A stretch of 50,996 nt of DNA from assembly GCF_016793705.1 (NCBI RefSeq), contig NZ_JAEULO010000007.1, forward strand, positions 1 to 50,996, read 5' to 3'. Origin of the DNA: Tabrizicola sp. (GTDB lineage: Bacteria > Pseudomonadota > Alphaproteobacteria > Rhodobacterales > Rhodobacteraceae). A program made the translations under genes and the position numbers. Positions 1 through 50,996 of this stretch are shown here, one piece after another. The notes beneath the pieces were generated by a model. It was not told where the DNA came from. It ran no database searches and saw nothing but the letters and a program-made list of their open reading frames with translations. Numbering within the stretch: position 1 is the first letter of the stretch; the number at the start of each line of letters is the position of its first letter.

Positions 1-589
1 GGACGCCGTGATAAAGTCCCGTGGTGTCGCCGAGGCCCACCGTGTTCGACGTCGCGAAGAGGCGGAAGGACGGGTGCGGGGTGATGATCTCGTTCTGGTC
101 GAGCAGCGTCAGCTTGCCGTCATGTTCCAGCACGCGCTGGATCACGAACATCACGTCCGCGCGGCCCGCATCATATTCGTCGAAGACGATGGCGACGGGA
201 TTGCGCAGCGCCCAGGGCAGGATGCCCTCGTGGAACTTCGTCACCTGCTTGCCGTCTTCCAGCTTGATCGCATCCTTGCCGATCAGGTCGATCCGGCTGA
301 TGTGGCTGTCGAGGTTCACCCGCACGCAGGGCCATTGCAGCCTGGCGGCCACCTGCTCGATATGGGTGGATTTCCCGGTGCCGTGATAGCCCTGGATCAT
401 CACCCGGCGGTTATAGGCAAACCCGGCCAGAATGGCCAAAGTCGTGTCCGGGTCGAACTTGTAGGTCGAATCGATCTCCGGCACCCGGTCGGTGCGCTCG
501 GCGAAGCCCTTCACCCGCATGTCGGTGTCGATCCCGAACACATCGCGGACCGAGATTTCCTCGGTCGGTTTCATCACCTGATCCAGCAT
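1..589 (-). CDS. cobS: Cobaltochelatase subunit CobS, partial (C-terminus beyond the window)
   Basis: AAA+ ATPase subunit of the aerobic cobalt chelatase. With CobT and CobN it inserts Co2+ into hydrogenobyrinic acid a,c-diamide during B12 synthesis. The visible 196 residues contain the CobS N-terminal signature KPTEEISVRDVFGIDTDM, a Walker A motif (GYHGTGKS) and a Walker B motif (VAIVFDEYDAG), followed by the ATSNTVGLGDTTGLYHG sensor region at the window edge. The ATG at 589 gives the length expected before the conserved start of the family. A second in-frame ATG at 640 would add 17 residues with little ribosome-binding sequence. The J-domain gene lies just upstream on the same strand. Identification is firm; the start is less so. 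Confidence 0.93.
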   Translation of the reverse strand, partial: MLDQVMKPTEEISVRDVFGIDTDMRVKGFAERTDRVPEIDSTYKFDPDTTLAILAGFAYNRRVMIQGYHGTGKSTHIEQVAARLQWPCVRVNLDSHISRIDLIGKDAIKLEDGKQVTKFHEGILPWALRNPVAIVFDEYDAGRADVMFVIQRVLEHDGKLTLLDQNEIITPHPSFRLFATSNTVGLGDTTGLYHGV

Positions 590-713
590 CGCCAAAGTCC
601 ATCCAAAGCCGCCGACGCCCCATTGCGCCGCACCGGCCATCCTTGGAACATATCGCGGGGGGGTTCAAGGGGAAGGGCGGGACACGACGGCCCGGTGCCG
701 GTTTTCGCCGCTC

Positions 714-1346
714 TCATTCCCGGAAGAACCGGCTGTCCTTCAACTGGTCCCAGGCCCAGACCACCTCCTGCAACTGTTCCTCGTGGCTGCGGTCGCCGCC
801 GTTCATGTCGGGGTGCAGCACCTTGATCAGCCCCTTGTAGACCTTGCGGATTTCGGTCTTCGACATCGTGTCGCGCGCATCGAGGATCTCGATGGCCTTG
901 CGCTCGGTCGGCGGCAGCTTCCGTGTCGCCGTGGACTGCACCCGCCCGGGATTCTGCGTCGCCTTCTCGCCCAGAAGGGACATCGGGTCGTTCACCCCCA
1001 GCCGCGCCCAGGCATTGCCGTCACCCTGGCGCGAGAAGGGCTTGGTCTCGCGCTCCCAGACCCGGTCCTTGTCGAGGAACTTCTGGAACTCCTCGTCCGT
1101 CGTCCCCTGGAAGAAGTTCCATTTCAGGTTGTACTCGCGGATGTGGTCCTTGCAGAACCAGAAGAACTCGTCCAGCAGGTCCGGGGACTTCGGGGCACGA
1201 AAGGCGGCCTTCTCCTTGCAGCCCGGATAGTCGCAGGGCTTGTCAGCGGTCTCGAACGCCCCCGACATGCCCCGCCGCCCGGTTTTCTTGCGCTTCTTGT
1301 CAGCCGCGGCGCTGAGGTTGAAATCGAAGGGCGGACGACTGGTCAT
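714..1346 (-). CDS. J-domain (DnaJ-like) protein
   Basis: A 210-residue protein whose last ~65 residues form a J domain, with KVYKGLIKVLHPD containing the HPD tripeptide that stimulates Hsp70 ATPase. The N-terminal part has paired cysteines (CDYPGC, then a later FCKDH), suggesting a small metal-binding element. It is not a full DnaJ because the G/F region and the four zinc repeats are absent. The start at 1346 (MTSRPPFDF) is preferred over an in-frame ATG 15 codons upstream, since the upstream extension is basic and unlike the family. It lies upstream of cobS on the same strand and is divergent from bolA. The client of this co-chaperone cannot be inferred. Confidence 0.85.
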   Translation of the reverse strand: MTSRPPFDFNLSAAADKKRKKTGRRGMSGAFETADKPCDYPGCKEKAAFRAPKSPDLLDEFFWFCKDHIREYNLKWNFFQGTTDEEFQKFLDKDRVWERETKPFSRQGDGNAWARLGVNDPMSLLGEKATQNPGRVQSTATRKLPPTERKAIEILDARDTMSKTEIRKVYKGLIKVLHPDMNGGDRSHEEQLQEVVWAWDQLKDSRFFRE

Positions 1347-1429
1347 GCGAAGGGGGCCTTTCCGACGGGGGTTTCCGACTCGGGGGCACAAGTTTAAGGC
1401 TTTGGCGGGAATTTGGAAGGGGGCCTGAC

Positions 1430-1681
1430 ATGGCTGTGAAGGACGAGATCGAGGACCGCCTGACCGCTGCCTTCCATCCCTCGGTCCTGGAGGTGGTGAA
1501 CGAAAGCCACCGCCACGCGGGCCACGCAGGGGATGACGGCTCGGGCGAGAGCCATTTCCACATCACCATCCGCGCCGAGGCGTTCCGGGAGATGACCCGC
1601 GTGGCGCGGCATCGGGCGGTGCAGGCGGCGCTCGGCGATCTGAACCAGCGGGTGCATGCGATCGGGCTGGATGTGGGGTAG
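1430..1681 (+). CDS. BolA family protein
   Basis: An 83-residue protein with the BolA fold signature: VVNESHRHAGHAG in the first half, the ESHFHITI strand, and the EMTRVARHRAVQAAL helix leading into the VHAIGLDV C-terminus. BolA proteins pair with monothiol glutaredoxins and take part in Fe-S cluster handling or transcriptional regulation. The conserved His residues that ligate the shared cluster are visible. An AAGGGGG ribosome-binding sequence precedes the ATG. It is divergent from the J-domain gene, with about 80 bp between the two starts. Confidence 0.92.
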   Translation: MAVKDEIEDRLTAAFHPSVLEVVNESHRHAGHAGDDGSGESHFHITIRAEAFREMTRVARHRAVQAALGDLNQRVHAIGLDVG

Positions 1682-1772
1682 GGCGGGGCGGCATCGCCTG
1701 CGCGGGCCGAAAGCTCGCCGACACAACTGAATGATCGCTTTTATGGGCTTGCAGGCATCTTGGGGTCAAGAT

Positions 1773-1789
1773 ATGTTATATGATAACAT
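1773..1789. promoter_or_regulatory. Zur-type operator upstream of the COG0523 GTPase
   Basis: ATGTTATATGATAACAT is a perfect 7-3-7 palindrome with the GTTAT-N3-ATAAC form of alphaproteobacterial Zur boxes. It ends 14 bp before the chosen ATG at 1804, so repressor binding would block initiation. An ATG inside the box (1780) is in frame with the gene, but using it would make the operator coding. Confidence 0.8.
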
Positions 1790-1803
1790 TACATGAGAAT
1801 GCC

Positions 1804-3006
1804 ATGCCAGACACCCGCCTCCCCGTGACCGTCCTCTCCGGCTTCCTCGGGGCGGGCAAGACCACGCTGCTGAACCATGTCCTGAACAACCGCGACGGTC
1901 GCCGTGTCGCGGTCATCGTCAACGATATGTCCGAGGTGAACATCGACGCCGACCTCATCCGCGAGGGGACCGAACTTTCCCGCTCCGAGGAGAAACTGGT
2001 CGAGATGACCAACGGCTGCATCTGCTGCACCCTGCGCGATGACCTGCTCGTCGAAGTGCGCCGTTTGGCGGCGGAGGGGAGATTCGACTATCTGCTGATC
2101 GAAGCCACCGGCATCGCGGAACCGATGCCCGTGGCGGCGACCTTCGATTTCCGCGATGAGGCGGGAAAAAGCCTGTCCGATGTCGCGCGGCTCGACACGA
2201 TGGTCACGGTGGTCGATGCCATCAACCTCCTGCGCAACTTCTCCAGCCATGACTTTTTGGCCGATCGCGGCGAAAGCCTCGGCGCGGGCGACGAACGCAC
2301 TCTCGTCACGCTCCTCACCGACCAGATCGAATTCGCCGATGTGGTGATCCTGAACAAGGTGCATGATGCAGGCCCGGAACGCGCCGATGCCGCGCGCAAG
2401 ATCATCAGGGCGCTGAACCCCGACGCGCGGCTGATCGAGACGGACCAGTCCCGCGTCGATCCCGATGCGATCTTCGACACCGGCCTCTTCGATTTCGACC
2501 GCGCGGCCGAGCATCCGCTCTGGGCCAAGGAGCTTTACGGCTTCTCCCACCACACACCCGAGACCGAGGAATACGGGATCACCGCCTTCGTCTACCGCGC
2601 CCGCCAACCGTTTCATCCCGGCCGCATCCACGCGCTCCTGAACGGAGACCTGCCGGGCGTGATCCGCGCCAAGGGGCATTTCTGGCTGGCGACCCGTCCG
2701 AACTGGGTTGCGGAGTTCTCGCTTGCCGGGGCCGTCTCCTCGATCACGCCCCTTGGCGGCTGGTGGGCCAGCGTCCCGCGCGAACGTTGGCCGACGCATC
2801 CCGATGCGCTGAGAGAGATGGCGCACAAATGGCAAGAACCCTGGGGCGACCGGCGGCAGGAAATCGTGTTCATCGGCCATGGCATGGACGAGGCCGCCCT
2901 GCGCGCCCGGCTGGACGCGGCCCTCGTCCCCGCCAGCGCCTTCACGCCCGAGGCCTGGGCCGGGTTTTCCGATCCCTTCCCCGGTTGGCGGCACCGCGTG
3001 GCATGA
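1804..3006 (+). CDS. COG0523 (CobW/ZigA-type) GTP-binding metallochaperone
   Basis: A 400-residue G3E-family GTPase. Residues near the start carry the P-loop GFLGAGKT, the COG0523 metal motif follows as [11 protein letters not shown] (CxCC), and the guanine-specificity motif is seen as LNKVH. The C-terminal half is the CobW_C domain ([15 protein letters not shown] onward). The Zur-like box upstream, and the family's record of induction by zinc starvation, point to zinc allocation to client enzymes rather than cobalamin synthesis, even though cobS is close by. The start at 1804 ([14 protein letters not shown]) is used because the upstream in-frame ATG lies inside the operator. The stop overlaps the next ATG (ATGA). 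Confidence 0.92.
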
Positions 3007-3274
3007 ACCGGAACCTCTCCGCGCCTCGTGCGCACTGGCGCAAGACCAACCCCATGTCCGTCCATGACCGGCTTCCCCCCGAACTGCGGATCTGGCTGGC
3101 CGGGGCCGCGCTTCCGTGGAGCGCGACCTCGGCGCTGCGCATCTGGCACCGTGCCCTGCGCGAATCCGGTTGCCCGAAAGCCGCCCTGGATCGCCTGCAC
3201 CGTGCCAGGCAAAGACGCTCGCGCGCGATGCGGCTATGGTCTGGGGTCCAGCCTACCCCGGTGCAGGGCGATGA
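3003..3274 (+). pseudogene. DUF6525-type gene with an apparent frameshift
   Basis: It starts in the ATGA overlap with the GTPase gene. The first ~68 residues ([17 protein letters not shown], then DRLPPELRIWLAGAALPWS) match the small DUF6525 proteins of this family of bacteria. The expected C-terminus, TLARDAAMVWGPAYPGAG followed by TGA at 3272-3274, is found in another frame from about position 3212. In the original frame the reading continues into the palindromic repeats to 3584 with no family resemblance. A one-base indel around 3207-3214 would restore a ~90-residue protein. This may be a real lesion or a sequencing error. Function of the family is unknown. Confidence 0.6.
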
Positions 3275-3615
3275 TACCCGGGCTGGCAATGTCCTGCGAT
3301 TATGCCTGCGAACGACAGCCGGCGTAGGGTGCGTGCCAACCCACCATCAACATCATCACCCCGCGCAAACGCCTGAATTTCCAGATGATGCGGCTATCCC
3401 GACCCACCAAGGTGGGTTGGCACCCAACCCGAAATCGCCCTTGCTCCCGATGCCCGTTCCTTCGGGATCGCATTGGCCCAGCGGACGTAGTGCGGGTCCC
3501 CACCCATCATTCCACCACAACCTCCCAAACCCCCTCCGCACGGGAAATCCCTTGCGGGAACCAGCACCGCCCTTGCCGGGTTGACTCTGCATCCACCCTC
3601 GCAGGGAGACCCTCC
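3275..3615. repeat. Gene-free stretch with GTAG-headed REP/REPIN-like palindromes
   Basis: No convincing gene is seen here apart from the out-of-frame tail of the DUF6525 gene. Three related palindromic units are present. Unit 1 (3324-3345) begins GTAGGGTG. Unit 2 (about 3401-3430) lies in the opposite orientation and shares the exact 13-mer GTGCCAACCCACC (3333-3345) as its complement at 3411-3423. Unit 3 (from 3487) begins GTAGTGCGGG. Unit 2 also folds on itself in two alternative 7-bp hairpins, ACCCACC-AA-GGTGGGT and GGGTTGG-CAC-CCAACCC. A 5' GTAG followed by an imperfect hairpin, in inverted pairs, is the layout of REP elements and REPINs. Confidence 0.65.
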
Positions 3616-3855
3616 ATGTTCCCGCACCTTCGCCTCTGGCTCCTCGCCCTCTGGACCTCCTCCATCGCCGGAGCCGTCGTCATCACCGGCCTCTCCCTCG
3701 GCCACTACGACTGGTCCACCTTCCTCTGGGCCGCTGTCGCAGGCCTCGTCATCGGTGTCCCGGCGGCTCTCCTGAACTGGGCCTATCTCCGTCCCAACCG
3801 CTTCCGCGAAGTCGGCGTGCTGGGACAGGTTCCGCCCAGCAGAAACCGGCCCTGA
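3616..3855 (+). CDS. Small two-helix membrane protein, unknown function
   Basis: A 79-residue protein beginning MFPHLRLWLLALWTSS, with an AGGGAGA ribosome-binding sequence 7 bases upstream. Two hydrophobic segments are visible, residues ~6-28 and ~34-58, joined by a short GHYDWST loop. The tail is basic and Pro-rich. This suggests an inner-membrane hairpin. It stands alone, between the repeat region and the convergent glcB gene. I do not recognise the family. Confidence 0.65.
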   Translation: MFPHLRLWLLALWTSSIAGAVVITGLSLGHYDWSTFLWAAVAGLVIGVPAALLNWAYLRPNRFREVGVLGQVPPSRNRP

Positions 3856-3884
3856 TCGACTCGCGTCGACCCAGTCCCTTTCAC

Positions 3885-3915
3885 CTGGCTCCAAATATCC
3901 TCGGGGGGTTTGGGG
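3885..3915 (-). repeat. Dispersed GGATATTTG element, copy A
   Basis: Read on the minus strand, the run is C-rich, then CGAGGATATTTGGAGCCAG, then GTGAAAGG. The same arrangement (C-rich block, GGATAYTT, then RGMCAG, then purine-rich) recurs at 33064-33100 and 39121-39148. This copy lies in the 245-bp gap between the small membrane protein and the 3' end of glcB. Nothing else but the palindrome at 4086-4100 was seen in that gap. Confidence 0.5.
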
Positions 3916-4085
3916 GGCGAAGCGCACCCAACGCCCGAGAAGGAGGCGAAGCCCGACGACGAGACAAAAGGTCTTCGCGCGTCAGCGCTCCATCTGAAAA
4001 CCGCCCGAGTCCACCCCGCGGACAGGTGTTAAAATTCCCCTAACGCCCGCAACCAACCCATTGATTCCAAAAGGACATCAGAGTT

Positions 4086-4100
4086 TGTCCACCGTGGACA
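4086..4100. promoter_or_regulatory. 15-bp palindrome TGTCCAC-C-GTGGACA next to the glcB stop codon
   Basis: A perfect 7-1-7 palindrome directly abutting the glcB stop codon. The identical arms occur at 37836-37850, upstream of the FMO gene. The arms are too short and the spacer too tight for a terminator, so a DNA-binding site is more likely. The cognate protein is unknown. Confidence 0.45.
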
Positions 4101-6245
4101 CTACCCTGCCTTCACCCGCAGCCGCCAGGCATGGAGCAGGGGTTCCGTGTAGCCCGAAGGCTGCTCCCGCCCCTTGAAGACCAGGTCCGAGGCCGCCTGG
4201 AACGCCGCCCCCTGGAAGGCCGGCGCCATCGGCCGGTAGAGGGGGTCCCCCGCATTCTGCCGGTCCACCACGGCGGCCATCTTCCGCAGCGCCTCCATCA
4301 CTTCGGCCTCGGACACCACCCCATGATGGAGCCAGTTCGCGATATGCTGGGCCGAGATCCGGCAGGTCGCGCGGTCCTCCATCAGCCCGATGTCGTTCAC
4401 GTCCGGCACCTTGGAGCAGCCCACCCCCTGGTCGATCCAGCGCACCACATAGCCGAGAATCCCCTGCGCGTTGTTCTCGACCTCCCGCGTGACCTGCGCC
4501 CGGTTCCAGGCCTGGAAGCTGGCCAGCGGGATATCCAGGATCCCGTCCACATGCGCCCGCCGCCCCCCCTTGGCCAGCCGGGTCTGCACCGCGAAGACGT
4601 CGACCTTGTGGTAGTGCAGGGCATGGAGGGTGGCCGCCGTCGGAGACGGAACCCAGGCCGTGTTCGCCCCCGCGCGGGGATGGGCGATCTTCTCGTCCAT
4701 CATCGCCGCCATCAGGTCCGGCATCGCCCACATCCCCTTGCCGATCTGGGCGCGACCGGACAACCCGCATTCCAGCCCGATATCGACGTTCAGGTTCTCA
4801 TAGGCCGTGATCCAGGACTTCCGCTTGATGAAGTCCTTCCGGCTGAACGCCCCCGCCTCCATCGAGGTGTGGATCTCGTCGCCCGTCCGGTCCAGGAAGC
4901 CGGTGTTGATGAAGGCAACCCGCCCCTTCGCCGCCCGGATGCATTCCTTCAGGTTGACCGAAGTCCGCCGCTCCTCGTCCATGATCCCGAGCTTCACCGT
5001 CGCCTTCGGCAGCCTCAGCACCTCTTCGACCCGCGCCATGACGGCATCGGCGAAGGCGACCTCTTCCGGCCCGTGCATCTTCGGCTTCACGACATAGACC
5101 GAGCCCAGGACCGAGTTCCGCATCCCCTCGGTCTTCCGCAGATCATGCAGCGCTATGGCCACCGTCACCATCGCGTCCATCAGGCCCTCCGGTACCTCCG
5201 ACCCATCGGGCAGCAGGATTGCCGGGTTGGTCATCAGGTGGCCCACGTTCCTGACCCACATCAGCGCGCGGCCCTTGATCTTGAAGGGGTTGCCCGCCGG
5301 GTCCAGGTAGTCCCGGTCCGCCGCCAGCCGCCGTTCCACCTGACGGTCGCCCTTCCGGAAGACCTCCGAGAGCGTGCCCTGCATCAGTCCCAGCCAGTTG
5401 CGATAGGCCCCGACCTTGTCCTCGGCATCGACGCAGGCGACGGAATCCTCGCAATCCATGATCGCGGTCAACGCGCTTTCCAGCTGGACGTCGGCCAGCA
5501 GCGCTTGGTCGCGTGAGCCGATGAAATGTGCGCGGTCGAAGATCAGCTCCACATGCAGCCCGTTGTTCCGCAAGAGGATCGCATCCGGCGCCTTCGGGTT
5601 GCCGCGGTAGCCCACGAACTTCGCAGGGTCCACCAGCGGCAGGTCGTCGACCAGGAGCGCGCCGTCCTTCACCGCGTAGCGGCGGGCATCGGCATGGCTG
5701 GTGCCTGCAATCGGGAAAGCCTCGTCCAGAAACACCCGCGCCCGGGCCACCACGCGGGCGCCCCGGCCGCGTTCGTAACCGCCGGACGGGGGCAGCGATC
5801 CCATCGCGTCGGTGCCGTAGAGGCAGTCGTAGAGGCTGCCCCAGCGCGCGTTCGCCGCGTTCAGCGCGTAGCGGGCGTTCGTCACCGGGACCACCAGCTG
5901 CGGGCCGGGCACCTTGGCGACCTCGGGGTCCACGTTGGTGGTCTCGATCGTGAAGGCCGGGCCTTCGGGGAGGAGATAGCCGATCTCGGCCAGAAAGGTC
6001 TTGTAGGCGCGGTGGTCATGCGGCTGGCCGCGCCGGGCGACGTGCCAGGCGTCGATCTTGGCCTGAAGCTCTTCCCGTTTGGCCAGAAGAGCGCGATTGC
6101 GGGGGGCGAACTCGGCCAGGAGGGCGGCAAACCCGGTCCAGAACGCCCCGGCCTCGATCCCGGTGCCGGGCAGGGCTTCGTCCTCGACGAAGCGGGCCAG
6201 CACTGCATCCACCTGAAGCCCCGCACGATCCAGACGCGTCGTCAT
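4101..6245 (-). CDS. glcB: Malate synthase G
   Basis: A 714-residue enzyme that condenses glyoxylate with acetyl-CoA to malate, closing the glyoxylate shunt or glycolate/glyoxylate use in the cytoplasm. The length fits isoform G (~720 residues) rather than A (~530). Family landmarks seen include [53 protein letters not shown], and [18 protein letters not shown], followed by [17 protein letters not shown]. The last of these contains the catalytic Asp of the family. ATG at 6245 is preceded by AAGGGGG at good spacing. A GntR-like inverted repeat lies 28-47 bp upstream of the start. The gene is monocistronic as far as can be seen; no isocitrate lyase is nearby. Confidence 0.96.
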
Positions 6246-6272
6246 GGCAATCCCCCTTGGCCGCAGGGCCGC

Positions 6273-6292
6273 TTGTATGCTGTGGCACACAA
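6273..6292. promoter_or_regulatory. GntR-like inverted repeat in the glcB promoter
   Basis: TTGTATGC-TGTG-GCACACAA has 8-bp arms with one mismatch, 28 bp upstream of the glcB start. The TTGTATGC type of half-site is common for FCD-subfamily GntR regulators of organic-acid genes. No GntR gene is in the window, so the regulator is inferred only from motif shape. Confidence 0.45.
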
Positions 6293-6436
6293 TAGGCGAG
6301 GGGGCCGGGTGGCGGCAAGGAAAGCCGGGGCGGAATTTCAAGCAAGACCGGAAATCACTTGTCGGGAAATCCTGAAGGCAGAAAACTTCGCCGATTGGCT
6401 AAGTTTCTCTTGCGCGACTCTGGATGGGGCGTTTAG

Positions 6437-6452
6437 TTAGCTACATGGCTAA
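6437..6452. promoter_or_regulatory. TTAGC-N6-GCTAA inverted repeat over the arsR start codon
   Basis: TTAGCTACATGGCTAA places the ATG inside a short inverted repeat. The half TGGCTAAG recurs at 6396-6403. This is a candidate autoregulatory ArsR operator, but the arms are only 5 bp. Confidence 0.35.
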
Positions 6453-6786
6453 GCATGATCCCCACCTCGACCTCCTGTTCCATGCGCTGTCCGATCCGAC
6501 GCGGCGCATGATGCTGAACCGTCTGGCGAAGGGCCCGGCCCCGGTGAGCGAGCTTGCCGGGCCGACCGGCCTGCGCCTGCCCACCATCCTGCGCCATCTG
6601 TCGGTGCTGGAGGAGGCGGGGCTGGTCGCGACCCAGAAGGACGGGCGTGTCAGGTCCTGCGCCTTCCAGCCTGCGGCCCTGCGGCCGATGACCGACTGGC
6701 TGGACGAGCAGCGCAAGGTCTGGGAGGCGCGGCTGGATCGGCTGGACGACTATGTAATGAATCTCATGAAGGAGCGCGAAAAATGA
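6445..6786 (+). CDS. ArsR-family winged-helix repressor
   Basis: A 113-residue protein: DLLFHALSDPTRRMMLNRLAK, then the recognition helix region GLRLPTILRHLSVLEEAGLV and the wing KDGRVRSCAF. It lacks the ELCV metal-binding box of arsenic or cadmium sensors, so it is of the general ArsR type often paired with SRPBCC proteins. ATG at 6445 (MAKHDPHLD) is chosen over an in-frame ATG seven codons upstream, as family members begin close to the first helix. It overlaps the next gene by ATGA, giving a three-gene operon in which it probably controls its own transcription. Confidence 0.9.
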   Translation: MAKHDPHLDLLFHALSDPTRRMMLNRLAKGPAPVSELAGPTGLRLPTILRHLSVLEEAGLVATQKDGRVRSCAFQPAALRPMTDWLDEQRKVWEARLDRLDDYVMNLMKEREK

Positions 6787-7271
6787 CCGCCAAGACGACC
6801 CTGGGCCTGGACCCCGCAACCGACCTCAGCTTCACCCGCACGTTGGCGGTACCGCGCCGACTGGTCTGGGAATGCTGGACCGACCCGAAGCACATTCCGC
6901 ATTTCTTCGTGCCGAAGCCACACAAGGTGACGGCGGTGGATATCGACCTGCGGGTCGGCGGCCGCTTCAACACCAGCTTCGATGTCGAAGGCAATGTGAT
7001 GGACAACAAGGGCGTCTATCTGGAGGTGGTGCCGGGCGAAAAGCTCGTGTTCACCGACGCTTACACCGAAGGCTGGAAACCCGCGCCGGAACCTTTCATG
7101 ACCGCGATCCTGCTCTTGTCCGACGCGCCGGGGGGCGGGACGACCTATACCGCCATCGCCCGGCACCGGACCCCCGAGACCCGGAAGGCGCATGAGGACA
7201 TGGGCTTCTTCGACGGCTGGGGCACGGTGGTGACGCAGCTGGAGGAGTATGCCAAGGGGCTGATCAAATGA
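6783..7271 (+). CDS. SRPBCC (AHSA1-like) domain protein
   Basis: A 162-residue single-domain START/Bet v 1-like protein. It shows the typical opening FTRTLAVPRRLVWECWTDPKHI, the DLRVGGRF strand, and the C-terminal helix HEDMGFFDGWGTVVTQLEEY. Such proteins have a hydrophobic ligand cavity, and many are cotranscribed with ArsR regulators. No ligand or enzymatic activity can be read from the sequence. It is coupled to genes on both sides by 4-bp ATGA overlaps, so the three products should be made together. Confidence 0.9.
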   Translation: MTAKTTLGLDPATDLSFTRTLAVPRRLVWECWTDPKHIPHFFVPKPHKVTAVDIDLRVGGRFNTSFDVEGNVMDNKGVYLEVVPGEKLVFTDAYTEGWKPAPEPFMTAILLLSDAPGGGTTYTAIARHRTPETRKAHEDMGFFDGWGTVVTQLEEYAKGLIK

Positions 7272-8158
7272 GCCGGGATCTGACGAAGGACCGTTTCGCC
7301 ACGCTGAGCTTCGAGCGCAAGGTCGCGGCCCCCGTGGCGACGCTCTATGCCGCCTGGACCGCGCCCGCCGCGCGGGCGGTCTGGGCCGCGCCGAGCCCCG
7401 AGGTGACGGTTGTATTCCTGGACTCCGACGCGAGGGTGGGCGGGCGCGAGGTCTCTCTCTGCAAGGTGGAGGGGCAGCCGGACATCCGGGTCGAGGCTGG
7501 CTGGCTGGACCTGGTGCCCGAGGCGCGGACGGTGGGCTATGAGGTCGTCTCGCAGGAGGGTGCGCGGAAATCAGCGGCGCTGGTGACGGCGGATTTCACC
7601 GGCGACGCCGAGGCAGCCCGGATCGCGGTGACGGTCCAGCTTGCCTCGCTCGCCGGGGACATGGCCGAGGGCTATCGGCAGGGCTTCACCGCCGGGCTGG
7701 CGAACCTGGGCGCGGTGGCCGAGCGCACGATGCTGTTGCAGCGGGTGATCCAAGCGCCGGTCCCGGTGGTCTGGGGCGCCTGGATGAATGTCGAGAGCTT
7801 GCCGAAATGGTGGGGGCCAGAGGGGTTTTCCTGCCGGACCAGCCGCATCGACCTGCGCGCGGGCGGCGAATGGGTCTTCGACATGATCGGGCCGGACGGG
7901 ACGGTCTTCCCGAACCATCACAAATACGGCGCGATCCTTCCCGAGGCACGGCTGGACTACACGCTGCACTGGGGCGAGAACGGGCCGAAGCACGCGGATG
8001 CCTGGGCGTCGTTCGACGATCTGGGCGGCGCGACCCGGGTGACTCTGGGCATGGTGATGGCGACCGCGAAGGAATACCACGAGGCCAAGGGCTTCGGCGC
8101 GGTGGAGCTGGGGCTGCAGACCCTGGGCAAGCTGGCGCGGATCGTGGGCGCCGAGTGA
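7268..8158 (+). CDS. Tandem SRPBCC protein (two AHSA1-like domains)
   Basis: A 296-residue protein made of two SRPBCC units. Unit 1 (residues ~10-150) has FERKVAAPVATLYAAWTAP and DARVGGREVSLC. Unit 2 (~155-294) has QRVIQAPVPVVWGAWMNVESLPKWWGP and DLRAGGEWVFDMIG. Both keep the helix-grip fold pattern. The second has the more typical PKWWGP motif, while the first is divergent. The double arrangement in one chain could form an intramolecular dimer-like pair of cavities. The gene ends back to back with the convergent tetR gene (TGA then TCA with no base between). Confidence 0.88.
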   Translation: MSRDLTKDRFATLSFERKVAAPVATLYAAWTAPAARAVWAAPSPEVTVVFLDSDARVGGREVSLCKVEGQPDIRVEAGWLDLVPEARTVGYEVVSQEGARKSAALVTADFTGDAEAARIAVTVQLASLAGDMAEGYRQGFTAGLANLGAVAERTMLLQRVIQAPVPVVWGAWMNVESLPKWWGPEGFSCRTSRIDLRAGGEWVFDMIGPDGTVFPNHHKYGAILPEARLDYTLHWGENGPKHADAWASFDDLGGATRVTLGMVMATAKEYHEAKGFGAVELGLQTLGKLARIVGAE

Positions 8159-8752
8159 TCAGCCAAGCTGGGCTGCGAGGAAGGTGCGACAGGCCTCTTT
8201 CGCGGCCTCGGCGGGCATCGCCTCGGGGTCGAGGCAGTGTTGCAGGCACAGCCCGTCGATCAGGCAGATCAGCGACTTGGCAAGGGGACGGGCGTCGATG
8301 TCTCGCCCCGGCGCCGTGGGCAAAGCCGCAATCGCTGCCGACACGTCCTCGACATAGGTCGCGTATTGCCGACGGTGCTCCTCGCGCAGCTTCGGCGTAT
8401 TGGCGATCTGGCCCCAGAGCGCGACCCAGGCGTTCAGCGTGTCGCGGTTGAAGGCCTTCGGTGCGAAGGTGCCGTCGATCAGGGCGTCCAGCCGCAGATC
8501 GGTTGGCAAGGATGCAAGGTTCGGCGTCGTCTCGCGGTAGAGCCTGGCATAGACCGCCGCCAGAAGGCCGCCCATCGAGCCGAAATGGTGCAGGATCAGC
8601 CCGCGCGACACACCTGCCGCCTGGCAGATCCTGTCGACGGTGAATTCCTGGATACCCCCCTTCGCCAGCCCCGCCAGCGCCACGTCCATCAGCTGCGCGC
8701 GGCGGTCCTCGCTGGTCATCCGGGTGAATCGGGGGGCAGAGGCGCGGGGCAT
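8159..8752 (-). CDS. TetR/BetI-type transcriptional repressor
   Basis: A 197-residue regulator. The N-terminal helix-turn-helix reads TVDRICQAAGVSRGLILHHFGS, after the usual first helix RRAQLMDVALAGLAKGG. The C-terminal ligand domain resembles BetI-type TetR_C domains (WVALWGQIANTPKLREEHRRQY, LIDGLCLQHCLDPEAM). It is the third gene of the minus-strand operon, with its ATG overlapping the region after the MttB-like stop. Its likely target is the palindrome in the operon promoter at 12310-12323. The BetI resemblance suggests a quaternary-ammonium or amine effector, but that is inference. Confidence 0.9.
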   Translation of the reverse strand: MPRASAPRFTRMTSEDRRAQLMDVALAGLAKGGIQEFTVDRICQAAGVSRGLILHHFGSMGGLLAAVYARLYRETTPNLASLPTDLRLDALIDGTFAPKAFNRDTLNAWVALWGQIANTPKLREEHRRQYATYVEDVSAAIAALPTAPGRDIDARPLAKSLICLIDGLCLQHCLDPEAMPAEAAKEACRTFLAAQLG

Positions 8753-8759
8753 CGGGGTC

Positions 8760-10268
8760 CTAGTTCGTCGGAGCGCCGCCCTCGGCCTTGCGGCGGGCAA
8801 CATAGGCGTTCAACGCCTCAAGCACGCCGGGGTCAAGGGGCGGCGGCTCGTACTGCGCCAGCAGGTCCTTCCAGATCCGGTTGGCGCGGGCAGGGGCTTC
8901 CTCGGCCCCGCGCGCCAGCCAGTTCGGATAGCTGTCCCAGTTCGACAGCATCGGCGGGTGGAAGGCGGTCTCGTACTGGGCCATGGTCTGCGCGGTGCCG
9001 AAGAAGTGCCCGCCCACCCCGGCCTCAACAATGGCGTCAAGCGACAGGGCTTCGTCGCTGACGGCGATGGGTTTGAAATAGGCCTGCATCATGCCCAGCA
9101 TCTCGGCGTCGAGGATCAGCTTCTCGAAGCTGGCGGTCAATCCGCCATGCATCCAGCCCGCGCCATGGATCACCAGATGTGCCCCGCCCATCAGGCAGCC
9201 CCAAAGCGACATCATCGACTCGTAGGCCGCCTGCGCGTCGATGGCATTGGCCGCAGTGGTGTTCGAGGACCGGAACGGCACCCCGATCCGGCGGGCAAGC
9301 TGGCCCGAGGCCTGCGCCGCCTTGGCATATTCCGGCGTGCCGAAGGCGGGCGCACCGGTCTTCATGTCGACGTTCGAGGTGAACCCGCCATACATCACCG
9401 GCACGCCGGGCCGGACGATCTGGGTCAGCGTGATCCCGAACATCGCCTCGGCATGTTGCAGGACCAGCGCGCCCGCCAGGCTGACCGGGGCCATCGCCCC
9501 CGCCAGTGTGAAGGGCGTGACGATGGCAACCTGCCCATGCTCGGCCAGCGTCATCAGCCCCTGGCTCATCGGGTCGTCCAATTGCCGGGGAGAGTTGGTG
9601 TTGATCACCCCCATCATCATGGGCTGGCGCAACAGATCGTCCAGCGTCCAGCCCATCGAGAGTGCGGCCATGTTGAGCCCGTCCATCGTCCGCTCGGTCC
9701 CGAGCGCGTTCAGGTTCCAGCTCTTGTCCAGAAGGGTGATCTGGCTGAGGTAAAGGTCCAGATGACGGGTGCCGGCGGGCAGGTCCATCGGCTCCAGCGG
9801 TCCGCCGGATTCCTGCTGGATCACGTTCAGGCTTTGGCACAGGCGCAGGAAATCCTGCATGTCCTGCAAGGTTCCGTCGCGGCGGCCTCGGTCGAGGTCC
9901 ATCACATAGGCCGGGCCGCCGACGGAAGAGAACACCATGTCACTGCCGCCGAAACGCAGGTCCTTGGCCCGGTTCCGCGCGGCGATGGCGAAGGTTCGTG
10001 GAACAGTCGCCAGCCGCTCTTCGACAAGGTCGGGATCGGGGTAGACCATGTTGTCCTCCACCCGCGCACCGGCATGGCGGAAATACTCGATGGCGCGGGG
10101 GTTCAGCACCCGCATCCCCTGTTCCACCAGTAGCGTCAGCGCGGCCAGGTGAATCGCTTCCACCTGATCCTCCGACAACACCCGGATCGGGTCGTAGGTT
10201 CGCGGCACCTGCCCAAACGGGCGCTGGGGGATGGCATTTGGGCTGCGGGCCGGGCGGCGCTGGCGCAT
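8760..10268 (-). CDS. MttB-superfamily (trimethylamine methyltransferase-like) protein, non-pyrrolysine
   Basis: A 502-residue COG5598 protein with the barrel segments LHLAALTLLVEQGMRV-like opening, GTERTMDGLNMAALSMG, MYGGFTSNVDMKTGAPAFGTPEY and MGGAHLVIHGAGWMHGGLTASFEK. True MttB carries an in-frame UAG read as pyrrolysine. This gene is uninterrupted by any stop, so it belongs to the large non-Pyl branch. Characterised members of that branch transfer a methyl group from glycine betaine, carnitine or proline betaine to a corrinoid protein. No corrinoid-binding protein or reactivating protein is adjacent. Substrate is unknown. It directly follows the TMADH-like gene, with a 1-bp stop/start overlap at 10268. 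Confidence 0.88.
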   Translation of the reverse strand: MRQRRPARSPNAIPQRPFGQVPRTYDPIRVLSEDQVEAIHLAALTLLVEQGMRVLNPRAIEYFRHAGARVEDNMVYPDPDLVEERLATVPRTFAIAARNRAKDLRFGGSDMVFSSVGGPAYVMDLDRGRRDGTLQDMQDFLRLCQSLNVIQQESGGPLEPMDLPAGTRHLDLYLSQITLLDKSWNLNALGTERTMDGLNMAALSMGWTLDDLLRQPMMMGVINTNSPRQLDDPMSQGLMTLAEHGQVAIVTPFTLAGAMAPVSLAGALVLQHAEAMFGITLTQIVRPGVPVMYGGFTSNVDMKTGAPAFGTPEYAKAAQASGQLARRIGVPFRSSNTTAANAIDAQAAYESMMSLWGCLMGGAHLVIHGAGWMHGGLTASFEKLILDAEMLGMMQAYFKPIAVSDEALSLDAIVEAGVGGHFFGTAQTMAQYETAFHPPMLSNWDSYPNWLARGAEEAPARANRIWKDLLAQYEPPPLDPGVLEALNAYVARRKAEGGAPTN

Positions 10269-12292
10269 CAGAGGCTCCTTTCCGGGGCGCGCTCGCGGCG
10301 CGGGGGCACGTCGGGTTCACCCAGAAGGCGGGCGTAGCGGTGGGCGGAATGCACGGCATCGGCGATGGAGGAGGGGGCAAGGCAATCGCCGATCCGGGTC
10401 GCGCGGACGCCTTGGGCGGCAAGATCGTGCCAGAGCGTGTCGTCCGGCAGGCGTCCGGTCGCAAGCACCAGCGTGCCGCAGGGCAGGGCCTCTTCCCGCC
10501 CCGTGTAGACGCAGGACAGCATGACCTTTCCCTTGTGCTGTGAATTCAGGGATCTGAGCGTAACGATCCTTACTCCGGCCCGGATCAGTCGGGCTTGCAG
10601 GAAGTCCTGTTCATTGGTCAGCACTGTCCAGCAGGACACGACGGCGGCGGTTGTCACATAAGTTACCTGGAGTCCCTGCTGGGCCAACCGCTCGGCCAAC
10701 GCCCCAGCCATGAAATAGTGTTCATCATCGTAGATCACGACCGGCCCAGACAACGCCATTCCGGCAACGACATCGTCCGGCGTCAGCGCGTCGGGAAAGG
10801 TGCCGGGCCGGATGGCATAGACCCCCACCCCGTCGCGACGCCAGCGCGAGCCGGTCGCCACCACCACATGATCCGCGCCGAACTCTGCGACATCGGCAAC
10901 GCCCATCCGGCTGGCCGGGAACAGTTGCACGTTTGGCAGCTTGGCCAGCATGGTCAGACGCCAGTCCCGCACCCGCATCCATGTGGCCAGCCCCGGGAGC
11001 GTCGCCTCGCGCAGGAGGCGCCCGCCGAAGGTATCGCCCGCCTCGGCCAGCGTCACCTCCAGCCCCCGTCGCCCCAGCGTCAGCGCCGCCTCAAGGCCTG
11101 CCGGACCGCCGCCGATCACCAGCGCCGTCTCTCGCTTCGGGTAGACGGCGATCCGCTCCGGGTGCCAGCCGCGCCGCCATTCCTCGCCCATGGTCGGGTT
11201 CTGCGTGCAGCGCAGGCCCACGCCTTCATTGTTCGCCGCCCGGCAGATGTTGCAGCCGATGCACTCCCTGATCTCGTCTTCGCGCCCGTCCCGGATCTTT
11301 GCCGGAAGAAACGGATCGGCGATGGAGGGCCGCGCCGCGCCGATGAAATCCTGCACTCCCCGCTTGATCTGCGAAACCATCCGGTCGGGCGAGGTGAAGC
11401 GGCCGACCGACACCACAGGCTTCGAGGTCAGACCCTTCACGAAGGCGACGTTTTCCTCTTGAAACCCCTCCGAAGAGAACCGGGCCGACCGAGAGTCGTT
11501 CCCCAGTGCCCCCGCCACGTTCACGTCCCAAAGGTCCGGCAGGTCTGCCAGCATTTCAATCACTTCGCGACCTTCGCCGACCGACGTGATCCCCTCCGGC
11601 CCATGCAACTCGTCCACCGCCAGCCGCACTGCGACGGCGCAGGTGTCGCCCACCGCCTCCTTGGTATCCTCGATCATCTCGCGCAGAAGCCGTGCCCGGT
11701 TCTCCAGTGAGCCGCCATAGGCGTCGCCGCGATGGTTGGTCCGGCGGGACAGGAACTGGAACGGAAGGTAGTCGTGGCCCGCATAGACATAGATGATGTC
11801 GAACCCCGCCCGCTTTGCCCGCAGCGCCGCATCGCGCTGCCAGCCGCGAAAGGCGCGGAGGTCGGCCTTGTCCATTGCCCGTGCCGTTGTCGGCAGGTGG
11901 TAGAGCGCGGGCTGCACGTCGGGCGCGATCCCCGGCAGCCGCGTCATCCGGTTCGAGGCATGGGCGCCGCCATGCCAAAGCTCGATCCCCGCGAGAGATC
12001 CATGCGCGTGGATCGCCTCCGCCGTCAGGGCGAGGGGGGCGATGTCGTCATCGTCCCACAGCGTGAGGAAAGCAAAGGGGCTGTCGTCCGACGTGGGGTG
12101 GATCGAGCAATATTCGGTGCAGACCACGCCCCAGCCGCCCTCGGCCTTCACCCCCCGCAAGGCTGCGCCGGATTGCGGGCGCTGCCAGCCGAAGCCGGTG
12201 GCATGCGGCGTCTGGTAGAACCGGTTCGGCGCGGTCACCGGGCCGATCCGCACCTGTTCGAAAAGGATGTCATAACAGGGGTCGCGGGGCAT
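10268..12292 (-). CDS. TMADH-superfamily NADH:flavin oxidoreductase (DgcA-like), no covalent-FMN cysteine
   Basis: A 674-residue two-part enzyme: an FMN TIM barrel (~1-340), a [4Fe-4S] motif CIGCNIC-x11-C, and an FAD/NAD-type domain starting ALVIGGGPAGLEAALTLG. Relative to trimethylamine dehydrogenase (aligned from memory), the FMN-linking Cys30 is Ala (YQTPHAT), Tyr60 is kept (TEYCSI), the Tyr-x2-His pair is kept (YAGH) and the Asp of the triad is kept. Two of the three aromatic-bowl residues are replaced, Trp264 by Leu and Trp355 by Asn. It should therefore bind FMN non-covalently and not prefer trimethylamine; dimethylglycine-type or betaine-derived amines are possible. ATG at 12292 has an AAGGA site. 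First gene of the operon. Confidence 0.88.
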   Translation of the reverse strand: MPRDPCYDILFEQVRIGPVTAPNRFYQTPHATGFGWQRPQSGAALRGVKAEGGWGVVCTEYCSIHPTSDDSPFAFLTLWDDDDIAPLALTAEAIHAHGSLAGIELWHGGAHASNRMTRLPGIAPDVQPALYHLPTTARAMDKADLRAFRGWQRDAALRAKRAGFDIIYVYAGHDYLPFQFLSRRTNHRGDAYGGSLENRARLLREMIEDTKEAVGDTCAVAVRLAVDELHGPEGITSVGEGREVIEMLADLPDLWDVNVAGALGNDSRSARFSSEGFQEENVAFVKGLTSKPVVSVGRFTSPDRMVSQIKRGVQDFIGAARPSIADPFLPAKIRDGREDEIRECIGCNICRAANNEGVGLRCTQNPTMGEEWRRGWHPERIAVYPKRETALVIGGGPAGLEAALTLGRRGLEVTLAEAGDTFGGRLLREATLPGLATWMRVRDWRLTMLAKLPNVQLFPASRMGVADVAEFGADHVVVATGSRWRRDGVGVYAIRPGTFPDALTPDDVVAGMALSGPVVIYDDEHYFMAGALAERLAQQGLQVTYVTTAAVVSCWTVLTNEQDFLQARLIRAGVRIVTLRSLNSQHKGKVMLSCVYTGREEALPCGTLVLATGRLPDDTLWHDLAAQGVRATRIGDCLAPSSIADAVHSAHRYARLLGEPDVPPRRERAPERSL

Positions 12293-12300
12293 GGATCATC

Positions 12301-12346
12301 CTTACTGAATTACTGTATAGTAAGAGCGACTGGCATCATGCGTCAA
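12301..12346 (-). promoter_or_regulatory. Sigma70-type promoter with embedded palindromic operator for the TMADH-like/MttB-like/tetR operon
   Basis: On the minus strand, a -35 TTGACG (12341-12346) and a -10 TACTAT (12317-12322) are spaced by 18 bp. The palindrome TTACT-GTAT-AGTAA (12310-12323) covers the -10, and an outer repeat CTTACT (12301-12306)/AGTAAG (12319-12324) surrounds it. It lies 9 bp upstream of the first gene. The TetR encoded at the end of the operon is the obvious candidate to bind it. Confidence 0.6.
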
Positions 12347-12351
12347 GCGGA

Positions 12352-13773
12352 TCAGAAGGGCAGGGAAAGCTGCTCTTGCGACGGCTTCGACCGAAGGGTC
12401 CGCGTAGGCCCGCTGCGGCTGGTTGGCTTCAAGACAAACCCGTTGCCCCCTTCGGCGAACCCCGCTGGACGCCGGCTCAGGTCCAGCCGCTTTCGTGCCT
12501 CGCGCGTGGCGGTGGCTAGGTCGATGATCGGCTCGGGGTAGCGATGCCCGAGAAGCTGCCGCGCCTCGGGCCAGCGCCAGGGCGTCTGCAGGAAGGCATC
12601 CGGCACGGTCGCCAGTTCCGGCAGCCAGCGGCGGGTGAACACTCCCCCCAGGTCGAGGCTGCGTCCCAGCTTCACCGGATTGAAAACGCCCGCAGGCCCG
12701 GCCCCCGTCAGCGCCGCCATCTGCGGCGAGTGGATAGCGGGGACATAGTCGGTGGACAGGCTGGCAAGGCGCTGGCCCACCCCTTGCCAGCCGAGCCCAA
12801 GCTGATGGCACGCGACCGAAGCCACCATTTCCCGCAGCCGCGCATTCAGCCAGCCGGTCGCCCGCAGATAGCGCAGGCAGGCGTCCAGGAAGGGCAGGCC
12901 GGTCTCGCCCTGCGCCCAGGCGGCAAGCCGCGCCGCATCGCCCAGGGGCTGAACCAAGGGGTCCGCAACTTGGGTGACGATCCCGTCAGAGCATGTCCGC
13001 TGCGCGGCCAGACGGGACTGAAACGCCGACAGCGCCGCGCCCCAGCGCCCGCCGGGCCGTTCCGCCTGCCGCATCGCGGTAGCCAGCGCGACCTCGCGGG
13101 CCGACAGCACGCCCCAGCCCAGATGCGGAGACAGCCGGGACGAGGCGCGCTCGGCTGCAAGCGGGCAGGACTGCGCCGCCCCATAGCCCTCGCCGCGGCG
13201 CGACAGGAAGCTCTCCAGCAACTCCAGCGCCCGGTCGCGGCCACCCAGCTGGCGGTGGGGGCAGGGATCGGCGGCCAGTTTCAAGGCTCGCGCGGGCGGG
13301 ATCAGGCCCGGCTCCACTCCGGCCACCACGCGCAGGGCAGGGGCGGGCGGAAGGGTGTCAGGGCCGCCTTGGAACGCATCCCCTGTGCCGGGGGGCGACA
13401 GCTCAGTCCAAACGATCCCCGCACCCTTCGCCCAGTCCGCCACGCGCCAGTTGCGCGCCTGGGTCCAGGGCGTCCCCGTCTCTGCCAGGCTGACGATCTG
13501 GCCGATGCCATGCCGTCGGCAAAGACCCGCCAGCACCGCCGCCGCATCGCCCACCCGCACCACCAGCGGCGCCCCGATCCCCGCCAACGCCTGGCGTAGA
13601 CTGCCCAGGCTCTCCGCCACGAACTCCCACTGCCGGGCCGAGGCTTCGGGCGCTGCCCATAGCTCCGGCTCCACCACGAACACCGGCAGGACCGGCCCGA
13701 CCCCGGCAGCCAGCACCAGCGCGGGATGGTCGTGAATGCGCAGGTCGCGCTTGAACCAGATAAGAACATTCAT
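12352..13773 (-). CDS. Photolyase/cryptochrome-family protein (divergent FAD site)
   Basis: A 473-residue protein. The N-terminal antenna domain begins MNVLIWFKRDLRIHDHPAL, and the C-terminal FAD-binding domain includes RLSPHLGWGVLSAREVALA, LPFLDACLRYLRATGWLNARLR and FNPVKLGRSLDLGGVFTRRW. The usual photolyase DADxANN...WQW segment is replaced by STDYVPAIHSPQMAALTGAG. I recall a DYxPxIHxPQ variant from a separate bacterial/plant-like cryptochrome branch. Whether it repairs DNA or senses light is therefore open. The start at 13773 is the first residue of the family alignment. It is divergent from pepN. Confidence 0.85.
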   Translation of the reverse strand: MNVLIWFKRDLRIHDHPALVLAAGVGPVLPVFVVEPELWAAPEASARQWEFVAESLGSLRQALAGIGAPLVVRVGDAAAVLAGLCRRHGIGQIVSLAETGTPWTQARNWRVADWAKGAGIVWTELSPPGTGDAFQGGPDTLPPAPALRVVAGVEPGLIPPARALKLAADPCPHRQLGGRDRALELLESFLSRRGEGYGAAQSCPLAAERASSRLSPHLGWGVLSAREVALATAMRQAERPGGRWGAALSAFQSRLAAQRTCSDGIVTQVADPLVQPLGDAARLAAWAQGETGLPFLDACLRYLRATGWLNARLREMVASVACHQLGLGWQGVGQRLASLSTDYVPAIHSPQMAALTGAGPAGVFNPVKLGRSLDLGGVFTRRWLPELATVPDAFLQTPWRWPEARQLLGHRYPEPIIDLATATREARKRLDLSRRPAGFAEGGNGFVLKPTSRSGPTRTLRSKPSQEQLSLPF

Positions 13774-13884
13774 GGAACATGGATGCCGCCCCGGCGGGGA
13801 TTCGTAAAGCGGCAAAAGGCAGCTGATGCGCCCCCTTGCGTCCGGGGCAATCCGCCGTAGCTTCGGCAGGAAAGGGAGCGCCAA

Positions 13885-16446
13885 ATGTCCGAGCAGAAGA
13901 CCATCCACCTGACCGACTACCAGCCGTTCAGCCACATCGTCGACAGCGTGGGCCTGACCTTCCGTCTCTCGCCAGGAGCAACCCGCGTGCAGGCGCGACT
14001 GGCCCTGCGCCCGAACCCGGAACGGCCGGGGCGAAACGACCTTCGGCTGGATGGCGAGGGGCTGACGCATATCTCCTGCACGGTCGACGGCCAAACTGTT
14101 GCGCCCCGGATCGACGATCGTTCGCTGACCATCGCTGCCGCTGACCTGCCGGACGGCCCCTTCACGCTGGAAACCGAAGTCGAGATTGTGCCCGACGCCA
14201 ACACGGCGCTGGAAGGCCTCTACATGTCCCGCGGCATGTATTGCACCCAATGCGAGGCCGAGGGCTTCCGCAAGATCACCTGGTATCCCGACCGGCCCGA
14301 CGTGATGTCCCGCTTCAAGGTGCGCATCGAGTCCGATCTGCCGGTGCTGCTGTCGAACGGCAACCCCACCGGCAGCGGCAAGGGCTGGGCCGAATGGGAC
14401 GACCCCTGGCCGAAGCCGGCCTATCTCTTCGCCCTCGTCGCGGGCGACCTTCGCGCCTATTCCGCCGATTTCACCACCGCCTCGGGCCGCACCGTCGCGC
14501 TGAACATCTGGGTTCGCCCCGGCGACGAGGACCGCTGCGCCTATGCGATGGACAGCCTGATCCGCTCGATGCGCTGGGATGAAGAGGTCTATGGCCGGGA
14601 ATACGACCTGGACGTGTTCAACATCGTCGCGGTCGACGATTTCAACATGGGCGCGATGGAGAACAAGGGGCTGAACATCTTCAACTCGCGCTACGTCCTC
14701 GCCAGCCCCGAAACCGCGACCGACGACGACTATGCCCGGATCGAGGCGATCATCGCGCATGAGTATTTCCACAACTGGACCGGCAACCGGATCACCTGCC
14801 GCGACTGGTTCCAGCTTTGCCTGAAGGAAGGCCTTACCGTCTTCCGCGACCACCAGTTTTCCGGCGACATGCGGTCAGCCGCCGTGCGCCGGATCGAGGA
14901 TGTCGTGGCCCTCCGCGCCCGCCAGTTCCGCGAGGATGCCGGGCCGCTGGCGCATCCGGTGCGGCCGGAAAGCTTTGTCGAGATCAACAACTTCTACACT
15001 GCCACCGTCTACGAGAAGGGGGCCGAGGTCATCGGGATGCTGAAGTCTCTGGTCGGCGATACCGGCTACAAACGCGCGCTCGACCTCTATTTCGATCGCC
15101 ATGACGGCGACGCCGCCACGATCGAGGACTGGCTCAAGGTGTTCGAGGACGCGACCGACCGCGACCTTTCCCAGTTCAAGCGCTGGTATTCCGAAGCCGG
15201 CACCCCGCGCCTCAAGGTCACGGACACATGGGACGACGGTGTGTACACCCTGACCTTCACGCAGGTGAACCCGCCCACGCCGGGCCAGCCGGAAAAGCAG
15301 CCGAAGGTGATCCCGATCAAGGTCGGGCTCCTCAACCCCAACGGCGACGAGGTCGTGCCCACGATCATGCTGGAGATGACGCGGGCGAAGCAGAGCTTCC
15401 GCTTCGAGGGGCTGGCGGCCAAGCCCGTCCCCTCCATCCTGCGCGGTTTCTCGGCCCCCGTCGTTCTCGACCGCAAGTCTGTTCCCGGCGAACGCGCGTT
15501 TCTTCTGGCCCACGACACCGATGCCTTCAACAAATGGGAGGCAGGCCGGGCGCTGGCCAAGGAGGTCATGGCCGAGATGGCGCTGAAGGGCACGCCGGTC
15601 CGGTCGGACTGGCTGGACGCCCTTGCCGCCGTCACCTTCGACGACAGCCTTGACCCCGCGTTCCGGGCGCTCTGCCTGCGGCTGCCAGGCGAGGACGACC
15701 TGGCCCAGACCATTCACGCCATGGGCCGAATCCCGGACCCCGCCAAGATCCACGCCGCCCGGCGCGAGATGGCAGGGGCGCTGGCGATCCGCCTGGGCGA
15801 GGGATTGCACAGGCTTTACAAGGAACTGGATGACAACGCGCCCTTCTCGCCTTCGGCGGCGCAAGCCGGGCGGCGGGCGCTGAAGATCGCGGCGCTTCAG
15901 CTTCTGACCCGGCGCGACGGCGGCAAGCTCGCCGCCTCGGCCTTCGCCCGGGCCCGCAGCATGACCGAGGAGATCGGCGCCTTGGCCGCACTTCTGGATG
16001 TGCATCAGGGCGAGAAGGAACTGACAGCCTTCGCCGCCCGCTGGGGCCGCGACGCGAATGTGATGGACAAATGGTATGCCCTGCAAATCGCCACCGCCGA
16101 ACCCGGTGACGCCGCTGCCCTGACCGCCAGGCTGATCGGGACGCCGGGCTTCGACTGGAAGAACCCGAACCGCTTCCGCACCGTGATCGGCGCGCTGGCC
16201 GCCAACCACGCCGCCTTCCACCACCGTTCCGGCGCGGGCTACAAGCTGGTCGCCGACTGGCTTCTGAAGCTTGACCCGCTGAACCCGCAGACCGCCTCGC
16301 GCGTCTCCACCGCCTTCGAGACCTGGCCGCGATACGACGCGGCGCGGCGCAAGCTGGCCCGCGCCGAGTTGGAACGGATGCTTGCCGCCCCCGGCCTGTC
16401 GGGCGACCTGCGCGAGATGGTCGAACGGATGCTGGCGGCGGGCTGA
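13885..16446 (+). CDS. pepN: Aminopeptidase N (M1 family)
   Basis: An 853-residue cytoplasmic zinc aminopeptidase that removes N-terminal residues during peptide turnover. The substrate-recognition motif GAMENKGLNIFNS precedes the zinc site HEYFH at residues 292-296, with the third ligand Glu315 in LKEG (HExxH-x18-E). The C-terminal ~400 residues are the Ig-like and helical PepN domains (DUF3458-type; RDANVMDKWYALQIATAEPG). The ribosome-binding sequence AGGAAAGGGAG precedes the ATG. Length matches E. coli-type PepN (~870). It runs to within 4 bp of the convergent lipoprotein gene. Confidence 0.97.
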   Translation: MSEQKTIHLTDYQPFSHIVDSVGLTFRLSPGATRVQARLALRPNPERPGRNDLRLDGEGLTHISCTVDGQTVAPRIDDRSLTIAAADLPDGPFTLETEVEIVPDANTALEGLYMSRGMYCTQCEAEGFRKITWYPDRPDVMSRFKVRIESDLPVLLSNGNPTGSGKGWAEWDDPWPKPAYLFALVAGDLRAYSADFTTASGRTVALNIWVRPGDEDRCAYAMDSLIRSMRWDEEVYGREYDLDVFNIVAVDDFNMGAMENKGLNIFNSRYVLASPETATDDDYARIEAIIAHEYFHNWTGNRITCRDWFQLCLKEGLTVFRDHQFSGDMRSAAVRRIEDVVALRARQFREDAGPLAHPVRPESFVEINNFYTATVYEKGAEVIGMLKSLVGDTGYKRALDLYFDRHDGDAATIEDWLKVFEDATDRDLSQFKRWYSEAGTPRLKVTDTWDDGVYTLTFTQVNPPTPGQPEKQPKVIPIKVGLLNPNGDEVVPTIMLEMTRAKQSFRFEGLAAKPVPSILRGFSAPVVLDRKSVPGERAFLLAHDTDAFNKWEAGRALAKEVMAEMALKGTPVRSDWLDALAAVTFDDSLDPAFRALCLRLPGEDDLAQTIHAMGRIPDPAKIHAARREMAGALAIRLGEGLHRLYKELDDNAPFSPSAAQAGRRALKIAALQLLTRRDGGKLAASAFARARSMTEEIGALAALLDVHQGEKELTAFAARWGRDANVMDKWYALQIATAEPGDAAALTARLIGTPGFDWKNPNRFRTVIGALAANHAAFHHRSGAGYKLVADWLLKLDPLNPQTASRVSTAFETWPRYDAARRKLARAELERMLAAPGLSGDLREMVERMLAAG

Positions 16447-16450
16447 CCGC

Positions 16451-17044
16451 TCAGGTCGCCTTGCAATAGGGTTGCGCGCGGGTCCAGGCTGCCATCGCCT
16501 CCCGCTTTTCGCTCGACCGCAGCGGCGCCCAGTCGCGCCCGATGCCGCGGTTGCCGCCCCCGGCCACCAGCCCGTCCTTGGCGACCTGGGTCGACATGAT
16601 CTCGACCGCGCATTCCAGGTTGGCCTCGCCGTCCTTCAGCGCGCCGACCGAAGTCGCATCGCAGCCGTAGTTCGCCGCCGACCGGGGCGAGATCTGCATC
16701 AGCCCGATCCAGCGCCCGCCGCCGCCCGAGGCCTTTTCGTTCCAGGTGCTTTCATACTTCGCCACCGCCGAAAGCAGCCCGGTCCAGAATGCCCGACGCT
16801 CTTCGACCGAGGCATCGGTATACCCGGGGCACCAGGTTTCAATGTCGGCGGGAACCCGCTCGGACAGTTGCGGATCCTTGGTTGACACCGCCACCAGGGT
16901 CGATTCGGTCCACTCCGCCCCCTCGGGATGGTGGTCCCATTGCATCGGTGGAGCGACAAAGGACATCTGATCCTCCGGCGCCGTGCTGATACAACCCGAC
17001 AGCGAAACTGCCGCAAACATTCCCAGAATCATGCCCTTGTGCAT
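16451..17044 (-). CDS. Lipoprotein with lytic-transglycosylase (SLT-like) domain
   Basis: A 197-residue protein with a lipoprotein signal, MILGMFAAVSLSGC (lipobox LSGC), so it is predicted to be anchored in a membrane facing the periplasm. The domain has the lysozyme-like pattern of a catalytic Glu in AVAKYESTWNE followed by RWIGLMQISPRSAANYGC, as in SLT-type peptidoglycan transglycosylases. Four further Cys residues may form disulfides. MHKG at 17044 is used as start; MILGM four codons later is possible. It is convergent with pepN. Confidence 0.82.
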   Translation of the reverse strand: MHKGMILGMFAAVSLSGCISTAPEDQMSFVAPPMQWDHHPEGAEWTESTLVAVSTKDPQLSERVPADIETWCPGYTDASVEERRAFWTGLLSAVAKYESTWNEKASGGGGRWIGLMQISPRSAANYGCDATSVGALKDGEANLECAVEIMSTQVAKDGLVAGGGNRGIGRDWAPLRSSEKREAMAAWTRAQPYCKAT

Positions 17045-17143
17045 GTCGACGTCACCCGAAAATCACCGCATTTCCCTTTTTTCGCCCTGATCCGGCATCA
17101 CGGTCCGCCTGTGGCAGCCGAAACCTGCCCGGAGGGCGAGTCG

Positions 17144-18352
17144 ATGCTAGTTACACCGTCGCTGATGCATGTGAAAACCCGCGCGGGACGCGGTCAGCAA
17201 GAAGATGCCACTCTGCTACGGCCGGTTGCCGGGCCGGGCGGGGAGTTCCTTGACGGGCTGACGGCCGAGCAGGTGCTGGGGCGGCTCGACGTTCCCGTGA
17301 TGCGTCTGGGTGCCGAGCGGACCGAATGGCAGTGCATCCGCGACGATCATGCCGCGATGGCCGCGGCAGGTGAATGGGCCGACCTCCTGGAGGCGCTGCG
17401 CTATACCGACCAGGAACGGGTGATGGCCTCGGGCGGGCACCGTGTCGCGCCGCTGATCAGCGAAGGGATGCGCGCGGGGCTGGCTGCGGCGATCGCGCGC
17501 AAGGACTGGACGACCGCCGTGGCCGAGGTCGAAACGCTCGAAGGCCTCTACGACCGCAACCCGGACGACTACTGCGCCGCGCAAGTCGTGGCGCAGGGTC
17601 ATCTCGACTATGCCAATGCCCGGCGCAAGACCGCGCCGCAGGGCCAGCTCTCACGCGAGATCTGGTCGGAAGGCGCGGTGCATTTCGAGCGTGCCGAAAC
17701 CCTCGTCACCCTTTTCGATCCCATCGAGGAAATGTCGCCCCTTCTCGCCGGCACCCGCTACGGCCTGATCCCCGGGATCGAGGACGGGGCCGCCGTCAGC
17801 CGCGAATGGTATGAGGACTGGGTCGACCTCGACCCCGAGGATGCCGCCGTCCATGCCGCCCATGCCGTCAACATGCTGCCCGGCTGGTATGGCTCGCTTT
17901 CGGGCTTCGAACGGGCCGCGCGGCGGTCCGTCCGCATGACCGAGGCGGTCACCGGCAAGGCCTCCTACGCGGTGTTCCACATCGCCGCCGCCGAGGCGCT
18001 GGGCGACCTGTCCCCGACCCTGGAGCTGGAGCTTTTCCTCGAGGCGCTGCACGACTACCAGATCGCCACCGGCTGCCAGCATCGCGCCAATGTCGCCGCC
18101 TGTGTCCTCTCCGGCATGGCGATGAACTTCCGCAAGGACGGGCAGGGCGCCGCCTGGCAGCTGACCAAGACGCGCGCTGCGCTGTCCGACGTGCTCTGGA
18201 ACCGCCTGCGCGAAATCCAGATGGATTGCTGGACCAGCCGGACCGAAACCCTCGCCTTCGCCATGGCCGAGGTCTTCGGCCCCGCTCTGAAACGCGGCGC
18301 GCGGATCGTGCGGCGGGGCGACGGCCTCGGCACGCTGGTGCGGCGGACCTGA
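17144..18352 (+). CDS. Conserved hypothetical helical protein
   Basis: A 402-residue protein without signal peptide or membrane segment. GGAGGGCGAG precedes the ATG at 17144 (MLVTPSLMHVKTRAGRG). It is rich in Ala, Leu and Glu with repeated helix-pair patterns (EWADLLEALRYTDQERV, GMRAGLAAAIARKDWTTAVAEVETLEGLYDRNPDD), suggestive of a TPR-like solenoid, although no canonical TPR consensus is complete. Trp and His residues cluster in DWVDLDPEDAAVHAAHAVNMLPGWYG. It lies 68 bp upstream of gatB on the same strand. I cannot assign a function. Confidence 0.7.
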   Translation: MLVTPSLMHVKTRAGRGQQEDATLLRPVAGPGGEFLDGLTAEQVLGRLDVPVMRLGAERTEWQCIRDDHAAMAAAGEWADLLEALRYTDQERVMASGGHRVAPLISEGMRAGLAAAIARKDWTTAVAEVETLEGLYDRNPDDYCAAQVVAQGHLDYANARRKTAPQGQLSREIWSEGAVHFERAETLVTLFDPIEEMSPLLAGTRYGLIPGIEDGAAVSREWYEDWVDLDPEDAAVHAAHAVNMLPGWYGSLSGFERAARRSVRMTEAVTGKASYAVFHIAAAEALGDLSPTLELELFLEALHDYQIATGCQHRANVAACVLSGMAMNFRKDGQGAAWQLTKTRAALSDVLWNRLREIQMDCWTSRTETLAFAMAEVFGPALKRGARIVRRGDGLGTLVRRT

Positions 18353-18420
18353 CACCTCCCCTTGCCCTGTCGCGGCTTGCGGCCTAAACCCGGCCGCAGG
18401 ACCGCTTTCGGAGGCACCCC

Positions 18421-19932
18421 ATGCTCGACCTGACCTATACCGCGCCCGCGCCCAAGGTGATCGCCGGGGCCAGGCACGACTGGGAGCTGGTCATCGGCAT
18501 GGAAATCCACGCCCAGGTCTCCTCCAACGCCAAGCTCTTTTCCGGCGCCTCCACCACCTTCGGTGCGGAGCCTAACTCCAACGTCGCCTTCGTCGATGCC
18601 GCGATGCCGGGAATGCTGCCGGTGATCAACGAATTCTGCGTGGAACAGGCGGTCCGCACCGGGCTGGGGCTGAAGGCGCAGATCAACCTGACCTCGGCCT
18701 TCGACCGCAAGAACTATTTCTACCCCGACCTGCCGCAGGGCTACCAGATTTCCCAGCTCTATCACCCGATCGTGGGCGAGGGCGAGGTGATCGTGGAACT
18801 GGCCCCCGGCATCGCCCGCCGCGTCCGGATCGAGCGCATCCACCTGGAACAGGACGCCGGGAAATCCATTCACGACATGGACCCGAACCTGAGCTTCGTC
18901 GACTTCAACCGCACGGGCGTTGCCCTGATGGAGATCGTGAGCCGCCCCGACATCCGCGGGCCCGAGGAAGCTGCCGCCTATGTCACCAAGCTGCGCCAGA
19001 TCCTGCGCTACCTTGGAACCTGCGACGGCAACATGCAGAACGGCAACCTGCGGGCCGACGTGAACGTCTCGGTCTGCCGCCCCGGCCAGTACGAGAAATA
19101 CCAGGAAACGCAGGACTTCTCGCACCTGGGAACCCGCTGCGAGATCAAGAACATGAACTCGATGCGCTTCATCCAGGCCGCCATCGACTTTGAGGCCCGC
19201 CGCCAGATCGCTATCATTGAGGACGGCGGCACCATCGTGCAGGAAACCCGCCTCTACGACCCCGACAAGAACGAGACCCGCTCGATGCGGTCGAAGGAAG
19301 AGGCGCATGATTACCGCTACTTCCCCGACCCCGACCTTCTGCCGCTCGAGATCGAGCAGGCTTGGGTCGATGGCATCCATGCCGCGATGCCGGAACTGCC
19401 CGATGCCAAGAAGGCCCGCTTCATGGCGGACTATGGCCTGACAGACTATGACGCCAACGTGCTGACCGCCGAACTGGATTCAGCACGGTATTTCGATGAC
19501 GTCGCGAAAGGCCGTGACGGCAAGATGGCAGCGAACTGGGTCATCAACGAACTGTTCGGGCGGCTGAAAAAGGAAGGCCACGACATCACCGAAAGCCCGG
19601 TTTCGACCAAGCAGCTTGGCGGGATCATCGACCTGATCGCCGCGGGCACGATCAGCGGCAAGATGGCCAAGGACCTGTTCGAGATCGTCTATACCGAAGG
19701 CGGCGACCCGGCGCAGATTGCCGAGGCTCGGGGCATGAAGCAGGTCACCGACACCGGCGCGATCGAAAAGGCGGTGGACGAGATCATCTCCGCGAACCCG
19801 GATCAGGTGGAAAAAGCCAAGGCGAATCCAAAGCTTGCGGGCTGGTTCACCGGCCAGGTGATCAAGGCCACCGGCGGCAAGGCCAACCCGGCCACGGTCA
19901 ACGCGCTGGTCGCGGCGAAGCTGGGGCTCTGA
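18421..19932 (+). CDS. gatB: Asp-tRNA(Asn)/Glu-tRNA(Gln) amidotransferase subunit B
   Basis: A 503-residue GatB, which activates and transamidates Glu- or Asp-tRNA together with GatA and GatC. The N-terminal catalytic region has [37 protein letters not shown] and the [12 protein letters not shown] loop. The C-terminal YqeY-like tRNA-binding part ends in [31 protein letters not shown] sits before the ATG. gatA and gatC are not adjacent, which is common in alphaproteobacteria. Confidence 0.97.
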
Positions 19933-20038
19933 ACCCGGCTGTTGCCGCAGAACCGCGCATCGGCGGAAAAAAGCTTCCGTGATTTGCGGTTAGCGCAAGT
20001 TTCTCATATGAATTCCCGACCAAACCGGGAGAAACCCG

Positions 20039-20419
20039 ATGCAGCGTTTCGAGTTCAAGGTCATTCCCGCCCCGAAGCGCGGGGAAAGGGCCCGTGGCGT
20101 GAAGACCACAGAAGACCGCTTCGCGCTGGCCCTGACCACCCTGATGAACCAGCTGGGCGCCGAAGGCTGGGACTACGTTCGCGCCGATGCGCTGCCCTGC
20201 GAAGAGCGGGTCGGCCTGACCGGCAGCAAGACCACCTTTCAGAACGTGCTGGTCTTCCGCCGGGTGATCGAGTCGCTTGCCCCCATAGCTCCGGGCACCA
20301 CGCGGCTGCTCTTGCAGGAGCCGCTGCCCGCCGCCCGCCGTCTCGGCCCCGCCGAGGTCCCGGCGCCGGGCAATGCCCCCGCGCTCGGTCCTGCCAAGTC
20401 CGACCTCGCCGCCGAGTGA
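20039..20419 (+). CDS. DUF4177-type protein
   Basis: A 126-residue protein. The first ~75 residues (MQRFEFKVIPAPKRG, LMNQLGAEGWDYVRADALP, NVLVFRR) follow the DUF4177 pattern of a short alpha/beta fold. The remaining ~50 are Pro/Ala-rich and probably unstructured. GGAGAAA precedes the ATG. Function unknown. It is convergent with the aminotransferase gene, the two stops touching as TGATCA. Confidence 0.8.
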   Translation: MQRFEFKVIPAPKRGERARGVKTTEDRFALALTTLMNQLGAEGWDYVRADALPCEERVGLTGSKTTFQNVLVFRRVIESLAPIAPGTTRLLLQEPLPAARRLGPAEVPAPGNAPALGPAKSDLAAE

Positions 20420-21520
20420 TCAGCCCGCAGCCTTAAGCGCCAGAGGCAGGGTTTCCTCAAGGATATCCAGCGTCCGGTCGTCGCCCAGGCTGATGCGGAT
20501 GCAGCGGTCCAGCGGCGCGACCCCTGGCATCCGGATGAACACCCCCAGCCTGCCCAGTTCCGCCAGCAGCTTCCGCGCGTAATCCCCGTCGCGGCCGCAG
20601 TCGATGGTGACGAAATTGGTGGCGGATGGCAGGGGGACCAGCCCGTTCGACACTGCAATCGCCGAAAGCCGCGCGCGCGCCGCAACCGTCCTGTCCTTTA
20701 CACTTCTCAGCCAGTCCTGATCCCTCAGCGCCGCCAGCGCCCCGGCCTGGGAAATCCGGCTCATTCCGAAATGATCGCGCACCTTGTCGAAGGCCAGCGC
20801 CAGATCGGGGTTGGTGATCGCATAACCCACCCGCGCGCCCGCCAGAGCGTAGCCCTTGGAAAACGTCCGCATCCTGATCACCTGCGGATGCTCCGCCGGG
20901 ATCACCGGCACCGAGCTCTCGGGCGCAAGGTCGGCATAGGCTTCGTCCAGAATCAGAAGCGCGGTGTCCGGCAGGTTCGCCACCATGTCCTCGATCACCT
21001 GCGCGGGGTGGTGGCTGCCCATCGGGTTGTCGGGGTTGGCGAGGTAGACCAGCCGCGCAGCCAGGGATTTCGCTTCGGAAACAAGTGCTTCCGGGTCCTC
21101 ATGATCGCCCTTGTAGGGCACCCGGGTCAAGGCCCCGCCATAGCCCGCGACATGGAAGTTGAAGGTTGGATAGGCGCCAAGACTGGTCACCACCGGCATG
21201 CCGGGTTCCAGCGTCAACCGGCAGACCAACCCCAAGAGCCCGTCGATCCCCGGACCCACCGCGATATGGCCGGGCGTCACGCCATGATGCGCCGCCAGCG
21301 CCTGTTTCAGATCATGGTTCTCGGGGTCGCCATACATCCAGGCGCCCGCCGCCGCCTCCCGCATCGCGGCCACCGCCCGGGGCGAGGGGCCGAACAGGCT
21401 CTCGTTCGCCCCGAGCCTTGCACGGAACGAAATGCCCGTCCGTCGCTCCAGCGCCTCGGGCCCCGTGAAGGGGACGGTGGAGGAAAGCTGGGCGGCATGG
21501 GGGGTGAGGAAGCGCGACAT
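20420..21520 (-). CDS. Class I/II PLP-dependent aminotransferase (HisC-like)
   Basis: A 366-residue fold-type I aminotransferase. Visible motifs are RLGANESLFGPSPRAVAAM, VYLANPDNPMGSHHP, LILDEAYADLAPE and the PLP lysine in RTFSKGYALAGARVGYAI. This resembles histidinol-phosphate aminotransferases, but in alphaproteobacteria such paralogues also act on aromatic amino acids or other substrates, so the substrate is left open. The start at 21520 (MSRFLTPHAAQL) is chosen because an in-frame ATG 32 codons upstream adds a segment foreign to the family. No histidine-pathway gene is nearby. Confidence 0.88.
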   Translation of the reverse strand: MSRFLTPHAAQLSSTVPFTGPEALERRTGISFRARLGANESLFGPSPRAVAAMREAAAGAWMYGDPENHDLKQALAAHHGVTPGHIAVGPGIDGLLGLVCRLTLEPGMPVVTSLGAYPTFNFHVAGYGGALTRVPYKGDHEDPEALVSEAKSLAARLVYLANPDNPMGSHHPAQVIEDMVANLPDTALLILDEAYADLAPESSVPVIPAEHPQVIRMRTFSKGYALAGARVGYAITNPDLALAFDKVRDHFGMSRISQAGALAALRDQDWLRSVKDRTVAARARLSAIAVSNGLVPLPSATNFVTIDCGRDGDYARKLLAELGRLGVFIRMPGVAPLDRCIRISLGDDRTLDILEETLPLALKAAG

Positions 21521-21652
21521 GATGGCAGGCTGGCACGGGCCAGCGGACCGCGCAAGGGCTAATTCCTTAGCACTCCAGTCGGCTTTTCCGCGCGTTTCCA
21601 GACTGTTAGCGGGCAAACTGCGACCGCACGCCGCAGCAATTGCACTTTAGAA

Positions 21653-21666
21653 TTGATCTAGATCAG
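21653..21666. promoter_or_regulatory. FNR/FnrL-type box upstream of cytochrome c peroxidase
   Basis: TTGATCTAGATCAG matches the FNR consensus TTGAT-N4-ATCAA with one mismatch at the last base. It lies 63 bp upstream of the ccpA start. This fits oxygen-limited expression, the usual control of bacterial diheme peroxidases. Confidence 0.7.
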
Positions 21667-21729
21667 GGAGGTTTTTCCGCACTGCAGCGATACTTGCGGC
21701 GAACCAGCAGACCCGAACCGGAGGCAGCC

Positions 21730-22767
21730 ATGCGGTCACTCACCTATGCCCTGATAGCCACGACAGCCCTTGCGGGGCCCGTCGTCGCCGACGCCTTGCA
21801 CGACGCGGCGGTGGAGCAGTTCAAGCCCCTGCCATCCACCCTTCCGGCGCTGAACGACAATACCGTCACGCCCGAAAAGATCGCGCTCGGCAAGGCGCTG
21901 TTCTTCGATCCGCGGCTCTCGGCCTCGGGCGTCTTCTCCTGCTATTCCTGCCACAACCTGACCACCGGCGGTGACGACAACATGGAAACCTCGGTCGGCC
22001 ACGGCTGGCAGAAGGGGCCGCGCAACGCGCCGACCGCGCTGAACGCCGTCCTGAACGAGGCGCAGTTCTGGGATGGCCGGGCCGATGACCTGGCTGCCCA
22101 GGCCAAGGGTCCGGTGCAGGCCGGCGTCGAAATGGCGAACACGCCCGACAATGTGGTGGCGACACTCAGCTCGATGCCGGACTATGTCGCCTGGTTCGCA
22201 GCCTCCTTCCCCGACCAGGCCGATCCGGTGAACTTCGACAATATGGCCAAGGCGATCGAGGCCTTCGAGGCGACGCTGCTGACCCCGGCGCCCTTCGATG
22301 CCTACCTCAACGGCGACGACAACGCGCTGACCGCCGAGGCCAAGGCCGGGCTCCAACTCTTCATGGACAAGGGCTGCTCCGGTTGCCATTCGGGCGTGAA
22401 CGTCGGCGGGCATGGCTACTATCCCTTCGGCCTGGTCGAGAAGCCCGGAGCCGAAGTGCTGCCCGAGGGCGACAAGGGCCGCTTCAAGGTCACGGAAACC
22501 GCGTCGGACGAATATGTCTTCCGCGCCGCGCCCCTGCGCAACATCGCGCTGACCGCGCCCTACTTCCACTCGGGCAAGGTCTGGGACTTGAACGTGGCGG
22601 TCGAGATCATGGCGGAAAGCCAGCTGGGCGAAAGCCTGAAGCCGGAAGAAACCGCGCAGATCGTGGCCTTCCTGAACAGTCTCACCGGCACCATGCCCGA
22701 GGTGAGCCTGCCGGTCCTGCCTGCGGAAACCGCCGGCACGCCGCGGCCGACCACGATGGTCGAATGA
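21730..22767 (+). CDS. ccpA: Diheme cytochrome c peroxidase (CcpA/MauG family)
   Basis: A 345-residue periplasmic enzyme reducing H2O2 with electrons from cytochrome c. A signal peptide (MRSLTYALIATTALAGPVVA) precedes two heme-binding motifs, CYSCH at residues 71-75 and CSGCH at 216-220. The spacing of ~145 residues and the segments KALFFDPRLSASG, NAPTALNAVLNEAQFWDGRADDL and PLRNIALTAPYFHSG are typical of bacterial CCPs. Methionine ligands and the calcium-site Asn/Asp region appear present. GGAGGC precedes the ATG. An FNR-like box lies upstream and a UUCG-loop terminator downstream, so the gene is a single transcription unit. Confidence 0.95.
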   Translation: MRSLTYALIATTALAGPVVADALHDAAVEQFKPLPSTLPALNDNTVTPEKIALGKALFFDPRLSASGVFSCYSCHNLTTGGDDNMETSVGHGWQKGPRNAPTALNAVLNEAQFWDGRADDLAAQAKGPVQAGVEMANTPDNVVATLSSMPDYVAWFAASFPDQADPVNFDNMAKAIEAFEATLLTPAPFDAYLNGDDNALTAEAKAGLQLFMDKGCSGCHSGVNVGGHGYYPFGLVEKPGAEVLPEGDKGRFKVTETASDEYVFRAAPLRNIALTAPYFHSGKVWDLNVAVEIMAESQLGESLKPEETAQIVAFLNSLTGTMPEVSLPVLPAETAGTPRPTTMVE

Positions 22768-22783
22768 TCCTGTGAACGATAGG

Positions 22784-22812
22784 GGGCGGTCTTCGGGCCG
22801 CCCTTTCCCTTT
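22784..22812 (+). terminator. Rho-independent terminator of ccpA with UUCG tetraloop
   Basis: GGGCGGTC-TTCG-GGCCGCCC forms an 8-bp stem (one G-U pair) closed by a C(UUCG)G loop, followed by TTTCCCTTT. It begins 17 bp after the ccpA stop. Confidence 0.85.
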
Positions 22813-22817
22813 GCGCC

Positions 22818-23146
22818 TCAGCGCAGGAACTGCAGCGCACTTCCTCGGCGATGGCCTGCCGCATCTCCAGCCGTGCAAGTTCGGTCGTCGCGGCTTTCCG
22901 CTCCGCCTCACCGGTCAATGCCGCAAGATGTTCCCGCTGGGTCGCGACAGCCTTCTTCAGCACGATTTCCTCGGGCAAGACCCCCGCTTGCGCCATAATC
23001 CGAAAGCCCACCGCATCGCCGGGCGAGACGAAGGCGTCTCCGGGCCGGTCCGGAAGCGGCTTGCCCTCGCCCTCCAGCCCCTGCAACTGGCCTTTCAACC
23101 GGGCCTTCTGGATCTGGCGTTCGACCGGGCGCGACAGCCAGGACAT
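22818..23146 (-). CDS. DUF1992 protein with a probable 3'-end frameshift
   Basis: Residues 1-102 (MSWLSRPVERQIQKARLKG, LPDRPGDAFVSPGDAVGFRIM, GVLPEEIVLKKAV) match the DUF1992/DnaJ-C28-like family of ~110-residue proteins. As written, the frame does not stop at the expected place but continues through the ccpA terminator and into ccpA codons, to 22682. Adding one base near 22838-22843 gives the C-terminus AEESALQFLR with TGA at 22818-22820. This fits the family's EARRKFMR-type ending. I take 22818 as the biological end. The role of the family is unknown. Confidence 0.72.
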
Positions 23147-23239
23147 GCATCACCTCCTGTCCGTGAAGGTGGGTCCATGCGGCCGACGTTGCAAGGCGCT
23201 TGCCACGGCTCTGCCCGGCAAAACGCGGACGGGAAAGCG

Positions 23240-23656
23240 TCAGTCGGCGGGTTGGTAGGCGACCGTCAGCGCATAGTCTGTCAGGATCGGCGGGCGGGCA
23301 TGTTTCGCCAGTTCCTCCGTGGACGGGGCAAGGCCCATCAGCGTCAGCGTCAGGCCCGCGACCGTGGCGCTGCGCTCGCCATCCTCGCACAGGTTGCACA
23401 GCACGATCTGCGCCAGCTCGCCCTTCGGCGGCATCACCGTGATCTCGGCGCGGATCATGCCTTCCCAGTAGCAGTCCACCCCCGCCGGGCAGCGCTGGTC
23501 GTCGACTTTCGTCAGCAGCAGGACCACCCCGCTGTCCGCGACCGCCTGCCCCTCGCCGCCCCTCAGGACGATCTGCGGCAGCGGCTCTTCGGAATAGGGC
23601 AGGGCCGCCGTGACCGTGCAGGCAAGAAGAGCGAGGGCGGAAACGAGAAGGCGCAT
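23240..23656 (-). CDS. Secreted hypothetical protein with CPxxxxCxWxG motif
   Basis: A 138-residue protein. MRLLVSALALLACTVTAALP is a signal sequence, with the start at 23656 preceded by AAAGGA. The mature part holds DDQRCPAGVDCYWEGMIRAEI, the RCPxxVxCxW motif seen in a group of small periplasmic or lipid-anchored proteins, plus a second pair CNLC. The cysteines probably form disulfides. Beta-rich pattern. It stands between the DUF1992 gene and valS, all on the minus strand. Function unknown. Confidence 0.72.
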   Translation of the reverse strand: MRLLVSALALLACTVTAALPYSEEPLPQIVLRGGEGQAVADSGVVLLLTKVDDQRCPAGVDCYWEGMIRAEITVMPPKGELAQIVLCNLCEDGERSATVAGLTLTLMGLAPSTEELAKHARPPILTDYALTVAYQPAD

Positions 23657-23738
23657 GTCGGTGTCCTTTCCGGGGGTTGCATCAATCTGACGCATCCACC
23701 ATGGAAAGGCTTGGGCGGGATTTCCCTACCGCCGAAAA

Positions 23739-26700
23739 CTAACCCAGGTCCGCCAGTCGGGCCAGGGCCTCCCCGATCTTCGATGCCTCTTCCTGGCGCG
23801 CCTCCAGGTTCGAGGTCGCCTCCATCACCACATCCTCCGGCGCGGACCTGACGAAGTTCGGATTGTCGAGCCGCCCTTTCAGCCCGCCGATCTCCTTCGC
23901 CAGCTTGTCCAGCGCTTTCTGCAACCGCGATTTCTCCTCGGCGATGTCGATCAGCCCGGCGAGCGGGATCGCGAAAGCCGCCCCCTCCGCCGCCACCGCG
24001 ATGCTGCCCTTCGGTGCCGCACCTTCGGTGACAGTCTCCACCCGCGCCAGCCGCTTGATCAGCGCCTCGTTGCGCTGGAACGCCGCGCGGGCCTCGTCGG
24101 TGAGCGAGGTCGCCACCAGATCGGCCTTGAGGCCCACCGGCACATGCACCTGCGCCCGGGCAGACCGGATATCGTCGATCAGCGTGGTGACGAAGGTCAT
24201 CTCGCGTTCCGCGTCGCGGTCGATCAGGGTGGCGGGCAGCTCCGGCCAGTCGGTGTGGACCAGCAATTTCGCGCGCTTGCCGGTGGTGCCCCACAGCTCT
24301 TCGGTGATGAAGGGCATGAAGGGGTGGAGAAGGATCATCGACTGGTCCAGCACCCAGGCCATCGTCGCGCGGGTCTCGGCAGCATCCGGGCCGTCGAACA
24401 GCGGCTTGGCGAATTCCACATACCAGTCGCAGACCTTGCCCCAGACGAACTTGTAAAGCGCATCCGCCGCCTGGTCGAAGCGGAAGTCCGCCAGCGCCAC
24501 GTTCACCTCGGCCAAGGTCTTCACCGTCTCGCCGATGATCCAGCGGTTCGCGGTCGCCTTGGGGTTGGGGGTGGGGCCGGTCGCGTGACCCTCCCAGACC
24601 CCGTTCATCTCGGCGAAGCGGCAGGCGTTCCACAGCTTCGTTCCGAAGTTCCGGTAGCCCGCGATCCGCTGGGTGTCGAGCTTCAGGACGCCGCCAAGCG
24701 AGGCCATCGCCGCATTGGCGAACCGCAGCGCATCGGCGCCGTATTCGTCGATGATCTCCAAGGGGTCGATGACGTTGCCCAGGGACTTCGACATCTTCTT
24801 CCCCTTGGCATCGCGGACGAGGCCGTGGAGGTAGACGGTGCGGAAGGGAATGTCGTCCACCACGGCCAGCTGCATCATCATCATCCGGGCGACCCAGAAG
24901 AACAGGATGTCCTGCCCGGTCACGAGGACCGAGGTGGGGAAGTATTTCTTCAACTCCTCGGTTTGTTCCGGCCAGCCGAGCGTGCCGATGGGCCAGAGGC
25001 CGGAGGAGAACCAGGTGTCGAGGACGTCGGGCTCGCGGTAGATCGTTACGGCGCGAACCGTGTGACCATTCCTGTCATACGGCATGCTGTGCGACGGTTG
25101 ACCCGCGCCATTCGATCCGAGCGAAACGCCCACCTCGAAGTCCGGCCCGTAGTATTCTTTGGCCAATTCCCGCGCTGACTCGCTGTCCGGTGCGCAAAAA
25201 CTCACCTGTGAGAACTTCTGGCCTTCCTCGTTGCCAATGAAGTCCTTGGCGACCCCATACCACACCGGAATCTGGTGCCCCCACCAGAGCTGGCGCGAGA
25301 TGCACCAGGGCTCGATGTTCTCCAGCCAGTGGTAATAGGTCTTCTCGCCGCTCGGCGGGATGATCTTCGTCCGGCCGGTCCGCACCGCATCAAGCGCGGG
25401 CTCGACGATCTTGGCGGTGTCGACGAACCACTGGTCGGTCAGCATCGGCTCGATCACGACCTTGGACCGGTCGCCGAAGGGCTGCATGATCGGTTTCGCT
25501 TCGACATAGGGGACGTAGGCCGGGGCGTGCCCCGGCTCTTCCGCCGGAGTCGGGGCACGCCCCGACCTACCAAGACGCGGATCGTCGGGAAGCACCATCA
25601 CCGCCAGCCCCTCCGCGGTGATCTGCTCCACCACCTGCTTGCGCGCCTCGTAGCGGTCCAGTCCGCGCAGGTCGTCCGGCACCAGGTTCAGCGCGTCCAC
25701 CTCCGCCTCGCTCAATGCAAACGGCTGCTCGGCGAACCCCGGCGTCGCATAGCCCTTGGCCACCAGCCAGGCCCGCGACATGCGCAGCGCCACTTCCGCC
25801 GCCTCGGCATAGGGCACCCCGTCCGCCCGCATCTGCGCGCGGGTGTCCATGAGCCGGTAGCAGGGGATGTCGGCGCGCTTGGCCACCGCATAGTCGTTGA
25901 AGTCATGCGCTCCGGTGATCTTCACCGCGCCCGAGCCGAACGTCGGGTCGGGATATTCGTCGGTGATGATCGGGATCAACCGGCGGTGTTCCTTTGGCCC
26001 AACCGGAATTTCGCAAAGATGTCCGACGATTGGCGCATAACGTTCATCCGATGGATGAACCGCCACCGCGCCATCGCCCAGCATCGTCTCGGGCCGGGTG
26101 GTGGCGATGGAGATATAATCCCGCGTCTCACGGAAGGTCACATTCCCCTCCGCGTCTTTCTCGACATATTCGTAGGTTTCCCCCCCGGCCAAAGGATACT
26201 TGAAGTGCCACATATGGCCCGGCACCTCGATATTCTCGACTTCCAGGTCGGAAATCGCGGTCTCGAAATGCGGGTCCCAGTTCACCAGCCGCTTGCCGCG
26301 ATAGATCAGGCCCTTGTTGTAAAGGTCGACGAAGACCTTGATCACCGCATCGTGGAAGTTGCCCTCCTCGCCCGCCGGAGCCCCCGGCGCGCCCGACATG
26401 GTGAAGGCCTCGCGGTCCCAGTCGCAGCTTGCCCCCAGCCGCTGCAACTGCCCGATGATCGTGCCGCGCGACTTCCGCTTCTGCTCCCAGACTTTCAGGG
26501 TGAACGCCTCGCGCCCCATCTCGCGGCGGCTGAGGTTGCCCTCCTTCGCCATCTCGCGCTCGGTCACCATCTGGGTTGCGATCCCGGCATGGTCGGTGCC
26601 CGGCTGCCAAAGCGTGTCGTCGCCCTGCATCCGGTGCCAGCGGGTCAGGATGTCCTGCAAGGTGTTGTTGAACGCATGGCCCATGTGAAGCGAGCCGGTG

Positions 26701-26843
26701 ACGTTCGGCGGCGGGATCATGACCGAAAACGCCGGGCGTCCGGGCCTGGCATTCGCGCCCGCCTTGAACGCCTTGGCGTCCAGCCACAGCTTCGAGATCC
26801 GGGCCTCGGCCTCGGCGGCGTTGAAGGTCTTTTCCATCGGCAT
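23739..26843 (-). CDS. valS: Valyl-tRNA synthetase
   Basis: A 1034-residue class Ia synthetase. The HIGH-type motif HMGH is at residues 53-56 in [14 protein letters not shown], the editing domain follows, KMSKS appears in [14 protein letters not shown], and the C-terminal coiled coil ([19 protein letters not shown]) closes the protein. It is longer than the ~950 of E. coli, partly because of ~19 residues at about 425-443 encoded by a palindromic element (25515-25570). Those residues are rich in Pro, Ala, Gly and Arg and unlike their surroundings. They fall before the conserved [17 protein letters not shown] segment and keep the frame. The start may be 26843 or two codons later. Confidence 0.97.
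25515..25570. repeat. REPIN-like palindromic element inserted in frame in valS
   Basis: A 56-bp unit that starts GTAGG and ends CCTAC. It consists of two hairpins in inverse orientation: GCCGGGG-CGTG-CCCCGGC (25519-25536) and GTCGGGG-CACG-CCCCGAC (25549-25566), each a 7-bp perfect stem with a 4-base loop. The loops are complementary to each other. This is the organisation of REPINs, which are paired REP sequences with 5' GTAG heads. Confidence 0.85.
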
Positions 26844-26912
26844 CGCGCATTCCCCTTGGTCCCGGCGGGTTCTAGCCTGACCCGCGCGGAAGGGGAAGCG
26901 CCGGAACGGGCG

Positions 26913-27260
26913 TCAGACTTCGAGGATGGGTTGGAAGCCGCCCCAGATCATCCGCTTGCCGTCGAAGGGCATCTCCATGCCTTCCATGCTGGTGTCGGCC
27001 ATCATCGCGGCATAGGCCTTGTCGCGCGTGGCCTTGTCCGGCCAGACCATCCAGCAGAACACCACCGACTCACCCTCTTTCAGGTCAACCGCGCGGCGAA
27101 AGTCGGTCTGCTTGCCTTCGGGCACATCGTCGCCCCAGCACACCGTCATGGCTTTTGCCCCCTTGTCGCGGAACGAGGGCCACCATTTCTCCTCATGGGC
27201 GTGGTATTCGTCTTTCCGGCTGTTTTCGACCGGGATCAGGAAGCCATCGACATAGGCCAT
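26913..27260 (-). CDS. DUF1428 protein
   Basis: A 115-residue protein beginning MAYVDGFLIPVENSRKDEY, with GGAG just upstream. The family core ALTVCWGDDVPEGK-like segment, DFRRAVDLKEGESVVFCWMVWPDKATRD, and the ending KRMIWGGFQPIL match DUF1428, a dimeric alpha/beta-barrel (ferredoxin-like) fold. No catalytic residues are known for the family. It is the last minus-strand gene between the AsnC regulator and valS. Confidence 0.9.
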   Translation of the reverse strand: MAYVDGFLIPVENSRKDEYHAHEEKWWPSFRDKGAKAMTVCWGDDVPEGKQTDFRRAVDLKEGESVVFCWMVWPDKATRDKAYAAMMADTSMEGMEMPFDGKRMIWGGFQPILEV

Positions 27261-27321
27261 CTGCACTCCTCCAACAGGTGTCAAGCAAGGGAAACATCCA
27301 GCCCCCCGCGCCGGTTCCCGG

Positions 27322-27777
27322 TCAGACCGGCAGACCTGCGTCGGGCTTCGGCTGCGCCATGACGATCTGGCTTTGCACCCGGGCCACGGCAGGGTTCGGC
27401 AAGAGGCGATGGTGGATCAGGTCATTGAGCGCGGGCAGGTCGGCGCACCAGACCCGCAGCAGATAGTCGGCCTCGCCCGTCAGGGTCCAGCAGGCCACGA
27501 CCTCGGGCAGGGTGGCGATCAGGCGCAGGAACTCGCGCGCGGTCTCCGGCGCATGGGCGGCCATCTGGACCTGGACGAAGGCCTGCACCGTCAGGCCCAG
27601 CTTGCCGGGCGACAACCGGGCTGCATAGCCGGTGATCAGCCCATCAGCCTCCAGCCGCGCACGGCGGCGGGCGGCCTGGCTGGCCGACAGGTTCAGAAGC
27701 GCACCAAGATCCTGCGCGGTGATCTGCGCGTCGGATTGAAGGGCCGCCAGCAGGCGAGAATCGGTTTCATCCATCAT
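27322..27777 (-). CDS. Lrp/AsnC-family regulator
   Basis: A 151-residue protein. The helix-turn-helix is ITAQDLGALLNLSASQAARRRARLEADGLI, and the RAM/AsnC ligand domain follows (VQVQMAAHAPETAREFLRLI, VVACWTLTGEADYLLRVW). GAGGA lies before the tandem ATGs at 27777/27774. It is divergent from hppD with ~137 bp between the starts, in which the AT-rich stretch 27800-27835 stands out. The likely role is amino-acid-responsive control of hppD, plausibly by tyrosine or phenylalanine; this is inferred from position. Confidence 0.9.
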   Translation of the reverse strand: MMDETDSRLLAALQSDAQITAQDLGALLNLSASQAARRRARLEADGLITGYAARLSPGKLGLTVQAFVQVQMAAHAPETAREFLRLIATLPEVVACWTLTGEADYLLRVWCADLPALNDLIHHRLLPNPAVARVQSQIVMAQPKPDAGLPV

Positions 27778-27913
27778 GCGCAATCCTCGCGCAGTTCGCG
27801 AAAAATGCAATAAATACACGCAGAATATTGAAGATCATGGCCAAAACTTGCGCGCCACCTGCGGGGAAGCCATGACATTCTGAAGCAGACCAGTCTTGCC
27901 CGGAGGAGAAACC

Positions 27914-29008
27914 ATGGGTCCCTTTCCGCACAACGCCCCGCGTGCCGTGATCTCGCCCGAAAACCCCGCCGGAACCGACGGGTTCGAGTTCGTCGAATTC
28001 GCCCACCCCAACCCGGACGAATTGCGCGCCCTCTTCACCCGAATGGGCTATGCCCTGACCGCCCGGCACAAGACCAAGGCCATCGAGCTTTGGCAGCAGG
28101 GCGACATCACCTACATCCTGAACGACGTGCCCGGCAGCCACGCCCGCCGCTTCGTCGAGGAGCACGGCCCCTGCGCCCCCTCGATGGGCTGGCGCGTGGT
28201 CGACGCTGCCCATGCCTTCGTCCACGCGGTCGCGAACGGGGCCGAGCCCTACACCGGCACCGACAAGGCGCTGGACCTGCCCGCCATCGTCGGCATCGGT
28301 GGCTCGCTGATCTATTTCACCGACCGCTACAGCGACACGAACCCCTATGACGGCGAGTTCGACTGGCTGTCCATGCCGAAGCCGAAGGGCGTGGGCTTCC
28401 GCTACCTCGACCACCTGACCCACAACGTCCATCGCGGCAACATGGACACGTGGTTCGACTTCTACGGGCGCCTCTTCAACTTCCGCCAGATTCGCTTCTT
28501 CGACATCGAGGGCAAGTTCAGCGGCCTGCATTCCCGCGCCCTGACCAGCCCCTGCGGCCGCATCCGCATCCCGATCAACGAGGACCGGGGCGAGACCGGG
28601 CAGATCGTCGAATACCTTAAGCGCTACAAGGGCGAGGGCATCCAGCACATCGCCGTCGGGACGGACGACATCTACGCCGCCACCGACGCCATCGCCGAAG
28701 CGGGTCTGAAGTTCATGCCGAAGCCGCCGATGGCCTATTACGATCTGTCGAAGACCCGCGTGGTGGGGCACGAGGAACCCGTCGAGAAGCTCGCGAAGCA
28801 CGGTATCCTGATCGACGGCGAGGGCGTGGTGGACGGGGGCGAAACGAAGATCCTCCTGCAGATCTTCTCCAAGACCGTCATCGGCCCGATTTTCTTCGAG
28901 TTCATCCAGCGCAAGGGTGACGATGGTTTCGGCGAAGGCAACTTCCGCGCCCTCTTCGAATCGATCGAGCAGGACCAGATCGACCGTGGGGTGCTGAAGG
29001 CGTCGTGA
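27914..29008 (+). CDS. hppD: 4-Hydroxyphenylpyruvate dioxygenase
   Basis: A 364-residue Fe(II) vicinal-oxygen-chelate enzyme converting 4-hydroxyphenylpyruvate to homogentisate. Iron-ligand regions are visible: the first His in YLDHLTHNV, the second in GEGIQHIAVGT, and the Glu in IGPIFFEFIQRKGDDGFGEGNF, near the C-terminal gate helix. The GGAGGAGAAACC ribosome-binding sequence fixes ATG at 27914. It feeds the hmgA-maiA-fahA genes 2-7 kb downstream. An inverted-repeat pair follows the stop. Confidence 0.97.
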   Translation: MGPFPHNAPRAVISPENPAGTDGFEFVEFAHPNPDELRALFTRMGYALTARHKTKAIELWQQGDITYILNDVPGSHARRFVEEHGPCAPSMGWRVVDAAHAFVHAVANGAEPYTGTDKALDLPAIVGIGGSLIYFTDRYSDTNPYDGEFDWLSMPKPKGVGFRYLDHLTHNVHRGNMDTWFDFYGRLFNFRQIRFFDIEGKFSGLHSRALTSPCGRIRIPINEDRGETGQIVEYLKRYKGEGIQHIAVGTDDIYAATDAIAEAGLKFMPKPPMAYYDLSKTRVVGHEEPVEKLAKHGILIDGEGVVDGGETKILLQIFSKTVIGPIFFEFIQRKGDDGFGEGNFRALFESIEQDQIDRGVLKAS

Positions 29009-29010
29009 TC

Positions 29011-29102
29011 CGCGCGGGCGTGGGCAGATTGCCCCCTACGCGGCGCCGGAGACCCGATTACCTCGCCGTCCTGCATTGCGGGGTGTGCAATCTGCCCCCG
29101 TC
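29011..29102. repeat. REP-type inverted pair after hppD
   Basis: GGGCAGATTG (29022-29031) and its exact complement CAATCTGCCC (29088-29097) flank a ~56-bp spacer. The minus-strand reading of the first unit begins GTAGGGGGCAATCTGCCCAC, again with a GTAG head. A T-run after the structure is absent, so it is not a standard terminator, though it could protect the 3' end of the hppD mRNA. Confidence 0.55.
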
Positions 29103-29289
29103 ACCCAGCGGATTTGGCCAGCGCCAATGCCTCTTCAAAGACCCCGGTGCCCACATGGTTCATCAGCACCAGCACCAGCCGCGCATTCAGGGCCTGGCTT
29201 TCCGCCTCGCTCAATCCCTTGTGCGCCGCCAAGAGCGCGGCATAGGCGGCGTCCGGATCGGCCAGATTCGGCGTGGTGATCAGGCTCAT
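29101..29289 (-). CDS. DUF2783 small protein
   Basis: A 62-residue protein (MSLITTPNLADPDAAYAAL, HKGLSEAESQALNARLVLVLMNHVG) matching DUF2783. It is an all-helical small protein habitually encoded beside FAD-dependent aromatic monooxygenases. Its ATG overlaps the stop of the monooxygenase gene (ATGA), indicating tight coupling. It may be a small accessory of that enzyme, which is inference. It is the last gene of the minus-strand hmgA operon. Confidence 0.82.
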   Translation of the reverse strand: MSLITTPNLADPDAAYAALLAAHKGLSEAESQALNARLVLVLMNHVGTGVFEEALALAKSAG

Positions 29290-30836
29290 GTCCGGTCCTC
29301 CCAGATGACCGCGGCAGCGCTTGCGATGGCCTCTGGCGCGGCGGTCTGCCACCGGGCCGCGACGATCTGGTCCGGGCGGATCAGGTATAGTGCGCGCGTC
29401 GCCCCGCCAAGATAGCGCGCGCGGACCTCGGGCGTCGGCTCCACGCTCAGCGCCTTCAGCCCCGGCACACGGGGGGCAGGCTGGCCGATGGCCAGAAGCA
29501 CCGTCTCACGCCCCAGCCTGTCGATCAACCAGCCATCGGCCAGCGGCGCATCCGGGGCCACCGCGCCGGGGCGGGCGGCAGGGGGCAGGGCAGGGTCGTC
29601 CGGCCCGGTCAGCGGATAGGTGCAGGCCACCGACAGCCGCCCCGAATTCACCAGCGGCCGCGCGAAAGCCGCTTTGCCCGCCAATGCCAGCACTGCGTCG
29701 CGGAACCACCGCTCGGCCCCCGGTGCTGGCGACATGAACCGCGTGGTGCGCGATGAATTCAGCAGGTTCTCGTCCGCCCCGTACTGCCGCTCGCGGTCAT
29801 AGGCGTTCAGGATTGCGGGGTCGTGGCCCTTTGCCACCGCCGCCAGCCGCCAGCCGAGCGCATCCACGTCCTGCAAGCCCCCGTTGCCGCCGCGCGCACC
29901 GAAGGGCGAAACGATATGGGCCGAGTCGCCGCAGAAGATCACCGGACCATGCACGAACCGCGCCAGCCTGCGGCACTGGAAGGTATAGACCGACACCCAG
30001 TCCAGCCGGAAATCCCGATGCCCCACCGCCTTCTCGATCCGCGGGATCACCCGCTCGGGTTGCCGCTCCGCCTCGGGGTCGGCGTCCCAGCCCAGTTGCA
30101 GGTCGATCCGGTAGATGTGGTCCGGCTGCTTGTGCAGCAGGGCCGATTGCCCGGCATGGAACGGCGGCTCGAACCAGAAGCGGCGCTCTGACGGGAAATC
30201 GCCGGTCATCTCGATATCAGCGATCAGGAAGCGCTCCTCGAACAGCTCGCCGTCGAAATCGAGGCCCAGCATCCCCCGGATATCGCTCTTCGCCCCGTCG
30301 CAGGCGACCAGATGGTCGGCCTCCAGCCGGTAGGCGCCGTCCGGCGTCTCCACCGTCAGCACCGCATGGTCACCCGACGCCAGCCCGGTGACCTTGTTCT
30401 TCCACCGCAGGTCGATCAGCCCCGGAAACTCCAGCGCCCGGGCGACGAGGTATTCCTCGACGTAGTATTGCTGGAGGTTCACGAAGGCCGGCATCTTGTG
30501 TCCCGGCTCGGGCTGCAGGTCGAAGTTCCACACCTCCGCGTCCCGGTGCAGGGTGCGCCCCACCTTCCAGACCACACCCTTCTCGACGCATCTCTGGCCG
30601 ACCCCCAGCCGGTCCAGAACCTCCAGCGCCCGCTTCGACCAGCAGATCGCGCGGCTGCCGACCGAGACGACGTTGTTGTCGTCCAGCACCACTGAGGGCA
30701 CGCCGAGCTGTGCCAGGTCGATGGCCAGCGCCAGCCCGATCGGCCCTGCGCCGACGATGACGACCTTGTGGCGCGGCTCCGGCGCCGTCAGCCCGGGGGG
30801 CGCAGTGTAGGGGAATGGTTGGTAATCGTATGCCAT
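29286..30836 (-). CDS. FAD-dependent aromatic monooxygenase (MhpA/PheA-like)
   Basis: A 516-residue class A flavoprotein hydroxylase. The dinucleotide fold VVIVGAGPIGLALAIDLAQLG, the DG motif LVACDGAKSDIRGMLG, and the FAD ribityl motif VIFCGDSAHIVSPFGARGGNGG are all present. A C-terminal thioredoxin-like domain follows (residues ~400-516). The closest functional families hydroxylate phenolic rings such as 3-(3-hydroxyphenyl)propionate. Cotranscription with hmgA and fahA suggests its product enters the homogentisate route, for example from 3-hydroxyphenylacetate. That assignment is a hypothesis. It is translationally coupled to DUF2783. Confidence 0.9.
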   Translation of the reverse strand: MAYDYQPFPYTAPPGLTAPEPRHKVVIVGAGPIGLALAIDLAQLGVPSVVLDDNNVVSVGSRAICWSKRALEVLDRLGVGQRCVEKGVVWKVGRTLHRDAEVWNFDLQPEPGHKMPAFVNLQQYYVEEYLVARALEFPGLIDLRWKNKVTGLASGDHAVLTVETPDGAYRLEADHLVACDGAKSDIRGMLGLDFDGELFEERFLIADIEMTGDFPSERRFWFEPPFHAGQSALLHKQPDHIYRIDLQLGWDADPEAERQPERVIPRIEKAVGHRDFRLDWVSVYTFQCRRLARFVHGPVIFCGDSAHIVSPFGARGGNGGLQDVDALGWRLAAVAKGHDPAILNAYDRERQYGADENLLNSSRTTRFMSPAPGAERWFRDAVLALAGKAAFARPLVNSGRLSVACTYPLTGPDDPALPPAARPGAVAPDAPLADGWLIDRLGRETVLLAIGQPAPRVPGLKALSVEPTPEVRARYLGGATRALYLIRPDQIVAARWQTAAPEAIASAAAVIWEDRT

Positions 30837-30839
30837 CGC

Positions 30840-31790
30840 TTACCCCTGCAACGCCGCCCACATCTCCAGATCGCGCTGGGCGGTCCAGATCCGGGGGTGA
30901 TGGATGCCGCGCGCCTCGTCATAGGCGCGGGCGACGTTGAACGGCAGGCAGTGCTCGTAGATCGCATAGTCCTTGAACTTCGGGTCGCATTCCGCGCGAC
31001 AGGCGTCCCAGGCCTCCTTCAGCGACCCGTTCCGCGCCGCCACCCGCGCGACGGGACTGTAGGTCGAGGCCACGAAGTCCTTCGTCCGGTCCAGCGCCCC
31101 GTTAACGGCCTTCTGGCCGATCACCGCATCGCCTCGCCCCGGCGCGATCGCATCCAGATCGTAGGCCCGGATCGCCTCCAGCGTCGGGCCCCAGTCGGCG
31201 AAATGACCGTCGCCGCAGTAGCATGCCGAATGCGCCTCGACGATGTCGCCGGTGAACATCACGTTCTGGTCGGGGACATGGATCACCGCATCCCCCGCCG
31301 TATGCGCCCGACCAAGCTGCAGGATGTCCACCCGCCGCTTGCCCAGCCAGACGGTCATCCTGCCATTGAAGGTTGTGGTGGGCCAGGTCAGGCCAGGGAT
31401 GGACTCATGACCTTGGAACAGGCGCGGAAAGCGCTGGAACTCGCTGTCCCAGTCCTCCTGCCCGCGCTCGGCCACCATGTTGCGGGCGGCCTCCGACATG
31501 ATGATTTGCGGCGCCTTGAAAGCGCTCGCGCCCAGCACGCGGACAGCGTGATAGTGGGTCAGGACAACATGAGAGATCGGCTTGTCCGTAACCCCCCGGA
31601 TGCAGTCGATCACCTTCTGCGCCAGCCGTGGCGTGGCCTGCGCTTCGACCACCATCACGCTGTCGTCGCCGATGATCACGCCCGAATTGGGGTCGCCCTC
31701 GGCTGTAAAGGCGTAAAGCCCCTCGCCGATTTCGGTGAAGCTGATCTTCTTGTCCGCAAGGTCGCCCTGCGATGCGAAAGCCTTTGCCAT
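30840..31790 (-). CDS. MBL-fold metallo-hydrolase with altered metal motif
   Basis: A 316-residue metallo-beta-lactamase-fold protein. The first metal motif is LTHYHAVRVLGAS, so the canonical HxHxDH is changed to HxHxVR, losing the Asp and His of the second site. Later motifs are present: GRAHTAGDAVIHVP, the NVMFTGDIVEAHS strand and APGRGDAVIG. This altered pattern seems to characterise a subfamily near aromatic catabolism genes (from memory). It may bind one metal only. AAGGA precedes the ATG at 31790, one base after the fahA stop, within the hmgA operon. Possible role: a thioester, lactone or ring-cleavage product hydrolase; unproven. Confidence 0.86.
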   Translation of the reverse strand: MAKAFASQGDLADKKISFTEIGEGLYAFTAEGDPNSGVIIGDDSVMVVEAQATPRLAQKVIDCIRGVTDKPISHVVLTHYHAVRVLGASAFKAPQIIMSEAARNMVAERGQEDWDSEFQRFPRLFQGHESIPGLTWPTTTFNGRMTVWLGKRRVDILQLGRAHTAGDAVIHVPDQNVMFTGDIVEAHSACYCGDGHFADWGPTLEAIRAYDLDAIAPGRGDAVIGQKAVNGALDRTKDFVASTYSPVARVAARNGSLKEAWDACRAECDPKFKDYAIYEHCLPFNVARAYDEARGIHHPRIWTAQRDLEMWAALQG

Positions 31791-31791
31791 T

Positions 31792-33048
31792 TCAGTTCCT
31801 TGCGTAAGGGTCCTCAAGTGCTGCGAGAAGTTTCCCGCTGCACTCGCCAAAGCCGATCCGGTAACCGTCGCCCTGCGCCTGACCGCGCAGAACCAACGTG
31901 TCGCCATCCTCGATGAAACTGCGGCTGCCCCCGTCGATGGCGAGCGGCTCCTTGCCACCCCAGGACAGCTCCAGAAGGCTCCCGCGCGACTGCTTCGTCG
32001 GGCCCGAGATGGTGCCAGACCCCAGAAGATCGCCCACATTCATCGGGCAGCCGCTCGTCGTGTGATGCGCCAGCTGCTGCGCGGCCGAGTAATACATCTC
32101 GCGATAGTTTGTCCGCGCGATCACGGTTTCGCGCCCGGCCTCCGGGGTCAGTCCAACCTCCAGCGCGATGTCGTAAAGCATCGGCCCTGGCTCCCTCAGG
32201 TGCGGCAGCAGCGCCACCTCGCGCGGGGGGGTGGACACGCGGAAGGGCTCCAGCGCCGCCTTCATCACGATCCAGGGCGAAATCGTCGTGGCCGTCGCCT
32301 TGGCCTGGAACGGCCCGAGCGGTTGATACTCCCAGGCCTGGATGTCCCGCGCCGACCAGTCGTTCAAGAGGACATAGCCGAAGATCATTGCATCGGCCTC
32401 GGCCACCGTCACCGGCCCCTCGCTCGCCATGCCCACTACGGCACCCATCTCCAGCTCGATGTCGAACCGGCGCGAGGGCTGGAAGGCGGGCAGCCCCTGG
32501 TCCGGCCCTTTCACCTGCCCCCAGGGCCGCCGCACCGGGGTGCCGGAAACCACTACGGACGAGGCCCGCCCGTTGTAGCCGATCGGGATATGCAGCCAGT
32601 TCGGCGGCAGCGCATTCTCGGCCCCCCGGAACATGGTGCCGACGTTGAAGGCATGGTTCCGCCCTGCGTAGAAGTCGGTGTATTCGCTGATGAGGAAGGG
32701 GAGGTGCAGTTCGGCCTGCGAGAGCGGCACCAGATGCGGCTCCACCGCCGCCCTCTCGGCCGAGCCTTCCGCCAGCAGCACAGTCAGCCGGGCGCGCAAG
32801 GCCGCCCAGACCTCCGGCCCCGCCTCCATCACCTCGTTCCAGCAGGGCACGTCCAGAAGCGGTGCGCCGGGAAGCTCCAGCACCCCCGCTTCCTCCAGCG
32901 CGGCCAGGTCCAGCACGAAATCCCCGATGGCAATGCCGCAGCGGGCGTCCTCATCGGGCGTCGAAAACACCCCGCAGGGCAGGTTGTTCAGCGGAAACGG
33001 ATGGTCCGGCGCATTGGCGCTTTCCACCCAGGATCGGATCAAGCCCAT
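31792..33048 (-). CDS. fahA: Fumarylacetoacetase
   Basis: A 418-residue enzyme hydrolysing fumarylacetoacetate to fumarate and acetoacetate, the last step of tyrosine degradation. Family landmarks are LPFLISEYTDFYAGRNHAFNVG, PIGYNGRASSVVVSGTPVRRPWGQ, FDIELEMGAVVG (metal-ligand glutamates) and LLNDWSARDIQAWEYQPLGPF. AAGGAAG lies before ATG 33048. It is 74 bp downstream of hmgA on the same strand and is followed at 1 bp by the MBL-hydrolase gene. Confidence 0.97.
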   Translation of the reverse strand: MGLIRSWVESANAPDHPFPLNNLPCGVFSTPDEDARCGIAIGDFVLDLAALEEAGVLELPGAPLLDVPCWNEVMEAGPEVWAALRARLTVLLAEGSAERAAVEPHLVPLSQAELHLPFLISEYTDFYAGRNHAFNVGTMFRGAENALPPNWLHIPIGYNGRASSVVVSGTPVRRPWGQVKGPDQGLPAFQPSRRFDIELEMGAVVGMASEGPVTVAEADAMIFGYVLLNDWSARDIQAWEYQPLGPFQAKATATTISPWIVMKAALEPFRVSTPPREVALLPHLREPGPMLYDIALEVGLTPEAGRETVIARTNYREMYYSAAQQLAHHTTSGCPMNVGDLLGSGTISGPTKQSRGSLLELSWGGKEPLAIDGGSRSFIEDGDTLVLRGQAQGDGYRIGFGECSGKLLAALEDPYARN

Positions 33049-33063
33049 GCGGCTTCCTTCATC

Positions 33064-33100
33064 TTCTGTCCGAAAATATCCCGCGGGGGGCCGGAGGTGT
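33064..33100 (-). repeat. Dispersed GGATATTTG element, copy B, between hmgA and fahA
   Basis: On the minus strand the segment reads CCTCCGG, a C-run, GCGGGATATTTTCGGACAG, then purines that form the fahA ribosome-binding region. It is closest to the plus-strand copy at 39121-39148, sharing CCTCCGG, GGGATA and CGGACAG. It occupies nearly all of the 74-bp gap between the two operon genes. Confidence 0.5.
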
Positions 33101-33122
33101 GAAACCCCCGGTCCGCCGCCCG

Positions 33123-34487
33123 TCACTTCACGCCCGGCGTCCCGTCGAACTTCTTCTCCAAGGACCCCCAGCAGTCGATGTAATCCTCCTGCAGATGCCC
33201 GGCCTGCGCCGCGAAGGGCGTCAGGTGCTGCGGAAAGCGGGTCTCGAACATGAAGCTCATCGTCTCGGACTGGCGCACCGGCACCATCGGCTCGTTCGAG
33301 GCATGCTCGAAGGCACCCTTGTCCGGCCCGTGCGGCAGCATGCAGTTGTGCAACGACATGCCCCCCGGCACGAACCCCTTGGGCTTGGCATCGTAGACGC
33401 CATAGATGTTGCCCATCAGCTCGGACATGACGTTCTTGTGGTACCAGGGCGGGCGGAAGGTGTTCTCCGCCACCATCCAGCGTTCGCGGAACAGCACGAA
33501 GTCGATGTTCGCGGTCCCCTCGATGCCGCTCGGCGCGGTCAGCACCGTGAAGATTGACGGGTCCGGGTGATCGAACAGCACCGCGCCCACCGGGCAATAG
33601 GTGTCCAGGTCGTATTTGCAGGGCGCGTAGTTGCCGTGCCAGGCCACCACGTCCAGCGGCGAATGGCCGATCTTCGTCTCGTGGAACTGGCCGCACCATT
33701 TCACCGTCACGGTCGAGGGCGCCTCCCGGTCCTCGAAGGCCGCGACCGGGGTCTTGAAGTCCCGCCGGTTCGCCATGCAGTTGGCCCCGATCGGCCCACG
33801 GCCCGGCAGCATGAACTTCTGCCCGTAGTTCTCGCAGACGAAGCCCCGCGCGGGGCCTTCCAGCACCTCGACCCGATAGACGAGGCCCCGCGGCAGGATC
33901 GCGATCTCGCGCGGCTCCAGGTCGATCACGCCAAGCTCGGTGCAGAACCGCAACCGGCCTTCCTGCGGCACGACCAGCAGCTCGCCATCCGCCGAGAAGA
34001 AATATTCGTCCTGCATCGAGGCGTTCACCAGATACATATGGCTCGCCATGCCGGTCTGGGTGTTTACATCCCCCGCCGTTACCATCGTCCGCATGCCGGT
34101 GATCCAGGTCAGCTTCTGGGTCGCGGGCACGGCCACCGGATCCCAGCGATACTGGCCGAGACTGATGATGTCCGGGTCGATGCAGGGCGCCGATTTCCAG
34201 AACGGGACGTCGATCTTCCGGAACCGGTGCGTGTGCTTGACGCTGGGCCGGATCCGGTAGCACCAGGTCCGTTCGTTCTGGTGGCTCGGCGCGGTGAAGG
34301 CGGTGCCCGACAACTGCTCGCCGTAAAGCCCGTAGTTGCACTTCTGCGGGCTGTTCATGCCTTGCGGCAGCGCGCCCGGCAGGGCCTCGGTCTCGAAATC
34401 GTTGCCGAAGCCCGGCATGTAGCCTTCGTGCGGGCCGGTGATGCTTGCGGCTCGGATCATGCCCTGCGGCAAAGCATGATGGGTCAT
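33123..34487 (-). CDS. hmgA: Homogentisate 1,2-dioxygenase
   Basis: A 454-residue Fe(II) dioxygenase opening the homogentisate ring to maleylacetoacetate. Characteristic segments are [46 protein letters not shown]-like [28 protein letters not shown] (iron-ligand His and Glu) and [20 protein letters not shown] (second iron His). GGAGGAGG precedes the ATG at 34487. It is the first gene of the minus-strand operon and lies divergent to maiA across a shared promoter/operator. Confidence 0.98.
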
Positions 34488-34515
34488 CGGGTCCTCCTCC
34501 GTCTGGTCGAGTCGA

Positions 34516-34552
34516 TTAATAGTTGCAACTGCAACCAAGTCAAGCTTAACAT
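34516..34552. promoter_or_regulatory. Divergent hmgA/maiA promoter with MarR-type operator
   Basis: The near-palindrome GTTGCA-AC-TGCAAC occupies 34522-34535. For hmgA (minus) a -35 TTGACT (34538-34543) and -10 TATTAA (34516-34521) have a 16-bp spacer filled by this palindrome. For maiA (plus) TTGCAA (34524-34529) and TAACAT (34547-34552) are spaced by 17 bp. One repressor bound here would block both. The MarR gene after maiA is the natural candidate. Confidence 0.65.
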
Positions 34553-34585
34553 GACAAGCAATCCCGAACCGGCTAAAGCCAGCCC

Positions 34586-35215
34586 ATGACCGATGTTATC
34601 CTCTACGACTACTGGCGTTCTTCCTCTGCCTACCGGGTTCGGATCGGGCTGAACCTGATCGGCATTCCCTACCGAAGCGTCCCCGTCGATCTTGCGACCG
34701 GGGCACAACGCGATCCGGCCCATCTCCAGACCAACCCGCAGGGCCTTGTCCCGGTGCTGGAGATCGATGGCCTCCGCCTCACCCAATCCCTCGCGATCCT
34801 GGAATACCTGGACGAAACACGACAGGCCGGCTTCCTGCCCGCACACCCCGCCGACCGCGCCCGCGCCCGCGCACTCGCTCATGCCGTCGCCATGGAGATC
34901 CAGCCCGTCTGCAATCTCCGCGTCGCGCAACACGCCGTCTCCCTCGGCGGCGGCGCCACGCTGGAAGGCTGGATGCGCCATTTCATCACCCTCGGCTTTC
35001 AGGGGCTGGAGCCGATGCTGACCGGCGACAGCCCCTTCAGCCATGGGCCGACGCCCGGCCTCGCCGACCTCTGCCTCGTCCCCCAGGTCTACAACGCCCG
35101 CCGCTGGGGCCTCGACCTGACCCCGTTTCCCCGCATTGCGGCCATCGCTGCCCGGATGGAGGCCTTGCCGGACGTCGCCGCCGCCCACCCCGACCGCGTG
35201 AAACCGGGGGCATGA
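34586..35215 (+). CDS. maiA: Maleylacetoacetate isomerase (zeta-class GST)
   Basis: A 209-residue glutathione-dependent enzyme isomerising maleylacetoacetate to fumarylacetoacetate. The N-terminal thioredoxin domain has the zeta-class motif [44 protein letters not shown] follows, containing the cis-Pro and the Ser that bind glutathione. The C-terminal helical domain ends [17 protein letters not shown]. The usual Cys of the SSCS motif is Ser here. Its stop overlaps the marR start (ATGA). Confidence 0.95.
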
Positions 35216-35685
35216 CCATGCCGGGACGGGATTTCGACCTCCAGGACTTCCTGCCCTATCTGCTGAACCAGGCCGCCGAAGCCACAAGCCTCGGCTTCCA
35301 GGCCACCTACCGGGCCCGCTATGGCCTGACCCGGACGCAATGGCGCGTGATGGCCAATCTCGGACGCTTCGGCGCGATGACTGCCCGCGACATCTGCCGC
35401 CTCAGTCATATCGAAAAGACCAAGGTCTCCCGCGCCGTTGCGGCCATGGAGGTCGAGGGGCTTTTGCTGCGTACAACCAGCCCCGAGGACCGCCGGGCCG
35501 AGAACCTCTCCCTCACGCCCAGGGGCCGCGCCGTCTTCACCGAGATCGGCCAGCACGCGCAGGATTTCGACGCCAACCTGCGCGCCCGGCTCGGCCCCGA
35601 GATTTCCGCCCGCATCGACGCCATCCTGCGCGAGATCATCGCGCTGAACCGGGCAGGCGAAGACGACGCCGACACCGACGGCTGA
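35212..35685 (+). CDS. MarR-family regulator (HmgR-like)
   Basis: A 157-residue winged-helix protein: LTRTQWRVMANLGRFGAMTARDIC leads into the recognition helix IEKTKVSRAVAAMEVEGLLLR and the wing TSPEDRRAENLSLTPRG. Coupling to maiA, and the palindrome between hmgA and maiA, suggest it represses homogentisate genes and is relieved by a pathway intermediate. It is convergent with the DUF1353 gene, with 3 bp between stops. Confidence 0.92.
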   Translation: MTMPGRDFDLQDFLPYLLNQAAEATSLGFQATYRARYGLTRTQWRVMANLGRFGAMTARDICRLSHIEKTKVSRAVAAMEVEGLLLRTTSPEDRRAENLSLTPRGRAVFTEIGQHAQDFDANLRARLGPEISARIDAILREIIALNRAGEDDADTDG

Positions 35686-35688
35686 GCG

Positions 35689-36387
35689 TCAGTCGAAGCT
35701 GGTGATTGCGACCACCACCGCCTGGGTGGGCTCTGGTGGGCCGTCCTCCCGTCCCCGCAGCGTCCGCACCTTGGACCGGCTGCCAAGCTCGGGATCACGA
35801 CCGACGGCCTCCAGCGCCATCCTGCGATGGGCGTCTGAAACCTCCTCGCAGGCGCCTTTCTGCGTCCAGCGTCGGTAGGAGATGGGGCTGGTCACTGCCG
35901 CCGTCACCACCGCGCCCGAGATGTCGTCGTTCCGCACGCGCTTGGAGTCATGCAAGGCGTGGATGCTCTCGGCGATGATCATCGCGGACTCGGCAAAGCT
36001 CATGTCGGCAACAACCGCATACTTGGGCCTCTTCTTGCCATCCTCCCAGCATTGCTTGGCGCGGAACAGCCAGTCATGCACGATATAGGCCGGGCCATAG
36101 TTCCAGGGTGTGAGGCCGCGGAAGGCCCGTGCCAGCGAGGGGACCGATCCGCCGTCAGTGTAGATCATGGTGGGCTGGATGACGGTCGTTTTGTCAGGCC
36201 GCGTGAACGTCAGCGGCTTGGCCTCGGTCGGGACGTAGACAAAGGTTCCATCTCCCTCTTTGTCGGTGCCGCGCAGCCAGACCACCGCGACCTCTCCGGT
36301 GAATGTTCCTGCTCTGGTCGTTTCGTAATTCACATTTGCACAACCGCAGGCCATGGCGGCGAGGGCCGAAAGCGCAAGGCTCCGCAT
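35689..36387 (-). CDS. DUF1353 lipoprotein
   Basis: A 232-residue protein with a lipobox-type signal (MRSLALSALAAMACGC). DUF1353 features follow: YTDGGSVPSLARAFRGLTPWNYGPAYIVHDWLF, then a segment with a second set of conserved helices (YAVVADMSFAESAMIIAESIH). DUF1353 is better known from phage tail regions, but no phage gene surrounds this one. The lipid anchor points to a cell-envelope role. Function unknown. Confidence 0.82.
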   Translation of the reverse strand: MRSLALSALAAMACGCANVNYETTRAGTFTGEVAVVWLRGTDKEGDGTFVYVPTEAKPLTFTRPDKTTVIQPTMIYTDGGSVPSLARAFRGLTPWNYGPAYIVHDWLFRAKQCWEDGKKRPKYAVVADMSFAESAMIIAESIHALHDSKRVRNDDISGAVVTAAVTSPISYRRWTQKGACEEVSDAHRRMALEAVGRDPELGSRSKVRTLRGREDGPPEPTQAVVVAITSFD

Positions 36388-36443
36388 CGCGATCCTCCGT
36401 CATCAAATGTCGGAAGCCTAGCATGTCTGCCGCAGGCGCGTGA

Positions 36444-36466
36444 GTCCGGTCCTCCGGCGACCGGAC
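36444..36466. other. Hairpin in the FMO-DUF1353 gap
   Basis: GTCCGGTC and GACCGGAC form a perfect 8-bp stem with a 7-base loop, about 130 bp past the FMO stop. No T-run follows on either strand. The rest of the 208-bp gap shows nothing clear. Confidence 0.35.
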
Positions 36467-36595
36467 GCTCCGCCTTCGACTTCGTCTCCTCGTCGGAGGT
36501 CGGTGCGCGGATGGGAAACCTGCCCACCGCCCCACTTCCGCGAGGACGACGTCATCGACGGGCGAACCGCCGCCCGCTCGCGAGCAAGTGCTCCG

Positions 36596-37810
36596 TCAGC
36601 CGCGCCCCGCGATCACCCCGGCCAGCCGTTCCGCATCCTTCCAGGCCCCCCAGATGAAGGACGATCCCCGACACGACAGCCAGGGCAGGCCCATGAAATA
36701 GAGCCCCTTAACCTCAGACACACCCTCCTTGTGGCGCGGGCGACCATCGGGCTGGAAGATGTCCAGGTCGATCCAGCCGAAGTCCAGCCGGAAGCCGGTG
36801 GCCCAGATCACGGTAGAGATGCCTTCCCGCTTCAGGTCCAGCGCCAAGGTCGGCTGCGTCACGCAGTCGGGCAGGGGCAGCAGGTTGCGCGCCTCCGGCT
36901 CCTCGGGAAGGTCAAGGCCATTGGCCCTGGCATAGGCGTCGGCCTCGTCCAGCACCGACAGGTAGTTCCGGTCGCCGGCCTCCATGTTGGTCCGCAGATC
37001 ATTGGCGAACTGCAGCACACCGTCGCGGTAGTCGCCCGCCCGGCCCAGAAGCGTCACGCCAAGGCCCGCCAGACGGCGGAAGTCCATCGTATGCCCGCCA
37101 TAGGCGCCGCTCACCGCGATGGTGATATGCTCGGTCCCCGGCGTGGGCGCCTTCATGTCCCATTTGCCCAGCTTGCCCAGCCACCAGACGAAATCCTGCC
37201 CCCGGTAGCGGCGCGGCGGGCGGTCATGCGGCCCGAGCGAGAGGTACACCCGGCGGCCTGCGCGGACCAGTTCCTCGGCGATCTGCGCGCCGGATGACCC
37301 CGCGCCCACCACCAGCACCGCGCCTTCGGGCAGCTGGCCGGGGTTGCGATAGCTGTTGGAATGCATCTGCGTGATCGCGGGATCGGTGATCACGGTCGGG
37401 ATCACCGGCTTCTGGAACGGGCCGGTGGCCACGACGACGTTCTGCGCGGCGATCTCGCCGATCGAGGTGGTGGCTCGGAAACCGTCGCCCTGGCGTTCCA
37501 GCTTGGTGACCTCCACGCCGGTGCGGATCGGCAGGTTCCGGTCCCCGGCAAAGCGGACGAAGTAGTCGGCGACCGCCTCCTTCGGCGCGAATTCGTCGGG
37601 GTCGAGGTCGGTGAACTCGGCATCCGGGAAGCGGTCGTGCCAGGCGGGGCCGTTGGCGACCAGGCTGTCCCAGCGCCAGCTCCGCCAGCGTTCCGCGATC
37701 CGGTCGCGTTCGAGGACGAGGTGCGGCACCCCCTGCTTCCGCAGGTGAGCCGAGGTGGCGACCCCGGCCTGACCGCCGCCGACGACGAGGGTATGGATGG
37801 ATTCGGTCAT
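36596..37810 (-). CDS. Flavin-containing monooxygenase (COG2072)
   Basis: A 404-residue FAD/NADPH flavoprotein. The FAD fold is HTLVVGGGQAGVATSAHLR, the FMO-type linker reads MHSNSYRNPGQLP, the NADPH fold is VLVVGAGSSGAQIAEEL, and the ATG-type motif appears as VIWATGFRLDFGW. It belongs to the FMO group that includes N-hydroxylases and Baeyer-Villiger enzymes; the substrate cannot be read out. It is the most downstream gene of the minus-strand cluster running from 41999, but a 108-bp gap with the TGTCCAC/GTGGACA palindrome suggests its own promoter. Confidence 0.88.
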   Translation of the reverse strand: MTESIHTLVVGGGQAGVATSAHLRKQGVPHLVLERDRIAERWRSWRWDSLVANGPAWHDRFPDAEFTDLDPDEFAPKEAVADYFVRFAGDRNLPIRTGVEVTKLERQGDGFRATTSIGEIAAQNVVVATGPFQKPVIPTVITDPAITQMHSNSYRNPGQLPEGAVLVVGAGSSGAQIAEELVRAGRRVYLSLGPHDRPPRRYRGQDFVWWLGKLGKWDMKAPTPGTEHITIAVSGAYGGHTMDFRRLAGLGVTLLGRAGDYRDGVLQFANDLRTNMEAGDRNYLSVLDEADAYARANGLDLPEEPEARNLLPLPDCVTQPTLALDLKREGISTVIWATGFRLDFGWIDLDIFQPDGRPRHKEGVSEVKGLYFMGLPWLSCRGSSFIWGAWKDAERLAGVIAGRG

Positions 37811-37835
37811 GTTCTATGGCCCCTGAATGGAAGAG

Positions 37836-37850
37836 TGTCCACGGTGGACA
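37836..37850. promoter_or_regulatory. 15-bp palindrome TGTCCAC-G-GTGGACA in the FMO promoter
   Basis: A perfect 7-1-7 palindrome starting 26 bp upstream of the FMO start codon. It has the same arms as at 4086-4100. A further GTGGAC lies ~40 bp upstream in the same gap. Position fits an operator. Confidence 0.5.
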
Positions 37851-37918
37851 TTTTCTGATTACGAAGTAAAATGAGATGATTATCCGTGGACGTTAACCGT
37901 TTCTTCATGGCTTGAAAG

Positions 37919-38590
37919 CTACTCATCGCCGGGCACTCCGTAAGAGGGAGCCCGGGTCGGATCCTCCGCCCGCTGGACATAGGCGGCCATCTGCGGGGCG
38001 TAGACGGTCCAGGCTTCGCGCAACATTCCGATGGGGTTGTCGGACCAGTCGATCCGCAGATCGACCAGAGGCCAGTCCAGCCGGTCGGCCACCTTCAGCC
38101 CGGTGGAATGCACCGGCCCCGCTTCGCCACCGGCCTGCAACCCGGCTTCCAGTGCAAGCATCAGACGTTCCGCGAGGTGGCCTTTGGCAGCGGTAAAGGC
38201 TTCGACCATCGCCATCGGGACAAGTTCCCCCGCAAGGAGGTTGCCTCCCGCCGCACAGTCGGTGGCCCGCGCCTCGCCCCAGATGCCCAGCACCTGCCGC
38301 CCGGAATGGATCGCCGTCCGCCCTTCGCGATCGACGACCAGAAGCTGCCGGTAGTCGATGTGCGGGCGGTCCGCGGTGACGACCGCAAGGGCATCGGCGG
38401 CTGGAAGGCCCGATTCCAGCTGGTCCAGCACCATGGGCCCCAGCGCCGGGTCGGTGATGTTCTGGCTCGCCACCGCCCCCACGCCCGCGCGGACATGGGC
38501 GCAGCGCGCCGCGACGGCGGGCGAGGAGGAGGAGATGGCCATCCCGAACTGCCCGGTCCGGGCGCAGCGGGCGACGATGGAGAAGGTCAT
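37919..38590 (-). CDS. DUF1028 (Ntn-hydrolase-like) protein
   Basis: A 223-residue protein with the DUF1028 pattern: MTFSIVARCARTGQFGMAISSSSPAVAARCAHVRAG, ASQNITDPALGP, and the GRQVLGIWGEARATDCAAGGNLLAG core. The family has a predicted N-terminal-nucleophile fold. It is repeatedly found in amine, amide or peptide catabolic clusters; no reaction is established. It follows the RidA gene after 10 bp, so the two are cotranscribed. Confidence 0.88.
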   Translation of the reverse strand: MTFSIVARCARTGQFGMAISSSSPAVAARCAHVRAGVGAVASQNITDPALGPMVLDQLESGLPAADALAVVTADRPHIDYRQLLVVDREGRTAIHSGRQVLGIWGEARATDCAAGGNLLAGELVPMAMVEAFTAAKGHLAERLMLALEAGLQAGGEAGPVHSTGLKVADRLDWPLVDLRIDWSDNPIGMLREAWTVYAPQMAAYVQRAEDPTRAPSYGVPGDE

Positions 38591-38600
38591 GCCCCGCCTC

Positions 38601-39020
38601 TCAATCTTCGTCCGGGATCACGGCGGTGCCGTCGATTTCCACCAGCCAGGACGGTCGGGCCAGTGCGGTGACGACCACCCCGGTCGAGACCGGGTGCACC
38701 CCCTTGATGTATTCGCCCATCGTCCGGTAGACCGCCTCGCGGTGGCGGACGTCGGTCAGGTAGACGACGACCTTGCACAGATGCTCCATCTTCCCGCCGA
38801 CCTCTTCCAGAAGCTGGCGGATGTTCTGCATCACCTTGTGGGTCTGCTCGACCGGGTCATGGCTGCCGATGTCCTTCGCGGTGTCCAGGTCCTGCGGACA
38901 CTGGCCGCGCAGGAACACGGTGCGGCCCCGCGCGACCACGGCCTGACACAGGTCGTTGTCGAGCTTCTGCTCGGGATAGGTATCCTTGGTGTTGAACTTG
39001 CGGTGGCGGAAGTGGGTCAT
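38601..39020 (-). CDS. RidA/YjgF-family protein
   Basis: A 139-residue protein of the RidA superfamily, whose members hydrolyse reactive imine/enamine intermediates. Motifs are RGRTVFLRGQCPQDLDT, HKVMQNIRQLLEEVGGKMEHLCKVVVYL, and VTALARPSWLVEIDGTAVI. The last holds the Arg equivalent to the catalytic Arg of E. coli RidA. In this cluster it would deal with an imine made by the TMADH-like oxidase upstream. AAGGA precedes the ATG at 39020. The 145-bp gap to the TMADH-like gene contains a dispersed repeat and a short hairpin. Confidence 0.92.
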   Translation of the reverse strand: MTHFRHRKFNTKDTYPEQKLDNDLCQAVVARGRTVFLRGQCPQDLDTAKDIGSHDPVEQTHKVMQNIRQLLEEVGGKMEHLCKVVVYLTDVRHREAVYRTMGEYIKGVHPVSTGVVVTALARPSWLVEIDGTAVIPDED

Positions 39021-39120
39021 CGTCGGTCCTTGGTGAGGGGCGGTTTTCAGAATGAGCGCCTTGCGGCGCGAGCCTTTTGTCTCGGCCCTGCGTGTGAAGA
39101 ACACGCAGAGCCTCGGCTGT

Positions 39121-39148
39121 GCCTCCGGCGGGGATACTTGCGGACAGG
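39121..39148 (+). repeat. Dispersed GGATATTTG element, copy C
   Basis: The unit reads CCTCCGG, CGGGGATACTTG, CGGACAG on the plus strand. It lies just past the stop of the TMADH-like gene, inside the gap before ridA. It shares its three blocks with the minus-strand copy at 33064-33100. Confidence 0.5.
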
Positions 39149-39165
39149 AAATGCCGGCGCGCGGG

Positions 39166-41244
39166 TCATGGCAAGAGCGAAACCCCGGGGTTGAGCGCGG
39201 CAATCTCGCGGCGGAAGGCAAGCGCGTCGCCGCGGTCGGGCTCGTCCAGGCCTTCGGCCCAGGCGCGGCCGGCATAGGTGGCCCAGGCGATCGGGCCGGG
39301 GGCGGCGGCGTCGCCGATGAGCTTGAGGGAGCGGATGCCCACCGCCTGCCAGTCGAGGGCTTTCGCGTCGTGGAAGAGGCTGTCGTTCGGCGTGCGGGAG
39401 GTGACGAAGAGGACGGCATCGGCGGGCAAGGTGGTCTGCCGTCCGGTCCAGGTGCAGCCGAGGGTCATCTCTGTTGCGCCAATGGCCTCTGGCGCCTTGC
39501 TCAGGTGGACTTCCACGCCGATCTCCAGCAACCGGCGCATGATCGTGCCCTGTTCCAGCGTGTTGTCCGTCCATTCGGCGACCTTCACTGCAGGGGTGAC
39601 GAAGTGGACGCGGTTGCCCTTGGCAACCAGGAGTTCGGCGAGGACCGAGCCCATGTAGAAATGGTCGTCATCATAAAGCGCGACGGTCTGGCCTTCCGGG
39701 CAGCGGCCCGCCATCAGGTCGTCGGGCGTATAGAGCGGCATCGCCGGATCGGTCGGGATCGGGTGGAGGTGCAGCCGTGCCACGGCATCGCGGCGCCATG
39801 TGGCCCCGGTGGCGATGGCGACGTGGTCGGCACCCATTGCGAGGATATCCTCGGGCGCGAGAGGACTGTCGCGGTAGATGTCGACGTTCGGCATCACCGC
39901 CATCTGGCCGGTGCGGAAGTCGGCCACCCGGCCCCAGGCGGAAAGGCCGGGGAGCAGGCGTTCCTGCGCGACGCGACCGCCTAGGGTGGTGCTGGCCTCG
40001 GCCAGCGTCACCCGGTAGCCGCGCCGGGCGGCTTGCAGGGCGGCTTCAAGTCCCGTGGGACCGGCGCCGACGATGAGGACGCTTTCGGAGGCACCCTTGG
40101 GACGGGCGCGATCGGGATGCCAGCCCTTGCGCCATTCCTCCATGAAGGCGGTGTTCTGGGTGCAGCGGCTGATGCCTTGCGTCATGTCTCCGCTGACGCA
40201 GATGTTGCAGCCGATGCATTCGCGGATGTCCTCGTAGCGGCCTTCCTGGACCTTCACCGGCAGGAAAGGGTCGGCAATCGAGGGGCGGGCGGCGCCGATG
40301 AAATCCAGCACGCCGGTCCTGATCTGGCGGACCATCGCGTCGGGTGAGGTGAAGCGGCCGACGCCGACGACGGGCTTCGGGGTGAGTTCCTTGATGCCAC
40401 GGACGAGGTCCTCCTGCGCGCCTTCGTCCTTGAAGCGGCTGGTGCCCGAGCAGGCCTCCCAGGTGCCATTGGCAAGGTCCCAGAGGTCCGGAAGGTCGGA
40501 ATGCATGGCGATGAAGTCGCGGAGTTCGGCGTTGGAGAAACCGTAAGACCCGGCCTCGTGCAGCGACATGCGGAGCGTGACGGCAAGCTCGCCCTTCGTG
40601 GTTTCCCGTGCATCTTCAACGATCTCGCGCAGGAACCTCGCGCGGTTTCTCAGGTCGCCGCCATATTCGTCGGTCCGGTGGTTGGTGGCGCGGGACAGGA
40701 AATGTTGCAGGATGCCGAAGCCATGCGCGCCGTAGAGGCAGATCAGGTCGAAGCCCGCCTGATGCGAGCGGCGGAAGGCGTTGCGGAACCAACGGCGGAG
40801 GTCGCGGATATCCTCCTTGTCCATCGTCCGGGCCTGCACCGGGTCGGAGGTGAAGGTGAGGATCGGGCCGCCGGTGACGGCGAGCGGCACCTCGCGCGAG
40901 TAGAGGTTGGGGCCGTTGATGCCGGAATAGGCCAGCTGGATGCCTGCCAGCGCGCCATGGGATTTCATCGCCTCGGCCATGCGGGCGAGCGCGGGGATGT
41001 CCTTGTCCTCCCACAGATGCTGTTCGATGAAAGGGGTGATCTCGGAGGTCGGGTGGATTTCGGTCTGTTCGGTGAAGATCACGCCCCAGCCGCCCTCGGC
41101 CTTGGTGCGGCGCATCTCGACTACGGCAGAGGGGTCGCGGTAGCCGCCGCCATTGCAATGCGGCACCTGATAGAAGCGGTTCTTGGCGGTCTTGGGGCCA
41201 ATCTGGAGCGGCGTGAACAGGATGTCGTGGCGGGGGTCGCGCAT
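39166..41244 (-). CDS. Trimethylamine/histamine dehydrogenase-type oxidoreductase with covalent-FMN cysteine
   Basis: A 692-residue TMADH-superfamily enzyme: FMN barrel, [4Fe-4S] motif CIGCNIC-x11-C, then an FAD-like/ADP domain from VLIVGAGPTGLEAALQAA. Cys30 in YQVPHCNGGG falls exactly where TMADH forms 6-S-cysteinyl-FMN, and YGAH (Tyr169/His172 of TMADH) is kept. The substrate site differs by memory alignment: Tyr60 is Gln, Trp355 is Asp (Asp is also found there in histamine dehydrogenase), and the triad Asp267 is Cys, while Trp264 is kept. So it is an amine dehydrogenase for a non-trimethylamine substrate, with electrons passing to an ETF-like acceptor. Start overlaps the stop of the hydrolase gene upstream. 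Confidence 0.9.
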   Translation of the reverse strand: MRDPRHDILFTPLQIGPKTAKNRFYQVPHCNGGGYRDPSAVVEMRRTKAEGGWGVIFTEQTEIHPTSEITPFIEQHLWEDKDIPALARMAEAMKSHGALAGIQLAYSGINGPNLYSREVPLAVTGGPILTFTSDPVQARTMDKEDIRDLRRWFRNAFRRSHQAGFDLICLYGAHGFGILQHFLSRATNHRTDEYGGDLRNRARFLREIVEDARETTKGELAVTLRMSLHEAGSYGFSNAELRDFIAMHSDLPDLWDLANGTWEACSGTSRFKDEGAQEDLVRGIKELTPKPVVGVGRFTSPDAMVRQIRTGVLDFIGAARPSIADPFLPVKVQEGRYEDIRECIGCNICVSGDMTQGISRCTQNTAFMEEWRKGWHPDRARPKGASESVLIVGAGPTGLEAALQAARRGYRVTLAEASTTLGGRVAQERLLPGLSAWGRVADFRTGQMAVMPNVDIYRDSPLAPEDILAMGADHVAIATGATWRRDAVARLHLHPIPTDPAMPLYTPDDLMAGRCPEGQTVALYDDDHFYMGSVLAELLVAKGNRVHFVTPAVKVAEWTDNTLEQGTIMRRLLEIGVEVHLSKAPEAIGATEMTLGCTWTGRQTTLPADAVLFVTSRTPNDSLFHDAKALDWQAVGIRSLKLIGDAAAPGPIAWATYAGRAWAEGLDEPDRGDALAFRREIAALNPGVSLLP

Positions 41245-41999
41245 CAGAGCTGCCTCAGGTCGGTGGACTGGGTGGAGAGACGAGACGGGTCGCGGCGCGG
41301 AAGCTCGGCGACGAGCAGCGTCGGCATATCGCCCGCCTGGGCGAGGATTTCGCCATGGGGGCCTGCGATGACGGAGTTGCCGACATAGGTCAGGTCGCCC
41401 TCGGTCCCGCAGTAGTTGGCATAGGCGATGGTCACCCCGTGGTTCGCGGCCATCGCCGGGACGGTGGCGCGGGGGACATGGGTGAAGGGTGCCATGTTCG
41501 CGGTGGGGCAGAGGATCAGTGTGGCCCCCCTGTCGGCAAGCGACTTCACATGCGGCGCGAACTCCACGTCGTAACATATCAGGATTGCGGCAGTTTCATC
41601 GCCAAGGGTGAAGACGGGAAGCGCGTCTCCGGCGGCATAGAGGGCACGTTCGCGCGCGCCGTAGAGCTGGACCTTGCGATAGTTGCAGAGAAGCGCGCCA
41701 TCGGGGCCGAAGCAGGCGGCGGAGTTGAAGAGCCGGTCGCCCTCGCGTTCGGCGTAGCCGGTGACGAGTGCGGTGCGATGGGTCTTCGCGGCCCGCGCCA
41801 GCCGCCGAAGCGGCGGGCAGTCGAGGGCCAGCGCGCGGGCGGGAATGTCGGGCCGGTTGTAGCCAGGCAGCCAGACCTCGGGCAGGACGAGGGCGGCGGC
41901 ACCCATCGCGGCGGCTGCGGCCAGCGCAGCCTCGGCCTGGGCGCAGGCAGCGTCGATGTCGGCGGCGGGAGAGTACCCCTGCCATAGGGCCAGTCGCAT
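41244..41999 (-). CDS. Carbon-nitrogen hydrolase (nitrilase superfamily)
   Basis: A 251-residue amidase-type enzyme with the Glu-Lys-Cys triad: Glu in LVLPEVWLPGY, Lys in NYRKVQLYGARERALY, and Cys in AILICYDVEFAPHVKSLADRG. The usual later Glu follows in the CYDVEF segment. Family members cleave amides, N-carbamoyl groups or nitriles. First gene of the minus-strand cluster, with the LuxR gene divergent, so it is presumably induced with the TMADH-like gene it overlaps by 1 bp. Confidence 0.92.
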   Translation of the reverse strand: MRLALWQGYSPAADIDAACAQAEAALAAAAAMGAAALVLPEVWLPGYNRPDIPARALALDCPPLRRLARAAKTHRTALVTGYAEREGDRLFNSAACFGPDGALLCNYRKVQLYGARERALYAAGDALPVFTLGDETAAILICYDVEFAPHVKSLADRGATLILCPTANMAPFTHVPRATVPAMAANHGVTIAYANYCGTEGDLTYVGNSVIAGPHGEILAQAGDMPTLLVAELPRRDPSRLSTQSTDLRQL

Positions 42000-42068
42000 G
42001 ATTCGGCTCCGCTGTCATCGGAGGGCGCATACCCCCTTGATGGCTTCGAAAATCCTATCGTGGTGACA

Positions 42069-42089
42069 TTGGGGGGTATATACCCCCAA
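42069..42089. promoter_or_regulatory. G/C-armed palindrome between the luxR and hydrolase genes
   Basis: TTGGGGG and CCCCCAA arms (7 bp) surround GTATATA in the 103-bp divergent gap. A further half-site ATACCCCC lies at 42029-42036. It lies 14 bp upstream of the luxR ATG. The centre resembles a -10, so binding could both activate the hydrolase side and repress luxR. Confidence 0.55.
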
Positions 42090-42102
42090 CGAGGTATACC
42101 GC

Positions 42103-42885
42103 ATGACCGAGATGTCCTCCACCGTCGAGACCAGCCTGGCGCAGGCCATCGCCAGCCTGCGGCAGGAGGGGTTTGCCGAGGCGCTCTGGCAGGTCTGCCT
42201 CGCGCTTGCTGCGCCGGACAATCTGATTGTCATGGCCTACCGCGACGCCGGGCCACCGCTGGTACTGCTGACCCGGGCAGAGAATCCGAAGGTCTATGCG
42301 CGGCTGCAGGACGGATACCTGGCCGGGGCCTACCGGCTGGATCCCTATTACGAGCTGCATCTGGGGCGGGTCGCGGAGGGCGCCTACCGTATCCGCGACA
42401 TCGCGCCGGATGCGTTCCAGCGCAGCCGCTATTTCACCGAATATTTCGGCGAGACAACGCTGATCGACGAGATCGCTTTCGTGGCACCCGTGAGCGAGGG
42501 CCTGTCGCTGAACCTCTGCCTCGGGCGCGATGCGCGCTCGGGGCGGATGTTCGGCGCGGGTGAGATGGCGGCATGCCGACGGATGTCCCCGGTGCTCGCG
42601 GCGCTGGCGCTGGCCGAGTGGCGGGGCCTCGAGCGGGGGGCGGGCGAGGCGGAGGATATGCCGGCGCTCTTGATCCAGGCGGCGCGGGGGCAGGGCATCC
42701 AGTTGTCACCCCGACAGGCGATGGTTGCGCTTCTGATCCTGCGTGGCCATTCCACCGCCTCGATCGCGCTGCGGCTCGGGGTGTCGCCGCAGACGGTGAA
42801 GGTGTTCCGCAAGCAGCTTTACCAGCGTTGCGGGATTTCGTCGCAGGCCGAGCTGTTCTCCTTGCTGCTGCCGCTGCTGGGCTGA
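42103..42885 (+). CDS. LuxR-type (helix-turn-helix) transcriptional regulator
   Basis: A 260-residue protein. The C-terminal ~65 residues are a LuxR/FixJ HTH: LSPRQAMVALLILRGHSTASIALRLGVSPQTVKVFRKQLYQRCGISSQAEL. The N-terminal ~180 residues look like a ligand-sensing domain (VMAYRDAGPPLVLL, RLDPYYELHLGRVAEGAYRI) without the conserved Trp/Asp set of acyl-homoserine-lactone receptors. No LuxI synthase is nearby. Divergence from the hydrolase-TMADH-like cluster suggests it is the substrate-responsive activator of that cluster. The stop is back to back with that of pstA. Confidence 0.88.
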   Translation: MTEMSSTVETSLAQAIASLRQEGFAEALWQVCLALAAPDNLIVMAYRDAGPPLVLLTRAENPKVYARLQDGYLAGAYRLDPYYELHLGRVAEGAYRIRDIAPDAFQRSRYFTEYFGETTLIDEIAFVAPVSEGLSLNLCLGRDARSGRMFGAGEMAACRRMSPVLAALALAEWRGLERGAGEAEDMPALLIQAARGQGIQLSPRQAMVALLILRGHSTASIALRLGVSPQTVKVFRKQLYQRCGISSQAELFSLLLPLLG

Positions 42886-44238
42886 TCACCAGCGGCGTTC
42901 GAACCGGCGGCGGAGGAGGATCGCGGCGACATTCATGATCACGAGGAAGACCAGAAGCACGATGATCGCGCCGTTCGAGCGTTCGATGAAGGCGGGGTCG
43001 GCACGGCTGGCCCAGCTGTAGACCTGGACGGGCAGAGCGGTCGCGGGGTCCATGAAGCCCTCGGGCGGGGCGGCGGGATAGTTGTCGACGAAGGCGACCA
43101 TGCCGATCAGGAGGAGCGGCGCCGTCTCGCCAAGCGCGCTGGCGAGGCCGAGGATCGTGCCAGTCAGGATGCCGGGCATGGCGAGCGGCAGGACATGGTG
43201 GAAGACGGTCTGCATCTTTGACGCCCCGATTCCGAGGGCCGCGTCGCGGATCGAGGGCGGCACGGCGCGGATGGCGGCGCGGGTGGCGATGATGATGGTG
43301 GGCAGGGTCATCAGGCTGATCACCAGGGCGCCCACCAGTGAGGAAGACTGCGGCAGGCCCGCGAAGTTGATGAAGATCGCCAGGCCCAGGATGCCGAAGA
43401 CGATCGAGGGGACGGCGGCGAGGTTCGAGATGTTGACCTCGATCGCATCGGTCCAGCGATTCTTCGGCGCGAATTCCTCAAGGTAGATCGAGGCGGCGAC
43501 ACCGACGGGGACGCACATCACCAGCACCATCAGCATCATGTAGGCCGAGCCGAGCAGCGCCACGCCGAGGCCCGCGGCTTCGGGCCGCTGGTCCGAGGCA
43601 TCGGCATTGGTGAAGAAGCCCCAGTTCCAGGCCGAAGACAGCATCCCCGCCTCCCGCAGCTTTTCCGCCAGGAGCAGCTGTTCCGGCTTGATCGTGCTGT
43701 CGCGCTTGGCGGTTTCCAGCGTGACGCGGCCCTTGAGGAAGCCGTCGATACGGCCCGCGGCCAGGACCTGCGCGTCAATCGTTGTTCCGACCAGCGCGGG
43801 ATCGGCCAGCACCTCGGCCCGCAGCACACCGGCGGCATCCTTCGAGATGATCTCGCCGATCTCCTTGGCCGAAAGCCCGTCCTGGCTGATGCCCCGGCGG
43901 TCGAGCTCGGCCGCGAAGGCCTTGGCCAGCACCTTCTGGTAGCCGACGGTCGTGACCTTCGCCATCTCGTCGCGGGCGCGGTTGCCCTTGGGGTCCAGCA
44001 CCTCGGCGGAAAGTTCCATCGGGAAGCTCAGCTGTGCCTGGTGGAAGGCCGAGGCACCATCGCGCAGGATGGTGAAGAGCATGATCGCCAGCGTCACCAG
44101 CGAAAGGGTGATCGCGATGATGCCATAGGCGCGGAAGCGCGTCTCGGCAGCATTGCGGCGCTTCATCTGCGCGCTGGCGGTCAGGATCGACTGCCGGGGA
44201 GGTGCGGCGAAGCCGGGGGCGGCGGAAAGGTCGGTCAT
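42886..44238 (-). CDS. pstA: Phosphate ABC transporter permease PstA (enlarged)
   Basis: A 450-residue inner-membrane permease. One N-terminal helix (GIIAITLSLVTLAIMLFTIL) is followed by ~170 hydrophilic residues, predicted periplasmic, then five C-terminal helices with the permease EAA-type loop RDAALGIGASKMQTVFHHVLPLAMPGI. E. coli PstA is ~300 residues, so the large loop is an addition, as seen in alphaproteobacterial relatives. Its ATG overlaps the pstC stop (ATGA). No pstB or phoU follows; the next gene is the convergent luxR. Confidence 0.95.
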   Translation of the reverse strand: MTDLSAAPGFAAPPRQSILTASAQMKRRNAAETRFRAYGIIAITLSLVTLAIMLFTILRDGASAFHQAQLSFPMELSAEVLDPKGNRARDEMAKVTTVGYQKVLAKAFAAELDRRGISQDGLSAKEIGEIISKDAAGVLRAEVLADPALVGTTIDAQVLAAGRIDGFLKGRVTLETAKRDSTIKPEQLLLAEKLREAGMLSSAWNWGFFTNADASDQRPEAAGLGVALLGSAYMMLMVLVMCVPVGVAASIYLEEFAPKNRWTDAIEVNISNLAAVPSIVFGILGLAIFINFAGLPQSSSLVGALVISLMTLPTIIIATRAAIRAVPPSIRDAALGIGASKMQTVFHHVLPLAMPGILTGTILGLASALGETAPLLLIGMVAFVDNYPAAPPEGFMDPATALPVQVYSWASRADPAFIERSNGAIIVLLVFLVIMNVAAILLRRRFERRW

Positions 44239-45695
44239 TCGTATTGCTCCCGGTATTTCCGCACGATCCAGAGGGCGAAGATGTTGAGGCCGAGGGTGAT
44301 GACGAAGAGCGTCATGCCGAGGGCGAAGGCGACCAGCGTTTCTGGGGCGGCAAAGTCCGTGTCGCCGGTCAGCTGGCCAACGATCTTGACGGTCATCGTG
44401 GTCATCGCCTCGAACGGGTTGAGGCTGAGTTTCGCGGCGGCGCCTGCGCCCATCACCACGATCATCGTCTCGCCGATGGCGCGGCTGGCGGCCATCAGCA
44501 CCGCGCCGACGATGCCGGGCAGGGCGGCGGGCAGGACGACCTGGCGGACGGTCTCGGACCGGGTGGCGCCAAGGCCGAGGCTGCCGTCGCGCAGGGATTG
44601 CGGCACCGCGTTGATGATGTCGTCCGACAGCGAGGAGATGAAGGGAATATTCAGGATGCCGATCACGATGCCTGCCGTCATGACCGAGGAACCAGAGTTG
44701 CCAAGTCCCAGCGGCGCGGCGAACCAGTCGCGCAGCATGGGGCCGACGGTCACGAGCGCGAAGATGCCGAAGACCACCGTCGGGATGCCCGCGATGATCT
44801 CGATCAGCGGCTTGACCCAGTTCCGCACGGGCTTCGACGCATATTCCGCCAGGTAGATCGCGGCGAAGAGGCCGACGGGAACCGCCACCAGCATCGAGAT
44901 CAGCGTGATGTAAAGCGTGCCCCAGACCAGCGGCAGGATACCAAGGTCGGACCCGCCACGGAAGTTCGGCGACCAGGTGAGGCTGAAGAAGAAATCCTGG
45001 ATCGGATATTTCGAGAAGAAGTCGAAGGTCTCGGACACCATCGACCACACGATGCCGACCGTTGTGAGGATCGCGATGGACGAAGCGGCCATCAGAAGCC
45101 CGAGCATGGCTTTCTCGACCAGGTTGCGGGCGCGGAAATCCTTGTGGGCGCGGGTGACGCCCCATAAGAGGCCAAGGACGGCCAGCGCCAAGACGGCGGC
45201 GGTGCGTCCGGCGGCCCCCCAGTGCGACATCGCGCGATAATCCTGTGCGGCGGCAAGCACGTCCTTCGAGACGTTCGATCCCAGCGCCACGCCGACCTTG
45301 GCCAGCCGGTCACGGACGTCGGTGAATTCGGTGCGGATCATCCCGGCCTCGGCTTCCGACATCGCGCCCTGCGCGACGGCGGCATCCAGGCCTGCCGCCA
45401 CGCGGCGGACATCGGCCATGGTCAACTCGGCGCTGGTGGCGTCCGAGACGAGCGTGGCGGGAAGGCTTGCCGATATCCGCGCCTCGATCACCATGGGTTG
45501 CAGCATCAGCCAGACGGCCAACGCAGCCAGCGCCGGGACCAGCACCGCAAGTGCACCGAACCAGCCATAGTAGAGCGGAAGCGAATGCAGCTGCCGTGGA
45601 TTGCCGTCCGCTGAAGCCAGCGCCCGTTGCCGTGACAGAAGAAAGGCGGCGGTCGCAAGGACGGCGAGGACAGCCAGGATCATCAGGACGGACAT
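44235..45695 (-). CDS. pstC: Phosphate ABC transporter permease PstC (enlarged)
   Basis: A 486-residue permease with an N-terminal extension of ~190 residues: a first helix (MSVLMILAVLAVLATAAFLL), a second helix (~45-65), a hydrophilic stretch, and a third helix (GRTAAVLALAVLGLLWGV). The core PstC follows (LVEKAMLGLLMAASSIAIL, RDGSLGLGATRSETVRQVVLPAALPGIVG). It pairs with PstA to form the membrane channel for PstS-delivered phosphate. A GC-rich hairpin at 45726-45751 separates it from pstS, which would lower expression of the permease relative to the binding protein. Confidence 0.95.
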   Translation of the reverse strand: MSVLMILAVLAVLATAAFLLSRQRALASADGNPRQLHSLPLYYGWFGALAVLVPALAALAVWLMLQPMVIEARISASLPATLVSDATSAELTMADVRRVAAGLDAAVAQGAMSEAEAGMIRTEFTDVRDRLAKVGVALGSNVSKDVLAAAQDYRAMSHWGAAGRTAAVLALAVLGLLWGVTRAHKDFRARNLVEKAMLGLLMAASSIAILTTVGIVWSMVSETFDFFSKYPIQDFFFSLTWSPNFRGGSDLGILPLVWGTLYITLISMLVAVPVGLFAAIYLAEYASKPVRNWVKPLIEIIAGIPTVVFGIFALVTVGPMLRDWFAAPLGLGNSGSSVMTAGIVIGILNIPFISSLSDDIINAVPQSLRDGSLGLGATRSETVRQVVLPAALPGIVGAVLMAASRAIGETMIVVMGAGAAAKLSLNPFEAMTTMTVKIVGQLTGDTDFAAPETLVAFALGMTLFVITLGLNIFALWIVRKYREQYE

Positions 45696-45725
45696 GGGCT
45701 CTTCCGCGGGTCAGGTCTGTAAAGA

Positions 45726-45751
45726 CGGGCGGGGCGCGACCGCCCCGCCCG
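45726..45751 (-). terminator. Attenuating hairpin between pstS and pstC
   Basis: Arms CGGGCGGGGCG and CGCCCCGCCCG are perfectly complementary over 11 bp with a 4-base loop. The transcript direction (minus) gives TCTTTAC after the stem, a weak T-run. Partial termination would give more pstS than pstCA mRNA. Confidence 0.7.
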
Positions 45752-45762
45752 ATCAAGTCAGT

Positions 45763-46812
45763 TTATTCCAGCGGTCCCATCGGGGTTTCCGCAGCCACGG
45801 CAGCCTGGGTCGCGGCCAGCTCGGGGTCGGAAACCAGCCCATAGGCGGCCAGCGGGCCGTCCGGTCCGGCCATGTCGTCGCTGACGAAGAACTCGATGTA
45901 TTCCTTCAGGCCGGGGATCACACCGATATGCGCCTTCTTGACGTAGAAGAAGAGCGGGCGCGACACCGGGTATTCGCCCGAGGCGATGGTTTCGGTCGAG
46001 GGCACGATGCCGGACATGGTGGCGACCTTCAGCTTGTCGGTGTTGTTCTGGTAGAAGGACAGGCCGAAGACGCCGACCGCGTTCTTGTCGGCGTCGAGCC
46101 GGGCCAGCGTCTCGGTATAGTCGCCGTCGATGTCGACCGAACGGCCGTCGGTACGCAGGCCCAGGCAAGCCTTCTTGGCATTGGCTTCCTTTTCCTTGTC
46201 ATCGGCGCCTTCGGCGGTCGCCTTGAACAGGTCCAGCGCGCCGGTTTCCTTGCAGCCCGCTTCCAGCACCTTCACGTCGAAGACTTCGCGCGTGCCGTGC
46301 TTGGTGCCGGGGATGAAGGCCAGGATGTCCTGGGCAGGCAGGGCAGGGTTCACTTCGGCCCATTGCGCGGCGGCGTTGTCGGCCAGAGCGCCATCCTTCA
46401 CCACCTTCGCGGCCAGCGCGTTGTAGACGTCGGCAGGGGCCAGCGCGAAATCGGCGCCATTCACGTCCGAGGCGAAGACGATGCCGTCATAGCCGATGCG
46501 GACTTCCATGATCTCGTCGACGCCATTGGCCTTGCAGAGGTCGATGTCCGACTGCGCGATGCGGCTGGAGGAGTTGGCGATGTCGACGGTGTTCTCGCCC
46601 ACGCCTTCACACAGCTTCTTGCGGCCCGCGCCCGAACCGCCGCCTTCCACCACCGGGGTGGGGAAATCGAAGTTCTCGCCGAAGGCCTCGGCGACGATGG
46701 TGGCATAGGGCAGCACGGTCGAAGAGCCCGTGACCTGGATCTGGTCGCGGGCGGCGGCGGGCATCGCGGCGGCGAAGGCCAGGATCGACGCGGTGAGAGA
46801 GGCGGATTTCAT
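45763..46812 (-). CDS. pstS: Phosphate-binding protein PstS
   Basis: A 349-residue periplasmic solute-binding protein. Signal peptide MKSASLTASILAFAAAMPAAA. The phosphate-contact segments QVTGSSTVLPYA and VEGGGSGAGRKKLCEG, then DIANSSSRI and GTKHGTREVF, are typical of the ~350-residue alphaproteobacterial PstS. Four cysteines in pairs may form disulfides. The gene heads the pst operon and has a Pho-box candidate ~90 bp upstream. Confidence 0.96.
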   Translation of the reverse strand: MKSASLTASILAFAAAMPAAARDQIQVTGSSTVLPYATIVAEAFGENFDFPTPVVEGGGSGAGRKKLCEGVGENTVDIANSSSRIAQSDIDLCKANGVDEIMEVRIGYDGIVFASDVNGADFALAPADVYNALAAKVVKDGALADNAAAQWAEVNPALPAQDILAFIPGTKHGTREVFDVKVLEAGCKETGALDLFKATAEGADDKEKEANAKKACLGLRTDGRSVDIDGDYTETLARLDADKNAVGVFGLSFYQNNTDKLKVATMSGIVPSTETIASGEYPVSRPLFFYVKKAHIGVIPGLKEYIEFFVSDDMAGPDGPLAAYGLVSDPELAATQAAVAAETPMGPLE

Positions 46813-46899
46813 CGGAACACTCCTGATATCGTGCGGCCCTTGCGGCGGGCGGCATGACAGCGCTCTAGCCGCCCTGCGTGACGCTTAGATTGCAGGAAT

Positions 46900-46917
46900 G
46901 TAAAAGCTGTGTGACAG
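46900..46917 (-). promoter_or_regulatory. Pho box candidate upstream of pstS
   Basis: On the minus strand CTGTCAC-ACAG-CTTTTAC has the 7-4-7 layout of a Pho box. The first half fits CTGTCAT closely and the second weakly. A further exact CTGTCAT lies nearer the gene (46853-46859). Direct PhoB binding is expected for a pst promoter. Confidence 0.55.
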
Positions 46918-46939
46918 GCGGGACCGTCAGGCGGGCCGG

Positions 46940-48523
46940 TCAGGCGGGCCCTAGCATCCGTCGCGTGATGGTCTCGGCGATCATCATGGTGGGGGCGTTG
47001 GTGTTGCCCGCGATGATCTGCGGCATCAGCGAGGCATCGACGACGCGCAGCCCCTCCACCCCCCGGACACGGCCCTGCGGATCGGCGACCGAGGCGTTGT
47101 CGCTGCCCATCCGGCAGGTGCCGACCGGGTGGTAGATCGTCTCGGCCCTCGCGCGGATGAAGGCTTCCAGCTGGGCGTCGCTGGCGACCTGCGGGCCGGG
47201 CAGGGTTTCGCGGGCGATGTGGCGGGCGAGAGCCGGGGCCTGGATGATGGCGCGCGCGATCTTCAGCCCGTTCAGCAGGACCGGCAGGTCGTCGGGGTGG
47301 GAAAGGTAGTTCGCCTCGATCCGGGGCGCGGCCAGCGGGTCGGGGGTGGCAAGGCTGATCCGGCCCCGGCTTTTCGGCAAAAGGTCGCAGACATGCAGGG
47401 TCAGGCCATAGCCCAGCGACAGGCGGCGGCCATGGTCGTGCAGATAGGCGGGGATGAAGTGGAATTGCAGGTTCGGGCGGTCTCGGGTGGGGTCGGAGGT
47501 GACGAAGCCCCCGGCCTCGGCCACGTTCGAGGTGAACTCGCCCCGCCCCCGGCGCAGGTAGGCCCAGCTGGCGCGAAGCGCGCGGGGCAGGAAGGAGGGC
47601 GCGATGCCGATGGCGCTGCGGTCGTTCACGGCAGCCTGCACGGTGATGTCGAGATGGTCGGCGAGGTTCCCGCCCACCTCGGGCGCGTGATGCAGGACGG
47701 GGAGGCCCACCGCCTGCAAATGCTCGCCCGGCCCGATGCCCGACAGCAGCAGAAGCTGCGGCGAGTTGATCGCGCCGCCGGAGAGGATCACCTCGCCGCC
47801 TTCGGCCAGCGGCAGCACCCGGTCGCGCAGCTGAACACCGGTGGCGCGGCGGCCCTCGAAGCGCAGCCGGTGGACCTGCGCGCCGGTCAGCAGGGTCAGG
47901 TTCGGGCGGTCGCGGACCGGGTCGAGGAAGGCCCGCGCTGCGCTGAACCGGCTGCCGTCCCTCTGCGTCACCTGATACAGCCCGACGCCGGTCTGCTCTG
48001 CACCATTGAAGTCGGGGTTGGCGGAGAACTGGCACTCGGCCCCGGCCTGCACGAAGGCGAGTGAGAGCGGATTGGGCTGCACCAGGTTGCTGACCGTCAG
48101 CGGCCCGCCTTGCCCGTGGTGGTTGTCATCAAGGCCTTGGTTGTCCTCCATCTCCTTGAAGACCTGACCCACCTGGGGCCAGTCCCAGTCCGGGCCCGCA
48201 ACCTTGGCCCAGTCGCGATAGTCCTGCGGATGGCCGCGCATGTAGATCATCGCGTTGATCGAAGACGACCCGCCGAGAACCCGGCCGCGTGGCCAGTAGA
48301 GGCGGCGGTTCGTCAGTTGCGGTTCGGGCGCAGTCTCATAGCCCCAGTTCAGCCAGCGCATCTGCGCCAGCGCCGCCAGGCCGAAGGGCATGTGGATCAT
48401 CGGGTTGCGGTCGGGCGGCCCGGCCTCGACCAGGCAGACGCGGGTTGCGGGGTTCGCGCTCAGTCGGTTGGCCAGCACGCACCCGGCGGACCCCGCGCCG
48501 ACGATGATGTAATCGTAGGTCAT
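46940..48523 (-). CDS. GMC-family FAD oxidoreductase (choline dehydrogenase-like)
   Basis: A 527-residue FAD enzyme oxidising an alcohol to an aldehyde. The FAD fold is YIIVGAGSAGCVLANRLSA, the GMC signatures are PRGRVLGGSSSINAMIYMRG and GGAINSPQLLLLSGIGP, and the catalytic pair is His in IYHPVGTCRMG and Asn/His region in AGNTNAPTMMIAE. It is coupled to the upstream aldehyde dehydrogenase gene by an ATGA overlap, implying successive oxidation of the same substrate. BetA-like, but no betaine regulator or transporter is adjacent, so the alcohol is not known. Confidence 0.92.
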   Translation of the reverse strand: MTYDYIIVGAGSAGCVLANRLSANPATRVCLVEAGPPDRNPMIHMPFGLAALAQMRWLNWGYETAPEPQLTNRRLYWPRGRVLGGSSSINAMIYMRGHPQDYRDWAKVAGPDWDWPQVGQVFKEMEDNQGLDDNHHGQGGPLTVSNLVQPNPLSLAFVQAGAECQFSANPDFNGAEQTGVGLYQVTQRDGSRFSAARAFLDPVRDRPNLTLLTGAQVHRLRFEGRRATGVQLRDRVLPLAEGGEVILSGGAINSPQLLLLSGIGPGEHLQAVGLPVLHHAPEVGGNLADHLDITVQAAVNDRSAIGIAPSFLPRALRASWAYLRRGRGEFTSNVAEAGGFVTSDPTRDRPNLQFHFIPAYLHDHGRRLSLGYGLTLHVCDLLPKSRGRISLATPDPLAAPRIEANYLSHPDDLPVLLNGLKIARAIIQAPALARHIARETLPGPQVASDAQLEAFIRARAETIYHPVGTCRMGSDNASVADPQGRVRGVEGLRVVDASLMPQIIAGNTNAPTMMIAETITRRMLGPA

Positions 48524-49920
48524 CCCAGCACCCGCTTGATCAGGTCGATCAGCCGCATCACGCGGGGGCTGTAAGGCGGGAAGATCAGCGGCAGCAGCAG
48601 GAAGCGGTTCCGCATCACGGCGCGTTCATGGCTGAAGGCGCGGAAGCCTGCTTGCCCATGCGCCGCGCCGATGCCGGAGGTGTTCACTCCGCCGAAGGGC
48701 AGGTTCAGGTGGGTGTAGTGGACCAGCGTGAGATTGACGCCCACCGCGCCCGAGGTGGTGCGGCGGGTGATCTCCTCGACCCGCGTGTGGTCGCGGTCGA
48801 AGATGTAGAGCGCCAGCGGCTTGTCCTGGGCGTTGATCGCCTCGATCACCTCGTCGATCCGGTCATAGGCCAGGACGGGCAGGATGGGGCCGAAGATCTC
48901 CTCCTGCGACAGCCGCATGTCGGGGGTGGTGCCCTCAACCAGATGCGGGCCGACGGCCTGGCCGGACTGGCCCGCCGCCAGAAGCGGCACCGCGCCCTTG
49001 GCCAGCCCGTCGGCAATCAGCGCCGACAGGCGCGCGGCGTGCGAGGGCGAGACGATGCGAGTCAGGTGGGGCGAGGCTTCGCCGCCACCATAGGCGCGGG
49101 CGATCCGCTCACGCAGCACCTCCAGAAATGCATCTTTCACCGAGGCGTGGACGTAAAGATGGTCGGGCGAGATGCAGTTCTGTCCGGCGTTCAGGAACTT
49201 GCCGAAGGTGATCCAGTCCGCCGCCTGCTTCAGGTTCGCCCCCGGCCCGACGATCACCGGCGACTTCCCGCCCAGCTCCAGCGTGACCGAGGCCAGCGTC
49301 TTCGCCGCCGCCGCCATCACGATCCGTCCCACGGCGGGCGAGCCGGTGAAGAAGATGTGGTCGAAGGGCAGGGCGAGCAACGCCTCGGCCTCCGCCTTGT
49401 CGCCCTCGACCACCGCCACCAGGTCGGGCGGGAAGCACTCGGCGATCATCCGGGCGATCAGCGTGCTGGAGGCGGGCGTCAGCTCCGAGGGTTTCACAAT
49501 CGCGGCGTTCCCGGCAGCGAGGCAGGAGGCGAGCGGGCCGAGCGCGAGGTGGAAGGGCAGGTTCCAGGGCGCGATGATCAGGCAGGTGCCGCGCGGCTGC
49601 GGCTCGATCCGGGCCGAGGCGCCGAAGGTCGCCAGCGTCGGCCAGACCCGGCGCGGCTTCATCCAAGCCCGCAGGCGGCGGCGGGCGTGGCCGATTTCCT
49701 GCAGGATGTTCAGATAATCCATCAGCACCGCCTCGGCCTCGGGGCGGCCCAGATCGGCTTGCAGAGCGGCCACGATGGCGGCTTCGTTCCGACGCACCAC
49801 ATCCGCCAGCCGGTCCAGCGCCGCGCGGCGTTCGGCCAGGCCAAACCGCCTGCGGCGGGCGTCATTCCCCGCCTTCATGGTGGCGAAGAGCGCGGCAATG
49901 TCAGGGCGCGGGCTGTCCAT
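48520..49920 (-). CDS. Aldehyde dehydrogenase (class 3/coniferyl-aldehyde type)
   Basis: A 466-residue NAD(P)-dependent enzyme. IIAPWNLPFHLALGPLASCL, the active-site Glu in LELGGKSPVIVG, and the nucleophile Cys in NAGQNCISPDHLYVH are clear. The short N-terminus and the C-terminal hydrophobic tail (RFLLLPLIFPPYSP) fit class 3 ALDHs such as coniferyl aldehyde and fatty aldehyde dehydrogenases. The tail might associate with membrane. It precedes the GMC oxidoreductase gene in one operon, probably converting its aldehyde product to the acid. Confidence 0.93.
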   Translation of the reverse strand: MDSPRPDIAALFATMKAGNDARRRRFGLAERRAALDRLADVVRRNEAAIVAALQADLGRPEAEAVLMDYLNILQEIGHARRRLRAWMKPRRVWPTLATFGASARIEPQPRGTCLIIAPWNLPFHLALGPLASCLAAGNAAIVKPSELTPASSTLIARMIAECFPPDLVAVVEGDKAEAEALLALPFDHIFFTGSPAVGRIVMAAAAKTLASVTLELGGKSPVIVGPGANLKQAADWITFGKFLNAGQNCISPDHLYVHASVKDAFLEVLRERIARAYGGGEASPHLTRIVSPSHAARLSALIADGLAKGAVPLLAAGQSGQAVGPHLVEGTTPDMRLSQEEIFGPILPVLAYDRIDEVIEAINAQDKPLALYIFDRDHTRVEEITRRTTSGAVGVNLTLVHYTHLNLPFGGVNTSGIGAAHGQAGFRAFSHERAVMRNRFLLLPLIFPPYSPRVMRLIDLIKRVLG

Positions 49921-49978
49921 GTGTCGAGCTTAGCCGATCCCGGCGACAAACCCAGTGCGACGCAACGTCAGGCTGCGC

Positions 49979-50461
49979 TCAGGCCAGTTCCGGCAGGAAG
50001 GCCGGGCAGGCCAGTTCCATCCCCTCGGCGTAGATCACCTCTTCGTCGTCGAAGCGCAGGGTGAACAGCCGGGCGCTGCGATGGGTTTCGACGCAGATGA
50101 ATTCGCCATCGGCCAGGCGCGCGGCGGGAATGGCCGCGACCGGCGCGCCATACAGCGCCTGCGCCCGCCAGTCGCGGATGATGACCGGCTGGTCGGGAGA
50201 CAGAAGCAGGTCCTGATCGGGCCGGTCATGCCCCATGGAGGAGGCGCGGATGCGCACCAGCCTGACCATCTTGCGCACGACGACCGAGACCGAGGTCAGC
50301 CGCCGCGCACCGGCGCGCGTCACGATGCGGTCGCCGGGCGTCAGATATTCGACCGGAAGCACGCCTTCCAGGGTCCGCACCATGCTGCCGGCCAGCATTC
50401 CCGGCGCCGGTGGCATTCCTGCCCCCCCTGGTGTTCTGGAAAACGGCGCTTTGGCGTCCAT
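49979..50461 (-). CDS. Hint-domain protein lacking the leading Cys
   Basis: A 160-residue protein with a Hint (hedgehog/intein) type core: AGSMVRTLEGVLPVEYLTPGDRIVTRAG, LLLSPDQPVIIRDWRAQALYG, and ETHRSARLFTLRFDDEEVIYAEG. Rhodobacteraceae Hint_2 proteins usually start CFxxGTxI; here the equivalent position reads AGSM, so the autocleavage nucleophile is absent or replaced by Ser. ATG 50461 with GAGGA is preferred over one 19 codons upstream. No extracellular adhesin domain precedes it. It may be a non-cleaving relic domain. Confidence 0.75.
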   Translation of the reverse strand: MDAKAPFSRTPGGAGMPPAPGMLAGSMVRTLEGVLPVEYLTPGDRIVTRAGARRLTSVSVVVRKMVRLVRIRASSMGHDRPDQDLLLSPDQPVIIRDWRAQALYGAPVAAIPAARLADGEFICVETHRSARLFTLRFDDEEVIYAEGMELACPAFLPELA

Positions 50462-50639
50462 CGCCACGTCCTCACGTAATGTCCCGAGGCCAGCTTGGGC
50501 GGGCTTTGTGGTCCGCATTCGATGTCGGTTCGGTCATTTCTGGGCAGTTGTGGCCTGATCCCGCTTCGGTTGTGGCGCAAATGGGGCGGCGCTTTTGCCC
50601 CTCGCACCCCCTTGGCAGGTTTGCTAGAAGGCGCGGGAT

Positions 50640-50724
50640 GCGGGTGTGGCGAAACTGGCAGACGCACTGGATTTAGGTTCCAGCGCCGCAAGGCATGGGG
50701 GTTCAAGTCCCTTCACCCGCACCA
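50640..50724 (+). tRNA. tRNA-Leu (anticodon UAG), CCA encoded
   Basis: Acceptor strands GCGGGTG (50640-50646) and CACCCGC (50714-50720) pair, followed by A and an encoded CCA. The anticodon loop within GGATTTAGGTTCC shows TAG. A long variable arm (GCCGCAAGGCATGGG) fits a class II leucine tRNA, and the T loop GGTTCAAGTCC is standard. Confidence 0.95.
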
Positions 50725-50756
50725 GCCCGCCCGCCGCGCAGGCTGGCGATTCCCCC

Positions 50757-50785
50757 TTACATCGGATGGAAGGCTTTGCTAGAAG
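50757..50785 (+). promoter_or_regulatory. Promoter-like element upstream of tig
   Basis: TTACAT and TAGAAG are spaced by 17 bp. The block TTTGCTAGAAGGC (50775-50787) also occurs at 50620-50632, 8 bp before the tRNA, so the two genes seem to share a -10 type. Confidence 0.45.
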
Positions 50786-50873
50786 GCCCGCGATCGCGCG
50801 CAGGGCCTTGGCCCTGTGCCGTTGACCTATTGCGCATCAGCGCCCGAGAGAAGCTTAGGAAGGACGTCCCCCC

Positions 50874-50996
50874 ATGCAGGTCACCGAGACCCTGAACGAA
50901 GGCCTCAAGCGCGGCTACACCATCACGGTGACGGCGGCCGAACTGGACGCGAAGGTCCAGGAAAAGCTGATCGAGGCGCAGCCCGAGGTCGAGATC
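50874..50996 (+). CDS. tig: Trigger factor, partial (C-terminus beyond the window)
   Basis: The first 41 residues are visible: [25 protein letters not shown], then [14 protein letters not shown]. This is the start of the ribosome-binding domain of the trigger-factor chaperone and peptidyl-prolyl isomerase that meets nascent chains at the exit tunnel. AGGAAGGA lies before the ATG. It runs off the right edge of the window. The tRNA-Leu gene lies 149 bp upstream. Confidence 0.92.

Follow-up and report, generated by a model that had tools for sequence, protein, structure and literature searches.

The occurrence of a palindromic repeat within the valS gene of a Tabrizicola genome raises the question of how a REP unit entered the coding region of an essential enzyme, valyl-tRNA synthetase (ValRS), and whether the residues encoded by it alter editing or aminoacylation. 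The window analysed was the whole contig C15 (50,996 nt) of the source genome G000, an assembly of 3.84 Mb in 73 contigs that was 94.5% complete.

The REP pair in the valS gene

The features of the valS locus are given below in window coordinates.

23739..26843, minus strand: valS, valyl-tRNA synthetase, 1034 aa (uninterrupted ORF and NF004349 match)
25491..25598, minus strand: hypervariable ValRS loop with the REPIN, residues about 416-451 (comparison of relatives)
25547..25570, minus strand: REP unit 1, minus-strand sequence GTAGGTCGGGGCGTGCCCCGACTC, the same as that of two units in the RAYT gene of G000
25539..25546, no strand: 8-nt spacer between the REP units (inverted-repeat search)
25515..25538, plus strand: REP unit 2, plus-strand sequence GTAGGCCGGGGCGTGCCCCGGCTC, the inverted partner of unit 1

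The earlier note had described a 56-bp inverted pair of GTAG-headed hairpins that was translated as about 19 Pro/Ala/Gly-rich residues with the frame open on both sides, and this description was borne out. The uninterrupted 1034-aa ORF matched the valine--tRNA ligase model NF004349 with 1157.5 bits (cut-off 704). A search of the genome with the ValRS protein returned 5 matches, and among those listed were valS itself and two proteins of 29-30% identity. Two 24-nt GTAG-tagged REP units, inverted to each other and almost perfectly matched, made up positions 25515-25570; as arms (25515-25538 and 25547-25570) they were 92% complementary with 8 nt between them. By coordinates, the pair encoded residues 425-443 (19 aa).

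Each arm on its own formed a small stem-loop with a GTAG head. The whole pair folded at -52.9 kcal/mol on one strand and -52.1 kcal/mol on the other (z of -5.95 and -6.25), and none of 200 shuffles was as stable. The best inverted repeat in the whole valS CDS scored 18, compared with 8-12 in 30 synonymous-codon shuffles. When up to 3 mismatches were allowed, a 22-nt pattern of the unit had 2 matches in the window, against an expectation of 0.01. Five of the six reading frames of the REP unit were open, thus in-frame capture of such a unit is easy.

The unit GTAGGTCGGGGCGTGCCCCGACTC had the terminal GTAG and the adjoining G+C-rich stem-loop of a GTAG-tagged REP. The pair had its GTAG ends outside and corresponded to an HH dimer, in the terms used in the available part of PMC3733652. 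Two inverted REPs formed one long hairpin, and a RAYT was present in the genome by NF047646, both as in a REPIN. Judged by the tag alone, the unit was GTAG-tagged and lacked the CGTC tag given for the Rickettsia palindromic elements RPE-4 and RPE-6.

The REP family in the genome and the genus

When the repeat was searched for genome-wide, a 20-nt unit pattern with up to 3 mismatches was found at 33 places in G000, 18 of them exact, compared with 4 for the reversed control. A 24-nt motif with a free 4-nt loop occurred 28 times in G000 and was present in 27 of the 32 genomes of the genus; the reversed control gave 0 in G000 and in all the others. The variant with the CGTG loop, as in valS, was the commonest in G000 among the matches listed. 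Loci were available for 30 of the 33 places and were grouped by hand into 22 sites. The element was thus multicopy, dispersed and mostly intergenic, and units lay in frame within genes at 3 of the 22 sites, namely valS and the following two genes.

G000:C38:35248-35306: REP pair, tags inside, in frame in the NAD(P)H-hydrate dehydratase/epimerase gene (loci L009, L010)
G000:C6 about 37457-38041: RAYT gene with an in-frame GTAG REP pair inside the ORF (loci L003, L322)

In valS and in the NAD(P)H-hydrate dehydratase gene the codon usage was coding-like on both sides of the units, and no stop codon lay between. The latter gene matched Pfam PF01256 and PF03853, and its REP insert was of 22 residues. 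The RAYT site was called in frame from the family match, its codon scores being weak.

The ValRS loop in the genus and beyond

A match at the ValRS site was obtained for 27 of the 32 genus genomes (none for 5). The matches were unsplit in 21 of the 27, and all of these had KKSVDKETG-type loops or close variants. Split matches were recorded for the other six (G000, G046, G001, G020, G003 and G004). The GTAG pairs at this loop had their tags outside in G000 and inside in G046. The loops of G001, G020 and G003 held CCCGGGTCAAGCCCGGG-type units, which were named CGTC-type by their tag and not by a published consensus. The loop of G004 (L050, G004:C3 about 125000) contained poly-G, poly-C and N in the assembly beside the end of a GTAG unit and retained CCCCGACCTA; a hairpin at this site may defeat sequencing. 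An insert of REPs in the ValRS loop was therefore not unique to G000, and other REP types lay in the loops of other lineages.

The relatives were further compared in a ValRS tree of 41 rows, from which the loop had been removed and L064 (same as L047) and L050 (garbled) left out. The nearest ValRS to that of G000 was that of G044 (92/95), which carried no REP and had a loop, TYLKKSVDKETGAEHLERVPYVE, wholly unlike the 21-residue loop of G000. The five REP-bearing genus rows needed 5 changes, at least 2 of which were forced by supported branches, compared with an average of 4.9 changes for shuffled labels, hence the REP label was not clustered. The tree contained weak forks, and the placement of G046 was unsure because of its long branch. 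The pattern indicated that either the REP state arose more than once or the loops were exchanged.

None of the 27 genus genomes that matched at the site yielded an empty-site allele with the same 10-residue flanks, and a precise insertion is therefore no more than possible. The proposal of the earlier note that a REPIN-like element lies in frame in valS was supported: the unit is a repeated GTAG element, the genome has a RAYT, and the residues of relatives did differ at the site. As a refinement, the whole loop differed from that of G044, and the element need not have entered by a clean insertion. The opposite reading, an ancestral coding sequence with the same residues encoded by non-palindromic DNA in all relatives, did not hold, since the site residues differed among the relatives.

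The census of the loop was extended to 262 locus ids, which gave 224 distinct loops (13 ids had no row). The sample was mostly Rhodobacteraceae and not random, and included other rows, e.g. Rhizobiales and Maricaulis loci. The ids L162-L166 and L168-L172, being extra pieces of genomes already included and two transposase loci, were left out. Loop lengths were 8-76 residues with a median of 28, and the loop was variable even without REPs. Of the 224 distinct loops, 15 had REP units that could be recognised, and these belonged to four types or more; the figure gives no prevalence because the fetched regions favoured split matches. The units were recognised by eye, helped by pattern counts, and L245 was the least clear.

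REP-bearing loops: L031, L167, L039, L041, L203, L047, L075, L099, L105, L254, L095, L245, L250, L242, L227

An inverted-repeat score of 17 or more was recorded for 7 of the 224 loops, when none of 969 same-length control windows from the same ORFs scored above 13. The excess was slight when all scores from 8 upwards were counted (32 of 224 loops and 102 of 969 windows). Nearly the same CGTC-bearing loop was observed in two genera, in L203 (G073) and in L039 and L041 (G020 and G001), which suggested an old insertion or an exchange.

The inserted REP type was found at 4 or more places in each of the 14 carrier genomes tested (the genome of L203 left out). The numbers of places were as follows.

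CGTC-type pattern, genus: G001 45, G020 35, G003 4, G046 8, G000 6, G004 0; control 0
CGTC-type pattern, other genomes: G119 6, G139 24, G391 39; control 0
CGTC-type pattern, genomes of loci: L105 80, L095 38, L075 146, L099 0; control 0
TCCTCGGG type: genome of L099 33, genome of L075 33, G000 0, G391 0
GTAGGGTGGG type, up to 3 mismatches, some sites counted on both strands: G155 41, G433 12, G024 17, G000 15; controls 7, 3, 1, 2

Both G155 and G433 had exact GTAGGGTGGG matches in the valS loop.

RAYT genes with internal REP pairs

A RAYT, for which the earlier note had proposed a search, was identified in G000 by NCBIfam NF047646 (REP_Tyr_transpos) with 171.8 bits (cut-off 80). A Pfam PF01797 search of G000 did not find it, hence a RAYT search by PF01797 alone can give a false negative. 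Two units identical to unit 1 of valS (24-mer) were located inside this ORF, the stop codon of which was supplied by the GTAG of the next unit. The NF047646 model scored above its cut-off in 28 of the 32 genus genomes and in 76 of 248 family genomes.

Of 45 RAYT loci 41 were read, and 54 of 58 rows were used for a quick tree. About half of the 41 loci held a palindrome in the stretch that separates the IKARF motif from the WQ.RFW motif. GTAGGTC pairs occupied this position in nine genus RAYTs and in L381. Other inserts were found there in ten RAYTs (L344, L356, L362, L364, L366, L368, L369, L372, L376 and L378), which were classed together for the tree, some of the inserts being weak or single units; that of L378 was without a GTAG tag. 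The nine genus RAYTs formed one clade (SH-aLRT 99). Their arms existed in four versions that changed together and, apart from a single mismatch in L333, were fully complementary. The peptides differed, as would be expected if it were the palindrome in the DNA that is kept and not the protein sequence. REP pairs inside the RAYT ORF were seen again elsewhere in the genus, and other genera had RAYTs of this architecture with REPs of other types. Broken or partial RAYT genes of the same look were found in G004, G012 and G043.

The GTAGGTC-bearing RAYT subtype occurred in 12 genus genomes, G004, G012 and G043 among them, and these had more GTAGGTC units elsewhere than the other 20 (p=0.0017, one-sided Mann-Whitney with the listed internal units subtracted and relatedness ignored). 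For genomes at least 90% complete the same comparison, again with relatedness ignored, gave p=0.0008. GTAGGTC units were present in G001, G006 and G014, in which no RAYT was found by the NF047646 search. The loop type of the RAYT-internal units, judged by eye, was the commonest type of the genome only in some genomes.

It was tentatively proposed, at a confidence somewhat below even, that in this bacterial family a RAYT lineage carries its own translated REPIN within the transposase gene, which would make the enzyme inseparable from its substrate, and that such self-linked systems repeatedly decorate one permissive ValRS loop. How a REPIN stays linked to its transposase can be tested directly on a RAYT that has a REP pair within its ORF.

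Origin of the insert

Based on all comparisons, it is very likely that a GTAG REPIN, probably spread by a RAYT, lies in frame at a permissive hypervariable loop of ValRS and is neutral or nearly so. The recurrence of different hairpins at one variable loop points to a tolerated landing spot and not to a damaged or redesigned enzyme. The REPIN would have been spread by RAYT-type single-strand (HUH/Y1) chemistry and may have reached the loop either by transposing there or as part of a loop segment that was swapped. It would have survived because five of the six unit frames are open and the loop tolerates length changes, and the 19 encoded residues would be neutral or nearly so. The small number of places of the inserted CGTC-type pattern in G003, only 4, counts against this explanation.

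The second of the two entry routes, in which a ValRS segment already carrying the REPIN came from another lineage by recombination, is compatible with the neutral REPIN and was considered possible but less likely than not. It accords with the wholly different loop of G044, the nearest ValRS in the tree, with the resemblance of the 10-residue flank of G000 to DDPRLG loops of other genera, and with the nearly identical insert of G001/G020 in G073, a member of another genus. A donor with the same REPIN-bearing loop was, however, absent among the 224 distinct loops, and the unit in valS was of the CGTG-loop variant most frequent in G000 itself among the matches listed.

Selection for the hairpin, either as a regulator of the valS mRNA (pausing, stability) or through residues that tune editing, was judged unlikely. 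The fold is very stable and recurs at one site, but it was absent from 21 of the 27 genus genomes, its carriers differed in types, lengths and peptides, and the loop varied even when no REP was present. Misjoining of a repeat into valS during assembly is very improbable: the 73 contigs of G000 and the poly-G and N at the G004 site, suggestive of a hard-to-sequence site, would allow it, but the same frame with coding-like codon usage continued on both sides, and in-frame units lay at the same site in other genomes.

With these comparisons the single odd insert becomes part of a natural series, in which the same loop of an essential enzyme is filled by unrelated mobile palindromes across species. 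The series can serve to test by what route REPs come into coding DNA, which of the frames survive and whether such inserts are neutral.

Relation to known systems

Intragenic REPs were already known. REPs of the GTAG and CGTC families, HH and TT dimers of them and some in-frame units within genes are reported in the available part of Di Nocera et al. 2013 (PMC3733652). The host genes there include tRNA synthetases of three species, the amino acid not being named in the text, and different REPs occupy about the same site in recB of two Xanthomonas; REPs lie on either side of the RAYTs or overlap their ends. These families resemble the valS pair, as described there, in the GTAG tag on a short stem-loop and in their in-frame genic units, whereas a recurrent ValRS site is not described in that part, and the main text does not mention Rhodobacter or Roseobacter. 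In-frame palindromic elements, which the earlier note called well known in Rickettsia but not commonly described in Rhodobacteraceae, are described in this paper beyond Rickettsia as well.

The REPIN/RAYT (REPtron) systems, as presented in the available parts of PMC3116915 and PMC8266576, share with G000 an inverted REP doublet and a RAYT in the genome; their REPs are extragenic and border the RAYT, whereas the RAYT ORF of G000 has a pair inside it. For TnpAREP, PMC8266576 reports cleavage at a CT next to the GTAG unit. Like the valS pair, the Rickettsia palindromic elements (RPE) are repeated palindromes that housekeeping genes carry in frame and that are translated. Compared by the tag alone, RPE-4 and RPE-6 are of the CGTC type in the available part of PMC3733652, whereas the valS unit is of the GTAG type and has a RAYT in the genome.

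In the open-licence literature, no paper joining a palindromic element with valyl-tRNA synthetase was found, PMC3733652 was the only one found joining RAYT with intragenic, and neither a recurrent ValRS REP site nor RAYT genes with an in-frame REP pair were found described. The ValRS series and the RAYT pair within the ORF are new as far as this literature was searched.

Predicted structure of ValRS

The predicted structure was poor over residues 410-475 and left the REPIN loop without a place in three dimensions. The insert (residues 431-439) had a pLDDT below 50, which says little because the conserved residues 449-470 were likewise below 50. A second variable stretch of ValRS was observed at window positions 25050-25260 (residues about 531-598), where the matches to many congeners also break.
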